The notes below the pieces were generated by a model. The model worked only from the letters and a program-made list of their open reading frames with translations. It searched no databases and was not told where the DNA came from. Below, piece by piece: positions 1-64,000 of a stretch of DNA of 64,000 nucleotides. Origin of the DNA: Moritella yayanosii. Lineage in GTDB: Bacteria > Pseudomonadota > Gammaproteobacteria > Enterobacterales > Moritellaceae. Location of the stretch: assembly GCF_900465055.1 (NCBI RefSeq), contig NZ_LS483250.1, positions 2,418,001 through 2,482,000 of the forward strand, written 5' to 3'. Within the stretch, counting starts at the first letter, position 1. Each line of letters opens with the position of its first letter. The translations under genes were made by a program, and so were the position numbers.

Positions 1-96
1 TAAAATAAGGTCAAATTATACGACTAAAAAACAAGGTTTTCACAGTATATAATATCGGTTTAATACAGAACCGAAATTTACGACACTATTTAATAA

Positions 97-124
97 CGAG
101 AATACAGTCTGACGTATATTCTCG
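97..124 (-). terminator. hairpin downstream of gpt
   Basis: An 8-bp inverted repeat (CGAGAATA / TATTCTCG) with a 12-nt loop lies just past the gpt stop on the minus strand. No strong U-tract follows, so it is only a possible terminator. Confidence 0.4.
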
Positions 125-133
125 GTGGTTTAA

Positions 134-595
134 TTAATCTTGTTTGCAGATTGGTTCTACAAATTCAATCACCATATCCCAAGGTAACTCAATCCAAGTA
201 TCCTGGCTAATAGCAGTAACAAAATCATCCACTAAATGCTCACCAAGGGGCTTTGCATAGACAGTAACAAATTTGCCTTTAGGGTACATTTGGCGAATTT
301 TCTTCGCTGTTTCACCACTATCAACTAAATCATCAATAATAATAAAACCTTCACCATCACCTGGTGCTGATTTTAATACTGTTATATCACGCTGATGATC
401 GTGGTCGTAGCTTGAGATACATACAGTATCAACATGACGTAAGTCTAATTCACGAGCAAGAATGGCTGCAGGTACTAAACCACCACGACTAACCGCAATG
501 ATACCTTTCCACTGTGTTGCAGGCAGAAGCTTACGAGCAAGTTTACGCGTATCACGCTGTAAATCATCCCAAGATACTATAAATTTATCACTCAT
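134..595 (-). CDS. gpt: xanthine-guanine phosphoribosyltransferase
   Basis: A 153-aa protein, near-identical in length and layout to E. coli Gpt (152 aa). It salvages guanine, xanthine and hypoxanthine by transferring phosphoribose from PRPP, probably at the inner face of the membrane. The PRPP-binding signature of type I phosphoribosyltransferases is visible as [13 protein letters not shown] at about residues 86-98, and the SRGGLVPA segment near residue 36 matches the family. It is transcribed away from pepD, and this gpt/pepD divergent pair also exists in E. coli, which supports both names. Confidence 0.96.
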
Positions 596-918
596 TTAAC
601 CAACCTCTATATACACTTAGCGAACGAACTAAGGTATAGCTATATAAAATCATCAACGAAGGGTTTACGTACAAAAATCCGACTTTGTACACACAATTTG
701 CAACCCGTAAAGATACCAGCACTTGACCATCAGGACAAGTTATTAGCTAGCAATTACCTCCTATGGAGTATTATAAGGCGACAACTTGTTTACGGTATCG
801 CATAACTATAGATTAACACAGTGGATTTGGAATATTACGCTTTACTATCTCAATAAACTGGAACATCCTTTGTCTCATGCTAAGTATAATGATTAATTCC
901 AACTAAGGAGCTACTGTA
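596..918. promoter_or_regulatory. gpt-pepD divergent intergenic region
   Basis: These 323 bp should hold both promoters. A perfect -10 hexamer TATAAT is at 885-890, about 29 bases before the pepD start, without a clear -35. A 7-bp dyad (GTACAAA / TTTGTAC) lies at 669-690 on the gpt side; its role is unknown. I see no further ORF or RNA gene. Confidence 0.4.
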
Positions 919-2376
919 GTGGCAAATTTAAGTAATTTAGAACCGCAAGTTGTCTGGCATATTTTTGAGCAAATGTGTGCCCACCCACGTCCTTCAAAGC
1001 ATGAAGAAAAAGTCTCTGCGTGGATCCAAAAATTAGCGAAAGATCATAATATTGAATGCAAAGAAGACAAAGTGGGCAACCTTATCCTACGTAAATCTGC
1101 GACCGCTGGTATGGAAGATCGTAAAGGTGTGGTATTACAAGCGCACATGGACATGGTTCCGCAAAAAAATTCTGACATCGAACATAACTTTGTTACTGAT
1201 CCTATTGATGCCTATGTTGATGGTGAATGGGTAACAGCCCGTGGTACAACATTAGGCGCTGATAATGGTATTGGTCTAGCAGCCAGTCTTGCCGTTATCT
1301 TTTCAGACAATATTGAACATGGTCCACTCGAAGTACTTGTCACTATCGATGAAGAAGCCGGTATGACTGGCGCGTTTGGTCTTGAAGCCGGTTGGTTAGA
1401 AGGTGACATCCTACTAAATACAGATTCAGAAGACGAAGGCGAAGTATACATGGGTTGTGCGGGCGGCATTGACGCTAACATTCAGTTCCCACTGCAACAT
1501 GAAGCCGCGCCAAGCGATCATCAAACATTTGAAATTGTTATTAAAGGTTTAAAAGGCGGTCACTCTGGTGTTGATATCCACCTAGGCCGTGGTAATGCCA
1601 ACAAACTATTAGCCCGTTTCCTAAAAGAAGCAGGTCGTGACATCGCGGTTCGTCTAGCAACCATCAATGGCGGTACGTTACGTAACGCTATCCCACGAGA
1701 AGCCTTCGCGATTGTTACCGTAGCACCAGCACAACGTGAAGAATTTAAAGCCTGCTTGGAATTTTTCACCCAAGCAATAAAAAAAGAACTCAGCGCAACA
1801 GAACCGTTTATCGAAGTAACCTTAACGCCAATTGTTGAGCAACCACAAGTATTAACCGTCGATTGCCAAACTCGTCTTATCGCGGCATTAAATGGGGTAT
1901 TTAACGGCGTTGTACGCATGAGTGACGAAGTTGAAGGTGTGGTTGAAACATCATCCAATCTAGGTGTCGTAGAAACACAAACTGATAACGTCTTTATCAA
2001 ATGTTTAATCCGCTCATTATCTGACTCTTGCCGCATTGATGCACAAGAAATGATTGCCTCGGTATTTGAATTAGCTGGCGGTAAGGTTGTGCTTGACGGC
2101 GCTTACCCAGGTTGGAAACCAGATACAACATCACCAATTATGCAAATAATGCGTGACGTATATGAAAAAGAGTTTGGTTCTGTACCAAAAATTATGGTGA
2201 TCCATGCTGGTCTTGAATGTGGTTTATTCAAAACATCATATCCAAACATGGATATGGCATCATTCGGTCCAACCATTTGCTTCCCACACTCACCTGATGA
2301 GAAAGTAAATATCACCACTGTTGATATGTTCTGGAAATACTTACAGGCGATCCTAAAAGCAATCCCAACAAAGTAA
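919..2376 (+). CDS. pepD: aminoacyl-histidine dipeptidase (peptidase D)
   Basis: A 485-aa cytosolic metallopeptidase of the M20 family that hydrolyses Xaa-His dipeptides such as carnosine. The zinc-site signatures are visible: LQAHMDMVPQ near residue 73, TLGADNGIG near 113, and a DEEAGMTGAFG stretch near 144 containing the catalytic and metal-binding acidic residues. Length matches E. coli PepD (485 aa). The start is GTG at 919, chosen because AAGGAG at 905-910 sits 8 bases upstream and the N-terminus aligns with the family. It ends at a strong hairpin terminator. Confidence 0.97.
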   Translation: MANLSNLEPQVVWHIFEQMCAHPRPSKHEEKVSAWIQKLAKDHNIECKEDKVGNLILRKSATAGMEDRKGVVLQAHMDMVPQKNSDIEHNFVTDPIDAYVDGEWVTARGTTLGADNGIGLAASLAVIFSDNIEHGPLEVLVTIDEEAGMTGAFGLEAGWLEGDILLNTDSEDEGEVYMGCAGGIDANIQFPLQHEAAPSDHQTFEIVIKGLKGGHSGVDIHLGRGNANKLLARFLKEAGRDIAVRLATINGGTLRNAIPREAFAIVTVAPAQREEFKACLEFFTQAIKKELSATEPFIEVTLTPIVEQPQVLTVDCQTRLIAALNGVFNGVVRMSDEVEGVVETSSNLGVVETQTDNVFIKCLIRSLSDSCRIDAQEMIASVFELAGGKVVLDGAYPGWKPDTTSPIMQIMRDVYEKEFGSVPKIMVIHAGLECGLFKTSYPNMDMASFGPTICFPHSPDEKVNITTVDMFWKYLQAILKAIPTK

Positions 2377-2433
2377 GCTAAACCAGGCTATATCGATTGA
2401 CTCATTTGCATTGCGTCAGCGAACAGTTATCAC

Positions 2434-2458
2434 AAAGCCAAGTCTCTAACTTGGCTTT
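2434..2458 (+). terminator. rho-independent terminator of pepD
   Basis: A perfect 9-bp stem (AAAGCCAAG / CTTGGCTTT) with a 7-nt loop is followed by a T-run on the plus strand, 57 bases after the pepD stop. Confidence 0.85.
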
Positions 2459-2522
2459 TTTGTAGCTAACATACTAATATAACGTATCGATTGCATTAAT
2501 CCCATCGCAGTAACAACAGGTG

Positions 2523-2786
2523 TATACCCAAGTTACTTCAAGATGCTATATCAGAGACGAGCAGGGATAACAGTACAAGGCGCAATATGTAGAGAATGGT
2601 TATTCCATTTTCAAATGTTGTAACGCTGTGCTGCTATTTCTGCTCGCCTCCCGTAGGGCAAGCCGAAAGAATGAATCTTCGGCGTTATGAAGTCTTAATT
2701 TAGAATAATTAAATCTTCGACTTCATGCCTTGAATCTCCTTTCCTTTCGGTTTGCTGATTGTGCATCTTGAAGTAGCTTGGGTATA
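2523..2786. mobile_element. 264-bp MITE-like element with 24-bp terminal inverted repeats
   Basis: The left end (2523-2546, TATACCCAAGTTACTTCAAG plus ATGC) and the right end (2763-2786) are inverted copies with 23 of 24 matches. The interior has no credible ORF but contains smaller dyads (for example around 2684-2725). The ends are A+T-rich with TA next to both boundaries, compatible with a TA target duplication, which I cannot prove. A second copy of the left arm, identical over 28 bases, occurs alone at 31343-31370. The element separates pepD from the next gene. Confidence 0.65.
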
Positions 2787-2867
2787 TATCCATTGAGGGA
2801 TGACGCTGCCCAGCAATATTTGCTACAATTTAGTTATATAAACAATCCGATGAAAGATAAGCGAGTG

Positions 2868-3272
2868 ATGATGAAAAAAATGGCCATTTTAATAATCAGC
2901 CTAGCCAGTAGCTTTTCGACATTTTCGACGCAAGCCAGTAGCGCAGACGACGCATGGAATGCCTCTAAAGAAGCGATGGGGGAAGCATGGGATAAAACCA
3001 AAGAAGCAACAAATAAAGCCATGGAAGCCGCAAAAGGTAAAACCGATGAGCTATTAGAAAAAAGTACAGATAATAGTGACGAATGGTTTGAATCCTTTAA
3101 AAAAGGCGCAGAATCGAGTTGGGATAAAACCAAACAAAAAATAGAAGAGTTAAAAAAAGAATTAGATGAAGCTCATAAATCATTATCAGAAAAAGATAAA
3201 AAAGAAGAGACACAATCGACACCAAAAGCAGCACCGATTGATAACGTTATTCCAGAATGGAAAAAAGCTTAG
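2868..3272 (+). CDS. small secreted, charged helical protein of unknown function
   Basis: A 134-aa protein from the ATG at 2868, with a clear signal peptide (MMKKMAILIISLASSFSTFS, cleavage probably after QAS near residue 24). The mature part is rich in Lys, Glu, Ala and Trp, with a repeated pattern AWD-K-T-KEA / SWDKTKQKIEELK that predicts amphipathic or coiled-coil helices. I do not recognise the family. The open frame extends back to a TTG at 2778, but that part overlaps the right arm of the inverted-repeat element and is unlikely to be coding. An ATG at 2850 is the alternative start. A 14-bp hairpin overlaps the stop codon. Confidence 0.7.
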   Translation: MMKKMAILIISLASSFSTFSTQASSADDAWNASKEAMGEAWDKTKEATNKAMEAAKGKTDELLEKSTDNSDEWFESFKKGAESSWDKTKQKIEELKKELDEAHKSLSEKDKKEETQSTPKAAPIDNVIPEWKKA

Positions 3273-3296
3273 TGCTAATACGTTAGCACTAAGCTT
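3265..3296 (+). terminator. 14-bp perfect hairpin overlapping the stop codon
   Basis: AAGCTTAGTGCTAA and TTAGCACTAAGCTT pair perfectly around a 4-nt loop (TACG). The left arm contains the TAG stop of the upstream gene. A short A+T-rich stretch follows. It may act as a bidirectional terminator between this gene and the convergent cysH. Confidence 0.65.
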
Positions 3297-3330
3297 TATT
3301 AATCAAGATAAGGTGATGATGGCATAACGA

Positions 3331-4092
3331 TTAAATACCACTACCACCCACTTCATCACTCTCTTCATGTAAACCACATTCACGTTTGAGACCAAAGAAG
3401 CGTGTCTCTTCTTCCGTCATGCCTGGTTGCAGCGGTTGTGACGTATGCACATCACCGACCGAAACATAATTCTGCTCCCACAACGGATGATAACTCAGCC
3501 CGTTATCTTGCAGATAATAATGAATATCTTTATTGCTCCAATCAATAATAGGCAAAAATTTAAAACAGCCATTTTGAATAGACAAGACCGGTAATGCTTC
3601 GCGACTCGATGACTGACTACGACGTAAACCAGAAAACCATACTTGTGCCCCCAATTCTTTCAGCGCACGTTTCATTGGTTCAACTTTATTAAGCACATTG
3701 TATTGGGTAATGCCCTCAACACCTTGTTCCCACAATTTACCATAACGCGATTCCTGCCAAGCAGCAGACTGCGGCGCGCTATATATCTGTAAATTAAGGC
3801 TGAGTTGTTGAGTTAACTCATCAATAAACTGATATGTCTCCGGGAATAAGTACCCGGTATCGGTTAAAATCACCGGAATATCAGCTTTAAACTGCGTTAA
3901 CAAATGCAAACACACGGCGGCTTGAATACCAAAGCTCGATGACAATACTAATTTGTCACCCAACTCAGTAACAGCCCAACCAACACGTTGCTGCGCTGTC
4001 ATCGCTTCTAGCAGAGCATTAACCACGGTTAAAGCTGCTTTCTGGCCTGCCTTGTCTAACCTTAATAATTCATCTAAGTTCAATTTAGCCAT
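3331..4092 (-). CDS. cysH: phosphoadenosine phosphosulfate (PAPS) reductase
   Basis: A 253-aa cytosolic enzyme that reduces PAPS to sulfite with thioredoxin or glutaredoxin. Visible hallmarks are the [10 protein letters not shown] and [11 protein letters not shown] segments of the PAPS-binding core and the C-terminal ECGLH motif with the redox-active Cys. There is no second cysteine pair, which fits the [4Fe-4S]-free PAPS-reductase type. The start is the ATG at 4092, not the upstream codon at 4110, because E. coli CysH starts at the equivalent residue and GAGAGA precedes it. It overlaps the cysI stop by 8 bp, so the two are translationally coupled. It is the last gene of cysJIH. Confidence 0.96.
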
Positions 4093-5773
4093 GGAAATCT
4101 CTCGACGCAATAATCACAGGTTTAATCACGCCACTGCGCACCACAAAATCACCAAAACGTTCATCTGGTAAGGCGTTACTTGCCCATGCCGCAATTAATG
4201 TATCAAGGATCGCTAAGATCTCTGCTTCACCAATATTTTCTCGGTACATCTTGTTTAAACGCATGCCGTTATTCTTTGCGCCCAAATACATATTGTATTT
4301 GCCTGGCCCTTTACCAACAAAGCCAACTTCTGCTAAGAATGGACGAGCACAGCCATTGGGACAGCCCGTCATGCGCATCACAAAGTGTTCGTCAGGAATG
4401 CCGTGTTTAGTGAGTAAATCTTCAACTTTAGTCACCAACGACGGTAAATAACGCTCTGCTTCAGCCATCGCTAACGCACATGTTGGCAGTGCAACACACG
4501 CCATTGAGTTTAAGCGTTGCTGACTTAATTTATCTGAATACAGACCATATAAACGTGCCAGACGTTCTATTTGTTCTTTATCCTGTTCAGCCACACCTGC
4601 AATGATTAAGTTTTGGTTGGCGGTCATTCTAAAATCACCGTTGTGGATCTTAGCAATTTCAACTAATCCGGTTTTAATCGGATGGGTTTCGGTATCAACG
4701 ATACGACCATTTTCAATAAACAGGGTTAAATGCCATTTATTATCAATACCTTTGATCCAACCAAAGCGATCACCACGAGTGGTAAACTCAATGGCTTTTG
4801 GTGTTTCAAATTTAATACCTGAACGTAATTCGACTTCTGCACGGAATTTATCCACACCATGGTCTTCCAGGGTGTATTTCAAACGTGCACGTTTACGATC
4901 AGTACGGCAACCCCAATCACGTTGTACTGTTAATACCGCTTTCGCGATTTTAACTGCATCTTCTGGTTTTACAAAACCAAAATCATCAGCTAAACGTGGG
5001 AAAGTATTCACATCACCATGGGTTGTACCCATACCGCCACCCACTAATACATTAAAACCAGCGAGCTTACCGTTATCGCCAATCGCCACAAAGTTTAAAT
5101 CATTGGCATGAATATCCACGTCGTTGTGTGGCGGAATAGCAACGGCAATCTTAAATTTACGTGGCAAGTAAGTAGACCCATACATAGGTTCAACTTCATT
5201 ACTATGCACTTTTTCACCGTCTAGCCATAATTCTGCATAGGCATTGGTATTTGGTAACAAGTCATCACTTAAACGAGTAGCCCACGCATAAGCTTCTTGG
5301 TGTAATGCTGATTCAACCGGGTTCGGTGTACACATTACATTACGGTTAACATCACCACAGGCGGCAATCGAATCCAAGTTAACCGAACCTAATGCTTGGA
5401 TCAATGGTTTCACTTGTGGCTTTAAAATACCATGGTACTGAAATGTTTGACGTGTCGTCAGACGGATACTGCCATAGATAGTTAAGTCACTGGCAATACG
5501 ATCTATCTCTAACCATTGCTCAGGAGTACAAATACCACCGGGAACACGCGCTCGTAGCATAAAGCTATGACGAGGTTCTAATTTTTGTTTCTGACGCTCG
5601 GCACGAATATCACGATCATCTTGCTGATAAAAACCATGAAACTTCGTTAATTGCATATCATCATCTGACAGTCCGCCTGTGATTTGATCTGCTAAGCCTT
5701 CAGCAATGGTGCCGCGTAAAAAATTACTTTCTGTTTTAATGCGTTCATTAACCGCTAATTTTTTGTCGTTCAT
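4085..5773 (-). CDS. cysI: sulfite reductase [NADPH] hemoprotein beta subunit
   Basis: A 562-aa siroheme and [4Fe-4S] protein that performs the six-electron reduction of sulfite to sulfide with electrons from CysJ. The four cluster ligands are visible in the ACVALPTC and GCPNGC motifs in the C-terminal third, and the nitrite/sulfite reductase ferredoxin-like half-domains are in the normal order. Length fits the family (about 570 aa). Its ATG shares one base with the cysJ stop (TGATG) and its end overlaps cysH, making a compact operon for assimilatory sulfate reduction. Confidence 0.97.
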
Positions 5774-7569
5774 CAGTACACATCCCTCTGATAACGTTTA
5801 TTTCGACGTAGTTCAGCAACATACTCTTCTGCTTCGCTACGCGCTAATTTACCTTGTTCTGCTACAATTTCGATCAATGCTTCATTGACATCTTTCGCCA
5901 TTCTATCGCCATCACCGCAAACATAAACATGGGCGCCTTGCTCTAACCAGGCATACAGCTCTGCCGCATTTTCACGTAAACGGTCTTGCACATAAACTTT
6001 CTCTGCTTGATCGCGTGAGAAAGCCACATCCATTTTAGTCAATAGACCCGATTTCAAGTAGCCCTGCCATTCGGTTTGATACAAGAAATCATCAGTAAAG
6101 TGTTGGTTACCAAAGAATAACCAATTATTCCCGGCTGCTTCACGTACGTCACGTTCTTGTAAAAAAGCACGGAATGGTGCGATCCCGGTACCAGGACCAA
6201 TCATAATCACAGCTGTGTCATCGTTATTTGGTAGACGGAAGTTATCGTTGTGTTCAACAAAAACCTCAACCTCAGCACCTTCTTCGAGACGTTGCAGGAA
6301 ACCAGAAGCTCCACCAATACGCTGTTCACCGTTTTGCTGATAATCAACCACTGCAACAGTCAAATGCACTTCACCTTCAGCTTCATTAGGACTCGAAGCA
6401 ATGGAGTAAAGACGTGGCGTTAGTTTGCGTAAACCACTAATAAGTTGTTCTGCGGTTAATTTTGCTTTCTTTTCATCAATCACATCTAAGATTTGACGAC
6501 CATAACAATAGTGACGTAAGGCTGCTTTATCATCGAGTAATTTAGCTAATTTCTTTGAACCAGATAGTTCCGCATAAGCCTGAATGAAACTTGGATAACT
6601 CTGGGTTAATTCGAAACGATTAATCAGTGCATCGCGTAAAGTGTCAGTTTCATTTGCGACGGTAACCGTTTCGGTACCATCTAATTCCAGTTGGTCTAAA
6701 ATCGCATCGACAAGCACAGGATCATTCTTAAACCAGATCCCTAACGCATCGCCAGCTTGATAACGAATGCCGCTATCATCTAATGCAATTTCAACATGAC
6801 GAATATCTTTAGCAGAGAAACGCCCAGTGATCTTTTGATTCACTAATAGTTCGGTTTTAAATGGCTTCTTTTTTGTATACGTATTAGCAACATGATTTGA
6901 CGCCACAGCAGCAATCGGCGCTGCCGTCGTTGTTACTTCTTTTAGCGTTGCTTTAACTGCAGCAAGAGCCTGTTCGCTCCACGCAGCAACCATATCATCA
7001 TAATCAACATCACAGTCAGCACGTGCGACAACCGCTTCAGCACCCAGTGCAGCTAAGCGCTCATCAAACTCCAAACCGGTTTGACAATAGAACTCATAAC
7101 TTGAATCGCCTAATGCACAGACACTGTATTTAAGATCTGGTACTTTAGGGGCTTTTTTAGAGGCTAAGAACTCATGGAAAGCAACAGCATCATCTGGCGC
7201 TTCGCCCTCACCATTGGTACTCGCGACAATCAGCAAATGCGATTCTGTTTTCAATTCTTTGGCTTTATAATCTGCCATATTCACAAGTCGGGCTGAGATA
7301 CCTTGCGTTTGCGCTTGCTGATAAAGTTCTTCCGCTACGCCTTTGGCATTACCGGTTTGTGAACCAAATAAAATAGTGACTCGTTGAGCCGACTGAGAAA
7401 CAGCTCCCTGTGCCTGTACTTGAGCGCCAGATGCTTGACTTATCCCGGCCAAATATCCACTTACCCACGCGGTTTGCGTTGGTGACAAATCATTAAGTGC
7501 TAATTGCAATTGTGATAACTGCGGCTCACTCAACGGACTCGTCAATGATGATAGTTCCTTTAATAGCAT
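5773..7569 (-). CDS. cysJ: sulfite reductase [NADPH] flavoprotein alpha subunit
   Basis: A 598-aa diflavin reductase. It has an N-terminal flavodoxin domain (FMN loop near [12 protein letters not shown]), a connecting FAD domain with RLYSIASSP, and a C-terminal NADPH domain with [16 protein letters not shown] and YVCGDG. It ends in RDVY, as in diflavin reductases. It passes electrons from NADPH through FAD and FMN to CysI. I chose the ATG at 7569: GGAAG lies 7 bases upstream and the N-terminus then matches E. coli CysJ (599 aa). The 20 codons further upstream are probably leader. First gene of cysJIH. Confidence 0.96.
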
Positions 7570-7810
7570 ATTACGGCTTCCACTGTGCTGAATTAGATAA
7601 AGATTAACGACTGTTAACGATAACCACAAAGAATAAATAATGATTTTTTATTCCTTTTTGTTATATTAAAACTTGCGACTCTGTGTCTACATAACAAATA
7701 AAATAAACTTTCCCAACAAGGTTAACACCTAACTTTAACATTTATAGTGCAATCCAACATACTTACATGGCAACATAGTTATTCCAAAAAACCATTAACA
7801 GGAACATAAA

Positions 7811-8584
7811 ATGGCAACTTATTTACTGACACAGTTAAATGAACAAGGTGTATTAACGTTAACCCTCAATCGATTAGATAAGCTCAATGCATTTAACAGC
7901 GCGTTTTATACCGAGCTAGCAGAGGCTTTTCGTCAGGCTGATCACAACCCAGCTGTACGTGTGGTGATACTGCGCGGGTCAGAAAGTTGTTTCAGTGCTG
8001 GTAATGACATGGCTGATTTCATGAATGGTATGGGCTTCTCTAAAGATCAGCCACTGATGCAGTATATGTGGGCATTATTACACTTCTCAAAACCAGTAAT
8101 TGCCGCAGTAGCTGGGCCAGCTATCGGTATTGGTACCACGATGCTCATGCATTGTGACCTCGTATACCTTGCCGATAACGCCGTACTGCGCCTGCCATTT
8201 ACTGACCTTGCCGCCGTACCAGAATATGCTGCCAGTCTGATATTACCGCGTCTTGCCGGTCATCAACGCGCCGCCGAACTGATGCTGCTTGCAGATAAAT
8301 TTGATGCTCAAACCGCATTGGAAATCGGCCTCGCTAATAAAGTACTTCCCGTTGATGAATTATTTGCAATGGCTGAAAAAAGTGCCTTAAAGCTAGCGGC
8401 GAAAGCGCCGGCATCGTTACGTAATACCAAAAAATTGATGAAAGCTGAGTTGATTAACCAAATAGAAAAAGTGATCGACGTTGAGCTTGAGTACTTCTCA
8501 GCGGCACTTGAAAGTGAAGAATCAAAAGAAGCAGTAAACGCTTTTATGCAAAAGCGGAAACCTGATTTCTCACGATTTAGTTAA
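7811..8584 (+). CDS. crotonase-fold enoyl-CoA isomerase (delta3,delta2 type)
   Basis: A 257-aa crotonase-superfamily protein. The oxyanion-hole segments FSAGNDMADF (near 61-70) and AGPAIGIG (near 101-108) are present. The two glutamates that enoyl-CoA hydratases need are absent: the positions align with Thr110 and Phe130. Instead the sequence has VPEYAAS with Glu138, where delta3,delta2-enoyl-CoA isomerases of the PECI/ECI2 type carry their catalytic Glu. I therefore prefer an isomerase that feeds unsaturated fatty acids into beta-oxidation over a hydratase. It stands alone, with AGGAA upstream of the ATG. Confidence 0.8.
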   Translation: MATYLLTQLNEQGVLTLTLNRLDKLNAFNSAFYTELAEAFRQADHNPAVRVVILRGSESCFSAGNDMADFMNGMGFSKDQPLMQYMWALLHFSKPVIAAVAGPAIGIGTTMLMHCDLVYLADNAVLRLPFTDLAAVPEYAASLILPRLAGHQRAAELMLLADKFDAQTALEIGLANKVLPVDELFAMAEKSALKLAAKAPASLRNTKKLMKAELINQIEKVIDVELEYFSAALESEESKEAVNAFMQKRKPDFSRFS

Positions 8585-8616
8585 TCGCATTCCACATGCC
8601 TATTTAATATGAATCG

Positions 8617-8713
8617 GCTGACCACTCTCTGACTACATTATTGATATTACGCAAAGTAGAACAAAATATAGCGCTTAGTTTTCTGTTCTACTTTACCTAT
8701 CAAAGCGGTCAGC
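8617..8713. repeat. nested inverted repeats after the isomerase gene
   Basis: An inner perfect 11-bp inverted repeat (AAAGTAGAACA at 8653-8663, TGTTCTACTTT at 8684-8694) is enclosed by an outer 7-bp repeat (GCTGACC at 8617-8623, GGTCAGC at 8707-8713). No T-run follows, so it is either a weak terminator or a small repeat element. Confidence 0.4.
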
Positions 8714-8830
8714 GCATAATCCAAGCCTTATACATGTTTATACGCACGTAGTGTCATAATGCGGCGAAGGCCTACGAGTGCGAAACTGTGCAATAGCATG
8801 TACTATTTATATTTGAAGCGGTAAATAATT

Positions 8831-9181
8831 ATGATAACAAACAGTGATGGTTATATTCAGCTAATTCACTTTTTAGCTGATAACTTAGCCATTTTTGAAC
8901 ACCATAACCAGCAAGGCTCCTCGACTACAGATACCATTGGCGATATTTTTTCCGAACATATCGCGACGAATACCATGGCGATGTGTAATCAACATCAACA
9001 GCTGACTGAAAAACATCGCTTTGTTATTATCCGTGAAATAGATGCCATTGTAGGGGATTTAGAAGAGGTATTATCCAGTGCTTGGGACGTACCACCAACG
9101 AATGAACAAATGACGTTTATCGAAGAATTCGTTGGCTTAATGAAAAATTTATTTGATAGTGAAATATCTAAATTAGTGTAA
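8831..9181 (+). CDS. small conserved protein, DUF3802-like
   Basis: A 116-aa acidic, mostly helical cytosolic protein without signal peptide or membrane segment. From memory it resembles the DUF3802 proteins of Vibrio and Shewanella (same length, same DGY start and Leu-rich N-terminus), but I cannot confirm this. Its role is unknown. The ribosome site is weak. A strong hairpin terminator follows, shared with the convergent ilvH. Confidence 0.7.
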   Translation: MITNSDGYIQLIHFLADNLAIFEHHNQQGSSTTDTIGDIFSEHIATNTMAMCNQHQQLTEKHRFVIIREIDAIVGDLEEVLSSAWDVPPTNEQMTFIEEFVGLMKNLFDSEISKLV

Positions 9182-9211
9182 GTGACTTTAAATAAAATTA
9201 AGTAAAAGAAA

Positions 9212-9240
9212 AAGCCAGCCCACATAACATGGGCTGGCTT
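9212..9240. terminator. bidirectional terminator between the DUF3802-like gene and ilvH
   Basis: A perfect 11-bp stem (AAGCCAGCCCA / TGGGCTGGCTT) with a 7-nt loop is flanked by A-rich sequence on the left and T-rich sequence on the right, so it can work on both strands. Confidence 0.88.
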
Positions 9241-9262
9241 TTTTATGCACATAAAAGCGAGA

Positions 9263-9757
9263 TTATGCTTTTAGACAACGCTCACCACGAGCGATACCAC
9301 AAACACCACTTCGAACTACTTCGACGATCTCAGTCTGTGACGCTAATGTTTTGATAAAACTATCAAGCTTATCGCTATCACCCGTCAGTTGTACGGTATA
9401 TAAAGAATCAGTGATATCGACAATTTGACCACGGAAAATATCCGATGTACGCTTCACTTCAGCACGGACAAAACCGGATGCTTTTACTTTAATTAATAAC
9501 AGCTCACGTTCAATATGTGCACCTTCGGTAAGATCACTTACTTTTAGCACATCAATCAGCTTATTCAATTGCTTCATGATCTGCTCGACAACAGCCCGAT
9601 CACCATTTGTAACCAAGGTTAAACGCGAAAGCGTGTCATCATCAGTCGTTGATACAGTCAAAGACTCAATATTGTAACCACGTTGTGAAAACAAACCAAC
9701 GATTCGTGACAAAGCACCTGATTCATTTTCTGTTAATACTGAAATTATACGTCTCAT
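9263..9757 (-). CDS. ilvH: acetolactate synthase small (regulatory) subunit
   Basis: A 164-aa protein with an N-terminal ACT domain ([20 protein letters not shown]) that binds valine for feedback control, and a C-terminal small-subunit domain. It partners IlvI in the first common step of branched-chain amino acid synthesis. Length matches E. coli IlvH (163 aa). Its ATG overlaps the ilvI stop by 4 bp (ATGA), indicating translational coupling and equimolar production. Confidence 0.96.
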
Positions 9758-11481
9758 GAAGTGGTTTTCTCCGTCTTACTTAAATACATATCGTCCATTG
9801 CGCCATATTTAATTTGCATCGGATATACATGCTCTTCTGGATCAATAATAATATCCATGAATACAACACGATTTTTATTTTCTTCCGAGAAGCACTCAGC
9901 AAAAGCTTTATCCAAATTTTCAGGTTTACTCACCTGAATACCAACGTGATGATAAGCTTCTGCTAACTTAACAAAATCAGGCATAGACTCCATATAAGAG
10001 TGAGAATGACGGCCATCATAGAACATTTTCTGCCACTGTTTAACCATGCCTAGCGCACCATTATTCAAGGTGATAATCTTCACGGCAATACCGTATTGCA
10101 GACAGGTAGATAATTCTTGAATGTTCATTTGAATAGAACCATCACCAGTAATACAACATACTATCTTTTCTGGGTTGGCAATTTTAGCGCCCATAGCTGC
10201 AGGAAAACCAAAGCCCATAGTCCCAAGACCGCCGGAGTTGATCCATTGGCGTGGTTTATCGTACGGGTAATACAAGGCACCAAACATTTGATGTTGGCCT
10301 ACATCCGAGGTAATAATCGCTTTACCCTCTGTATGTTTATATAAGCCTTCGATAACCGCTTGCGGTTTAATTGACAACCCTGTTTCATAGCTAAGGCATT
10401 TTTTAGTACGCCAGCTATCAATTTGTTTCCACCAAGCAGCACGTTCTTCTTCGTTCGCGGTAACATCCAACTCTTCAATAACCTCAAGCATCTGCTCAAC
10501 AACCACTTCGATAGAACCAACAATGGGAATATCAGCGTGTACTGTTTTAGAGATTGATGTTGGGTCGATATCAACATGAATTATTTTTGCTTCAGGACAA
10601 AATTTATCAATGGCATTGGTGACACGATCATCAAAACGTGCGCCTAAACAAATAATAAGATCTGAGTTATGCATGGTTTTGTTCGCTTCAAATGTACCAT
10701 GCATACCTAACATACCGACATTCTGTGAATGCGTACCAGGAAAGATACCCAGACCCATCAAAGTATTCGTTACCGGTAGGTTTAACTGTTCTGCAAATTT
10801 AAGTACTTGTGTTTCAGCATTCGCAATTACCGCGCCGCCACCAACATAAAGTACTGGTTTTTTAGCCGTTGCAATCGCTTTAACGGCTTTACGTACTTGT
10901 CCTTTATGACCCGATGTAACCGGGTTATATGATCGCATAGACACGCTTTCAGGATATTTGTACGGAAATTTAGCTAACGGGTTTTGCGTATCTTTTGGTA
11001 AATCGATTACCACAGGTCCAGGACGACCTGTTGACGCGATATAATACGCTTTTTTGATCGCTTCTGGGATCTCAGAAGCTGTTTTACATAAAAAACTGTG
11101 TTTTACAACAGGGCGAGATACCCCCATCATGTCCGTTTCCTGGAATGCATCGTTACCGATCATTGACGTAGGAACCTGACCCGATAAGACAACCAGCGGA
11201 ATCGAATCCATATACGCAGTAGCAATACCAGTAATACAGTTTGTCGCCCCCGGTCCTGATGTAACTAGGACGGTACCAACTTTCCCTGTTGAACGTGCAT
11301 AACCATCTGCAGCATGCACTGCAGCTTGCTCATGCCGGACTAAAAAATGTTCAATTTTACTTGATTCGAATAACGCATCATAAATATCAAGAACAGAGCC
11401 ACCAGGATAACCGAAGATATGCTCAATACCCTCATCTTCCAGTGAGCGGATTACCATTTCGGCACCAGACAACATTTCCAT
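9754..11481 (-). CDS. ilvI: acetolactate synthase large (catalytic) subunit
   Basis: A 575-aa ThDP-dependent enzyme that condenses pyruvate with pyruvate or 2-oxobutyrate. The ThDP-activating Glu lies in the LVRHEQAA segment, the ThDP/Mg motif is visible as [12 protein letters not shown], and [15 protein letters not shown] is the classic N-terminus. I chose the ATG at 11481 because E. coli IlvI begins [10 protein letters not shown] in the same way and GGGAGG lies 8 bases upstream. The ATG at 11502 would add seven residues. First gene of ilvIH, preceded by a good promoter-like sequence. Confidence 0.96.
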
Positions 11482-11531
11482 AAGCAGGCCCTCCCGGCCC
11501 ATTTCCTAATTCTAGTTTGACAACTGTCGAC

Positions 11532-11559
11532 ATTATAACCAATTAGTTACAAGTTTAAA
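11532..11559 (-). promoter_or_regulatory. probable sigma-70 promoter of ilvIH
   Basis: On the minus strand TTTAAA (11554-11559) and a perfect TATAAT (11532-11537) are separated by 16 bases, about 50 bases upstream of the ilvI start. The rest of the 358-bp gap up to the GGDEF-EAL gene is A+T-rich. I saw no leader peptide or attenuator in it. Confidence 0.6.
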
Positions 11560-11839
11560 CTTCCCATTGAATTAGATTTAACTTTATTTTTATTGGTTTA
11601 TTCATTAAAATTAACAAAATAAAATCATCTTTAAAAGCAATATAAGAAATTAAATATTAAAAAAATTCATCATCATTACTTAGAACGATATATTTCGGCT
11701 GGAAATGAGGAGACAACAAAGAGGCGCACACCAGCAACACATTGATTTAGAATAAAAAATATCGCCCACGGTAAGTTACCCATGTGATAACACTCCGCTA
11801 TTTTAAAACAAACAATTTCTCGAATAACGATATAATTAA

Positions 11840-13486
11840 CTATGCTGATGGCTGGTCAATCATTTTAGTCGCAGGATTTTCATTTCGATTCGCCAACCAC
11901 ATATGTAACGTTGATAACGACATAGGTTTTGCGTACCAGTATCCCTGTACCTTAAAACAACCTTGTTTAAGTAAGAATTCTGCTTGCCCTGGATGCTCAA
12001 TGCCCTCACCCAGCAACTCTAAGTTTAAAGCCTCACCCATAGCACAAATACCTTTCACTATTTTTTGACTACGCTCCGAGTCAACGACACCTTCAATAAA
12101 GCTACGGTCCAACTTAATACCATAGAACTTAAATTTATGCAGATAGCTAAATGAAGAATAACCCGTGCCAAAATCATCAATCCATAACTTGATACCTAAA
12201 TTATTTAATTCGCGTAATACGCGCAAGTTATCACTATCTGCATTCATTAATGTGGTTTCAGTTATCTCAAAATGGATCTGGGCTGGGGATAAAGAGTAAC
12301 TCGCTAAAATACTTCTGACATTATGTACAAAGGCATTATCCGCAAGTTGTTGTGGGGCGATATTGATCGCAATGAAATACTCAGGATTGTGGATCTGTAA
12401 TAACGCTAAATCACTGCAAGCTTGTTTAATGATCCATTGACCTATAGGCACGATAAGACCCGTTTGTTCAGTCACAGGAATAAAGTCATCGGGGGGGACT
12501 AAACCACGAACAGGATGATTCCAACGAATTAACGCTTCAAAGCCTAACTCTGTTTCTGTTGATATATCAATGATAGGTTGATAATAAATTTCAAATTCAC
12601 CATTGATAATCGCCTGATTAAGTTCTTGCTCAAGATGGACTCGGTATTCCAATTCTCGCATGTACTCAGGTTTAAAAAAAGCCACACCATGCTTGCCTGA
12701 CTCTTTGACTTTATACATCGCCATATCCGCTTTTTTCAATAATGAGTCACTGCACGTACCATGCTCAGGACTGATACTGACACCGATGCTGACACCGATA
12801 ACGATACTCTTATCAGACAATTCAATTTTACGACGAATATTTTTCAGCAATTGGTTCAAGATAGGCGCGATATTTTCAGCATCTGAAAAACCCATTATTA
12901 ATATGGCAAATTCGTCGCCACCAATACGAAAGATATCGGTTTTATACATGTTAGGTTGCAGCGGGTAACCTAACGATAATTTAATGCGTTGCGCGATAAT
13001 AGCGATGACTTGATCGCCGACATTATGACCTAAAGTATCATTGATATCTTTAAGATCGTCGAGATCCAAAATACATAACGCAGTATTACCTTGCCCTTCT
13101 GCCATTCTGCTATCGAGCATTTCTAGAAATTTAAATCGATTGGCTAATCCAGTGCAATTATCTAAATATACCGATAAATCCAGCGCTACAAGTCGCCCTT
13201 GTAAGCGGGATAACTCCAAATTAGCTTTTCGCAGACTCTTCCTGTAGTTATTTGTTTTATAGATACAAATAACACTAATGACGCTGACAAAAATAGTAAT
13301 GATGACGGAAGTAGGCGTTAAGATGATCGTATGGCGTAATGCTAATAACAAGAACCAGATTGCATCACTCGAAAACGCGAAAAGATAGATACAAAAAAAC
13401 AGTGCTAGCGAGCTACCAACCGCAATGAAGGTAAGAACAATTTTACGCCATTGATGTGAAATATTCCCGGTATTGAACTTGTCCAT
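11840..13486 (-). CDS. membrane GGDEF-EAL cyclic-di-GMP protein
   Basis: A 548-aa protein with two N-terminal membrane segments (about residues 16-38 and 43-76), a GGDEF domain with an intact RIGGDEF motif at 187-193, and an EAL domain with FEALIRW near 316-322 and WIDDFGTGYSS near 434-444. Both catalytic motifs look intact, so it could make or degrade c-di-GMP; dual proteins are often phosphodiesterases. The inhibitory RxxD site before GGDEF is lost (YKTD). I chose the ATG at 13486; a GTG three codons upstream is possible. No sensory domain is apparent beyond the membrane segments. Confidence 0.9.
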   Translation of the reverse strand: MDKFNTGNISHQWRKIVLTFIAVGSSLALFFCIYLFAFSSDAIWFLLLALRHTIILTPTSVIITIFVSVISVICIYKTNNYRKSLRKANLELSRLQGRLVALDLSVYLDNCTGLANRFKFLEMLDSRMAEGQGNTALCILDLDDLKDINDTLGHNVGDQVIAIIAQRIKLSLGYPLQPNMYKTDIFRIGGDEFAILIMGFSDAENIAPILNQLLKNIRRKIELSDKSIVIGVSIGVSISPEHGTCSDSLLKKADMAMYKVKESGKHGVAFFKPEYMRELEYRVHLEQELNQAIINGEFEIYYQPIIDISTETELGFEALIRWNHPVRGLVPPDDFIPVTEQTGLIVPIGQWIIKQACSDLALLQIHNPEYFIAINIAPQQLADNAFVHNVRSILASYSLSPAQIHFEITETTLMNADSDNLRVLRELNNLGIKLWIDDFGTGYSSFSYLHKFKFYGIKLDRSFIEGVVDSERSQKIVKGICAMGEALNLELLGEGIEHPGQAEFLLKQGCFKVQGYWYAKPMSLSTLHMWLANRNENPATKMIDQPSA

Positions 13487-13644
13487 AATTAGCACTATCC
13501 ATTGTGACCAATCTACTTAATTCATATTCAATTAAGATTAGTGCAGATCAATAACAATGGGGTGAATATTTTACTCGGCTCAGTCATAAATAGAAAAAAG
13601 TGCTAGGGCAGTAAAGGTTCACTCAGTGATCAATGTAATCTAGA

Positions 13645-13696
13645 CATAATAATCCCGTTGTAAGTCACCTTAAAAGTGCATAACGGGATTATTATG
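13645..13696. repeat. 15-bp perfect inverted repeat downstream of the acyl-CoA ligase
   Basis: CATAATAATCCCGTT (13645-13659) and AACGGGATTATTATG (13682-13696) pair perfectly around a 22-nt loop. It lies 13 bases after the stop of the minus-strand ligase gene and probably ends or stabilises that transcript, although no U-tract follows. Confidence 0.55.
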
Positions 13697-13709
13697 CTAG
13701 TAAAAAAAC

Positions 13710-15518
13710 TTAATGTTTTATATTTTTTCCTTTTTTAACAGTGCTATACATACTTTCGATCAAGCTACTGTAGCGCTGTTGAATCACTTTACGTTTTAAC
13801 TTAAGCGTCGGTGTTAGCTCACCTTTTTCATTGGTAAACGGTGATGCCATGAGCTTAAATTTCTTCACTTGCTCAAATTTAGCCAGCTCTTTCTGCATTT
13901 CTTTAACACGTTCATCAAGCAATTCAACTATCTTAGTATGCTTAAGTAATTCAACATACGATTCGTATTTTAGATTCAGTGTTTTAGCATATTCTTCAAT
14001 TGCTTCTTGTGCAGGCACAATCAAGGCCGAGGCATATTTTCTGGCATCCGCAAATACGGCCACTTGTTCAATGAAACGATCACGACCTAACGTACCTTCG
14101 ATTAATTGTGGGGCAATATATTTACCACACTCAGTTTTCATTAAATCTTTCAAACGGTCGGTAATATACAAGTAGCCATTTTCATCAATCGCCCCTGCAT
14201 CACCCGTTTTCAACCATTCACCGTCAAAGGTTTTTGCCGTTTCTTCTGGCTTGTTGAAGTAACCGCGCATGACAGTCGGGCTTTTAATCAAGATCTCGTT
14301 TTCAGCGCCCAGTTTCACTTCAATACCCGGTAACACCGAACCAATCGATCCGAGTTTAAAGTCTTTCGAATAACAGCTCACTGTCGCCACAGTTTCTGTC
14401 ATGCCGTAGCCATATTTAATATGGATACCGATTGCTTGGAAAAATAAGTTAACTTCATCGTCGAGTTTCGCACCCGAACAAGGGAAGAAGCGTACCTTGC
14501 CACCAAATACAGCGCGCAATTTAGTAAATACCAATTTATCCGCGATCGCATGTTGCAGTTGCAATAATGGCGACACAGACGTACCCGCTTGTTGTGCTTC
14601 AAAGCGTTGCTTACCGACGCGAACAGCCCAATGAAATAATTTTTTACGTGCTGCTGGGGCATTCTCAACTTTATTCATAATGGTGGTATGAATTTTTTCA
14701 TACAGACGTGGTACCGCACACATCACAGTAGGCTTAGTATCTGTTAAGGCTTTTTGAATGCGCGCAGGATCTTTCAGGTAAGTATTTTCGGCCCCCCATA
14801 ACAATGCATTAAACGTCCAAATACGTTCAAAAACATGGCTTAACGGTAAGAATGCTAATGAAACATCATTTTCTTCTAAACGCGTTTCGGACTCATTCGC
14901 TGCTAATGCAGCTTGAATGTTAGCATAATCAAGCATCACGCCTTTCGGTTCACCAGTGGTGCCAGAGGTATAAATTAAGGTAACAAGATCATCTGACCTG
15001 GCTTGTTCAATACGCTGTGAGAGCGCTATCGATGATGGGCTATTAGGTGTGAACGCTAGCATATCGGCATAAGCAACAACACGAGGATCATCAGGTAAAT
15101 TAACGCCCGAAGAAAAAACAATAAGGGACTGCAGCGATTCACATTTATCAAGTAATGGTAAGGCGAGTTTTAATTCCGCTTTATCACCAATAAACATGCA
15201 GGTAATATTGGCATCATTAATTATATATTCAGCTTGTGATGAAGTACTGCTTGGATAAAGTGGTACCGAAACGGCACGACACTGCTGCAGAGCGAGATCG
15301 GCAATCGTCCATTCTGGTAAATTATTTGACCAAATACCCACGTTTTCCTGAACTTTAAGTCCACGATCAAGTAAGTTATTTGCCAAACCTTCGATACGTT
15401 CACCCATCTGCTTCCAGCTAACGCGATCCCAACCAGTTTTGGTTTTACTCTTCAGGGCTGTTTTATCTTGATATTGCTCAATCCTCGCAAGGATCTGATT
15501 TACAAAATGCTGACTCAT
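13710..15518 (-). CDS. long-chain acyl-CoA synthetase (AMP-forming)
   Basis: A 602-aa adenylate-forming enzyme. The P-loop TLIYTSGTTGEPKGVML, the YGMTET motif and the GDxG..ITDRLKDLMKT hinge, followed by GKYIAPQ, are all visible. It belongs to the FadD15-like, single-protein long-chain fatty-acid:CoA ligases rather than the E. coli FadD type, judging by the 600-aa length and the KLRAVFGGKVRFFPCSGAKL segment. It activates fatty acids at the inner membrane. A perfect palindrome about 39 bp upstream may be its operator. Confidence 0.88.
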   Translation of the reverse strand: MSQHFVNQILARIEQYQDKTALKSKTKTGWDRVSWKQMGERIEGLANNLLDRGLKVQENVGIWSNNLPEWTIADLALQQCRAVSVPLYPSSTSSQAEYIINDANITCMFIGDKAELKLALPLLDKCESLQSLIVFSSGVNLPDDPRVVAYADMLAFTPNSPSSIALSQRIEQARSDDLVTLIYTSGTTGEPKGVMLDYANIQAALAANESETRLEENDVSLAFLPLSHVFERIWTFNALLWGAENTYLKDPARIQKALTDTKPTVMCAVPRLYEKIHTTIMNKVENAPAARKKLFHWAVRVGKQRFEAQQAGTSVSPLLQLQHAIADKLVFTKLRAVFGGKVRFFPCSGAKLDDEVNLFFQAIGIHIKYGYGMTETVATVSCYSKDFKLGSIGSVLPGIEVKLGAENEILIKSPTVMRGYFNKPEETAKTFDGEWLKTGDAGAIDENGYLYITDRLKDLMKTECGKYIAPQLIEGTLGRDRFIEQVAVFADARKYASALIVPAQEAIEEYAKTLNLKYESYVELLKHTKIVELLDERVKEMQKELAKFEQVKKFKLMASPFTNEKGELTPTLKLKRKVIQQRYSSLIESMYSTVKKGKNIKH

Positions 15519-15556
15519 GTCTATTTCTCATGTTAATTCGGGCGCAAACGAAACTC

Positions 15557-15574
15557 GGCTTACACTTGTAAGCC
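15557..15574. promoter_or_regulatory. 18-bp palindrome upstream of the acyl-CoA synthetase gene
   Basis: GGCTTACA and TGTAAGCC flank a 2-nt centre, with CTC and GAG extending the symmetry on either side. It sits 39 bases upstream of the ATG of the minus-strand ligase. The layout is that of a TetR-type operator, and from memory it is somewhat like the FabR family site. The cognate regulator is not in this window. Confidence 0.45.
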
Positions 15575-15741
15575 AGAGAGGGTAGCCTGTAAAATTTCAT
15601 TTGTAAAATAAATGAATATTTTATAACCTATTTAACACTTAACCATCCAATAATAGCGTCATTTTAGTTATAAACTGGGGGTTTAACCACAAGTTACAAC
15701 TTATTTAGTCATTACGCTCGAAAATAATAAGTTAAGTGTCG

Positions 15742-15891
15742 CTAGTGACTGGCTAAATGCGACCAACTGTCTAATGGTTCATCACAGTCTCTTTCAACTA
15801 AAGATATATCAATCCCCATATCGGTTAATTCTTTCAGTGTTAGGTCATCTGCAAGCTCAACCATCTCGCCTTGTTCATTTTTAAATAACAT
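15742..15891 (-). CDS. 49-aa conserved-looking small protein
   Basis: A short acidic ORF in an otherwise empty 622-bp gap. It starts with ATG at 15891 (MLFKNEQGEMVELADDLTL...), ends with TAG at 15742, and has a good ribosome site, GGAG 6 bases upstream. Codon use is like the neighbours and it has one Trp and one Cys. There is no membrane segment or signal. I do not know its function. The compact acidic beta-turn start and helix-like middle (LKELTDMGIDISLV) suggest a real folded small protein. Confidence 0.6.
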   Translation of the reverse strand: MLFKNEQGEMVELADDLTLKELTDMGIDISLVERDCDEPLDSWSHLASH

Positions 15892-16140
15892 ATCTCACTC
15901 CACGATAAAAAACCTAATTTAAGTGTGGCATAGATCAAAGAAAGGTCTAATTTAGCTATGTGATAAAAGTAATATTGCCACGCTGGTCTTACGGCTTGGC
16001 TATATTGTGTATCTGCCAGTAGCTGGGGACAAATCAATTGACAAAAAACAGCCAAGCCTGTAATGATTAATGCATAAAATTAATTTATACATATAGATGG
16101 CTAAAGCGAGTCTATATAACGGCAAATTGAAGGATTCATA

Positions 16141-17706
16141 ATGTCAGACCAGGTTATTATTTTTGATACGACCTTAAGGGATGGAGAGCAAGCATTATCT
16201 GCAAGCTTAACCGTAAAAGAAAAATTACAAATCGCCTTTGCACTTGAGCGCCTAGGTGTTGATGTAATGGAAGTTGGTTTTCCAATTTCATCACCTGGTG
16301 ATTTTGAATCCGTGCAGACGATTGCACGTAATATTAAAAATAGTCGTGTTTGCGCCCTTTCTCGCGCGCTTGAAAAAGATATTGACGCTGCAGCCCAAGC
16401 ACTGTCAGTTGCGAAATACTTCCGTATTCATACCTTTATTTCGACATCAGATATTCATGTTAAAAGTAAATTAAAACGTAGCTTTAACGATGTGCTCCAG
16501 ATGGGTTGCCACGCGATTAAACATGCCCGTCGTTATACTGATGACGTTGAGTTTTCTTGTGAAGATGCCGGCCGTACCCCAATCGATAATCTATGTCGTA
16601 TGGTTGAAGAAGCCATTAAAGCCGGTGCCACCACGATTAACATTCCAGATACCGTTGGTTATACCGTGCCATCGCAATTCGGCGGCATCATCACCGACTT
16701 ATTCAATCGCGTGCCAAATATTGATAAAGCCGTGATCTCGGTACATTGTCATGATGACCTTGGCTTATCGGTAGCGAACTCCATTGCGGCCATAGAGCAA
16801 GGTGCTCGTCAAATCGAATGTACCATCAATGGTATTGGTGAACGCGCAGGTAACTGTTCATTAGAAGAAATAGCCATGATCTTGCACACACGCCAAGATT
16901 TATTAGGTAAAACCACCAATATTAACGCACAAGAAATTTACCGAACCAGCCAGCTAGTCAGCCAACTCTGCAACATGCCAGTACAGGCTAATAAAGCCAT
17001 TGTGGGTGCTAATGCATTTTCACATTCTTCAGGTATTCATCAGGATGGCGTGCTGAAAGCAAAAAATACTTACGAAATTATCACCCCAGAAAGTATTGGT
17101 CTAACCCAAAACAAGTTAAATCTAACCTCACGTTCTGGTCGTCATGTGATCAAACATCGTATGGCAGAGCTGGGCTATACTGCTAATGATTATGATCTTG
17201 AAGAGCTGTATGAAAGCTTCTTACAACTGGCGGATAAAAAGGGCCAAATATTCGATTATGACCTTGAAGCATTAATCTTCTTTAATAATTTGCACGAAGA
17301 TGAAGCACATTTTAAATTAGATTATCTCAGTGTTCAGTCTGGTTCCGGCGTGAAAGCAACCGCAACAATTAGCTTAATTTCACAATTAGAAACAACGGAT
17401 GAATCTCGTACAGACACTGAAGCGGCGATAGGTAATGGTCCAGTTGATGCAGTTTATAAATGTTTAAGTCGTATTTCTGGCTTCGATATCGATATTGCCG
17501 ATTATCACATCACAGCCAAAGGCGAAGGTAAAGACGCACTGGGTCAAGTCGATATTGTCGCAACGTATGAAGGCCGTAAGTTCCACGGTATCGGCTTAGC
17601 CACCGATATCATCGAATCGTCGGCGCTGGCTTATGTCCACGTAATGAATAATATCCATCGCGCCAATGCGGTAGAACAACAGAAACTTAAAAAACAACAT
17701 CAATAA
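16141..17706 (+). CDS. leuA: 2-isopropylmalate synthase
   Basis: A 521-aa enzyme making 2-isopropylmalate from acetyl-CoA and 2-oxoisovalerate, the first committed step to leucine. The signature [10 protein letters not shown] is at residues 8-17, [15 protein letters not shown] is in the second family motif, and [10 protein letters not shown] is in the C-terminal regulatory LeuA dimer domain that binds leucine. Length fits E. coli LeuA (523 aa). AAGGA lies 6 bases before the ATG. I see no leucine-rich leader peptide upstream, only a 9-bp dyad at 15993-16058. Confidence 0.97.
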
Positions 17707-17711
17707 TATAG

Positions 17712-18824
<1,113 letters not shown>

Positions 18825-18890
18825 TTAGCACCACATTAACCATCTAGTTAACTTATCTATACATATCTGCGATTAAAGTAACCGGTTATA

Positions 18891-18932
18891 ACAACAAGGC
18901 CGATAGTGAAAATACACTATCGGCCTTGTTGT
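18891..18932. terminator. 18-bp perfect hairpin after leuB
   Basis: ACAACAAGGCCGATAGTG and CACTATCGGCCTTGTTGT pair perfectly around a 6-nt loop (AAAATA). It lies between leuB and the convergent PilZ gene. No T-run follows in either direction, so it may be an RNA-processing or attenuating hairpin as much as a terminator. Confidence 0.6.
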
Positions 18933-18985
18933 AGGAGCGTAATTACATCTCGTTGAATTACTGGCGCGAATATAAGTCCCTCAGG

Positions 18986-19276
18986 CTAAGTCAAACTGGT
19001 AAATTCGACCCCTATTTGATAATTATCACCACAATTATCGATACGAGTTACCTTTGCTTCGGCTTGTAACGGCGGGACGCGGGTATCGCCAGTCGGTAGA
19101 AAAATACTCACGCTATCGTTTAAAGAAAAATAATTTTCAGATATATCTAACGACATGCCACTCGCGCTTAAATCACGACAGATAGCAGTAATATTACGCT
19201 CTTCATCCGTCACCTGCACCGGTGAATCGATTAACATTCGGTGATAACTACGTCGTTCCAAATTAGCTTTTAGCAC
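18986..19276 (-). CDS. stand-alone PilZ-domain protein
   Basis: A 96-aa protein consisting only of a PilZ domain. The c-di-GMP contact motif RxxxR is visible as RRSYHR near residues 8-13 and the D/NxSxxG motif as DLSASG near 36-41, followed by strands ending in the IGVEF that closes such barrels. It probably acts as a c-di-GMP effector or adaptor in the cytosol. It is alone on its strand, but two GGDEF proteins are in this window. Confidence 0.88.
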   Translation of the reverse strand: MLKANLERRSYHRMLIDSPVQVTDEERNITAICRDLSASGMSLDISENYFSLNDSVSIFLPTGDTRVPPLQAEAKVTRIDNCGDNYQIGVEFTSLT

Positions 19277-19507
19277 ATCAATATCCCTCTTATGACTCTA
19301 ATTTATAAATGTTGATTAGTTAATTTATCAATTCTGAGAAAAATATAAATCATTCAAATATCTAAATGATCCGTTTATTTTTTGAGTATAGTCATCATTT
19401 ATTCACTCGGTTCACGCCAAGTAAAATTATGCGATCCAGATTGCTTTTTTCACGATACAAAATTCACTAGCACTTTAGAACAAATAAAAATACAATGGAG
19501 GTTCACT

Positions 19508-19602
19508 CATCGGGGTGCTGCTCGACTTTTTGTTAAAAAGTCACACTGGCTGAGATAACACCCGTAATAACTTGAACCAGATAATGCTGGCATAGGAATG
19601 AG
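19508..19602 (+). promoter_or_regulatory. TPP (THI-box) riboswitch
   Basis: The conserved core is readable in order: CGGGGTGC at 19511-19518, GGCTGAGATAACACCC at about 19548-19563, then TTGAACCAGATAATGCTGG and CATAGGAATGAG up to about 19602. These match the P2/P3 and P4/P5 thiamine-pyrophosphate sensor halves. It heads the thiBPQ operon. The expression platform is probably the hairpin at 19630-19660 around the thiB ribosome site. Confidence 0.95.
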
Positions 19603-19629
19603 ATTCGACCAACTGAGTCATAAGTTCTA

Positions 19630-19660
19630 TGCTTCACATTCTAGGAGTATCCGTGAAGCA
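19630..19660 (+). promoter_or_regulatory. hairpin sequestering the thiB ribosome site and GTG start
   Basis: TGCTTCAC (19630-19637) pairs perfectly with GTGAAGCA (19653-19660), which contains the GTG start codon. The 15-nt loop carries the AGGAG ribosome site. This is what a translational expression platform of the upstream TPP riboswitch would look like. Confidence 0.6.
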
Positions 19661-20666
19661 CACGATCAAAAAACTAGCACTTTGCACTGCCCTACTTTTA
19701 CCTTCGCTGTCATTACAAGTCGCTCACGCCGCTGACAAACCAGTATTAAATATTTATACCTACGATTCATTTGCATCCGATTGGGGCCCAGGTCCAAAAA
19801 TAAAAACTGCGTTTGAAGCCGAGTGTAATTGCGAACTTAATTTAGTCGCACTCGAAGATGGGGTCAGTATTCTGAATCGTGTCAAACTGGAAGGTAAATA
19901 CACCAAGGCTGATGTATTATTAGGCTTAGACAACAACCTGATGGCTGAAGCAGTAAAAACCAACCTGCTTGCACCTCATCAGCAAGATACCAGTAATTTA
20001 TCACTGCCAAACGAATGGACGAATAAGTACTTTGTTCCATTCGATTACGGTCACTTTGCATTTATCTACGACAGTGAAAAGCTGGCCAATCCACCAGCGA
20101 GTTTAGCTGAATTAGTTGAACGTAAAGATCTGAGCATTATCTATCAAGATCCACGCACCAGCACCCCAGGCCTTGGTTTCATGTTATGGGTAAAAGCCGT
20201 TTATGGTGACGAAGCACCGCAAGCATGGCAACAGATCGCAGCTAAAACAGTCACCATCACCAAAGGCTGGAGCCAAGCTTACGGCATGTTCTTGAAAGGC
20301 GAAGCGGACATGGTATTAAGCTATACTACGTCACCGGCTTATCACATGGTTGCCGAGCAAGAATTTAAGTATAAAGCCGCAGAATTCAGTGAAGGTCATT
20401 ATCAACAAACAGAGGTGGTTGCCCGTTTGAAAGATGCCGCCAATCCAGAATTAGCCGATCAATTCATGGCGTTCGTACTTACCCCTGCATTCCAAGACGT
20501 GATAGCAACAGGTAACTGGATGCTACCAGCAAAACAAGCGGCGGCACTGCCAAGCGAGTTCGAACAATTAATTAGCCCCGCAAAAACCCTCGAGTTCACA
20601 CCAGAAGAAGTGGCTCAATCACGTAAATCTTGGGTGAAGGAATGGCGTAACGCTGTTACCCAATAA
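19653..20666 (+). CDS. thiB: thiamine/TPP ABC transporter periplasmic binding protein
   Basis: A 337-aa periplasmic protein with a signal peptide (KHTIKKLALCTALLLPSLSL, cleavage after AHA). The mature start LNIYTYDSFASDWGPGPKI and the GWSQAYGMFLKGEADMVLSYTTSP segment match E. coli ThiB/TbpA. It delivers thiamine, TMP and TPP to ThiP. The start is GTG at 19653: AGGAG is 5 bases upstream, while the ATG at 19629 has no ribosome site. First gene of thiBPQ, controlled by the TPP riboswitch. Confidence 0.94.
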   Translation: MKHTIKKLALCTALLLPSLSLQVAHAADKPVLNIYTYDSFASDWGPGPKIKTAFEAECNCELNLVALEDGVSILNRVKLEGKYTKADVLLGLDNNLMAEAVKTNLLAPHQQDTSNLSLPNEWTNKYFVPFDYGHFAFIYDSEKLANPPASLAELVERKDLSIIYQDPRTSTPGLGFMLWVKAVYGDEAPQAWQQIAAKTVTITKGWSQAYGMFLKGEADMVLSYTTSPAYHMVAEQEFKYKAAEFSEGHYQQTEVVARLKDAANPELADQFMAFVLTPAFQDVIATGNWMLPAKQAAALPSEFEQLISPAKTLEFTPEEVAQSRKSWVKEWRNAVTQ

Positions 20667-20701
20667 TTAGTCCATAATGAGTAAATAATTAATCAAAAAT
20701 T

Positions 20702-22306
20702 ATGATCGCGAATTCGCATAAATACTGGTGGTGTAGCGCAGTGCTCGCCATCAGCATCATTTTAATTCTAGTGGGTGGTAGTTTTACTGCCCTACTTAAT
20801 TTTTCACAAACCGAGTTAGACTTCAGCAGTGTGCTGGCGGACTCGTACACCCAACATGTCATTCGCTTTAGTTTTTACCAAGCGGCCTTATCAACGGGCT
20901 TGAGTATTGGTTTAGCGATCCCGTTAGCACGCGCGTTCTCGCGTCGAGAGTTCGCGGGTAAACAAATGATCATCAAACTGTTTAACTTATCACTGGTACT
21001 GCCCATTATCATTGCCATCTTTGGTATTATTACTGTGCACGGTAAAAGTGGGTGGGTTAATCAACTACTCGGATTTTTTAACATAGAAACCGGCCATTAT
21101 ATTTATGGCTTAACCGGTATTCTGCTTGCCCATTTATTTTTTAATGTGCCGTTAGCCACCCGTATTTTATTACAAACATTAGATTCCATTCCCAGTGAAT
21201 CTTGGCGTTTAGCCAGTCAACTTAACTTACAATCTCGGCACATCTTTATCACCTTAGAATGGCCAAAGATAAAACAACAATTACCCTCGTTAATCAGTCT
21301 TATTTTTATGCTGTGCTTTACCAGTTTCGCGATTGTCATGTCGCTCGGCGGTGGGCCTAATTACGCCACACTTGAAGTCGCCATCTACCAAGCACTTAAA
21401 TTTGAATTTGATATCGAGCAAGCCGTGGCCTTGGCGATCATCCAAGTCGCGATCACCGTGGCGTTAATGCTTTTTAGTGCGGTATTTTTAAAGTCACAAC
21501 CTATGTCAGCACCATCCGGTAATTATTTTCGTCGCCCCGACTGCCACACGCTAAGCAGTAAAATTGGTGATGCGATCAGCTTTATTTTAGCCAGCTGTTT
21601 ATTAGCACCACCGATACTGGCTATTTTTATCAGTGGCATCAACAACAAGACTCTCGCCGTTCTTAGCGATCCTATGTTATGGCAAGCCACAGGTATCTCA
21701 CTACAAATAGCCCTGAGCTCGGGTTTATTAAGTTTGTTACTGGCCTGCTCAATTTTATTCTCGACACGCATATTAAAAGTACGCTTTAAGCTCATGGCAT
21801 TAGCGTATGGCATCGAAAATATTGGCGCTATTATTTTAGTGGTACCAGCACTGGTACTCGGTACGGGCTTGTTCTTATTATTACGCCCCTATGTTGATGT
21901 ATTTAGCATTGCCGCTTGGCTGGTGATCCTCGTCAATGCACTGATGGCATTACCTTATTTACTGCGAGTATTGAACCAACCGATCCAAGATAGCTTTGCG
22001 TCATATGACAAACTCGCTATCAGTTTAGGCTTATCACGCCTGCAGCGTCTGCGCATTATTGAATGGCCATTATTACGTAAACCGGTGGCGATGGGATTAG
22101 GGCTAGCTTGTGTGCTATCTCTGGGTGATTTAAGTGTGATCGCGTTATTTGGTAGCCAAAATATGCAAACCTTACCTTTGGTGCTCTACCGCCAGTTAGG
22201 CAGCTATCAACTTGATGCCGCCGCAGTGACTGCGATTTTCTTATTAACCCTTTGCGGTATTATTTTCTATTTGTTCGAACGTATTATTGGAGGCAAAAAT
22301 GCCTAA
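20702..22306 (+). CDS. thiP: thiamine ABC transporter permease
   Basis: A 534-aa inner-membrane protein with about 12 hydrophobic segments and two copies of the binding-protein-dependent permease fold. The EAA-type loops are near PSESWRLASQLNLQSRHIF in the first half and SYDKLAISLGLSRLQRLRI in the second. Length fits ThiP (536 aa in E. coli). It starts 35 bp after thiB with a weak ribosome site, and its end overlaps thiQ by 8 bp. Confidence 0.93.
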   Translation: MIANSHKYWWCSAVLAISIILILVGGSFTALLNFSQTELDFSSVLADSYTQHVIRFSFYQAALSTGLSIGLAIPLARAFSRREFAGKQMIIKLFNLSLVLPIIIAIFGIITVHGKSGWVNQLLGFFNIETGHYIYGLTGILLAHLFFNVPLATRILLQTLDSIPSESWRLASQLNLQSRHIFITLEWPKIKQQLPSLISLIFMLCFTSFAIVMSLGGGPNYATLEVAIYQALKFEFDIEQAVALAIIQVAITVALMLFSAVFLKSQPMSAPSGNYFRRPDCHTLSSKIGDAISFILASCLLAPPILAIFISGINNKTLAVLSDPMLWQATGISLQIALSSGLLSLLLACSILFSTRILKVRFKLMALAYGIENIGAIILVVPALVLGTGLFLLLRPYVDVFSIAAWLVILVNALMALPYLLRVLNQPIQDSFASYDKLAISLGLSRLQRLRIIEWPLLRKPVAMGLGLACVLSLGDLSVIALFGSQNMQTLPLVLYRQLGSYQLDAAAVTAIFLLTLCGIIFYLFERIIGGKNA

Positions 22307-23069
22307 TGCAACGCTCCTAAACAATGCTATTCCCCTAAGCAATGCCGACAGCAGCAGGGCATTATTACAGGTAAATAATATTACCTTTGCTTATGAACAA
22401 ATGCAGATGCACTTTGATTTAGTCGTTAATCGCGGCGAAACCTTAGCGATCCTGGGGGCCAGTGGTTCGGGTAAATCAACGCTACTGAATCTGATTGCGG
22501 GTTTTAATCAGCCGTTATCGGGGGATATCCGTTTTCAACAAGACTCGATATTAACTAAAGCACCTGCGCAGCGACCGATCACCACGTTATTTCAGGAGCA
22601 TAATTTGTTTAATCACTTAACCGTTAAACAAAATATTGCCATTGGCTTAGCACCCAGCATGAAGTTAAATGCCGAGCAACAAACGGCGTTAGAAACCGCA
22701 GCACAACAAGTGGAGATGACTGATTTACTGCATCGCTTACCCGCTGACTTGAGTGGTGGTCAACGTCAGCGCGTTGGTATTGCCCGTTGTCTCGCACGTA
22801 AACAACCACTATTACTATTAGATGAACCCTTTAGTTCGCTCGATCCCGCATTACGTCAAGAGATGTTACGTTTGATCGCCAAGCTGAATAAAGAACATGG
22901 CATTACCGTATTAATGGTCACCCATAACCCCAATGATGCCCTGCAGATAGCCGACAATATTGCCTTTATAGAAAACGGTAAGATCGCACTGCATGCACCA
23001 GCCGCTATTTTGGCTGATCAAGATGCACCGGATATGTTGAAACGTTATTTGGGGACGCTGAATAAGTAA
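22299..23069 (+). CDS. thiQ: thiamine ABC transporter ATP-binding protein
   Basis: A 256-aa ABC ATPase. Walker A is GASGSGKST, the signature is LSGGQRQRVGIARCLA, and Walker B is LLLLDEPFSSLDP, followed by the switch His in VTHNP. It powers ThiBP. The start is the ATG at 22299, because GGAGG at 22289-22293 is well placed; the TTG at 22287 overlaps that site. Overlap with thiP indicates coupling. The N-terminal extension of about 20 residues before the ABC domain is longer than in E. coli ThiQ (232 aa). Confidence 0.94.
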   Translation: MPNATLLNNAIPLSNADSSRALLQVNNITFAYEQMQMHFDLVVNRGETLAILGASGSGKSTLLNLIAGFNQPLSGDIRFQQDSILTKAPAQRPITTLFQEHNLFNHLTVKQNIAIGLAPSMKLNAEQQTALETAAQQVEMTDLLHRLPADLSGGQRQRVGIARCLARKQPLLLLDEPFSSLDPALRQEMLRLIAKLNKEHGITVLMVTHNPNDALQIADNIAFIENGKIALHAPAAILADQDAPDMLKRYLGTLNK

Positions 23070-23073
23070 GAGT

Positions 23074-23337
23074 CTAAATAAAACCGCGTGCTTTGAGCAG
23101 CGCGGTTTTAAAGTCATCTTCTTGATCTTTCGCTAACCCGGGGATCATGTCATCTTTCGCGCTGTTGCGCATTTTTAAGTGATAGATAAGCGCATCATCA
23201 CTCAACGCTGCTAACTCACCTGTAAACTTCATCTCTGCAGCCAACGTTGCGAGCAACTGCAACAGGTTCATATCAGGTACTTTCTGCCATTCTGGTTGTA
23301 ATAACTCAATAATCTCATTTAAGCGGTGATATTTCAT
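23074..23337 (-). CDS. yihD: YihD-family protein (DUF1040)
   Basis: An 87-aa cytosolic protein closely similar in pattern to E. coli YihD (89 aa): [15 protein letters not shown] at the start, [13 protein letters not shown] in the middle and [13 protein letters not shown] at the end. Function is unknown. It is convergent with thiQ, with only 4 bases between the stop codons. Confidence 0.9.
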
Positions 23338-23460
23338 TTTATAATCCTTATTTCAACTGTGGTTATTATACCTGTTCCTAGGCATAAGTTAAGTACACAC
23401 AGACCCGATTATTGCAGGCAACCATAACTCAATGACAACCACGGCCAAGTAGTAACAGCA

Positions 23461-23492
23461 ACGCCCCGAGCAATCACTATTACCTGGGGCGT
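23461..23492. terminator. hairpin between yihD and the 111-aa membrane ORF
   Basis: ACGCCCC and GGGGCGT form a 7-bp stem with an 18-nt loop, just past the end of the minus-strand gene at 23538. It probably ends that transcript. Confidence 0.45.
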
Positions 23493-23537
23493 GTTATTTA
23501 TAATACTAGCGCGAGAAACCTGAGCAGACTTAAAGTG

Positions 23538-23873
23538 CTAACTGCCAGCGTTGTAATGGTTTACCGCACCCTCACCAACTGATTGTCCAACAGCAGGTAA
23601 CAAGGGAACGTCTTTATCTGTATGTGCTGTATTGTCTGGATCGCTATCGTCAGCAAACACCACTTGTGTCCAACCCGCATTAATAAGATCGTCTGTATTA
23701 AGCGCGCTTGCTGTCATCGGTGCCGGTGCGACTTTACGCCAGTCATGTTTACCTTTACGTTCCCAGCTTTTATCACTGATAAATGGCGCTATCGCTAAAA
23801 TTAAGATGATTAATAACGCCACCCACTTACCTTCACGACCACCATCGTCGGTCTGGACTGATTGACTGATCAT
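23538..23873 (-). CDS. hypothetical single-span membrane protein
   Basis: A 111-aa ORF with one hydrophobic segment (WVALLIILILAIAPF, about residues 17-31) and a polar C-terminal part. AGGTGA about 10 bases upstream is a fair ribosome site. It overlaps the preceding ORF by 41 bp in another frame, which is unusual for intact neighbours. I do not recognise a family. It may be a shortened remnant of an operon of PepSY-associated, DUF2271 or DUF4198-like membrane genes, but that is only a guess from context. Confidence 0.45.
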   Translation of the reverse strand: MISQSVQTDDGGREGKWVALLIILILAIAPFISDKSWERKGKHDWRKVAPAPMTASALNTDDLINAGWTQVVFADDSDPDNTAHTDKDVPLLPAVGQSVGEGAVNHYNAGS

Positions 23874-24236
23874 TTTTCAATTCACCTTTGTAATTGGCTT
23901 TCATTAAGTAACGACCCGCAACATTTGGCGTGAACGTCACGTTATACCCCGGACCTTTGTAGTCCATGGCTATCTCACCTTCGATTAATTCACCGTCTTC
24001 AACTTCGGTAAAAACATCTAAAGCTGAAGGTCGACCAGAAAGTTGGGCGTGTTCGGTAAGGTAATTAATAATACCGGCTTTATCGACAGCAATAACGCCA
24101 TTGAAATATAGATATGCAGACGACGTGCCCATACTTGCACTTGCTTGTTTTTCAAAAATGTTTTATTTTTTGAGGTTGTCTTTTGATGTTTCGATCTTAT
24201 AGGTGTCTGGGAAAAAGACTGACTGATAGAGGACAT
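23833..24236 (-). pseudogene. probable frameshifted remnant of a PepSY-associated membrane protein
   Basis: Two overlapping frames together look like one broken gene. The first (from ATG 24236) has a basic N-terminus then QVWARRLHIYISMALL, typical of the first helix of PepSY-associated TM proteins, and then loses sense. The second (in frame from 24132 to 23833) continues with DKAGIINYLTEHAQLSG and FTEVEDGELIEGEIAMDYKG, like the periplasmic part of the same family. A deletion with frameshift near 24090-24110 would explain both. Neither frame has a good ribosome site. The family assignment is from memory. Confidence 0.5.
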
Positions 24237-24361
24237 GATCGTAATAACACGGCTTGGTTTATGGGATTAAAGTACAGACAATTTAATTGATAATAGTTTT
24301 CATTGGCATTTAATTTACATTATTTACGTTAACTCAAAATGCAATATTGCCACTTAGCGGC

Positions 24362-24631
24362 TTACCACTCCTCATCCGTAATCAAATCACTGTCAATGAT
24401 CTCGCAATAGGTTTTCACTTCAGCTTCGGTATGCTCAATTCTAGCTGCATCGGCAAGCTCCCATGAACGTTCGCAAATTTGGCTACGTTCGCACCACAAA
24501 TATCCCGCGGCAGGTAAACAACCATGAGCATCACGATCGCCACCGACAGTTTCAGGTGGTGTGCCACTACATGCCGTAATGCTAACTAAGAGTGAAAATG
24601 TGAGTAAAGGTGTGAGTATTTTAATTCGCAT
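24362..24631 (-). CDS. small cysteine-containing lipoprotein
   Basis: An 89-aa predicted lipoprotein. The signal peptide ends in a lipobox ITAC with Cys21, assuming the ATG at 24631 (GGACG upstream) rather than the one at 24643. The mature part has GGDRDAHGCLPAAGYLWCER and SQICERSW, a Cys-containing motif seen in many short bacterial secreted or lipoproteins. Function is unknown. Confidence 0.7.
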   Translation of the reverse strand: MRIKILTPLLTFSLLVSITACSGTPPETVGGDRDAHGCLPAAGYLWCERSQICERSWELADAARIEHTEAEVKTYCEIIDSDLITDEEW

Positions 24632-24797
24632 AATAACGTCCATGAGTAACGCGCATTAATATTATAATAGTATAAATAAAAAATAATATAGAGAATCAAT
24701 TTGTTAAGAAAAAAGCACACCAGACTTAGACACCTGCTGTGCTTGCTCATCATGAATTAAAATGCTGTACTATGGAGATAATACGTCAAACAATGTA

Positions 24798-26192
24798 TTA
24801 CAAATTATGTTCAGCATAAGACGCCAAACGGCTACGCTGCACACCTTTTAAGAACACATTGGCACTGCCATCAAAGTCTTTAAAACGTTCCACTATATAG
24901 GTGAGACCCGAGGTTACGGCAGTTAAATAACTGCTGTCAATTTGCGATAGATTACCTGAGCAGACAATCTTAGTGCCCTCGCCACAACGGGTAATGATAG
25001 TTTTCAATTGTGCCGCCGTCAGGTTTTGACACTCATCCAATAATACAAACGCATTTTGAATCGAACGCCCACGCATGAAGTTTACTGATTTAAACTGTAA
25101 ATTGGCTTTCTGTTTAATGTACTCCACTGAGCCATCTTTACACTCATCGTATTTATGCAAGACTTCTAAGGTATCAGTGATCGCCGCCAGCCAAGGCAGC
25201 ATTTTTTCTTCTTCGGTACCGGGTAAGAAACCAATACTTTCGGCAATTTCAGGGGTATTACGGGTCACTATCACCTTGTCATACATTTTGCGCTCAACAA
25301 CTTGCTCGAGTGCTGCGGCCATGGCCAAAAGCGTTTTACCACTGCCCGCAGGACCCGTTAAGATCACCAAATCAATGTGTGGATTCAGTAAGGCCTCCAG
25401 CGCCATGCCTTGGTAAATATTTTTAGGATGTATGCCCCAAGCTTTCTTTGACATCAGGCGTTCACGGCCTAAATCAACAAAACTAATTTCACCTTTGTTT
25501 TTACTGACAACACGTGCGGCAAAGTGATCGGTTTCGTCAATCAGGTATTGGTTAATAAAAGTGTCTTTCAGCAATTCCGTTTCGACCGTATGAATGGTCT
25601 TCGAACCCATGGTTTCACTTTTCATACTTTCACTGTGACATTCATTTATCTCTTGCCAAAAGTCTCCGGTAAACTTATGAAATCCAGTGGCTAAAAACTT
25701 AATATCATCAATCAACTGATCAGAGCGATAATCTTCAACATGTCTCAGCCCCGCGCCTTTAGCTTTTAAGCGCATGTTGATGTCTTTGGTCACTAACACA
25801 ATTTCACGTTCTGACTGGCCTTGTAAAAACAACGCCGCGTTGATAATGCGATTATCAGGTTCGTTATCAGTAAAAAAAGCATCTGGCTGCATGACACTAT
25901 TATCGGCAAAAATTGAGATCTTACCCAGCTTATTTTTACTTTCGACTTTTTGCAGTGGCACCCCTTGGCTGATTTCTTCGGAGGTTGCATTTGAAAAAAT
26001 ATCTTCCAGTGCACGAATAGCCACACGCGCATCGCGACTGACATCTCTTCCTCGATCTTTAATATTATCGAGCTCTTCTAAAACAGTCATGGGGATCATG
26101 ACATCGTGTTCTTGAAAAGTGAAGATCGACAAGGGGGCGTGCAACAACACATTGGTATCGAGAATGAAAACTTTATTGTTGGTACTTTCCAT
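24798..26192 (-). CDS. PIN domain-PhoH ATPase protein (PhoH2/YlaK type)
   Basis: A 464-aa protein with an N-terminal PIN nuclease domain (FILDTNVLLHAP at residues 9-20, LEELDNIK, then acidic residues DNRIINAAL and VTKDINMRLKAKG) and a C-terminal PhoH-type P-loop ATPase (LTGPAGSGKTLLA Walker A, FVLLDECQNL Walker B). Such PIN-PhoH fusions are RNA helicase/RNases in other bacteria. It is monocistronic and divergent from the TPR gene. Confidence 0.9.
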   Translation of the reverse strand: MESTNNKVFILDTNVLLHAPLSIFTFQEHDVMIPMTVLEELDNIKDRGRDVSRDARVAIRALEDIFSNATSEEISQGVPLQKVESKNKLGKISIFADNSVMQPDAFFTDNEPDNRIINAALFLQGQSEREIVLVTKDINMRLKAKGAGLRHVEDYRSDQLIDDIKFLATGFHKFTGDFWQEINECHSESMKSETMGSKTIHTVETELLKDTFINQYLIDETDHFAARVVSKNKGEISFVDLGRERLMSKKAWGIHPKNIYQGMALEALLNPHIDLVILTGPAGSGKTLLAMAAALEQVVERKMYDKVIVTRNTPEIAESIGFLPGTEEEKMLPWLAAITDTLEVLHKYDECKDGSVEYIKQKANLQFKSVNFMRGRSIQNAFVLLDECQNLTAAQLKTIITRCGEGTKIVCSGNLSQIDSSYLTAVTSGLTYIVERFKDFDGSANVFLKGVQRSRLASYAEHNL

Positions 26193-26351
26193 AGAAACAC
26201 CTCATTTAGTTCGGCTAGCTCTTAAAGTCTAGTCGTTGATCTCGTTGATTTCATTTTTAGCCATTTTTTTACAATTTCTGTGCTGCAATACGATATACTT
26301 ACAAAATACATATCTCTGATGACCCTATCAGGCTTTTATTACGGAAATAAG

Positions 26352-26780
26352 ATGACAGCAACCAAGACAGCACTTGATCCTAAACTATTTAAAAAAATCG
26401 AAATCATTTGTGAGAAAGGTGAAGAGCAGCTCGAAGCTGAAGAATACAAGATTGCGATCGAGACTTTCATGCAAGCTTATGATCTTGTTCCTGAACCAAA
26501 AATCCATTGGAACGTTTCTACTTGGATCTTAACTGCGCTAGGTGATGCTCATTTCATGCTAGGCGACTGGGCTTCATTAGAAGAAGCAACAGGCTTTGCT
26601 ATGTTATGCCCTGAAGGTGCAATAAACCCTTATTTACACCTGCGTTTAGGTCAAGCACACTTTGAACTAGGCAACATGGAACCAGCTAAAGAACAGTTAG
26701 CAAAAGCGTTTGAAGCGGAAGGTGCTGAGATCTTCGGTGACGACGATCCAAAATATTTAGCATTCGCACAAGCTGCATAG
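26352..26780 (+). CDS. tetratricopeptide-repeat protein
   Basis: A 142-aa cytosolic, helical protein. About three TPR-like helix pairs are visible (GEEQLEAEEYKIAIETFMQAY, ILTALGDAHFMLGDWASLEEA, LHLRLGQAHFELGNMEPAKEQL). It resembles the small chaperone-like TPR proteins of marine gammaproteobacteria. I chose the ATG at 26352 (GGAA upstream, start of the conserved part); the open frame extends back to 26280 without support. Its partner is unknown. Confidence 0.75.
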   Translation: MTATKTALDPKLFKKIEIICEKGEEQLEAEEYKIAIETFMQAYDLVPEPKIHWNVSTWILTALGDAHFMLGDWASLEEATGFAMLCPEGAINPYLHLRLGQAHFELGNMEPAKEQLAKAFEAEGAEIFGDDDPKYLAFAQAA

Positions 26781-26820
26781 TTAATTACTAATAACGAGCT
26801 TAGTAACTCAGATAACGAAG

Positions 26821-26850
26821 ACCACCCACAGCAGAACCACTGAGGGTGGT
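26821..26850. terminator. hairpin between the TPR gene and the UbiA-like gene
   Basis: ACCACCC and GGGTGGT form a 7-bp stem with a 16-nt loop, 40 bases after the TPR stop. There is no clear T-run, so it is a weak candidate. Confidence 0.4.
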
Positions 26851-26876
26851 CATTATCGACTTATACAACAAATACG

Positions 26877-26901
26877 AATCTAATCTAATCTAATCTAATC
26901 T
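26877..26901. repeat. pentanucleotide tandem repeat (AATCT)5
   Basis: Five perfect copies of AATCT run across the stop codon of the minus-strand UbiA-like gene (stop at 26895-26897). Slippage would change the last codons or the 3' end of that gene. Such runs are a classic source of length variation. Confidence 0.85.
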
Positions 26902-27785
26902 AAAATCAATGTTAACCCCAATAACGCAGGTGTTGCGACTGTCGCGATTAAATTTGAACGTAAAAATTTAGGCTGCTGCGTAATATTCTGACCAAACTTA
27001 ATGCCACCGTAAAGTGCATAAAATGCTAACGGCATTGGTATTAGTGCGATCAAACTAAGTACTGGCAGATACCCAATCACGACATAAGCAATAATGATTA
27101 ATGTTGCTAACGTGGCAAACACAGCATAAACATAATTACTCACTTTGATGCCGTAAGCCATCGGAAAACCTTCACTGCCATTATCTTCAGCCGATACTTT
27201 GATATTGCCATAGTTATTCAGTAACCACAGGTTATTCACCAAGAAGAATGGGATGATAGCGATAACCCAAACCAACTGTGTATATTGTCCCACTAAGACA
27301 TACTCGGTGCCTAATGCGATTAATAATGCAAAACCAAAGCCCGGAGCCAATAATGAATAGATCGGATGTTTTTTGATAACACTGCTGTAACTCAACAATA
27401 TCATTAACCCAATCACACCTACCGGTAAAATACCTAAGCCAAACTTAACCACCAAAAATAAGCCACATAACAAGCTCACGATAAGTGCAACGAGTCCGGC
27501 AAGGAATGCGGAGTTAACTTGATCACGCGCACGAGGATGCCCAACATGTTTATCGCGATTTACTTTAAACGCCCAGGTATGTTTTAAATCTGAATATTCG
27601 TGGAATGTACAAAGACTGACGTGACCAACAAATGCAGCGATGCACGCTGCAATTAATAAATAACCATTTACATCACCATGATTTGCGATCACAGCACTAA
27701 ACCCTAAAAATATACATACCATAGTTAGCAGTAAATACGATAAATTTATCGTTTGTAGTACTGCTTTAAACCTGAATGCTAACAT
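26895..27785 (-). CDS. divergent UbiA-family prenyltransferase-like membrane protein
   Basis: A 296-aa protein with 8-9 hydrophobic segments and the UbiA layout. The first Asp-rich motif is altered (FHEYSDLK in place of NDxxD) and so is the second (NNYGNIKVSAED, where the usual Asp is Asn). It may use an unusual substrate or have lost activity. I chose the ATG at 27785 because AAGGTG lies 8 bases upstream; the codon at 27809 has no ribosome site. The 3' end carries the (AATCT)5 repeat. No quinone or heme genes flank it, so the substrate cannot be inferred. Confidence 0.7.
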   Translation of the reverse strand: MLAFRFKAVLQTINLSYLLLTMVCIFLGFSAVIANHGDVNGYLLIAACIAAFVGHVSLCTFHEYSDLKHTWAFKVNRDKHVGHPRARDQVNSAFLAGLVALIVSLLCGLFLVVKFGLGILPVGVIGLMILLSYSSVIKKHPIYSLLAPGFGFALLIALGTEYVLVGQYTQLVWVIAIIPFFLVNNLWLLNNYGNIKVSAEDNGSEGFPMAYGIKVSNYVYAVFATLATLIIIAYVVIGYLPVLSLIALIPMPLAFYALYGGIKFGQNITQQPKFLRSNLIATVATPALLGLTLILD

Positions 27786-27998
27786 AGTCACACACCTTAA
27801 GTTACCCATTTAGAGCTATTATAGCGTAACTAAAAGCAGCTAAATTTGATCTGAATCTAAAGATGTTCCGGATTTGGAGTAAGTGATGGTTAAAACCGTT
27901 TATAAAGTAAACCAGATGTTATATAGAGCAGTTAACACTGAGTGAACTCAATATTTCCTGCTCTCAACAATATACCATTAATACGCAATTAATCGTCT

Positions 27999-28349
27999 TT
28001 ATACTATCTCAGCCGCAACCACTGATATTTCAACCAATAACGCTTCACGCGCCATACTCGCTTGTACACATGCACGTGCAGGTGCGTGACCTGCAGGAAC
28101 CCAAGCATCCCAAACCGCATTCATTTCAGCAAAATCTGCCATGTCTTTAATATAAATCGTTGCCGATAACATGTGATTTTTATCACTGCCAGCTTGGGCT
28201 AATAGCTCAGTCACTTTTGCTAACATAGTTTCTGTTTGCTCTTTGATACCATACGTTGCATCTGCGCATACTTGGCCACATAAGTAGATAGTGCCGTTAT
28301 GCTTTACAATGCGACTCATTCTTGGTTTCGTTCCCATACGTTCTATCAT
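27999..28349 (-). CDS. RidA/YjgF family protein
   Basis: A 116-aa protein of the Rid family, which deaminates reactive enamine and imine intermediates. The core GTIYLCGQV, the [25 protein letters not shown] helix, and [12 protein letters not shown], containing the substrate-binding Arg, are visible. Sequence details (short N-terminus, Cys in GQVCAD) suggest one of the Rid subgroups rather than archetypal RidA. It is transcribed alone. Confidence 0.85.
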
Positions 28350-28478
28350 GCTAAATTCTCTTCGTTAAATATCAAGGTGAATACCCAGCATTGGGTTAAT
28401 TGGTTAGTTTACCTTGTCTTACAGACAAATTTCAGTTAAAAATAAGATTGGCGTAATAACTCAAGGGAGTGAGTACAA

Positions 28479-28967
28479 ATGATAAGAACAGCCACCGTAC
28501 AAGATGCCGAAGCCATCAGCCTTATCTATAATCATTACATCGCTAATACCGTGATCACTTTCGAAGAAGAATTGGTCACAAGTGATGATATTGCCAGCCG
28601 AATCAAAGCAACACAGGCTGCAGGTCTACCTTGGCTCGTGGCAGAAGACAATAAAAAAGTGCTTGGTTATGCTTATGCAAGCCCTTGGAAAAGTCGCAGT
28701 GCCTATCAATTTAGTGTCGAAACATCGGTTTATCTTGCTCCTGATGCTTCACGAAAAGGCTGGGGAAGCCAACTTTACCAAGCCTTATTTATACAATTAA
28801 AAGCCACCGAAGTACGAACCGTCATTGGCGGCATTGCTCTACCTAATCCCGCAAGTATCGCTTTGCATGAAAAACTTGGCATGCAAAAAAGTGCACATTT
28901 TAGTGAGGTGGGCTATAAATTTAACCAATGGGTCGATGTCGGTTATTGGCAGAAACGTTTAGTTTAA
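28479..28967 (+). CDS. GNAT acetyltransferase, phosphinothricin acetyltransferase-like
   Basis: A 162-aa N-acetyltransferase. The start IRTATVQDAEAISLIYNHYI, the FEEE segment, YAYASPWKSRSAYQFSVETSVYL and the acetyl-CoA loop SRKGWGSQLYQ match the Pat/YncA (MnaT) branch. Members acetylate methionine analogues or phosphinothricin-like amino acids. GGGAGTG is a good ribosome site. The gene is monocistronic. Confidence 0.87.
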   Translation: MIRTATVQDAEAISLIYNHYIANTVITFEEELVTSDDIASRIKATQAAGLPWLVAEDNKKVLGYAYASPWKSRSAYQFSVETSVYLAPDASRKGWGSQLYQALFIQLKATEVRTVIGGIALPNPASIALHEKLGMQKSAHFSEVGYKFNQWVDVGYWQKRLV

Positions 28968-29034
28968 ACCCAAATTAAAGTCGTTGAACAGCCCGATATA
29001 AACCATTAAAAATCGTTCAAGGCATAACTATTAA

Positions 29035-29838
29035 TTAATAGTTATGCTCTAGACTCCATTTACGTAAAATTTTGTTTTCCACTTTAGGCTCAATTTGCAT
29101 GATCGCCTTGTCTAGAATTTTACGTAACATGGCTTGGTCTTTACGTACCCCAAAACGATAACGGTTCACGTATTTGGTACGTCCTGAAACGGTTAAATTC
29201 TTTAGCCCCAGTTTAGCGATTTTATAACGCAGTACGAATAAGGATTCTATGGTCGCGACGATCTCACCGTTAGCCGTTTTCTGCAGTGCTTCATCCGTGT
29301 TATCGACTCGGCTAACAATCACTCTGGGATAGTTGTTACGGAGATATTCTTCATACACATAACCTTCAACGACAGCGACTGTTTTACCACGAAGAGACTT
29401 TAAATTACGGATCCCATGCACATTTTTCAAGGTTGCTAGTGCAGCCTCAGCTTCGACATAAGGCGCAGTAAAGATCAACCATTGCGAACGTCTTGGGGTT
29501 TGGTTAAGAAATGACAGTAGATCACAACCACCATTACGAGTGACATCTAAACTTTGTTGCCAAGTTTTGGTTTCTCTCACTTTAAATTCGACATCGAGCA
29601 TCGCCGAAAACACCGCAATATAATCAGCAGCAATACCAATATAACCAAGTTTAGGATCCCACGCTTCATACGGCATCCAGTTAGGATCAATACAGAGTTT
29701 TATCGGGGCTCGATCAGAAAGGTAGTTACGCTCTTCAGCTGTAAGGCGTATTTTATCAATCTGGGCATGGGCAGATAGACTAATACTGGCTAAACTTAGT
29801 AAACATAATAGCGCGATAATACAGCTCGTTTTTGTCAT
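29035..29838 (-). CDS. periplasmic solute-binding protein, family 3 type
   Basis: A 267-aa protein with a signal peptide (cleavage after SAHA near residue 25) and one SBP_bac_3 domain starting LCIDPNWMPYEAWD and ending near the C-terminus. Domains of this kind often form the sensory part of histidine kinases or GGDEF proteins, but here it stands alone. No ABC permease or ATPase genes are adjacent. Ligand unknown, probably an amino-acid-like molecule. Confidence 0.82.
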   Translation of the reverse strand: MTKTSCIIALLCLLSLASISLSAHAQIDKIRLTAEERNYLSDRAPIKLCIDPNWMPYEAWDPKLGYIGIAADYIAVFSAMLDVEFKVRETKTWQQSLDVTRNGGCDLLSFLNQTPRRSQWLIFTAPYVEAEAALATLKNVHGIRNLKSLRGKTVAVVEGYVYEEYLRNNYPRVIVSRVDNTDEALQKTANGEIVATIESLFVLRYKIAKLGLKNLTVSGRTKYVNRYRFGVRKDQAMLRKILDKAIMQIEPKVENKILRKWSLEHNY

Positions 29839-30044
29839 ACTGGTACTTACCTCATATTGCGTTTATCCAATATAAGTTAAGACTATAAATCACCAGCTAT
29901 CTAGTAAATAGCCACAATTATCCATTTGTAATACCGATAAACAGCGCAACAAAACCGCCTAACAGATAAATAAGGCTAAAAATAAATGTCTTTAAGTCAG
30001 TGATAGAATTATAATTAAAGCAAATATCATTTGATGAATATGCC

Positions 30045-30434
30045 ATGAAATATTTACTATTATTGACGATACTCTTGAGTGGTTGCAGCAACTATCCGCT
30101 ACAAACCAACTTAGATAAAAATAATTTTACCGAATACTTCTCAATTTCTGGCGTCGAGTATTACACCGCTAGCACACTACAAAATCATCACGTTGAACAG
30201 CTTGGTTTAGTCGAAGGCGAAAGCTGTCAATCTGCCGAAAATTTGCCACCAGCAGAACAACAACAAGCCAAAATAGCCACCAAGCGCAAGGCCGCTGCAC
30301 TGAATGCCAATGGTATTATTATCCGTTCATGTATCGCCCCACCCGCATCAAAAGCCTGTCTCAGCAGTTATGTGTGTTATGGCGATGCGATCAAGGTAAC
30401 CCCTTTAACCCGCAGTAATAACGATAGCGAATAA
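30045..30434 (+). CDS. rcsF: RcsF-like outer-membrane lipoprotein
   Basis: A 129-aa lipoprotein (lipobox LLSGC, Cys14). The C-terminal half matches RcsF: GLVEGESCQ, KRKAAALNANGIIIRSC and ACLSSYVCYGDAIKV, with the four Cys that form the two disulfides in E. coli RcsF. In enterobacteria it senses envelope stress for the Rcs phosphorelay. The order rcsF-trmO with proS close by is the same as in E. coli. No rcsBCD genes are in this window. Confidence 0.85.
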   Translation: MKYLLLLTILLSGCSNYPLQTNLDKNNFTEYFSISGVEYYTASTLQNHHVEQLGLVEGESCQSAENLPPAEQQQAKIATKRKAAALNANGIIIRSCIAPPASKACLSSYVCYGDAIKVTPLTRSNNDSE

Positions 30435-31177
30435 TGAAACTAGAACTCGATACAGTTGGGATCATCCATACCCCATATAAAGAAAAATTTGCCATACCGC
30501 GTCAACCTGGTTTGGTTTCTGCAGCTAAAGCAAAACTCATTTTAAGTCCACCCTATGATGAAGCCGATGCGCTGCGCGGCATTGAACAATTTAGTCATGT
30601 GTGGCTGATTTTTACTTTTCATAAAACCATGGATAAAGGTTGGAACCCGACCGTACGTCCGCCACGTTTAGGTGGTAATGAACGTTTAGGCGTCTTTGCC
30701 ACACGTTCGACTTTCCGTCCGAACCCATTAGGTTTATCGGTAGCGAAGTTAGATAGTATTACGATTAAAAATAATCAGTGCATTTTGAATTTATCCGGCA
30801 TTGACCTGGTCGATGGTACACCGATTTTAGATATCAAACCTTATGTGCCTTATGCCGACAGTTTACCTGATGCGCAAGCGGGTTACGCGACAGATGCACC
30901 CATTGCTGATATGCCTGTCGAGTTTACCGATGAAGCCTTAACACAACTATCGGCGCAACGAAAAAAACATCCTGAATTGCAGATCTTTATTGCGCAAGTA
31001 TTGGCGCAAGATCCGCGGCCGGCCTATAAAAAGAATAAAACAGCCCGCCAAGAATACGGCGTTAAACTGTATGACTTTAATGTGCGTTGGGCAGTGGAAA
31101 ATAATATCACCACGGTATTTTCTATTATGAAAACAGTAGCTAAAGCAGTCACTGAATCGGAAAGCAGCAATGATTGA
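30434..31177 (+). CDS. trmO: tRNA (adenine(37)-N6)-methyltransferase
   Basis: A 247-aa protein of the YaeB/TsaA family that methylates t6A37 to m6t6A in tRNA-Thr. FAIPRQPGLV, RPPRLGGNERLGVFATRSTFRPNPLGLS and the LSGIDLVDGTPILDIKPYVPYAD signature are unmistakable. Its ATG shares a base with the rcsF stop (TAATG), so the two genes are coupled. It overlaps by 8 bp the small stub that follows. Confidence 0.96.
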   Translation: MKLELDTVGIIHTPYKEKFAIPRQPGLVSAAKAKLILSPPYDEADALRGIEQFSHVWLIFTFHKTMDKGWNPTVRPPRLGGNERLGVFATRSTFRPNPLGLSVAKLDSITIKNNQCILNLSGIDLVDGTPILDIKPYVPYADSLPDAQAGYATDAPIADMPVEFTDEALTQLSAQRKKHPELQIFIAQVLAQDPRPAYKKNKTARQEYGVKLYDFNVRWAVENNITTVFSIMKTVAKAVTESESSND

Positions 31178-31265
31178 TTATATTGCTCAGCATAAACGCC
31201 GCTTGACGTGGATGCCGGACTTATATTCCAAGCTCAAACCGAAAGCATTAGGCTGGGCGAGATAA
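31170..31265 (+). pseudogene. stub of a second gene after trmO (acyltransferase-like N-terminus)
   Basis: A 31-codon ORF (MIDYIAQHKRRLTWMPDLYS, then KLKPKALGWAR) overlaps the end of trmO and stops at 31263-31265. From memory the start resembles N-termini of hexapeptide-repeat acyltransferases found in related bacteria. The following bases, up to the repeat arm at 31343, contain an out-of-frame coding-like stretch (DKKDSLVKHIQAD then a stop), as if two broken genes were joined. It looks like deletion debris. Confidence 0.45.
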
Positions 31266-31342
31266 AAAAGACAGTCTGGTCAAACACATTCAGGCCGACT
31301 AACGCTGGTTTAACAACCGCAGTCGCCTAAATAATGAACTGC

Positions 31343-31370
31343 TATACCCAAGTTACTTCAAGATGCTATA
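31343..31370. repeat. solo arm of the 264-bp inverted-repeat element
   Basis: These 28 bases are identical to 2523-2550, the left end of the element after pepD. No right arm is found nearby. The TAG stop of the next minus-strand gene falls at 31366-31368, within this repeat. Confidence 0.75.
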
Positions 31371-31980
31371 AGAAGAATAGACGCCACAACCAGTTAGAAT
31401 CGAGGTCCTCTTTACAGGTGCGATATTGACCTGCATATTTCAATGAACGCTTATTCACTTTCTTGGCGACTTTCTTCAACCAAGGTTTCTGATTATAGCT
31501 TTTACGCTTATAACCGCCCCATCCTTCGTGGTAATTGAGGTATTGTTTTTCTGCATCCCACTTAGATACACCGTTGATTTTTTGAGATTTGTTAATAAAC
31601 CAGCCCATAAAATCCATGGCATCATGGAAATCAGCACGACTTGACCAACTATTGCCGGTCTCCTTCACATAATCGCCCCAAGTTATGGTTTTCGCTTGCG
31701 CAAAACCATAAGCAGAGCTGGCGCGGCCCGTCGGAATGATCCACCAATATTGCATCGGTGGCTGGGCATTATGCTTAAATGAGCTCTCTTGATACATCAT
31801 CGCCATCGGCACATGCACAGGCACGCCCCATTTGTCTTTACTGTCGATGGCCGCTTCGTACCAATCGTATTTTTCAATAAAAATATCGCAAATATTTTCC
31901 GGATTACGAGGTTGCGAAGCACAACCAAACAATACGCTGCTGACCATTATAAGTGCAGCTAATCTCAGTGTTTTTTTCAT
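31366..31980 (-). CDS. lysozyme-fold lipoprotein (lytic transglycosylase-like)
   Basis: A 204-aa lipoprotein (lipobox VLFGC, Cys20, from the ATG at 31980). MAMMYQESSFKHNAQPP holds the ESxF catalytic signature, and SSAYGFAQAKTITWGDY and the YLNYHEGWGGY segment fit SLT-type muramidases. It probably cleaves peptidoglycan from the outer membrane. Its last four residues and stop lie in a repeat arm, so the original C-terminus may have been replaced. It is divergent from proS. Confidence 0.8.
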   Translation of the reverse strand: MKKTLRLAALIMVSSVLFGCASQPRNPENICDIFIEKYDWYEAAIDSKDKWGVPVHVPMAMMYQESSFKHNAQPPMQYWWIIPTGRASSAYGFAQAKTITWGDYVKETGNSWSSRADFHDAMDFMGWFINKSQKINGVSKWDAEKQYLNYHEGWGGYKRKSYNQKPWLKKVAKKVNKRSLKYAGQYRTCKEDLDSNWLWRLFFL

Positions 31981-32154
31981 TTTAAGTAGCACCAATCCAA
32001 TCTTGGCTGCCAGTATATGACCTCCGAGAAACGAATAAAAGGACAGCGGTCAAAAATAAATAAAACTAATCATGAACTTTTACTGTTTACTCAGGCGTCG
32101 CCCTGTTAAAATCGCGCTCTTATATCGATTTTATTAAGTAAATAAAGGAACGTT

Positions 32155-33876
32155 ATGCGTAGCAGCAATTACTTGCTTTCAACTTTGAAAGAAACTCCAA
32201 ATGACGCTGAAGTAGTTAGCCACCAGCTAATGCTTCGTGCAGGTATGGTTCGCCGTCTGGCATCAGGCTTATACACTTGGTTACCGACAGGCTTACGAGT
32301 TTTACGCAAAGTAGAAAACATCGTACGTGAAGAGATGAACAAAGCAGGTGCTGTTGAAACCTTAATGCCTGTCGTACAGCCCGCAGACTTATGGCAAGAA
32401 ACGGGTCGTATTGACCAGTTTGGTCCAGAATTGCTACGCATCAAAGATCGTCACAACCGTTCTTTTGTTTTAGGTCCGACACACGAAGAAGTGATCACCG
32501 ACATTGCACGTAAAGAGATCAACAGCTACAAACAACTGCCGTTGACCCTTTACCAGATCCAAACTAAATTCCGTGATGAAGTTCGTCCTCGTTTCGGTGT
32601 GATGCGTGCACGTGAATTCATCATGAAAGATGCGTATTCGTTCCATATCTCAGATGAATGTCTAAACGAAACGTACAACAAAATGCATCAAGCATATTGC
32701 AACATCTTCGATCGTATTGGCCTAGAGTACCGTCCTGTACTTGCTGATACCGGTTCAATTGGTGGTGCTGTATCTCACGAATTCCACGTACTTGCAGAAA
32801 GCGGCGAAGACGATATCGTCTTCTCTGACGGCAGCGATTACGCAGCAAACATCGAAAAAGCAGAAGCACTCGCACCTGCTGGCGAACGACCTGCGGCAAC
32901 GCAAGCGCTAGCGGTTGTTGATACGCCAGATGCACACAGCATCGAAGACGTTTGCAAATTATTAAGCGTTGACGCAACACAAACAGTGAAAACACTGCTG
33001 GTAGCTGCTGAAGCAGAAAAAGGCGAAGCACAAGGCGTTGTTGCACTGGTAGTACGTGGCGATCACACACTAAACGAAGTGAAAGCAGAGAAAATTGCTG
33101 GCGTTGCGTCTCCGTTAACATTTGCTAACGAAGAGCAAGTCCAAGCAGCAGCTAACTGCGATGCAGGTTCTATCGGTCCTCAAGGTCTGAACTGCCCTGT
33201 TATTGTGGATCGTTCAGCTGCCCACCTAGCAGACTTTGTTTGTGGTGCCAACGTTAATGGTCAACACATGACTGGCGCTAACTGGGATCGTGATATTAGC
33301 GATTACACAGTGGCAGATATTCGTAACGTGGTTGAAGGTGAGCCTAGCCCATGTGGTAAAGGTACACTGTCAATTAAACGTGGTATCGAAGTGGGTCACA
33401 TCTTCCAACTTGGTACTAAATACGCAGAAGCAATGAATGCTGGCGTATTGAACATGCAAGGCAAACAACAGATCATGACAATGGGTTGTTATGGTATTGG
33501 TGTTTCTCGTATCGTTGCAGCAGCAATCGAACAGAACAACGATGAACACGGTATTATCTGGAACGAGTCAATCGCACCATTTAAAGTATCTATCATCCCA
33601 ATGAACATGCACAAATCAGCAGACGTGAAAGAAGCCGCAGAGAAAATCTACGCTGACCTGCAAGCGGCTGGTATCGAAGTGCTATTCGATGATCGTAAAG
33701 AGCGTCCAGGTGTTATGTTCGCAGATTCTGAACTTATTGGTATCCCACACAACATCATCATTGGTGATCGTAGCCTGAAAAATGGCCTAGTTGAACATAA
33801 ACTACGTCTAACAGGTGATAAGACTGAAGTTGCTGTTGCTGATATCGTCGCGCACATTAAAAGCCTACTAGCATAA
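32155..33876 (+). CDS. proS: prolyl-tRNA synthetase
   Basis: A 573-aa class II aminoacyl-tRNA synthetase of the bacterial type, with the YbaK-like editing domain inserted between motifs 2 and 3 (about residues 225-390). Motif 1 surrounds [21 protein letters not shown], motif 2 [27 protein letters not shown], motif 3 [14 protein letters not shown], and the anticodon-binding domain is C-terminal. Length matches E. coli ProS (572 aa). Confidence 0.98.
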
Positions 33877-33892
33877 GCTAATACGCGATTAA

Positions 33893-33953
33893 CTGACTTC
33901 GGTTCGTGAAGTCAGGTAAATGAACAATCAAAGCCAAGCATCTGCTTGGCTTT
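33893..33953 (+). terminator. two successive hairpins after proS
   Basis: An 8-bp stem (CTGACTTC / GAAGTCAG, 33893-33915) is followed by a 10-bp stem with a 4-nt loop (AAAGCCAAGC / GCTTGGCTTT, 33930-33953). The second has a short T-rich tail and probably terminates proS. Confidence 0.65.
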
Positions 33954-34166
33954 CTAGTATTTCAGATTCATTAACTATATATAACCTTTAATCCTAAGAA
34001 ATTCAGGCCAAAAGTGATTTTATATAATTTCCCGATTCCTTATGCAATCATGTTTCACAATATTACTTATTATAGTTTCAATTAAGAACCTAGACTGACC
34101 TTGTGACTATAATTCATATCTATATAATCAAGCATATAGGAAACTTTATATACTTGGGCTGATACA

Positions 34167-34643
34167 ATGCGTTATATCTCTATTTTATTTTTACTTAGTA
34201 TTCTGGTTGGTTGTAGTACAACACCGATATCGTATCAATCTAAAGAAATGAGTCTTACAAAGTCCCCGATTATGATTGATCGTATGGTGATGACTCAACA
34301 CAGAAAATGGAAACCTGATTATTTCATCATGACCGAACACTACTTTGGATGGGATTACGGTTCATATTCAAGTGGTCATATTATTGGTGGTGCATATAGC
34401 GGTGTCGTTATTGGAAAAACAAATTCGACCACTCGAGAAGTAGGTGAACGAGTCTATTATGATGAAATAGCTGAAGTGAAACTTTTAGATTGGACGAGGA
34501 AGTTCAAGCAGTGGTATGTCGTCACCTTGTATGATGACGGTGGGCAGGAAATTAAGCATATGCTTCGCACTAGAAAATTAAAAGATGCAAAATCAATGGT
34601 TGATGCTCTGAATTCATTTTTAAAAGAACAAAATAAGTCATAA
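34167..34643 (+). CDS. lipoprotein of unknown function
   Basis: A 158-aa predicted lipoprotein (lipobox ILVGC, Cys16). The mature part is rich in Tyr, Trp and Gly in the middle (HYFGWDYGSYSSGHIIGG) and ends in a strand-rich piece followed by a helix (KLKDAKSMVDALNSFLKE), reminiscent of a PH-like fold. I do not recognise the family. It is a single gene with its own terminator. Confidence 0.75.
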   Translation: MRYISILFLLSILVGCSTTPISYQSKEMSLTKSPIMIDRMVMTQHRKWKPDYFIMTEHYFGWDYGSYSSGHIIGGAYSGVVIGKTNSTTREVGERVYYDEIAEVKLLDWTRKFKQWYVVTLYDDGGQEIKHMLRTRKLKDAKSMVDALNSFLKEQNKS

Positions 34644-34659
34644 TGTAGACCCTAATAAA

Positions 34660-34688
34660 AAATAGGTGTTGCTAGACGACACCTATTT
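34660..34688 (+). terminator. terminator after the 158-aa lipoprotein
   Basis: A perfect 10-bp stem (AAATAGGTGT / ACACCTATTT) with a 9-nt loop lies 17 bases after the stop codon. Confidence 0.7.
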
Positions 34689-34828
34689 CGATGCTGCCTC
34701 TCCAAATACCTTAAACTTCCCCTTACACCACAGTATTAATTTGGCGAAGGCGTTAATCTTTAACAATAATTAATAAAGCACACTACAGTTTTGATTAAAC
34801 AGCGCTTTATCGATATATTTGGGGGATT

Positions 34829-35956
34829 ATGACAGACACGAAACAAGGATTGTTACTGACTGGCGGTGGCGCGAGGGCGGCGTATCAAGTCGGTGCGCTC
34901 AAAGCCATTGCCGAATTCTATCCGCGTAATCACGGTACACCTTTTAAAATCATCACAGGTACATCGGCAGGGGCAATCAACAGTTGTGCCATCGCTTGTT
35001 ATGCCAGTTGCTTCCGCTTGGGGGTGAAAAAGCTTGAATACATCTGGAATAACTTCCACGCCAACCAAGTATTTCAATGCCGTTTTGATGAAATATCACG
35101 GCACTTGCTGCTGACCTTCTTATCCAAATTCCAATCGCCGCATGTGGCGCGCCAACCGGTATCCCTGCTTAACAATAAACCCTTACATCAACTGCTGGAT
35201 CGGTATTTAGATATGCGCCGCATCGATATCAACATTCAACGCCAGCACCTGGATGCTATTTCGATTACCGCGTCTGACTATAACAACGGTGATTCCATTA
35301 GTTTCTTTCAAGGTAATCAACAGTTACAAGAATGGCAGCGGGCGCGTCGCAGTGGTTTACGTACGCGCTTACATCCCCACCATCTGCTAGCCTCGTCCGC
35401 GATCCCCTTGGTCTTTCCTTGTACCCAGATAGGCCGTGATTTTTATGGTGACGGTTCGGTGCATCAGCTATCACCACTCAGTCCTGCCATCCACCTTGGT
35501 GCAGAGAAGATACTGGTAATAGGTGCAGAGCAGCCACCGCAGACATTCAAACAAGGAGAAGTACGGCAAACCCCATCCGGGGCCGATATCGCGGGGCATC
35601 TGCTTGATACTATCTTTACCGATACCTTAAACTCGGACATCGAGCGGTTGAGCCGTATTAATGATACGCTCTCGTTAACACCCTCGTCACAGCAATCGTC
35701 GTTAAGCATGAAACCCATCGGTTTGTTTCGAATCGCCAATGAGCATGATATTAATGCTATTGCCGATAAATACTTTCACGATCTGCCGATCACCATCCGT
35801 ACCCTGCTACGTACCATCGGCGTTAACCAAGGTAGCAATTCTTCCATTACCTCTTACTTGATGTTTGAACAAAATTATACGCGGGAGTTAATTAGTTTAG
35901 GCTATCAAGATGTGCTAAAACAAGAACTGGAATTAAGAGCATTTTTAAATATATAA
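34829..35956 (+). CDS. patatin-like phospholipase
   Basis: A 375-aa serine acyl hydrolase. The oxyanion loop TGGGARAAYQVG (11-22), the nucleophile motif GTSAG (44-48, Ser46) and the DGS motif with Asp208 make a complete catalytic dyad. There is no signal peptide, so it is cytosolic or membrane-associated. The region after about 215 is not part of the patatin core. It converges with the Kef-type antiporter gene, the two stop codons being one base apart. Confidence 0.9.
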   Translation: MTDTKQGLLLTGGGARAAYQVGALKAIAEFYPRNHGTPFKIITGTSAGAINSCAIACYASCFRLGVKKLEYIWNNFHANQVFQCRFDEISRHLLLTFLSKFQSPHVARQPVSLLNNKPLHQLLDRYLDMRRIDINIQRQHLDAISITASDYNNGDSISFFQGNQQLQEWQRARRSGLRTRLHPHHLLASSAIPLVFPCTQIGRDFYGDGSVHQLSPLSPAIHLGAEKILVIGAEQPPQTFKQGEVRQTPSGADIAGHLLDTIFTDTLNSDIERLSRINDTLSLTPSSQQSSLSMKPIGLFRIANEHDINAIADKYFHDLPITIRTLLRTIGVNQGSNSSITSYLMFEQNYTRELISLGYQDVLKQELELRAFLNI

Positions 35957-35957
35957 C

Positions 35958-37922
35958 CTAATCTGCCCAACCGCCTAACAAACAATGTTCCGCCCGTTTG
36001 ACATAACGTGAAGGCCCACAAAGCAGGACCACATCACCCACTTCGAAGATGAAGTCCTGATGAACCTGAGTAAGCTCAACCCCTTGTCGACGAATGGCTC
36101 GATAACTGACTTCTTTTAATTTTACTTCGGCAACGGTTTTACCAATCGCATAAGCACCAAACTCAAGGCGAATAGCGTGTAATTGTTCTAGTACTTCACT
36201 TTCTTCAAAAGACATCGTACTTTCGCCACCAAAATAAAAACCGTGTAAATGGTTATAATGGCCTTGCCGTTCGTACTGTAATCGCTTCAAAATACGTTTG
36301 ATCGGCACCCCTGAAATAGCCAGTACATGCGATACCATCATCAAACTACCTTCTAACGATTCAGGCACCACATCTGTCGCCCCCGCATCATGTAATTTTT
36401 GAATATTGGAATCATCGGTGGTTCGCACTAATACCTTGGCTTCGGTTAAAGGTTTGACGATCTTTAATAACTCGATGGCTTTTTCGGTGTCTTTGAAGGT
36501 AATAATGATCGACTTGGCTTTTTCGACCCCCAGCATCATTTGAATTTCGCGGCGACTGGCATCACCAAACTCAATTTTTTCACCCCCATTTAAAGCTTCC
36601 TGTACCCGCACTGGATCACGATCGATCACCGTATAAGGAATGCCCTCAATTTTTAAGAAACGGGCGATAGTTTGGCCGCCGCGACCATAACCACAAACAA
36701 TCACATGATCCATATATTGCCCTGGAAGTGGTGGTGACAATCCACTTTTAGATCTCGGCTTAGACTGAAATAACAACCGCCTAACGACCTCTTGGTGGCA
36801 ATTAATTAACCAAGGTGTCATCGCCATACTGATGATCCCAACGCCCACCAGCGTCGAAATTAACGGTAAGGGTAATAATGCTAACTTGCCTGCTAATGCC
36901 AGTAGTACAAAACCAAACTCGCCCATTTGCGCTAACACCAGTCCAGTACTAAGGGCATTACTGCTACTTTCACCGAGCAGCTTGGCAAGGATGAATACCA
37001 AGATGATCTTAGTTAACATCATCACCACCAGTACCATGATCAAGCGCGGCCAATCGGCCAGCAAACTCGGTAAGTTGAGTAACATACCAATAGTAATAAA
37101 GAACAGCCCCATTAATACATCACGAAAAGGGCGAATATCAGCTTCGAGCTGGTGTCGATAAGGTCCCTCGCCTAGCATCATGCCCGCTAAAAAAGCCCCT
37201 AATGCCATCGACAACCCTAACCAATGGGTGACCAGCCCTGCAATTAACGCCACTAATAAGGTCGACATCACAAATAATTCATCAGAACGGGTTAAGGCAA
37301 TTTCTTTAAACACCGCCGGTAAGATCCAACGCCCTACTGATAGGATCAGAGATACCGCAAACAAGCCTTTAACCAATGCCCAACCCATCTGCTCGGCAAT
37401 CAAGGTAACATTGCCACTTTGCTGCGCCAACAAAGGGATCATAATAAGAAAAGGGACAACAGCGATGTCTTGAAATAACAGTACACTGATCGACAATTTC
37501 GACATGCGGGTATTGAGTAGCTTCGATTCTGCCAACTGCTTGATCACGATCGCGGTCGATGACATTAACAACGCCGAAGCCACCACAAATGCTTGTGACC
37601 AATACAATGAAGCAAATACACCCAGCACAGTAAAAAGCACACCGACACTCATCACCTGACCACCACCAAGCCCTAATACCAGATGCCGCATCGATAATAA
37701 CCGAGGCAGAGAAAACTCTAGACCCAATGAGAACATCAGAAAAACGACGCCCAACTCGGCAAACAATTCAATATCCTCTTGTTCAACAATCAATTGAAAA
37801 CCAAAAGGCCCGGCAATCACACCGGTCGCCAGATAAGCCAGAACCGGCGGTAGGTGAATACGCTGAAATAACGCGACAAGCGCAACCGCGAGAGAAAGTA
37901 ATAGAATGATATCAATAAACAA
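35958..37922 (-). CDS. CPA2 cation:proton antiporter, Kef/YbaL type
   Basis: A 654-aa inner-membrane protein with an N-terminal Na+/H+ exchanger domain of about 12-13 segments (first 390 residues), then an RCK/TrkA-N nucleotide-binding domain (VIVCGYGRGGQTIARFL, dinucleotide-fold GYGRGG) and a C-terminal TrkA-C domain (VSYRAIRRQGVE to the end). Members export K+ or other cations in exchange for protons. The glutathione-regulation residues of KefB/KefC cannot be judged by eye, and no KefG/KefF partner gene is adjacent. Confidence 0.88.
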   Translation of the reverse strand: MFIDIILLLSLAVALVALFQRIHLPPVLAYLATGVIAGPFGFQLIVEQEDIELFAELGVVFLMFSLGLEFSLPRLLSMRHLVLGLGGGQVMSVGVLFTVLGVFASLYWSQAFVVASALLMSSTAIVIKQLAESKLLNTRMSKLSISVLLFQDIAVVPFLIMIPLLAQQSGNVTLIAEQMGWALVKGLFAVSLILSVGRWILPAVFKEIALTRSDELFVMSTLLVALIAGLVTHWLGLSMALGAFLAGMMLGEGPYRHQLEADIRPFRDVLMGLFFITIGMLLNLPSLLADWPRLIMVLVVMMLTKIILVFILAKLLGESSSNALSTGLVLAQMGEFGFVLLALAGKLALLPLPLISTLVGVGIISMAMTPWLINCHQEVVRRLLFQSKPRSKSGLSPPLPGQYMDHVIVCGYGRGGQTIARFLKIEGIPYTVIDRDPVRVQEALNGGEKIEFGDASRREIQMMLGVEKAKSIIITFKDTEKAIELLKIVKPLTEAKVLVRTTDDSNIQKLHDAGATDVVPESLEGSLMMVSHVLAISGVPIKRILKRLQYERQGHYNHLHGFYFGGESTMSFEESEVLEQLHAIRLEFGAYAIGKTVAEVKLKEVSYRAIRRQGVELTQVHQDFIFEVGDVVLLCGPSRYVKRAEHCLLGGWAD

Positions 37923-38147
37923 ATTATTACCTCCGAAACAGTTAAGCAGACGTTATCGATATGCAACCAACAATAATAAATACAATGCCATTAAAGAATA
38001 TGTACTAGCGCCCGATTTAACAAGTTAGTGCAAGGATCAATAAAAAGATCACCATTAATTTAACTATAGGATTTTTAAAATAATGGTACGTAATATGCAT
38101 ATTTTATCGTGACACTCATTATTGTAATTTTTTTGACAGAGGTAAAA

Positions 38148-39023
38148 ATGGATAACTTAAGCATCATCAATACCCCTAAAACACATACATATTATGGGTT
38201 TACTGCACCAAAACGGCAGCATAAATTGACGTCTTCGCAAACCATTGCTACTTTAAAAAAATTACAGACCAGCTTAGATGTCGATTCTTTGTTACATAAT
38301 TTTGCCGCTATAGCGGCACAGCATGTCCGTTTTACCGCACTGAGCTTTACCGATGAAATGAACCACATCCATTTAAAAACAGACTGCTCTGCGACGTTTC
38401 AACAAAACTACCATTTGGCGGTAGCAGGTAAAGATCTTGGCTCCTTGCTGTATGGCTCAGTAAAACCATTGAAGATTAGTGAACTGAGCATATTAAAAGA
38501 ACTACATCAGCTATTAGAGACCAACCTGATGCATGCCTTGATGTTGCAAGAAATGCAGGTCAGGATCATGAAAGATCATCTAACCGGTTTAGATAATCGC
38601 GCCAGTTTTGATGAAAACATTAAACGTTCTTACAGTCTCTGCCAACGTCATAAATCAAACATGGCGTTATTAGTGACTGACTTAAATGATTTCAAACGGG
38701 TAAATGACACTTATGGTCATCCCTTTGGGGATAAGATCCTGAAACATTATGCGCACGTATTACAGCGTAGTATTCGTAATAGTGATGTGGCATTTCGATT
38801 GGGTGGTGATGAGTTTGCGATCATCCTACAACCAGCCTCAGTCCAGTCAACACGCTTAGTCATCGAGCGTATTGATAGTGAAATTAAAAATGATGTTTTG
38901 CTTAGCGAATTTAATATCACGTCGGCAATAGGCTCAGCAACTTGGCGTGCAGGTGAAACCATTGAAAGTTTGTTTAAACTCGCCGATGAAGACCTTTATA
39001 ACAATAAATTCAACTCCAAATAA
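38148..39023 (+). CDS. diguanylate cyclase (GGDEF) with N-terminal sensor-like region
   Basis: A 291-aa soluble protein. An N-terminal region of about 125 residues looks GAF-like (LQTSLDVDSLLHNFAAIAAQH), followed by a GGDEF domain from DHLTGLDNRASFDE to the end. The catalytic RLGGDEF motif is intact, and the inhibitory I-site RxxD (RNSD) lies five residues before it, so product inhibition is expected. The ATG at 38148 is preceded by AGAGGT; the upstream 13 codons are unlikely to be coding. Monocistronic. Confidence 0.9.
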   Translation: MDNLSIINTPKTHTYYGFTAPKRQHKLTSSQTIATLKKLQTSLDVDSLLHNFAAIAAQHVRFTALSFTDEMNHIHLKTDCSATFQQNYHLAVAGKDLGSLLYGSVKPLKISELSILKELHQLLETNLMHALMLQEMQVRIMKDHLTGLDNRASFDENIKRSYSLCQRHKSNMALLVTDLNDFKRVNDTYGHPFGDKILKHYAHVLQRSIRNSDVAFRLGGDEFAIILQPASVQSTRLVIERIDSEIKNDVLLSEFNITSAIGSATWRAGETIESLFKLADEDLYNNKFNSK

Positions 39024-39105
39024 CAAAAGCTCAGCAAATTAAATTGATGAGCTTCATTGAGTATAGAACAGCTTGACGTAGCACTGCTTGTTATTTGCGT
39101 ATCTG

Positions 39106-41439
39106 TTATTTACGTAATAGTCTTAGTGCATTTGCTGTTACCAATGCAGTCGCACCAGAATCTGCTAAGATAGCCACCCACAATCCAGTAACCCCTAACA
39201 GGGTTGTCACCAAGAATATCGCTTTAAGCCCAACGGCTAAACTAATATTTTGTTTAATATTGGTAAGGGTCGCCTGACCCAGTTCCACCATTTGTGGTAA
39301 TTCAATTAACCGATTATGCATGAGTGCTACATCAGCCGCTTCTAACGCGACATCGGTCCCACCGCCCATCGCAATACCTAAGCTGGCACTTTTCATGGCT
39401 GGTGCATCGTTAATACCATCCCCAACCATCGCGGTATCTTTGTCTTGGCTCAGTTCCCCGACAATGCGAGATTTGTCTTCTGGCAATAGCTCGGCGCGGA
39501 ATTCCATGCCTAACGAATCAGCAATCACTTTCGCGGTGCGGCGGTTATCACCGGTTAGCATCACCGTATTAATACCGAGTTTTTGCAGTTGTTCCACCGC
39601 TTGACGGGCATCGTCACGAATACTATCAGCCAGCGCGACTAAACCAATAACTTGCTCATCTTGCAGTACAACAACCGTAGTATTACCCCCATTTTCAAGA
39701 TCTTCGATAACCGTGCGTACATGTGCTAATTCGGCAAGCTGCGCGGTCATGTGATGCGGCGCAAGCAGTTTAATTAACTGTGCCGAACCACCCAGTTGTA
39801 CTTCACCTTGCACACCTAAACCCGCTAACGTTTGGTCATTGCTAACGGCCAATAAAGCCACTGATTTGAGTTCTGCATGAGCGAGGATCGCAGTTGCCAG
39901 TGGGTGATTTGAGGTTTGCTCAATACTGGCAGCAAGTTGTAATACTTTGGCTTCATCATCAATAAAGCTCACCACGCTGGTTACTGCTGGTACGCCTTGG
40001 GTCAAGGTACCGGTTTTATCAAAGGCGATTTGTTGGATACGACCAATCTGTTCGAGCGCCGCGCCACCTTTCACTAATACGCCACGTTTACTGGCGGATG
40101 ATAATGCCGATGTTACCGCTGCGGGTGTTGAAATAACCAAGGCACAAGGACACGCAATCAGTAGCAATGTTAAGCCTTTATATACCCACTCAGTCCAATC
40201 ACCACCAAATAATAGGGGTGGCACGACGACGACCAATAACGCGAGGAACATCATTGCCGGTGTATACCAACGACTGAATCTATCCAGGAAACGTTCGATT
40301 GGCGCTTTGTTTTCTTCAGCTTCTTCAATGAGATGTAAAATACGATCAATCGCATTGTGACCCGACTCTGATACCACACGTAATCGCGCGAGACGGTTCA
40401 CCGCCAGACTACCCGCCATCACAATATCGTCAGCTTGGTGTTCAACAGGGACTGATTCCCCCGTTAACGCACTTTCGTCAAAACTAATACCAGATGCTAA
40501 TAACGCACCGTCAGCAGGTAGCCTATCACCGGGTTTAATTTCGATAATATCGCCTGGTTGTAAATCACTTGCGGCGACGACTATACGCTTATCATCCACA
40601 ATTGTGGTGGCTTCTTCAGGCACCAGCGACATTAATGACTTAATACCTTTACGTGCTTTACCTGCGGCAAACGATTCCAGTTTTTCACCCACCATGAACA
40701 GTACTAATACCATCGCAGATTCCGCGGTTTCCCCTAAGATAAGGGCACCAACAGTCGCCACTGACATCAATGTTTCGATGGCAAATGGGGTACCCGAACG
40801 GGCTAATTTAATCGAGCGGTTAATAACAGGAATAACACCAAACACACTCGCAAAGGTAAATAACCACTGACTAGCATCGCCATTAAATTGCGTCAGAATA
40901 GCGGCAATAACAATTGCACTGACCAAGGTAATAGCATGCCAATGCTCGCGCAGGTTTTGCTGTAATGAAGCATCGTCAGTGTTGGTGGGCTTTTTACCCA
41001 CTTGTTGTAACTTGAAACCGACATTAACGACGGCGTCATTGACTTGCATTTTTATACTATCAACAGCAGTACTGCTATTGTCGTGAGCGATATCAACAAG
41101 TAATTTTTCGGTCGCGAATGCAACACGGCATTGCTTAACTTGGGGTAAGGCTTGAACGGCTTTTTCTACTTTACGGGCACAACTTGGGCAATCCATGCCA
41201 GTCACTAACCAAGATAAACGGGCGGTTAAACTACGGGACTCGGGTTCCTCATCATCTGCAATAATTTCATTTGATTCTGAGTGTGCGCAGCAAGAATCAC
41301 GACGACGGCTTGCCGATGTTGAATGGTGTTCATCACTGTGCTGGTGTTCGTGTACGTGCGTGTTGCTGTGATCGTTAGCACAACATCCTGGCGTTGCTTT
41401 TACTGTAGTCGCTGCTGCAGCGTTACCGTTACATGACAT
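39106..41439 (-). CDS. zntA: Zn/Cd/Pb-translocating P-type ATPase
   Basis: A 777-aa P1B-type exporter. The N-terminus is rich in His and Cys (CC at 19-20, many His to 39, CC at 50-51), followed by a heavy-metal-associated domain with CPSC at 84-87. The CPC membrane motif (430-432), DKTGT (Asp474) and GDGINDAPA are intact. This is the ZntA type, exporting Zn, Cd or Pb from the cytosol. The ATG at 41439 follows GAGGAT. A palindrome at 41513-41532 is a likely SmtB-type operator, and an ArsR/SmtB regulator lies two genes upstream. Confidence 0.92.
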   Translation of the reverse strand: MSCNGNAAAATTVKATPGCCANDHSNTHVHEHQHSDEHHSTSASRRRDSCCAHSESNEIIADDEEPESRSLTARLSWLVTGMDCPSCARKVEKAVQALPQVKQCRVAFATEKLLVDIAHDNSSTAVDSIKMQVNDAVVNVGFKLQQVGKKPTNTDDASLQQNLREHWHAITLVSAIVIAAILTQFNGDASQWLFTFASVFGVIPVINRSIKLARSGTPFAIETLMSVATVGALILGETAESAMVLVLFMVGEKLESFAAGKARKGIKSLMSLVPEEATTIVDDKRIVVAASDLQPGDIIEIKPGDRLPADGALLASGISFDESALTGESVPVEHQADDIVMAGSLAVNRLARLRVVSESGHNAIDRILHLIEEAEENKAPIERFLDRFSRWYTPAMMFLALLVVVVPPLLFGGDWTEWVYKGLTLLLIACPCALVISTPAAVTSALSSASKRGVLVKGGAALEQIGRIQQIAFDKTGTLTQGVPAVTSVVSFIDDEAKVLQLAASIEQTSNHPLATAILAHAELKSVALLAVSNDQTLAGLGVQGEVQLGGSAQLIKLLAPHHMTAQLAELAHVRTVIEDLENGGNTTVVVLQDEQVIGLVALADSIRDDARQAVEQLQKLGINTVMLTGDNRRTAKVIADSLGMEFRAELLPEDKSRIVGELSQDKDTAMVGDGINDAPAMKSASLGIAMGGGTDVALEAADVALMHNRLIELPQMVELGQATLTNIKQNISLAVGLKAIFLVTTLLGVTGLWVAILADSGATALVTANALRLLRK

Positions 41440-41512
41440 AGGTTTATCCTCGTAAATAGAATTGATGTTATTGATATAAATACCAGTTAAGCGTTCAAGC
41501 AAATTAACTTAC

Positions 41513-41532
41513 ATATTAATATATATTCATAT
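41513..41532. promoter_or_regulatory. SmtB/ArsR-type operator upstream of zntA
   Basis: ATATTAATA and TATTCATAT form a 9-2-9 inverted repeat (8 of 9 pairs), about 75 bases before the zntA start. It resembles the 12-2-12 operators bound by zinc-sensing ArsR/SmtB repressors, and such a repressor is encoded at 42315-42662. Confidence 0.5.
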
Positions 41533-41560
41533 CAATTTTCATTCAAGTGTAATAACAAAA

Positions 41561-41586
41561 AAAAGCGAACACAAATGCTCGCTTTT
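41561..41586 (-). terminator. terminator after the HD-domain gene
   Basis: AAAAGCGA and TCGCTTTT form an 8-bp stem. On the minus strand a run of eight T follows. It separates the regulator/HD genes from zntA, so zntA should have its own promoter. Confidence 0.75.
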
Positions 41587-41652
41587 CGTTTTGGTCATCA
41601 CTATTTATTGAGGCTATCAGCTTAATGCTGCACTATCGGCTTAATTCGACGA

Positions 41653-42267
41653 TCACAATTCCGACTGCAGTTGGACTAAGAAGTCACGCATATACACACT
41701 GCGTCGTTGTGCTTCAGCCTTTGCCGCCTGTGTGTGCATGCTATCACCCAGCGTTAGTAGCTTGGTAAAAAAATGATCGAGAGTATACACACTGTCATCC
41801 GGTTCACGTTCTGTACAAAGTGGATCAATACTGCTATACAACTGACGGTTTAGCTTGCCCCCGACTAAAATGCAACGGGCGATACCAATAGCACCGAGTG
41901 CATCCATACGATCAGCATCTTGTAATATTTTCGCCTCCAACGTTTCTGGCGTAATATCAGCACTAAAGCTATGTGCGACGATGGCATGATGAATAGCCCT
42001 GTGGTATTGCTGAGGGTAGTTAATCTCTTGTAAGTACGCCACAGCACGATCGGCAGCTAACAACGAGGCTTGCTGGCGCTGCGGGTGATCTTTAGCAACT
42101 GAAACACAGTCATGCAACCAGGCTGCAGGCTCTAAGATCGCCAGCTCTGCGCCTTCACGCTCGCCCAATTGCCTCGCGGTCGCCACCACCCGTTCAATAT
42201 GATCGATATCATGGGCGCGATCAGCACCGCCCTGTTGGGTTAAAAATTCAATCAACAGATTGCGCAT
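41653..42267 (-). CDS. HD-domain phosphohydrolase
   Basis: A 204-aa protein with the full HD metal site: HDIDHIERV near residue 19, AAWLHDCV near 48, the HHAIVAHSFS helix, and ILQDADRMDALGAIG. It resembles the YedJ-type HD hydrolases. Substrate is unknown, probably a nucleotide or related phosphate. It starts 47 bp after the repressor gene and ends at a terminator, so the two may be cotranscribed. Confidence 0.85.
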   Translation of the reverse strand: MRNLLIEFLTQQGGADRAHDIDHIERVVATARQLGEREGAELAILEPAAWLHDCVSVAKDHPQRQQASLLAADRAVAYLQEINYPQQYHRAIHHAIVAHSFSADITPETLEAKILQDADRMDALGAIGIARCILVGGKLNRQLYSSIDPLCTEREPDDSVYTLDHFFTKLLTLGDSMHTQAAKAEAQRRSVYMRDFLVQLQSEL

Positions 42268-42314
42268 GACACTCTCGTTAAAATAACGCTTTAAGCTAGG
42301 ATCTTTAATAACAA

Positions 42315-42662
42315 TTATTCATGCTCGGTCACGTGACAAGCCAGATCATGTACCACATGACGAATATGGTGATCATCCAGTCGATAGAGGATTTGTTTAC
42401 CTTGACGTTCAGAACGTAAAATACGCGCTTCACGTAAATGACGTAAATGATGGCTGGTCAGTGATTGTGACATACCGGTAACCGCTGATAACTCAGAGAC
42501 AGGAACAGGTCCAGCCATACAGGCAAGCACTAAGCGGATACGGCCTTCATCGCCTAACAAATGAAAAAGATGCGCAAGAGAAGCAATATGCTGATCATCT
42601 AATGCCGGTAATTCAGCACTACATTGTGGTTCTGGGCAACATTGAGATTCTAATTTTGGCAT
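42315..42662 (-). CDS. ArsR/SmtB-family zinc-responsive repressor
   Basis: A 115-aa winged-helix regulator. The DNA-recognition helix is in SQSLTSHHLRHLREARIL (near 65-82). The C-terminal helix has Asp97, His99, His110 and Glu113 or His114, spaced like the alpha5 zinc site of CzrA. Extra Cys at 8, 9 and 14 in the N-terminus recall SmtB and CadC. It probably represses zntA when zinc is low, through the palindrome at 41513-41532. Confidence 0.85.
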   Translation of the reverse strand: MPKLESQCCPEPQCSAELPALDDQHIASLAHLFHLLGDEGRIRLVLACMAGPVPVSELSAVTGMSQSLTSHHLRHLREARILRSERQGKQILYRLDDHHIRHVVHDLACHVTEHE

Positions 42663-42750
42663 TCTGCCCCGCTAAGATAAAAATGGATGAAAGGAAAGTG
42701 TAACACTTAAGGTCATAGGGGCAACACCTACTGGGTTTTCAGATCAAAAA

Positions 42751-42791
42751 TGCCAGCCTAATATACATGAATAGCGCATACTCAGCTGGCA
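42751..42791 (-). terminator. terminator of the purine permease gene
   Basis: TGCCAGC and GCTGGCA pair across a 27-nt loop. On the minus strand a T-run follows (ATTTTTG). It lies 55 bases after the permease stop. Confidence 0.55.
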
Positions 42792-42845
42792 CTTTTTATC
42801 ACATTAGCGACACACAGATACCGTCAATATTGGCTATCTAACGCA

Positions 42846-44195
42846 TTAGATAAACGCGAGTTTCGCAATGAATACCACAGCCAATACATTCATCCCTAAA
42901 GACACATCGGCAGAACGACCTGTACCATGCTTAATAATAGTGAATGATAAGAAGCCTAAGATAATACCGTCAGCGATTGAATACGTTAACGGCATCATTA
43001 TTGCGGTGATTGCCGCTGGTACATAATCGGTAAATTCATCCCAGTTAATTTTATGTAAACTGCCAACCATTAAGAACGCAACGTAGATCAATGCACCCGC
43101 AGTCGCATAACCAGGTACAATCTGGGCAATCGGCGCAAAGAACATCGATGCTAAGAATAACAGACCAACAACAACCGCAGTTAAACCAGTACGGCCACCT
43201 TCGGCAATACCGGCATTACTTTCAATATACGTTGTTACCGGTGGACAACCAATTACCGCACCAACCACACTTGCCACACTGTCAGCGGTTAAGGCTTTGT
43301 TTAAATTTTCAATTTTGCCATCTTCGTTATACATATTTGATTTTTCGGCCACCCCAATCATAGTGCCGGCAGTATCAAACATGTTCACAAATAGGAAGGC
43401 GAGAATAACACTGACCATCGATACGTCTAACGCACCCATTACATCCATTTTCATGAATGTTTTTGATAAACCAGTTGGTAGTGATACAAGCTGGTCAGGT
43501 AAGGAGACTAATCCCAGAACCCCACCCATCACAGTAACCGTAATAATACCAATTAATACCGCACCGAATACTTTACGTGTGGCTAAAATAGCAATAATAA
43601 GGAAACTGACAGCGCCTAAGATTACTTTCGGATCATGAAAGTCACCCAGTGTCACTAGCGTTGCAGGGCTTGCAGTGATAATACCAGCCGCTTTTAAACC
43701 AATGATACCTAAAAACAGACCAACACCCGCGGTCATTGCGTAGCGCAAGCTGCTTGGAATGCTATCGATGATCCAGCTACGTAGTCTCGTCACACTCATC
43801 AATACAAATACGAGGCTTGAAATGAATACCGCACCTAATGCAATTTCCCACGTATAATTCATGCCCTTTACTACAGCGAAAGTAAAAAATGCATTAAGTC
43901 CCATGCCCGGTGCTAGACCCACAGGCCAGTTCGCATAAAGACCCATGAAGATACAGCCAACTGCTGCACTTAATGCTGTTGCAACGAATACCGCTTGGTA
44001 GTCCATGCCTGCAATAGACATGATATCAGGATTAACAAATAGAATATAAGCCATGGTAACGAAAGTCGTTAAACCTGCCATTACTTCTGTTTTAATCGTG
44101 GTGTTATGTGCTTTTAGCTTGAACAACTTTTCCAGAAAAGTTGCAAAAGCTGACGTGTTTGTTGATTCAGAGGTAGACTGACTTGCGGTATTCAT
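42846..44195 (-). CDS. purine permease of the AzgA/NCS2 family
   Basis: A 449-aa inner-membrane protein with about 12-13 hydrophobic segments. The starts TTIKTEVMAGLTTFVTMAYILFVNP and the MGLNAFFTF and FVNMFDTAGT segments match AzgA-like adenine/guanine/hypoxanthine permeases. I prefer the ATG at 44195 (GTGAG about 8 bases upstream) to the GTG at 44207. The 5' leader contains a two-part hairpin at 44300-44369. The exact purine cannot be told by eye. Confidence 0.88.
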   Translation of the reverse strand: MNTASQSTSESTNTSAFATFLEKLFKLKAHNTTIKTEVMAGLTTFVTMAYILFVNPDIMSIAGMDYQAVFVATALSAAVGCIFMGLYANWPVGLAPGMGLNAFFTFAVVKGMNYTWEIALGAVFISSLVFVLMSVTRLRSWIIDSIPSSLRYAMTAGVGLFLGIIGLKAAGIITASPATLVTLGDFHDPKVILGAVSFLIIAILATRKVFGAVLIGIITVTVMGGVLGLVSLPDQLVSLPTGLSKTFMKMDVMGALDVSMVSVILAFLFVNMFDTAGTMIGVAEKSNMYNEDGKIENLNKALTADSVASVVGAVIGCPPVTTYIESNAGIAEGGRTGLTAVVVGLLFLASMFFAPIAQIVPGYATAGALIYVAFLMVGSLHKINWDEFTDYVPAAITAIMMPLTYSIADGIILGFLSFTIIKHGTGRSADVSLGMNVLAVVFIAKLAFI

Positions 44196-44299
44196 TAAGG
44201 TACTCACTTTTTAATTCGTTCATCTTACTCACTGTATAACAGCGGTTGTCTGTACTTGTTGCTCTTTAATGCAACTGATAGATACAAACCAAGATGACT

Positions 44300-44369
44300 G
44301 GTTATTTAACAAATGGCTGTCACTTAGCAGAAAAGTGGAAAGTTCTAAGCTGACAATTATTAAATAACC
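44300..44369 (-). promoter_or_regulatory. structured 5' leader of the purine permease gene
   Basis: Two stacked stems: GGTTATTTAA (44300-44309) with TTAAATAACC (44360-44369), perfect over 10 bp, and inside it TGTCACTTAG (44318-44327) with CTAAGCTGACA (44345-44355), 10 bp with one bulged base. It ends 105 bases before the chosen start codon. It does not match the purine riboswitch consensus that I remember. It may be a different regulatory RNA or a dyad operator pair. Confidence 0.5.
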
Positions 44370-44544
44370 GGATTTAAATATAGGTAATTATTACCTGCTA
44401 TATTCACTTGGTGAACGGCGGGATTATCTGTTAATTTGACTGTAATTGGAAGTTTTTTGTCAAAAAAGCATATCTTTATTACGTAAAAAATGATTTAAGT
44501 GCGAATTACAAATCAAATGCCTAAAAGTATAGTTTTAGTTAAAG

Positions 44545-44569
44545 AAATACCAGCACTAGGCTGGTATTT
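44545..44569 (-). terminator. terminator downstream of obgE
   Basis: A perfect 10-bp stem (AAATACCAGC / GCTGGTATTT) with a 5-nt loop, 39 bases past the obgE stop. The T-rich side is better on the plus strand. Confidence 0.65.
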
Positions 44570-44607
44570 TCACTATAAACATATATAAATTCAATGCTTA
44601 ATGAGGA

Positions 44608-45828
<1,221 letters not shown>

Positions 45829-46010
45829 TTAATTAATCACGTACTGACCTCATGTTCACTCGGTGAGTAAATTAATCAATCCGTGCAACTATCAACTTAT
45901 TATGGAGTGTCATGACTAACCAAGCTTAACTAGCAAGTATGGGTCAATATTCTCTCTCAATGTTTACTCTTTTAATATTTTTATTGCTCATATTAATTTT
46001 AGCAATAAAA

Positions 46011-46035
46011 AAACCCCGCCATATAGGCGGGGTTT
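46011..46035 (-). terminator. terminator of rplU-rpmA
   Basis: A 10-bp stem (AAACCCCGCC / GGCGGGGTTT) with a 5-nt loop, followed on the minus strand by a long T-run. It lies 25 bases after the rpmA stop. Confidence 0.9.
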
Positions 46036-46059
46036 TAAAATTCTTAGTTTGTACTGAAA

Positions 46060-46317
46060 TTATTCAGCTACAATGCTAATGAACTTACGGTTTTGTGGTC
46101 CTTTAATTTCGAACTGCACTTTACCGCTAGCTTTAGCGAATAGAGTGTGGTCACGACCACAACCTACGTTTGTACCAGCGTGGAATTTAGTACCACGTTG
46201 ACGAACTAGAATGTTACCCGCAAGAACTGATTCGCCACCAAAGCGTTTAACACCTAAGCGTTTGCTTTCTGAATCACGACCGTTGTTGGTACTACCACCA
46301 GCTTTTTTATGTGCCAT
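46060..46317 (-). CDS. rpmA: 50S ribosomal protein L27
   Basis: An 85-aa basic protein with the classic N-terminus [20 protein letters not shown] and the [25 protein letters not shown] core. L27 contacts the peptidyl-transferase centre. It lies 16 bp after rplU in the same operon and ends at a strong terminator. Confidence 0.98.
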
Positions 46318-46333
46318 CTTTTAGTACTCCTAA

Positions 46334-46642
46334 TTAAGCGATTTTAGTGATCTTAACTTCTGTAAACCATTGACGGTGACCCATCTGTTTACGAGAGTGC
46401 TTACGACGACGGAATTTAAGGATTTTAACCTTGTCCGCACGTCCGTGAGATACCACTTCAGCAGTGATTTTTTTACCTTCAAGGTAAGGTGCGCCAACTT
46501 CGATATTATCGCCGTTTGCAACCATTAATACTTCGTTAAATTCGATGCTTGATCCAGCTTCAACGTCTAGAAGTTCTAGACGAAGAGTTTGACCTTCAGC
46601 AACGCGGTGTTGTTTGCCACCGCTTAGGAAAACAGCATACAT
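46334..46642 (-). CDS. rplU: 50S ribosomal protein L21
   Basis: A 102-aa protein starting [18 protein letters not shown], with the C-terminal [21 protein letters not shown] typical of L21. The ATG at 46642 is chosen: GGAG is 9 bases upstream and the length then matches E. coli (103 aa). A consensus promoter lies about 75 bases upstream. Divergent from ispB, as in E. coli. Confidence 0.98.
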
Positions 46643-46716
46643 GTTTTCTGACTCCGATCCGTATCCAGCATACCTTAGGTAGCGACACGTCATGATAATT
46701 TATAACAATGGCGCGA

Positions 46717-46745
46717 ATTCTACTCAAAACTTCCCGGTTAGGCAA
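46717..46745 (-). promoter_or_regulatory. sigma-70 promoter of rplU-rpmA
   Basis: On the minus strand TTGCCT (46740-46745) and TAGAAT (46717-46722) are separated by exactly 17 bases. A GC-rich stretch at the expected start, around 46710, is typical of stringently controlled ribosomal-protein promoters. Confidence 0.75.
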
Positions 46746-46974
46746 GCTGATTTTTAAAATAAATATAAATAAGCAGGAAAGTAGTAAATCGCGATCGCTT
46801 AATCCTTTCGGCAATTACAATTTAGTGTACAATTACAACATAAATTTGACAGAAATTGTATATTATAGCCTACTTTCAAGCTAGGACTAGCGATGAATGT
46901 AGCCATAAATACTCTAAAATAATAGATTTAAAAAATCGACATACACCTATAAAAGTAGCACGGAACTTATACAC

Positions 46975-47946
46975 ATGGACATTAAAGCCATTCAAGCGTT
47001 ATCGAAACAAGATATGGACGCTGTCAATGAACTCATTTTAGCTCGACTGCAATCCGATGTTGCCCTCGTTAATCAAGTGGGTTATTACATTGTAAATGGT
47101 GGCGGTAAACGCATTCGTCCACTAATAGCAACATTAAGTGCACGCGCACTGGGTTACCAGGGACAACAACACATAGATGTGGCTGCTATCATCGAATTTA
47201 TTCACACCTCAACCTTATTACATGATGATGTGGTTGATGAATCTGACATGCGTCGTGGTCGCGCAACCGCGAATGCGGCGTTTGGCAATGCTGCAAGCGT
47301 ATTAGTGGGTGACTTCCTATACTCACGTTCTTTCCAGATGATGGCAAAGCTCAAAAACAGTAAAATTATCGATATTCTATCTGATGCGACCAATGTGATT
47401 GCCGAAGGTGAAGTATTACAGCTAATGAATTGTAATGATGCAGACACTGACGAAAAACGTTATATGGATGTGATTTACTACAAAACAGCCAAGCTATTTG
47501 AAGCAGCAACACAACTGGCTGCAGTTATTTCTGAGCAACCACCAGAAATTGAACAAGCGATGATTGATTATGGCGTGCATTTAGGCGCCGCATTCCAGCT
47601 TATCGATGATGTAATGGACTATACTGCTGACGCACAAGAAATGGGTAAAAACGTTGGCGACGACCTTGCCGAAGGTAAACCAACCCTGCCGTTAATTCAT
47701 ACCATGGCTCACGGCACCGAACAAGAAGTATTAATGGTGCGTGAAGCTATCGAGAAAATGAATGGCATGGATAATCTTGATGCTATCTTAGCCATACTTG
47801 AACGTAACGGTTCACTGAACTATTGTGTTGATAAAGCCCAGCAAGAAGCCGAGTTAGCCGTTAAAGCAATTGCGGTACTACCTGAGTCAGAATATAAACA
47901 AGCGCTTATTTCACTGGCTTATATTGCAGCTAACCGCAGCAATTAA
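46975..47946 (+). CDS. ispB: octaprenyl diphosphate synthase
   Basis: A 323-aa trans-prenyltransferase making the side chain of ubiquinone and menaquinone. Both Asp-rich motifs are present: LLHDDVVDESDMRRG and QLIDDVMDYT. GGGKRIRPL near residue 43 is the substrate-binding signature. Length matches E. coli IspB (323 aa). The divergent arrangement with rplU supports the name. Confidence 0.96.
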   Translation: MDIKAIQALSKQDMDAVNELILARLQSDVALVNQVGYYIVNGGGKRIRPLIATLSARALGYQGQQHIDVAAIIEFIHTSTLLHDDVVDESDMRRGRATANAAFGNAASVLVGDFLYSRSFQMMAKLKNSKIIDILSDATNVIAEGEVLQLMNCNDADTDEKRYMDVIYYKTAKLFEAATQLAAVISEQPPEIEQAMIDYGVHLGAAFQLIDDVMDYTADAQEMGKNVGDDLAEGKPTLPLIHTMAHGTEQEVLMVREAIEKMNGMDNLDAILAILERNGSLNYCVDKAQQEAELAVKAIAVLPESEYKQALISLAYIAANRSN

Positions 47947-47972
47947 GCAGTAACCGATTGGCGATATTAAAA

Positions 47973-48008
47973 GCCGCCTGATTACTCGATAGCGAATAAT
48001 CAGGCGGC
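47973..48008 (+). terminator. terminator of ispB
   Basis: A perfect 12-bp stem (GCCGCCTGATTA / TAATCAGGCGGC) with a 12-nt loop, followed by ATTTTTG. Confidence 0.9.
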
Positions 48009-48029
48009 ATTTTTGTACCTGAAATTCAA

Positions 48030-48067
48030 GATACAAAAAAGGCCGCATCAGCGACCTTTTTTGTATC
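48030..48067 (-). terminator. terminator of purA
   Basis: GATACAAAAAAGG and CCTTTTTTGTATC pair over 13 bp, with an inner CGC/GCG stem. It lies just past the purA stop on the minus strand and can also act on plus-strand transcripts. Confidence 0.85.
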
Positions 48068-48085
48068 AGTTATAACCAAATAGAC

Positions 48086-49417
<1,332 letters not shown>

Positions 49418-49514
49418 CTAGCAAAAATTAAATCAAAATGTTTAAAAAATTTGATTTCTATCTCATTAAAATCAGAAAATACAAGTTTACTTGTTGTTCT
49501 GCTGTACAAAAAAA

Positions 49515-49697
49515 TTACAACATAAACAATAAAACGACACCAGTCACCACCAAGCAACCAGCATATTTACGCACCTTGTCAGCGGGCTGCAGAGTAATCA
49601 ACGAGAGCATTTGTTGCCATTGCTTAGGCAGCAACAGCGGCATAATACCTTCAATGATAAATACAATAGCTAACGCCAACCACAATTCATTACCCAT
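49515..49697 (-). CDS. yjeT: YjeT-like small membrane protein (DUF2065)
   Basis: A 60-aa protein with two hydrophobic segments (WLALAIVFIIEGIMPLLL and GCLVVTGVVLLFML) around LPKQWQQMLSLI, the same layout as E. coli YjeT (65 aa), which also lies beside purA. I use the ATG at 49697, with GAGGTGG upstream; a TTG one codon earlier is possible. Function unknown. Confidence 0.88.
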   Translation of the reverse strand: MGNELWLALAIVFIIEGIMPLLLPKQWQQMLSLITLQPADKVRKYAGCLVVTGVVLLFML

Positions 49698-49752
49698 CAA
49701 ACCACCTCATTATAGTGCGACAAACCGTAAGCACCAAAAAAATAGCATAAAA

Positions 49753-49776
49753 AATCCGTTCATTCAGGAACGGATT
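49753..49776 (-). terminator. terminator of brnQ
   Basis: A perfect 9-bp stem (AATCCGTTC / GAACGGATT) with a 6-nt loop, followed by six T on the minus strand, 43 bases past the brnQ stop. Confidence 0.85.
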
Positions 49777-49818
49777 GTAAATTAGTTTAATCAAATCTCA
49801 TTGAGAGCATATGATCGA

Positions 49819-51144
49819 CTATTTTGCGGTAGCGACACTCACATTTGCTTGCGGGCGCATTGCAACAATCGATACTATGATAGCAAGTGCAGTCGGTAAT
49901 ACCCAAGCTAAACCTTGATCAAATAGCGGTAAGAAGTCAAAACCACTCATTGCCAGACCCGCCACTTTCATGCCGTCTAAGACACCAAACATGAATGCAA
50001 CAACCATAACGAAACGGAATGCAAACTGTGGATTAGGGAAACGTTCTTGCAATAAGATCAGCGCAACAATCGCAATAGCCAGTGGGTATACCGCAAATAA
50101 TACCGGTACAGAAATACTGATTAATTGAGATAAACCAACGTTAGCAACAATAGCACATACGATGCAGTTAATGATAACCAGCATTTTGTATGACCATTGT
50201 GGTTTTAATTCATGGAAGAATTCTGCCACTGCACTTGCTAAGCCAATAGCCGTGGTTAAACATGCTAATGTTACAACCGCCGCTAAGATGTATTGACCAG
50301 GCAACCCGAATAAGGCTTGCACATAAATTGCTAAGATCATCGCACCATTTACATCAGCACCCACGGCAATCAGCGATTGGCTCGTTGCACCTAGGTAGAA
50401 TAGTGAAACATAAACAAATGTAAGACCCACAGCAGCGATAGAACCCGCCATGACTAGATATTTAAATTGACCTGCTTTATCTGTTACGCCTTTGCTTTTA
50501 AGTACATTAATGATCAACATACCAAACATTAACGACGCAAACGTATCCATGGTGTTATAACCTTCGAGGAAGCCGGTAGTAAATGGGCTATCAATATACG
50601 CTTCACGTGCTAAACCAATTTCACCTTGTGGCATAATAAATACCGCAATCGCTAATACCGCTAATAATATAATTAATGCCGGCGTTAAGATCTTACCAAT
50701 GTGATCAATCAGTTTACCTTGGCTTAAAGCGAAATAGGCAGTGATAATAAAGAAAACAACAGAATACAAAGCCAGTGTCGTATCGTTAGCAGCGTCACCT
50801 AAGAAAGGCTTAATCCCCATCTCATAAGCAACTAAACTTGTTCTTGGTGCCGCAAACGCAGGACCTATAATGACATAAATAGCCACTGCAATCGCCGTTG
50901 CCGCCATGGCAGGTAAAAAACGGGTCATGGCAATTAAACCACCGCCGGCTTTTGCGACCGCGATAATTGTAATCAGGGGTAAACCGACAGCGGTAGCAAG
51001 GAAGCCTAACATTGCCAGCATATATGATTGCCCAGCAAGGTTACCTGCTAACGGTGGAAAGATGATATTACCTGCGCCTAAAAAGAAGGCAAACGTCATA
51101 AAACCGATGGCTAAAACATCAGCTGTTTTTAACTTAGTAGTCAT
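49819..51144 (-). CDS. brnQ: branched-chain amino acid:cation symporter BrnQ
   Basis: A 441-aa inner-membrane protein with about 12 hydrophobic segments. The start DVLAIGFMTFAFFLGAGNIIFPPLAG and the EGYNTMDTFASLMFG motif are typical of the LIVCS family, which takes up Leu, Ile and Val with Na+. Length matches E. coli BrnQ (439 aa). It is a single gene. Confidence 0.93.
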   Translation of the reverse strand: MTTKLKTADVLAIGFMTFAFFLGAGNIIFPPLAGNLAGQSYMLAMLGFLATAVGLPLITIIAVAKAGGGLIAMTRFLPAMAATAIAVAIYVIIGPAFAAPRTSLVAYEMGIKPFLGDAANDTTLALYSVVFFIITAYFALSQGKLIDHIGKILTPALIILLAVLAIAVFIMPQGEIGLAREAYIDSPFTTGFLEGYNTMDTFASLMFGMLIINVLKSKGVTDKAGQFKYLVMAGSIAAVGLTFVYVSLFYLGATSQSLIAVGADVNGAMILAIYVQALFGLPGQYILAAVVTLACLTTAIGLASAVAEFFHELKPQWSYKMLVIINCIVCAIVANVGLSQLISISVPVLFAVYPLAIAIVALILLQERFPNPQFAFRFVMVVAFMFGVLDGMKVAGLAMSGFDFLPLFDQGLAWVLPTALAIIVSIVAMRPQANVSVATAK

Positions 51145-51358
51145 TAATATACTCTCTGCTTAGATATTGTTGTGTGTTCATTCATTCACTTCTTCCATGA
51201 AGCAAGCAAGGAGAAATAGTCCCCCCAACCGGTGTAGCACAAAGTATTATAATTATATTCTTGTAAAGAATTTTGTATTAGCCACTCACCCATTAATAAT
51301 CGATACTAACAATCTGGTCATTAAGTGCAAGCGTAAATCTAATATCAGCTTAGTGAAA

Positions 51359-52114
51359 TTACATTTTTAGATAAAAATCTTTGGTGATCCGCTTATAGTT
51401 ATCAGAGTAACGACCATCGGGGTCATGAATAGTAAGCGATTGTTTTACCAAGTCATTATCACCGCGTTGGATATTCATCAACATACGTTTGTAAGGTTTT
51501 TTAGGGGTGGTTTTTATGTTTAAGCAAGTTATTTTCAAATCACCTAATTGTTGGCAATAAGTAACAAGTTCACATCCCGACGTATAAGGCAGTACGAGGG
51601 CAATGCGGCCATTAGGTGTTAACAGTTGCAGCGCACAATCAACCAGTTCTTGATGGGTTAAACTGCCCGTGTGTCTTGCAATTTGACGGGCGTCATCAGC
51701 TAAATTTTGGCCATGAACAAAATAAGGTGGGTTAGAGACGATAAGGTCAAACTTAGCATATTCATCTTTGCAGGCTTGCGTGAACGCTTGTAAAGCAACA
51801 TGTTTAACTGCTATCGAAGATGACCATGGTGAATTATCTATATTGGTTTTTGCTTGCTGGCATGCAAACTCGTCAATATCAATCGCAATGGCCTGCATAT
51901 TTCCCTGACAACGTTGCGCTAGCATTAAGCTAATAAGCCCGGAACCGGTGCCAATATCCAGTACTTTTAATGGTGCTGTGAACGCTGTTGTTACATCAGC
52001 CCAACCACCGAGCAAAATTCCGTCGGTTCCCACTTTCATCGCACAATCGGCATGTGAAACATGAAACTGTTTAAAGCTAAACCCGTCAATTTTATTTGCC
52101 ACTATATTTCCCAC
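51359..52114 (-). CDS. trmN6: tRNA1(Val) (adenine(37)-N6)-methyltransferase
   Basis: A 251-aa class I SAM methyltransferase. The SAM loop LDIGTGSGLISLMLAQ and the N6-adenine catalytic motif SNPPYF are visible, and the start KQFHVSHADCAMKVGTDGILLGGW is typical of the YfiC family. It modifies A37 of tRNA-Val. In E. coli it is directly adjacent to srmB. Here about 3.3 kb of other genes lie between. Confidence 0.93.
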   Translation of the reverse strand: MGNIVANKIDGFSFKQFHVSHADCAMKVGTDGILLGGWADVTTAFTAPLKVLDIGTGSGLISLMLAQRCQGNMQAIAIDIDEFACQQAKTNIDNSPWSSSIAVKHVALQAFTQACKDEYAKFDLIVSNPPYFVHGQNLADDARQIARHTGSLTHQELVDCALQLLTPNGRIALVLPYTSGCELVTYCQQLGDLKITCLNIKTTPKKPYKRMLMNIQRGDNDLVKQSLTIHDPDGRYSDNYKRITKDFYLKM

Positions 52115-52156
52115 ACGGTTGTCTGCACGTTAGCACGATGGCGGGTACTCTACACG

Positions 52157-52280
52157 AGTTTGCAGTGCGTGAAAGTACTTTAGAAGCTGAGCATGGTTTC
52201 ATTTCATACGCATAAAAAACCATCTCTAAAATAAGCTTAAGCTGCTCATTAAATGCTCACCATTGATTGTAACTGAAGTA
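52157..52280. repeat. decayed second copy of the 3' end of the barrel gene
   Basis: These 124 bases align with 54149-54272, the C-terminal coding end of the inverse-autotransporter barrel gene, in the same orientation and at roughly three-quarters identity. Read on the minus strand the copy has stops and frame loss. Together the two copies form direct repeats flanking the AraC/methyltransferase/LysE cassette. Confidence 0.75.
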
Positions 52281-52289
52281 AAATATGAA

Positions 52290-52901
52290 TTAAGACGGTC
52301 GTTCATACATGAAGCGCCTATAACTATTCGGTGTTGTACCTAAAGCCTTTTTGAAATGTGATGCGAGGTGGCTTTGATCATAGAACCCGCATATAGCAGC
52401 TACATCAACAGGTTTAATTCCCGTACGCAATAGCCCCTTTGCTCGATGTATTCTCAATTGAACTTGGTATTGATGTGGGGCCATCCCCCACCGATCCTTA
52501 AACTGCCGAATTAAGGTATATTTGTTAGTATTTCCAATAATAGCTAACTCATCGAGACTAATATTAGTATCAAAAAACTCATCTAAATATTCCCGAGCCA
52601 AGCAAATTTTATTACCTGCAACCTTATCATCTAAATTTATGTTTCGATTACTGCTTTTAAGCAACAGTTTGGTGAAAAACGCAAATATCAGCGTTTCTAA
52701 TAAAAGTTTAGAACCGTGATTATCCGAATAGTCAAAAATCATCCGTAAATGCTCAACCAAGCTACGATCAATCACACCGATTGCATATCCTTCATGGACA
52801 TGTTTTGAAAAATGCTGATCCTTAAAGCTTGCTTTCACGTATTCAATGCCACCAAAACAGTCTAAAAGAGAAAATTCAGAGCCTGCAGTATCATTATTCA
52901 T
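52290..52901 (-). CDS. AraC-family regulator with a shortened sensor domain
   Basis: A 203-aa protein with the complete two-HTH AraC domain (about residues 98-198; SLDELAIIGNTNKYTLIRQFK and DVAAICGFYDQSHLASHFKKALG). The N-terminal cupin-type domain is present only as its first strand (FSKHVHEGYAIGVI) and its last helices (DRSLVEHLRMIFDY). About 90 residues usually between them are missing, without frame loss. It may bind DNA without ligand control. It is divergent from a LysE-type exporter, a usual pairing. (CCTAT)3 lies just before its ribosome site. Confidence 0.8.
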   Translation of the reverse strand: MNNDTAGSEFSLLDCFGGIEYVKASFKDQHFSKHVHEGYAIGVIDRSLVEHLRMIFDYSDNHGSKLLLETLIFAFFTKLLLKSSNRNINLDDKVAGNKICLAREYLDEFFDTNISLDELAIIGNTNKYTLIRQFKDRWGMAPHQYQVQLRIHRAKGLLRTGIKPVDVAAICGFYDQSHLASHFKKALGTTPNSYRRFMYERPS

Positions 52902-52910
52902 CTAGACTTC

Positions 52911-52925
52911 CCTATCCTATCCTAT
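52911..52925. repeat. (CCTAT)3 tandem repeat at the AraC gene 5' end
   Basis: Three copies of CCTAT (AGGAT... on the minus strand) stand 10 bases upstream of the AraC start, directly before its AGGGAAG ribosome site. Confidence 0.6.
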
Positions 52926-53165
52926 CCGAGTAATACATTTAATAATTCACATTTTAAATACAATATGTAAATTTCATACTACTTACAAACCCGTTTCATA
53001 TCAACATACTCCATTGTTTTAAATAGAAAAAACATAACTTAACAATCAAGATAAACATTGTATGGATGATATTTACAGCACGAATAATGTAAATATCATC
53101 CTATAAGAATCAAATAATCATAGGCATAGTAGCCACTCTAAATAACCCACTGTAAGAGATTTAAG

Positions 53166-53486
53166 ATGGAAGTTGAATTTAATACATCGCGTTCAAAATC
53201 ATACCAAAATGCAATTAATCGTTTTCCAAACGTCTGGGATCAAGACCTATTGGTGATGCATAAATATTTATGCGTCAAAGATAAAGAAAAAATTCTACGT
53301 ACGCTGGCACAATCAGCAGTGCCTGACGCCACCTGCTACATATTTGACATATTCACACATAATTCTGTTGCTAAATTTTTTGATTCATATGTAGCTCATG
53401 CCTGTACAACTGGCCATGAAGTTAGCTTTCTAAGCCGCGACTATGCTAAAAGCTTATGTAACAATACCGGTTGCAAAGAAGGATAG
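53166..53486 (+). pseudogene. methyltransferase gene with its SAM-binding core deleted
   Basis: A 106-codon ORF. The first 40 residues (SYQNAINRFPNVWDQDLL, then VMHKYLCVKDKEKIL) resemble the start of a class I SAM methyltransferase and stop just where the glycine-rich SAM loop should begin. The rest (CYIFDIFTHNSVAKFFDSYV, GHEVSF) resembles the region after the catalytic core. About 90 residues seem lost in frame. Without the SAM loop it should be inactive. AAGAGA stands upstream of the ATG, so a product may still be made. Confidence 0.6.
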
Positions 53487-53492
53487 TTAATG

Positions 53493-54104
53493 ATGAGCAT
53501 TGATCATGTAACTTATGTTATGACGTGTATTTTAGCGGCTGGCACGCCAGGGCCAGGTACACTGGCAGTTATCACTATGTCCATTAAATCAGGATTTAAA
53601 AGAACCTTACCATTAATGGTGGGCATTATTATAGGCCTCGCTATAGTTGCCTTATTTTCCATATATGGTTTATCCATAATAATGCTGAACTCCACAACAG
53701 TCTTTCATGCGATACAAGCTATTGGTGGCGGGTATATCTTTTACTTAGGCATAATGTGTATTTTAAACTTTAAAACCGCAAAATTACAGCAAAGCAACGT
53801 TAAAGAATTTGGCGTCTATTCCGGTGTGATCATATCTATTTTCAATCCGAAAACGATTCTTTTTTTTACATCATTAATGCCAACTTTTATTAAAGTTTCT
53901 GACAATACGGTATCTCAAAGTTTTTACTTAACCGCCATATTACTTTGCTGTACGTTTCTGGTTCACTTACTCTATGCTCGATTAGGTAACTTATCAGCGA
54001 AAGTATTAAACAATCATATTGATAAGTTAGAGCTTGCTACCGGCATATTCTTTATTGCAATAGCCACTTTCATACTATACTCCGCTTTAACCACAACATT
54101 CTAA
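53493..54104 (+). CDS. LysE/RhtB-family amino acid exporter
   Basis: A 203-aa inner-membrane protein with about six hydrophobic segments. AAGTPGPGTLAVITMS at the N-terminus and FNPKTILFFTSLMPTF in the middle are the family hallmarks. It appears intact. Substrate unknown. It follows the methyltransferase remnant by 6 bases, with AAGGA inside the end of that ORF. The divergent AraC gene probably once regulated it. Confidence 0.88.
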   Translation: MSIDHVTYVMTCILAAGTPGPGTLAVITMSIKSGFKRTLPLMVGIIIGLAIVALFSIYGLSIIMLNSTTVFHAIQAIGGGYIFYLGIMCILNFKTAKLQQSNVKEFGVYSGVIISIFNPKTILFFTSLMPTFIKVSDNTVSQSFYLTAILLCCTFLVHLLYARLGNLSAKVLNNHIDKLELATGIFFIAIATFILYSALTTTF

Positions 54105-54146
54105 TAGATACGATGAACTGGCTCTTAAATGATGGTATCCATAAGC

Positions 54147-55112
54147 CTAGTTTGCAGTGCGCGCGAGCACTTTAGAACGCGAGAATGGGATCATTTGATG
54201 CATCGAAAAACCATTATCTAAAATAAGTTCAAGCTGTTCATTTAATGGTCGCCATGGATCATAATTAAAGTAGAGATAAACCCCGTAGCCGACATCATGA
54301 TCTTGCACTTTGGTGGCTTCCACACCTAATTGCAATAATGGGATGGGTGTGTAATCCAGCCCCGCAGTTAATTTATGACTATTATCCGTTGACTCGTAAT
54401 CATGACTCACTGTAATGTCATCACCAAAGAAGTATTCCAAAGAACTATGGAATTGCAAGGTCGGAGTGATAGCCCCTTCCGCACGAATATCGATGCTGTT
54501 AACCAGATCGTCTTCTTCACCTTTACCTGATAGTGGAAAATAAATATTCGATGATAGATTGAAGATATAATTTGGATCATCGTATTTACTACCGATAGAT
54601 AGACGATGATTGCCCGAGTTCATTTCAACATCCCAAAAAGCATTCACGCCAACGCCAATTAGACTGTCTTCAGGTAAAATACCGATACCGTTAGAGACTA
54701 AGATATCCTCATTTTTGTAATCAATATTCGCTTGCCAAACCAGATCTTCGGAAAAAAAGTTATCGACGACATAATCCAAACCAGGATTGTTGGCTAACGA
54801 AGTACCGTGTCGGTCATAATCATCATAGTTACTGTGCAGCTGTAAACCAAAACTGAGCTTAGAATAACGTGGTTTTGAAAATTCGAAAGGTTCAAATGCA
54901 GGTTCTCCAGGCACTTCGACTACAAGCGTTGGTTTACGTTGCTCTTTACCACCAAGGTGACCACGCTGCTTACCCCAATAACCTTTATTAGAGATAGCCC
55001 CATCATTCTCAGAATAATACTTATCTTCAGCAGCATGAATCGAAGGGGATAAAGACAGTAACAATGCCATAGAAGACAATAATACAGCAGACAATAGACC
55101 ACGAGGGTTCAT
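54147..55112 (-). CDS. stand-alone inverse-autotransporter beta-barrel protein
   Basis: A 321-aa outer-membrane protein with a signal peptide (cleavage after IHA near residue 27). From about residue 85 it alternates as a beta-barrel. The LTAGLDYTPIPLLQLGVEATK and YFNYDPWRPLNEQLE stretches match the barrel domain of intimin/invasin-type (type Ve) proteins. No passenger Ig-like domains follow. I chose the ATG at 55112 because AAGGTG lies 8 bases upstream. A decayed copy of its 3' end lies at 52157-52280. Confidence 0.75.
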   Translation of the reverse strand: MNPRGLLSAVLLSSMALLLSLSPSIHAAEDKYYSENDGAISNKGYWGKQRGHLGGKEQRKPTLVVEVPGEPAFEPFEFSKPRYSKLSFGLQLHSNYDDYDRHGTSLANNPGLDYVVDNFFSEDLVWQANIDYKNEDILVSNGIGILPEDSLIGVGVNAFWDVEMNSGNHRLSIGSKYDDPNYIFNLSSNIYFPLSGKGEEDDLVNSIDIRAEGAITPTLQFHSSLEYFFGDDITVSHDYESTDNSHKLTAGLDYTPIPLLQLGVEATKVQDHDVGYGVYLYFNYDPWRPLNEQLELILDNGFSMHQMIPFSRSKVLARTAN

Positions 55113-55434
55113 CGAAAACACACCTTAATAATAAAATAACTCGGCTAAGATAACAAAAATACAGCATTCAAGCTAATGAATATAACCGACCACCAAACAT
55201 GTTTATAGCGTATTTCTAGATCCAAACTGACACTTCAACCGCGCTGCTAACACCGATAAATCATAATTTTTATAATAGTGATTATTTCGTCACTTGAGTA
55301 GAAAACCAATACCCTCCAGGCCTCATATCTGCCATAATGGCTGATTAACGTTCCAAAATTTGACGTGTCATTGTTTAATTACAGCAAATGATAACCTCAT
55401 CTTCCTTTTTAACCTCTTGTTATACGGTAGTTTT
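55113..55434. other. intergenic region between barrel gene and srmB
   Basis: These 322 bp must hold the promoters of both divergent genes. The open frame of srmB extends back to 55360 but lacks a ribosome site there. I see no RNA gene, repeat or clear dyad. Confidence 0.4.
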
Positions 55435-56700
55435 ATGGACTTCGAAAGTCTCGATCTAGACCCTGAATTAATTGCAGCACTTACTGATAATAATCTTGTT
55501 CAACCGACATTGATTCAACAGCAAGTACTGCCAACCGCCATGGAAGGTAGAGATATCCTTGCATCTGCACCGACTGGTACAGGTAAAACGCTGGCATTTT
55601 TATTACCAGCTATTCAACATCTGCTTGACTTTCCACGTCGCGAATTAGGTCCTGGACGCGTACTTATCTTGACGCCAACGCGAGAACTCGCGAGTCAGGT
55701 ATTCCAACAAGCTAAAATGCTAGCGGCTTATACTGACCATAAAGTATCGATGGTCACGGGTGGTGTTGATTATGCTCTACACGCTGAAGTATTAAAAAAT
55801 AACCTTGATATTGTCATTGCCACGCCGGGTCGTTTATTAGAATACATCCGCCGTGATGCATTTGAATGTGCAGCCATTGAAATACTGATCTTAGATGAAG
55901 CTGACCGCATGTTAGATATGGGCTTCTATGATGACGTGAAAAGAATCACTGATGAAATGACCCGTCGTCAACAAACAATGCTATTTTCTGCAACCCTAGA
56001 AGGTCGCGGTATTGATCGTTTTGCTGAAGAACTATTGAAAGAACCTGTTGAATTTAGAGCGAATCCTTCTCGTAGAGAAAAAGCTAAAATTCATCAGTTC
56101 ATGCACCATGTTGATAATCACGCACACAAGCAAGCCTTGTTAGTGCATTGGTTACGTGATGAAAGCACCACACGTTCTATCGTGTTTGTAAAAACCCGTG
56201 AACGCCTTGCCGAGCTTGTTAGCTACCTGCAATCACAAGACATCGCGTGTGCATATTTACGTGGTGAAATGGATCAAGCGAAACGTACGCGTTCTTTGAA
56301 CCAGTTCAAAAATGATAAAGTAAAAGTGCTGGTTGCTACCGACGTTGCAGCTCGCGGTATTGACGTACAAGATGTAAGCCATGTATTTAACTTTGACTTA
56401 CCACGTAGTGCTGAAATTTATGTTCACCGTATTGGTCGTACAGCACGTGCCGGTAAGAAAGGAACAGCGATCTCATTGGTTGAAGCGCATGATCTACGTA
56501 TCTTTGGTAAAATTGAACGTTATACCGAAGAAACAATTAAGCGTCGTGTAATTCAAGATTTGAAACCAAAGAATAAAATTACAGCATCGAAAACGAAGAA
56601 AAAAGCGAAAGTAACGACGACTGGTAAAAATAAAGCATCAGCGAAAGCCAAGCTTAAAGCCAAAAAACGTACCAAGAAAAATAAATCTAAAAGCAAGTAA
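55435..56700 (+). CDS. srmB: DEAD-box RNA helicase SrmB
   Basis: A 421-aa ATP-dependent RNA helicase that helps early 50S assembly. The Q motif, ASAPTGTGKT (I), PTRELA (Ia), LDEADRMLD (II), FSATLE (III) and HRIGRTARAG (VI) are all present. The C-terminus is a Lys-rich tail of about 45 residues (KTKKKAKVTTTGKNKASAKA), as in SrmB. I chose the ATG at 55435, which gives the SrmB-like start FESLDLDPELIAAL. It ends at a terminator just before the convergent RNA gene. Confidence 0.95.
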   Translation: MDFESLDLDPELIAALTDNNLVQPTLIQQQVLPTAMEGRDILASAPTGTGKTLAFLLPAIQHLLDFPRRELGPGRVLILTPTRELASQVFQQAKMLAAYTDHKVSMVTGGVDYALHAEVLKNNLDIVIATPGRLLEYIRRDAFECAAIEILILDEADRMLDMGFYDDVKRITDEMTRRQQTMLFSATLEGRGIDRFAEELLKEPVEFRANPSRREKAKIHQFMHHVDNHAHKQALLVHWLRDESTTRSIVFVKTRERLAELVSYLQSQDIACAYLRGEMDQAKRTRSLNQFKNDKVKVLVATDVAARGIDVQDVSHVFNFDLPRSAEIYVHRIGRTARAGKKGTAISLVEAHDLRIFGKIERYTEETIKRRVIQDLKPKNKITASKTKKKAKVTTTGKNKASAKAKLKAKKRTKKNKSKSK

Positions 56701-56737
56701 TCGTTCAAACCAACAATTACTTAAATTAGTAAGAACC

Positions 56738-56769
56738 GAAAAGGCGTTAAATTTATTTAGCGCCTTTTT
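56738..56769 (+). terminator. terminator of srmB
   Basis: GAAAAGGCG...TTTA...CGCCTTTTTT forms an A-rich hairpin with an 8-bp GC core and a run of T on the plus strand, about 40 bases after the srmB stop. Confidence 0.75.
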
Positions 56770-56790
56770 TGTATCTGCATAAATCCCAGA

Positions 56791-56820
56791 TATAGAAAAG
56801 GCGGCACAGTGTGCCGCCCT
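56791..56820 (-). terminator. terminator of the CsrB-type RNA
   Basis: GGCGGCAC (56800-56807) and GTGCCGCC (56811-56818) form an 8-bp stem with a 3-nt loop. On the minus strand it is followed by TTTTCTAT. It is the expected 3' end of the RNA read from right to left. Confidence 0.8.
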
Positions 56821-57430
56821 AAAGTCTCTATCTCTCAATCCATGAAACGCGTAGCAACCCTGCTAAATCCTGACTCTATTTATTCCGTTAAATTTCCACT
56901 TCCCAATCCATCGGAGTGTCCTTTTACCTTCCTGGCACAATAAATCGATCCTGATTTATTTCTATGTTACATCCTGTAACTTAATCCTTTGGTCTTCTTC
57001 CTGAAGCTGTCCTGTGTTACATCCTGTAACTTAATCCTTTGGTCTTCTTCCTGAAGCTGTCCTGTGTCGCATCCTGCAACTTAATCCTTTGGTCTTCTTC
57101 CTGAAGCTGTCCTGTGTTACATCCTGTAACTTAATCCTTTGGTCTTCTTCCTGAAGCTGTCCTGTGTCGCATCCTGCAACTTAATCCTTTGGTCTTCTTC
57201 CTGAAGCTGTCCTGTGTCGCATCCTGCAACTTAATCCTTTGGTCTTCTTCCTGAAGCTGTCCTGTGTTACATCCTGTAACTTAATCCTTTGGTCTTCTTC
57301 CTGAAGCTGTCCTGTGTCGCATCCTGCAACTTAATCCTTTGGTCTTCTTCCTGAAGCTGTCCTGTGTTACATCCTGTAACTTAATCCTTTGGTCTTCTTC
57401 CTGAAGCTGTCCTGTGTCACGTCCTTGTGC
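56795..57430 (-). ncRNA. csrB: CsrB/CsrC-family CsrA-sequestering RNA
   Basis: A predicted RNA of about 636 nt on the minus strand. Nine 50-nt units each carry four GGA motifs, two of them in small hairpin loops: GUUAC-AGGAU-GUAAC and CUUC-AGGAA-GAAG. The repeats CAGGAUG and CAGGAAG match the E. coli CsrB repeat CAGGA(U/A/C)G. About ten more GGA motifs lie in the unique parts, including AAUAAAUC-AGGAUC-GAUUUAUU near 56950. In total about 46 GGA are visible. A promoter-like sequence precedes it and a terminator ends it. Such RNAs titrate the translation regulator CsrA and are driven by BarA/UvrY-type systems. The csrB name is by class, not proven orthology. Confidence 0.85.
56961..57410. repeat. 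nine tandem 50-bp units inside the RNA gene
   Basis: The period is exactly 50 bp, with units starting at 56961 (partial first bases), 57011, 57061, 57111, 57161, 57211, 57261, 57311 and 57361. Between units only the hairpin stem varies: GTTAC...GTAAC (units 1, 2, 4, 7, 9) or GTCGC...GCAAC (units 3, 5, 6, 8). The rest is identical. There are no unique spacers, so it is not a CRISPR array. Confidence 0.97.
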
Positions 57431-57435
57431 TTATA

Positions 57436-57463
57436 AATATACGCCATTAACGCAGCACAACAA
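57436..57463 (-). promoter_or_regulatory. promoter of the CsrB-type RNA
   Basis: On the minus strand TTGTTG (57458-57463) and TATATT (57436-57441) are 16 bases apart, giving a start near 57430. An alternative is TTGTGC with TTATAA (57431-57436), 18 bases apart. Confidence 0.55.
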
Positions 57464-57557
57464 GTGATAAAAAACGATTAAATTAAATTTATTTACAAGA
57501 AACAAAAACCACAAAAACATAACATCATGATATTAATGGTAATAGTAGCTATTTACG

Positions 57558-57641
57558 AGTGTAAGACCAGACATGAAATCGAGATAAACACCGTCATAAG
57601 ACGTCTATATCCCCCACTATAAATAGTCGATGTCTTACACT
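57558..57641. promoter_or_regulatory. distal dyad half-sites upstream of the RNA gene (UvrY/GacA-like)
   Basis: AGTGTAAGAC (57558-57567) and GTCTTACACT (57632-57641) are perfect 10-bp inverted arms 64 bases apart, about 130-210 bases upstream of the RNA start. Each holds TGTAAG/CTTACA, the half-site known for GacA/UvrY. The spacing differs from the usual compact 18-bp palindrome. The remaining bases from 57464 to 57735 are A+T-rich and I see no gene in them. Confidence 0.45.
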
Positions 57642-57740
57642 TGAGGATCTGCCAACTCAGCAGATAATATTGTTGATTAACAATACACAGGACATACCCA
57701 AACTAAAGTTGTGATTATTAAAATTTTACGATAAATAATT

Positions 57741-57862
57741 CTGTCAAAATCAGAACTTGTGGCCGCAGTTTCCAATGCCGGTGGTTTAGGTATTTTAGCA
57801 ACTGGGCCATTGAGCCAGGAAGAAACCCGCACTGCAATTAGAAAGATCCGTAACCTCACTGG
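57741..57862 (+). pseudogene. remnant of a nitronate monooxygenase/FabK-like gene
   Basis: About 40 codons encode SELVAAVSNAGGLGILATGP and LSQEETRTAIRKIRNLTG, matching the N-terminal region of the nitronate monooxygenase/FabK family after its first strand. An in-frame stop lies two codons upstream, and similarity ends at an 11-bp inverted repeat (57852-57862 with 57876-57886). Both ends of the gene are gone. Confidence 0.65.
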
Positions 57863-57886
57863 TACTCCGCAATTGCCAGTGAGGTT
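57852..57886. repeat. 11-bp perfect inverted repeat at the end of the remnant
   Basis: AACCTCACTGG and CCAGTGAGGTT flank a 13-nt loop. It marks the point where similarity to the oxygenase family stops, so it may be a deletion junction or a small repeat insertion. From here to 58099 I see no gene. Confidence 0.6.
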
Positions 57887-58099
57887 GATCTACCATTTTG
57901 GAAACTCGTTGCAGGGGTATTTGTGCAGTTCGACAAGATCAAGCAACTCTCTTATTTTGGTGCCTGAACAGAGAAAATAGAAGTAATATCGACGATTCAA
58001 CACCCTAGCTCAGAGATTAACAGGGATAACGAATAAGATAGAAGGATGTATCACGACTCCCTTATATCTATACCCAATTAGATTAGTCGGTCAATTAGA

Positions 58100-58789
58100 T
58101 TATGCAGACCAGTCAGATAACGCTTGTAAACTAAAACTTTGCACACCAACACGCATAATCACCTCATTTTGTAATATCTCTAAGATCTCCACATCATCAC
58201 TTAACCAACTACCTTCTCGTAAGTCTCGATTATTAAGACGCACACTGCGACTTTTAGCGTTCGACGAATATATATGTGAGCTATAATTAATGTCCGGTAT
58301 TTGTGCGCGTAAGTACTGTGGTAACTCAGCGAGAGGGACGGCATTATAACTTTCTGCAACCGCGTTTACAGAGATATTATCGTTATCACTTGTTGCTGTT
58401 AGCGCACGATTAAACTTAGCCAGTAGTTCTGGAGACACCTGCTCATTGGCTAATTCCGCATTCATGGTTAATAACTCAGAGGGCTGACCCGCTGGCACTG
58501 CAGGCTTGCTACCCGATACAATCAAAACGGGTAAGTTATTTTCTGAATACGACGCTGATACCGACGTGACTGGAATGCGGATCACCGAGAGCGGATACGC
58601 AAATTCAATATCTGGTAACTTTAAAATAATCAGCGGATCGGTTTGTTCAACGCCGACTGAAACAGCCCTCACCACATCGATACTGTTATTTACATTACCC
58701 ATTGCAAGTAAGACTGGACTCCATAAGACACTAGCAAAGCTAACACTTATACTGAATATAATTAACGTTTTACCCACTACAAAATTCAT
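58100..58789 (-). CDS. exeB: type II secretion assembly protein ExeB/GspB
   Basis: A 229-aa protein with an N-terminal signal anchor (about residues 7-30) and a C-terminal GspB domain: AVPLAELPQYLRAQIPDINY, SSHIYSSNAKSRSVRLNNRDL and LREGSW. With ExeA it helps place the secretin ExeD in the outer membrane. Length is like Aeromonas ExeB. Its ATG overlaps the exeA stop by 4 bp. The rest of the type II secretion operon is not in this window. Confidence 0.88.
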   Translation of the reverse strand: MNFVVGKTLIIFSISVSFASVLWSPVLLAMGNVNNSIDVVRAVSVGVEQTDPLIILKLPDIEFAYPLSVIRIPVTSVSASYSENNLPVLIVSGSKPAVPAGQPSELLTMNAELANEQVSPELLAKFNRALTATSDNDNISVNAVAESYNAVPLAELPQYLRAQIPDINYSSHIYSSNAKSRSVRLNNRDLREGSWLSDDVEILEILQNEVIMRVGVQSFSLQALSDWSA

Positions 58790-60426
58790 TTTTCCTCCGG
58801 AAGATGTGTTGCCACATTCAATTTAGGCACAGTACTATCAGCATAATGGACCACGGTCATCATAGTTTGAGGCCCCACAATACCATCGGCACTTAAGCCC
58901 GACTGCTGCTGAAAGCGCATCACTTTTTTCATTAATGGCCAATCAAATCTCGCCCCTGACGCAGCTTGCTCACCGAGTGCAGCACTGATGTTTCGATCTA
59001 ACCAACGAATTAATTCACCTTTATCATTTTCCTTTAAGCTATTTTTAAAACGACTTGGCGCGGTCCAAAATAAGGTAAAATCACCACTCCAGTATTGTTC
59101 AAACCAGGCTTGGCTCACCAGTATATGACTGCTGCTTAATTGTAGTTCCACCCCCAATGGCGTAATACTCAGTAAGGTCGCGTAATAGCCGTCACCTAAA
59201 TTATCGAACAGGCGTACCACCGCAGGTAAATTATATTGCACTAACTCAGCATAATTACCTTGGCGCTGCAAACAACGCAAGCTGGCATATTTGGCATTAC
59301 GGCAAGTGGCATTGTTCAAGGCAATGTCGTAACCCCACTCTTTATATAAAAACTGTGTTGCGGTGCTGCGTTGTCGCGCCGATTTAATATCAGTGAATAA
59401 GGCTTTGTCAGACATCACCTCATTACGAGCACGCGCTAACTGAGTATCTGTGTTAGTCGTGACGATGATAGGGGTTACCTTGCCAGCTTGTGTGACAGCA
59501 GCGTCATCCTCAACAAAATTAAACAGCCCAAACTGAAAGCCAGTGATCACCAACCCAAGACATACTGTTACGGCAAGTGCCGCTAAACGCTGCGCGTTTT
59601 TGTGGGTCTTAACCGGCGTGGTGATAGCGACAGCTGTAACCGCGGCTTGAATATGCTGAGAGGTGATTTTATCGTTTCTCGTTTTGAACGCATAATAAAG
59701 TGCTTTATCACAAACAAGGTTCACCAAACGGGGAACCCCAGCGGTATGTCGGTGAATGAGTTTTAATATTTTGCGACTAAATAACCCCGGATTACCCGAT
59801 GCAATACTTAACCGATAAGCGACATAACTGACCAGTTCTAATTCTGTTAAAGGCAATAAATGATAACGCGCAGTAATACGTTGCGCGAGTTGGCGTAACT
59901 CTGGTAGCTTTAGTTTTTGCTGTAATTCTGGCTGACCAATGAGGACGATATGTAGCAGTTTTTTGTGTTCAACATCGAGATTGGTTAATAACCGTAATTG
60001 CTCTAATGCCGCTGTTGATAATAACTGTGCTTCATCAATGATAACCACACAGGCTTTATCTTGCTGACAATTAGCTAACAGAAAATGATGCAATAAATCG
60101 AACAGCACTTTTAAACTCAAATTATGCTGGTCATAATCAAGTTTAAATTCATCACACAAGATCGCTAATAATTCTAATTCACTGACTGCTGGATTATGGA
60201 TATAACCTACAACAGTCGTATTGGTGAGTTCTTGTATCAAGGCGCGCGATACCGTTGTTTTCCCCGTTCCGACTTCACCAGTCAACATGATAAAACCACC
60301 CGCACCTTGTAACCCATAGGTCAGGTGCGTTAGTGCTTCTTTATGCCGGTCACTCATATAAAAAAAACGGGGATCGGGCGCAATAGAGAAAGGCATTTCT
60401 TTTAAATGAAAAAACTCAGTATACAT
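58786..60426 (-). CDS. exeA: type II secretion ATPase ExeA/GspA with peptidoglycan-binding domain
   Basis: A 546-aa inner-membrane protein. It has an AAA ATPase with GEVGTGKTT at 50-58 and VVIIDEAQLL, a single membrane segment around 285-305, and a periplasmic part ending in a peptidoglycan-binding type 1 domain (RFQQQSGLSADGIVGPQTM). ExeA multimerises on peptidoglycan and lets the secretin through. Length equals Aeromonas ExeA (547 aa). First gene of exeAB. Confidence 0.92.
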   Translation of the reverse strand: MYTEFFHLKEMPFSIAPDPRFFYMSDRHKEALTHLTYGLQGAGGFIMLTGEVGTGKTTVSRALIQELTNTTVVGYIHNPAVSELELLAILCDEFKLDYDQHNLSLKVLFDLLHHFLLANCQQDKACVVIIDEAQLLSTAALEQLRLLTNLDVEHKKLLHIVLIGQPELQQKLKLPELRQLAQRITARYHLLPLTELELVSYVAYRLSIASGNPGLFSRKILKLIHRHTAGVPRLVNLVCDKALYYAFKTRNDKITSQHIQAAVTAVAITTPVKTHKNAQRLAALAVTVCLGLVITGFQFGLFNFVEDDAAVTQAGKVTPIIVTTNTDTQLARARNEVMSDKALFTDIKSARQRSTATQFLYKEWGYDIALNNATCRNAKYASLRCLQRQGNYAELVQYNLPAVVRLFDNLGDGYYATLLSITPLGVELQLSSSHILVSQAWFEQYWSGDFTLFWTAPSRFKNSLKENDKGELIRWLDRNISAALGEQAASGARFDWPLMKKVMRFQQQSGLSADGIVGPQTMMTVVHYADSTVPKLNVATHLPEEK

Positions 60427-60684
60427 CTATGATTATCATCCTGTAATTGATGCTTCACGTTAATCGCTAGACAAGCAAATGTCAAAAATAGGCGATGAAA
60501 ATACAATTTTATTCATGAATAAGTCGTCAGAAAACCATTAATCACCAACTTAAACTTAATAGCGGCAAGTTAATTACTACAATCAACAGCAAAGATCGAG
60601 TTTCTAAGCCGTTAAGGTATAATGAACAAATACCATGTATTTATCTTCAAGCCATTATTAAAGTAAAGTAACAGGGGTTGTTTA

Positions 60685-61854
60685 GTGCAAATATATTTAG
60701 TCGGCGGCGCGGTTCGTGACAAGTTATTATCTCTACCAGTAAAAGATAAAGATTTTGTTGTGGTGGGTGCAACGCCTGCAGAAATGCTTGCGCAAGGTTA
60801 CCAGCAAGTCGGTAAAGATTTTCCGGTATTTTTACACCCCAGCAGTAAACAAGAATATGCACTGGCACGTACCGAACGCAAAAGCGGTTCAGGTTATACC
60901 GGTTTCACTTGTTATGCTGCGCCAGATGTCACCCTAGAACAAGACCTAGTACGTCGAGATTTGACCATTAATGCCATGGTCGAAGATATGAACGGCCAAG
61001 TTATCGATCCGCTCAATGCGCGCGCTGATTTAGATAATCGATTACTGCGTCATATCTCTGAAAGCTTCAGTGAGGATCCATTACGCGTTTTGCGGGTTGC
61101 CCGTTTTGCCGCGCGTTTTCATCAGCTTGGTTTTACCATTGCCAAAGAAACACTGACATTGATGCAAGCGATGACACAAGCGGGTGATCTTGCCGAATTA
61201 ACCCCAGAGCGCGTATGGCAAGAAGTAGAAAAAACCTTATCCGCTGATAATCCAGACGTATTTTTTCAAGTACTCAGAGAGATAGGCGCATTGGCCGTTA
61301 TTCTACCAGAGCTCGATGCGCTCTTTAACTTAGCTGTAGAGAATAACGATACTAACGAGGATGACAGCACCAGTATCGGCCAGCAAGCCTTAACCCAGCT
61401 AAAACAATCAGCATCACTATCGACTGATTTAGCAGTCCGTTTTGCGGCTTTAATGCAGCAGCTAGATAACAACCAAATCAGTATTAAAGCACTCGCCAAA
61501 CGCTGTAAAGTACCGAATGAACATCGGGATTTAGCACTGCAAGTCAGTGCACAACAAGAAAATATTCATAACGCGCGGTCTTTAACACCCGTCGATATTA
61601 TCAGACTATTCGACAAGACCGATGCATGGCGTAAACCCGAACGTTTTCAGCAAATATTGTTGACCTGTTCAAGCAGCCAAGTCAGTAAATTAGTCGATGA
61701 ATATAAACCGACCCAATACCTGATGAAAATGCTGAATGCGGCTTGTGATGTCGCTGTACAACCTATCATTGCCGCCGGCTTCCGTGGAGCAGAGATCAAG
61801 CAGCAGTTAACCGCGCAACGTATTAGCACATTAACCGCATTACAATCTAGCTAA
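60685..61854 (+). CDS. cca: CCA-adding tRNA nucleotidyltransferase
   Basis: A 389-aa enzyme that builds or repairs the 3' CCA end of tRNAs. The start YLVGGAVRDKLL, the KDKDFVVVG catalytic Asp pair, RRDLTINAM and EDPLRVLRVARFAAR are diagnostic. The start is GTG at 60685 with AGGGG upstream. E. coli Cca (412 aa) has a C-terminal HD phosphohydrolase domain. Here the CHDLGKG metal site is replaced (MQQLDNN) and the domain is shorter, so the phosphatase activity is probably lost. Confidence 0.95.
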   Translation: MQIYLVGGAVRDKLLSLPVKDKDFVVVGATPAEMLAQGYQQVGKDFPVFLHPSSKQEYALARTERKSGSGYTGFTCYAAPDVTLEQDLVRRDLTINAMVEDMNGQVIDPLNARADLDNRLLRHISESFSEDPLRVLRVARFAARFHQLGFTIAKETLTLMQAMTQAGDLAELTPERVWQEVEKTLSADNPDVFFQVLREIGALAVILPELDALFNLAVENNDTNEDDSTSIGQQALTQLKQSASLSTDLAVRFAALMQQLDNNQISIKALAKRCKVPNEHRDLALQVSAQQENIHNARSLTPVDIIRLFDKTDAWRKPERFQQILLTCSSSQVSKLVDEYKPTQYLMKMLNAACDVAVQPIIAAGFRGAEIKQQLTAQRISTLTALQSS

Positions 61855-61880
61855 ACAGCCACACTCAAAACGCCGGATCA

Positions 61881-61915
61881 AAAAAGGCTGTCCTCCATCA
61901 GGTAACAGCCTTTTT
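61881..61915 (+). terminator. terminator of cca
   Basis: A perfect 11-bp stem (AAAAAGGCTGT / ACAGCCTTTTT) with a 13-nt loop. It also suits the convergent uppP transcript. Confidence 0.88.
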
Positions 61916-61951
61916 CTTATGCATTGCCGACTAATTTAATTCATTAGCGAG

Positions 61952-62806
61952 CTACAGCGCTTGGGTATAGATTAAATAGAACAGACCAGCGCCTAATAGT
62001 AGACGGTAGATAACAAACGGTAACATACCCACTTTTTCAAGGGTTTTCAAAAATACATGAATACAAGCAACCGCACTAAAGAAAGAAATAACAATACCTA
62101 AGCCCATCGCAAACCAATCAACAGCGCGAATAGTGGTAATGATCTCCCCCGCTTGCAAGGTTTCTACCACATCACCATACAGTACTAATTTCAGTGTTAA
62201 ATAACCACCCGCCATGGCGATAATCGGAATCGACATTAAGAATGAAAAACGCGCCGCGGCACTACGGCTCAGTCCTAACATCAAACCCGCCGTAATGGTC
62301 ACGCCCGAACGAGATGTCCCTGGGATCAGTGCTAACATTTGCGCAAAACCTATGATTAATGCACCTTTCCAACCGGTTTTGTACTCGTCTTTTATCTGCG
62401 TCGCATTGGCATCCGCCCACCATAGTAACAAGCCAAAGATGATCGTTGTCGTGGCTATCACAGTGATACTGCGTAGATATAACTCAATAAAATCTTTACC
62501 AAAGAAGCCAAAGAAGGCCGCAGGAATGGTTGCTAATAAAATACACCATGCCAACTGACTGTCTTTACTGTGTTGTTGTTTACATACTGAGTGTACCCAA
62601 GCAACGGCCATCGTGCCGACTTCGTCACGGAAATAAATAAGTACCGCTAATAATGTACCTATGTGTACAGCTACATCAAAAGCAAGACCTTGATCTTCCC
62701 AGCCTAATAATTGCGACGGTAAGATAAGGTGAGCAGAACTTGATACCGGTAAAAATTCAGTTAACCCCTGAATTAATGCCAAAACGATCACTTCCAACGT
62801 ACTCAT
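61952..62806 (-). CDS. uppP: undecaprenyl-diphosphatase
   Basis: A 284-aa inner-membrane phosphatase (BacA family) recycling the lipid carrier for peptidoglycan and other envelope polymers. The two active-site motifs [14 protein letters not shown] and [22 protein letters not shown] are intact, and about eight hydrophobic segments are present. It lies between cca and the folate genes, like bacA in E. coli. Its leader has the interleaved inverted repeats at 62851-62891. Confidence 0.95.
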
Positions 62807-62850
62807 TCATATTTCCTTTATTGTGATAATTAAAATAAATTAGTTTAAGC

Positions 62851-62891
62851 AAGGTTAATGCTTATCAGTCATATTAACCTTACTGATAAGC
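62851..62891 (-). promoter_or_regulatory. interleaved inverted repeats (A-B-A'-B') in the uppP leader
   Basis: AAGGTTAAT (62851-62859), GCTTATCAGT (62860-62869), a CAT spacer, ATTAACCTT (62873-62881) and ACTGATAAGC (62882-62891). The first pairs perfectly with the third and the second with the fourth. The order allows a pseudoknot or two mutually exclusive hairpins. It ends 44 bases before the uppP start and follows the folK stop by 18 bases. Confidence 0.6.
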
Positions 62892-62909
62892 GATTAACAA
62901 TGAACATAA

Positions 62910-63416
62910 TTAAGCTAGCTCAGTTATTTTCGGCCATTGCCACTCGGCTAATCTTAATACCTGTGTTGACTTGTCAAAATCACGCCATAATTCAGCCATG
63001 GATAATCCAGACACCGGATGGCGTAAATCGGGGGCGAGCTCGGAGAGAGGCCATAGCACAAAAGCGTGATAAAGAATTTCAGGGCGCGGTAAAACTGGGG
63101 GGGCAGATTGGATGATATTATCGAATAACAAGAGATCCAGATCTAACGTTCTCGGTGCATAACGACGATCAGTGGCTTTACGTCCATGTATGATCTCAAG
63201 ATCTTTTAAACACTGCATTAATTCGTGAATAGATAACGATGTGGTCAATTCCATCACTAAATTGTAATAATTATCACCGGTGCAATTAACCGCAGCACTT
63301 TCAAAAATTGGTGAAACACGACAATCATCAAACCGTTTATCCAGATCTTGCAGCGCATTCGCAACATGATATTCTTTATCAATGTTACTACCGATGCCGA
63401 TATACACTAAGGCCAT
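62910..63416 (-). CDS. folK: 2-amino-4-hydroxy-6-hydroxymethyldihydropteridine pyrophosphokinase
   Basis: A 168-aa HPPK of folate synthesis. YIGIGSNID at the start, and RRYAPRTLDLDLLLFD with the magnesium-binding Asp pair, followed by LPRPEILYHAFVLWPLSELAPDL, are diagnostic. It shares one base with the folB stop (TAATG), so the two are coupled. FolB makes its substrate. Confidence 0.95.
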   Translation of the reverse strand: MALVYIGIGSNIDKEYHVANALQDLDKRFDDCRVSPIFESAAVNCTGDNYYNLVMELTTSLSIHELMQCLKDLEIIHGRKATDRRYAPRTLDLDLLLFDNIIQSAPPVLPRPEILYHAFVLWPLSELAPDLRHPVSGLSMAELWRDFDKSTQVLRLAEWQWPKITELA

Positions 63417-63784
63417 TACGCTAACGTTCCATCACGCTGACCGCGTTCAATATACACACCGACAGTCGCAGCATTCGCCACCGCACCCGGTTTACTGAGT
63501 TTTAAGCTGATCCAAGGGATACCAAATGTCGTCATTAATAGCTCAGCCACTTGCTCAGCCATTGTTTCGACTAACTCAAAAATATTGTTTTGTGCAAAAT
63601 CTGTGACTAATTTAGCCACAGCTGAATAATCCAGCGCCTTAGTAATATCATCAGTCAGTGCTGAAGGGCGATTATCGTGGCCCATTTTTAAATCAAAGAC
63701 TAATCGTTGAATGATCTCTTTTTCCCAATCATATACACCGATCGTAGTAAAAACTTCCAATTTTTCAATAAATACAATGTCCAT
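63416..63784 (-). CDS. folB: dihydroneopterin aldolase
   Basis: A 122-aa enzyme that splits dihydroneopterin to 6-hydroxymethyl-dihydropterin. DIVFIEKLEVFTTIGVYDWEKE with the active-site Glu near residue 21, ALDYSAVAKLV and the C-terminal KLSKPGAVANAATVGVYIER are typical. It starts the folB-folK pair and is divergent from the probable plsY start. Confidence 0.95.
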   Translation of the reverse strand: MDIVFIEKLEVFTTIGVYDWEKEIIQRLVFDLKMGHDNRPSALTDDITKALDYSAVAKLVTDFAQNNIFELVETMAEQVAELLMTTFGIPWISLKLSKPGAVANAATVGVYIERGQRDGTLA

Positions 63785-63973
63785 GAACTCGTCCGTAATA
63801 AACTTGATAGAGGTCGGATACCCTAGCGAATAAAAAACGCGTATGATAGGTTTCTCAATTTTTATTTATATCCAAAATAAACTGCATAATTGTAAGCGGT
63901 ATGGCAGTACGCAATTTATTAATCGATATAATAATGCAATAATACAGCAAACCTAGAGAAGAATTAATCAGTA

Positions 63974-64000
63974 ATGACCCTATTGAGCTTAATCTTTATC
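63974..64000 (+). CDS. plsY: start of plsY (partial, cut by window end)
   Basis: Only nine codons are present (MTLLSLIFI), preceded by AGAAG. The hydrophobic start and the position opposite folB match the glycerol-3-phosphate acyltransferase gene plsY, which is divergent from folB in E. coli. Rests mainly on synteny. Confidence 0.5.

Follow-up and report, generated by a model that had tools for sequence, protein, structure and literature searches.

A probable CsrA-sequestering CsrB RNA gene built from 50-nucleotide modules whose number differs between Moritella species

Layout of the array gene and its relation to CsrB

We analysed a 64,000-nucleotide stretch of the Moritella yayanosii genome (the window) and focused on 641 nt of its minus strand, read from position 57430 to 56790, between a convergent srmB gene and a gspB-like gene. 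In 5′ to 3′ order this array gene starts with a leader of 16 nt, continues with nine units, all exactly 50 nt long, and closes with a 3′ domain that is not repeated and ends in an intrinsic terminator; candidate regulatory elements lie upstream:

58100-58789, minus strand: gspB-like upstream neighbour (NF037978, 70.6 bits, below the cut-off of 100)
57622-57639, minus strand: UvrY-like upstream box TGTAAGACATCGACTATT, sharing 15 of its 18 positions with the UvrY/SirA site of Salmonella csrC (PMC4682653, in excerpt)
57558-57567, minus strand: second, inverted half-site GTCTTACACT, at −137 for all 18 array-gene starts, allowing one substitution
57431-57442, minus strand: inferred promoter −10 region GTATATTTATAA, conserved at gene starts
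57415-57430, minus strand: 16-nt 5′ leader of the RNA, with 57430 as the inferred first base
56965-57414, minus strand: array of nine 50-nt units; of the four GGA per unit, two lie in predicted hairpin loops and two between hairpins
56790-56964, minus strand: non-repeated 3′ domain of the putative CsrB RNA, within the Rfam match 56790-57126 and homologous to csrB1
56798-56820, minus strand: terminator-like stem of the intrinsic terminator
55435-56700, plus strand: srmB (RNA helicase), convergent neighbour (NF008394, 650 bits, cut-off 507)

The open stretch on the plus strand at 57735-57978 (LVAAVSNAGGLGILATGPLSQEETRTAIRKIRNLTG...), between gspB and the upstream box, reads like what we take to be the remnant of a nitronate-monooxygenase-type gene.

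Tandem Repeats Finder reported a period of 50 at 56965-57425, with 9.2 copies, 95% matches and 0% indels, and together with the unit count this confirms the nine 50-bp minus-strand units described in an earlier reading of the DNA made from its letters alone (the sequence-only reading). Each unit contains two potential hairpins with GGA in the loop, hairpin A (CUUC-AGGAA-GAAG) and hairpin B (GUURC-AGGAU-GYRAC), and two kinds of unit, distinguished by one hairpin stem (GUUAC-AGGAU-GUAAC or GUUGC-AGGAU-GCGAC), follow one another in irregular order along the array. Start-to-start distances between GGA motifs within the array run through a repeating 12-11-14-13 cycle. The earlier estimate of about 46 GGA held up exactly, with 46 in 636 nt compared with a mean of 23.3 and a maximum of 33 in 500 dinucleotide shuffles and a background mean of 4.3 per 636-nt stretch on both strands of the window; the CsrB repeat CAGGA(U/A/C)G, which had been described as directly visible, occurs 19 times.

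A search with Rfam covariance models, proposed in the sequence-only reading as a check of its CsrB assignment, agreed with that assignment: RF00018 (CsrB) matched 56790-57126 with 82.9 bits, above its gathering score of 71, and a second RF00018 match at 57149-57426 scored 70.8 bits, just short of the threshold of 71. Two further CsrB matches above threshold occur in the same genome, C1:3116230-3116541 (csrB1) and C1:3117803-3118120 (csrB2), which flank a 219-aa open reading frame (L077 1001-3125) and are each preceded by a UvrY-like box (15/18 and 14/18 matches). Aligned with csrB1, the array gene's 3′ domain scores 120, above the maximum of 51 in 300 shuffles; its match to csrB2 is weak (57, shuffle maximum 48). 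We do not claim that the 50-nt unit arose from csrB1 or csrB2, as the alignment scores of 30 and 29 fall below the 300-shuffle maxima of 33 and 35, the likeness to csrB1 being one seen by eye. We also set aside a plus-strand CsrC match at 56715-56771, which scored 22.7 bits against a threshold of 61 and covers the hairpin following srmB, and a plasmid origin, for which the single matching record, from Aeromonas caviae, covers 11% at 74% identity.

Upstream elements and partner genes

Judged from its letters, a putative UvrY/GacA site lies upstream of the array gene. The UvrY-like box begins at −209 in all 18 array-gene starts from 11 genomes, with 14-16 of 18 matches, where −209, like the −137 of the inverted half-site, is counted from one start inferred from sequence. 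The TGTAAGACATCGACTATT box fits the symmetric consensus TGTAAGN6CTTACA more poorly, at 8 of 12 positions, and in E. coli the UvrY site of csrB is centred at −183/−182 (PMC4682653, in excerpt). At the gene start, GTATATTTATAAGCACAAGGAC recurs with up to three substitutions at all 18 gene starts, which were themselves located via GTATATTTATAAGCACAAGGAC with the same tolerance. The sequence-only reading had framed the array by a promoter-like sequence and a terminator; the terminator end of this frame is matched by the terminator-like stem at 56820-56798, but the promoter end did not find the same backing, since a sigma-70 consensus scan returned no site on the minus strand and its only hit lay on the plus strand.

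The presumed regulatory partners are encoded in the same genome. A UvrY/SirA/GacA-family regulator scored 406.6 bits (cut-off 280) and BarA 1277.3 bits (cut-off 890), and each of the 11 Moritella genomes, the window's included, has one PF02599 match above cut-off for csrA. The csrA gene (G000 C1:2495906-2496061) shares a contig with the array in all 11 genomes and sits roughly 20-24 kb from the first array start, a conserved neighbourhood of sponge and target genes in Moritella.

Occurrence, unit number and constraint

A 921-bp probe found the locus in every one of the 11 Moritella genomes. Of 394 genomes sampled from the order, covering 115 genera, 10 contained the unit pattern itself with up to three mismatches, and all 10 are Moritella; no other genus in this sample had it, and the eleventh Moritella, G002, was likewise without a match. 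When 158 genomes of the order were searched for CsrB, 86 had a match, all 11 Moritella among them, and, among the matches listed in that search, same-strand neighbours separated by fewer than 250 nt occurred in Moritella only. A separate search found closer-spaced CsrB neighbours elsewhere, in G048 (200 nt) and in G044 (79 nt, a partial match), the latter at a locus with a 57-bp repeat of 2.1 copies. Tandem csrB genes as such are not special, because runs of complete csrB genes close together are common outside Moritella. Five CsrB matches in a row on one strand, spaced about 700 bp apart, lie at C1:4533806-4536939 (L017) in G018, from another family of the order, and three in succession lie in its congener G042.

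Ungapped self-similarity at the best lag was 0.80 for the window array and 0.31-0.42 for 28 GGA chains from outside Moritella. Other Moritella array chains reached 0.43-0.89 and ordinary Moritella csrB genes up to 0.46, and because these two ranges overlap the measure fails to separate the shortest arrays. The sequence-only reading had pointed to both regularity and size as departures from E. coli CsrB, and the two fared differently: the near-perfect 50-nt array stands, whereas large size is ruled out as a novelty by a CsrB region in another family (G055 C44, L007 1255-1826) that holds 42 GGA over 571 nt with no visible period. Among the matches listed from the open-licence PubMed Central literature, titles and abstract starts contained no tandem-module CsrB and no paper on Csr in Moritella. 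The unusual part of the locus is the module array and its variable module number, not size or tandem genes.

Unit number differs between Moritella species. Thirteen complete gene copies from eight genomes contain 3-13 units, with lengths of 339-853 nt and 22-62 GGA, and some Moritella genomes carry tandem gene copies. The window copy has 9 units, and the others have 6 and 7 (G003), 3 and 3 (G007), 10 (G008), 11 (G009), 13 (G010), 9 with one unit broken by N (G006), and 4, 10, 8 and 3 (G004); one genome per species was compared, and the variation is therefore between species. Five more copies possess a start but are cut short by the end of their contig (a single copy in each of G004, G006, G002, G005 and G001) and stand outside the 13; G001, G002 and G005, having no complete copy, contribute no unit numbers to the 3-13 range. 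Other contig ends in G004, G005 and G006 carry pieces of the terminator side without a start. In G004 the gspB side and the srmB side fall on separate contigs (L070 and L071; C43 and C93), which, if both represent one locus, would give at least five gene copies of 3 to 10 units each.

Exactly four GGA occur in 91 of 91 full, N-free units when the array is cut at hairpin B and in 93 of 93 when it is cut at hairpin A, where either cut presupposes one of the four GGA, a different one in each, and where one N-containing unit of G006 and units truncated by contig ends or the array end are left out. Variable columns are fewer within GGA (2/12) than among the others (20/39), a marginal difference (Fisher p = 0.048) drawn from units that are not independent. 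In hairpin B, columns 31 and 39 pair as A-U in 14, G-C in 92 and G-U in 3 units, with A-C in none of 109 units, a count that leaves out one of 110 cores, in which an AGGA reads GGGA. Across the 34 distinct cores 99.7% of cells pair, a level reached by 0 of 500 shuffles, and for hairpin B the share is 99.4%. Changes on both sides affect one pair only, a count equalled in 358 of 500 shuffles, and hairpin A shows no variation among units and hence no covariation support; the covariation accordingly rests on one pair. Mean unit similarity is 0.951 within the same gene, 0.931 to other genes of the same genome and 0.928 to other genomes, and the within-gene value exceeds the label-permutation maximum of 0.937 (n = 300).

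Interpretation, alternatives and known systems

We consider it highly probable that the locus is a third CsrB-type small RNA gene of a Moritella species, modular in build, and, as part of the same judgement, that it encodes a BarA/UvrY-driven CsrB that sequesters CsrA. The sequestering reading is supported by the RF00018 match, the GGA excess, the csrA, UvrY and BarA genes, the conserved boxes and the four-GGA units. BarA would activate UvrY, and phosphorylated UvrY would turn on the array gene via the upstream box; the transcript would then present nine 50-nt modules with four CsrA sites each, followed by the conserved 3′ domain and terminator, and CsrA held on the GGA sites would be withheld from its mRNA targets. 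Modules may be gained and lost through slippage or unequal recombination while promoter spacing, the 3′ domain and four GGA per module are retained, so that species would differ mainly in the number of CsrA sites offered per transcript. The sequence, its family, its conservation, the variation in module number, the one covarying stem pair and the partner genes are observed directly; that the RNA is made, answers to UvrY, binds CsrA and sequesters it, and how the modules mutate, we infer. The CsrA SELEX consensus is RUACARGGAUGU (PMC3856055, in excerpt), and by our own comparison the first unit kind contains UACAGGAUGU, which equals this consensus minus its first R and second R. E. coli CsrB, with 22 putative sites, binds 18 CsrA dimers according to an excerpt of PMC3856055 and about 18 CsrA subunits according to one of PMC7652899; by either ratio, 46 GGA would be expected to hold roughly twice as many CsrA.

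As a hypothesis, unit number could serve as a dosage dial for CsrA titration. A bolder form, which we regard as doubtful, casts csrB as a repeat-number rheostat in which the four-site module slips fast enough to vary within populations and yields heritable set points of CsrA titration with no change in promoter or protein; if true, a contingency-locus mechanism would act on RNA-sponge stoichiometry and not on reading frame or promoter. Neutral slippage is a serious rival to the dial. It would leave the CsrB function real and the unit number near-neutral, with two ordinary csrB genes and a few units sufficing, and in denying only the dial it is compatible with the sequestering reading; we rate it a strong contender that falls just short of being probable. 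Two ordinary csrB genes are indeed retained in the genome, total unit number differs widely (6 in G007, at least 25 for the complete G004 copies) with a single csrA in each, and the homogenisation of units within genes is what slippage alone would produce. Against full neutrality, the retention of four GGA by all 91 units and the unchanging distance to the promoter elements show selection on the module and the promoter, though they give no such indication for module number.

Predicted folding bears on how the sites would be offered. At 37 °C and with pairing limited to a span of 40, hairpin A had a mean pairing probability of 0.83 and hairpin B one of 1.00, while 46 of 46 GGA were more than half unpaired; with no span limit these values were 0.14, 0.80 and 29 of 46, and the arms of hairpin A paired across units. 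At 10 °C, 45 of 46 GGA were more than half unpaired with local pairing and 25 of 46 with no limit. The whole-RNA fold of −150.1 kcal/mol has a z of −7.3 against 20 shuffles, a value inflated by the repeats themselves. The arrangement of two GGA in hairpin loops and two in single strands per unit, as originally proposed, thus survives under local pairing but not, for hairpin A, under unrestricted folding, and whether hairpin A pairs locally or between units is the chief uncertainty of these structural models. The unrestricted fold favours a multivalent scaffold, in which hairpin A arms would pair between units or molecules and CsrA dimers would bridge sites, giving compact or condensed RNA-protein particles in place of simple one-by-one titration; CsrA dimers can bridge sites 10-63 nt apart (PMC7652899, in excerpt), and the array GGA lie 11-14 nt apart. 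We judge the scaffold very improbable: in such calculations, repeats that are identical can always pair between units, and CsrA binding would favour open GGA.

It is very improbable that the array is an assembly error in which an ordinary csrB or a shorter array was wrongly expanded or collapsed. Contigs do end inside the array in G001, G002, G004, G005 and G006, and artificial tandem expansions are described for the first Vibrio fischeri assembly (PMC2330054, in excerpt), but the window's genome is one contig, the two unit kinds alternate irregularly, and uninterrupted arrays with their own unit variants are present in six genomes (G000, G003, G007, G008, G009 and G010); the exact unit number could still be off. 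A repetitive protein or non-functional satellite DNA, as tandem arrays often are, has a negligible chance given the covariance-model match and the conserved promoter spacing, and a coding repeat was rejected on finding no open reading frame of 80 aa or more within 56795-57430 and a unit length of 50 that is not a multiple of 3 and shifts the frame every unit.

CsrA regulates globally at the post-transcriptional level, and its sites on sponge RNAs are usually fixed in number and set in irregular sequence. In Moritella the putative CsrA-binding region is modular and varies from 3 to 13 copies between related species with promoter spacing fixed, and sponge size thus appears easily changed in evolution. 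On the sequestering reading, these arrays form a natural series in which to study how regulation depends on the stoichiometry of the sponge, and a good test case for whether tandem-repeat mutation can tune a regulatory RNA.

Among known systems, Shewanella oneidensis CsrB1 and CsrB2 are BarA/UvrY-dependent and have a TGTAAGN6CTTACA-type box, in likeness to the putative control of the array gene, but measure 420 and 421 bp, with no tandem array mentioned in the excerpt of PMC3171408. Pseudoalteromonas fuliginea likewise combines several Csr sRNAs in one cold marine bacterium, although its Pf1, Pf2 and Pf3 have 25, 21 and 9 GGA and the excerpt of PMC11882849 mentions no tandem-unit array. E. coli CsrB (RF00018) shares with the Moritella RNA the covariance-model match, many GGA in and between loops, an intrinsic terminator and a UvrY-like box upstream, whereas its 366 nt and 22 putative sites (PMC3856055, in excerpt) contrast with 641 nt and 46 GGA in periodic array. 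Vibrio species carry multiple csrB genes, including csrB4 of V. tasmaniensis, as extra copies made by gene duplication (PMC6262261, in excerpt), and Moritella also has tandem whole-gene copies; where whole genes are duplicated in Vibrio, Moritella additionally multiplies a module within the gene.
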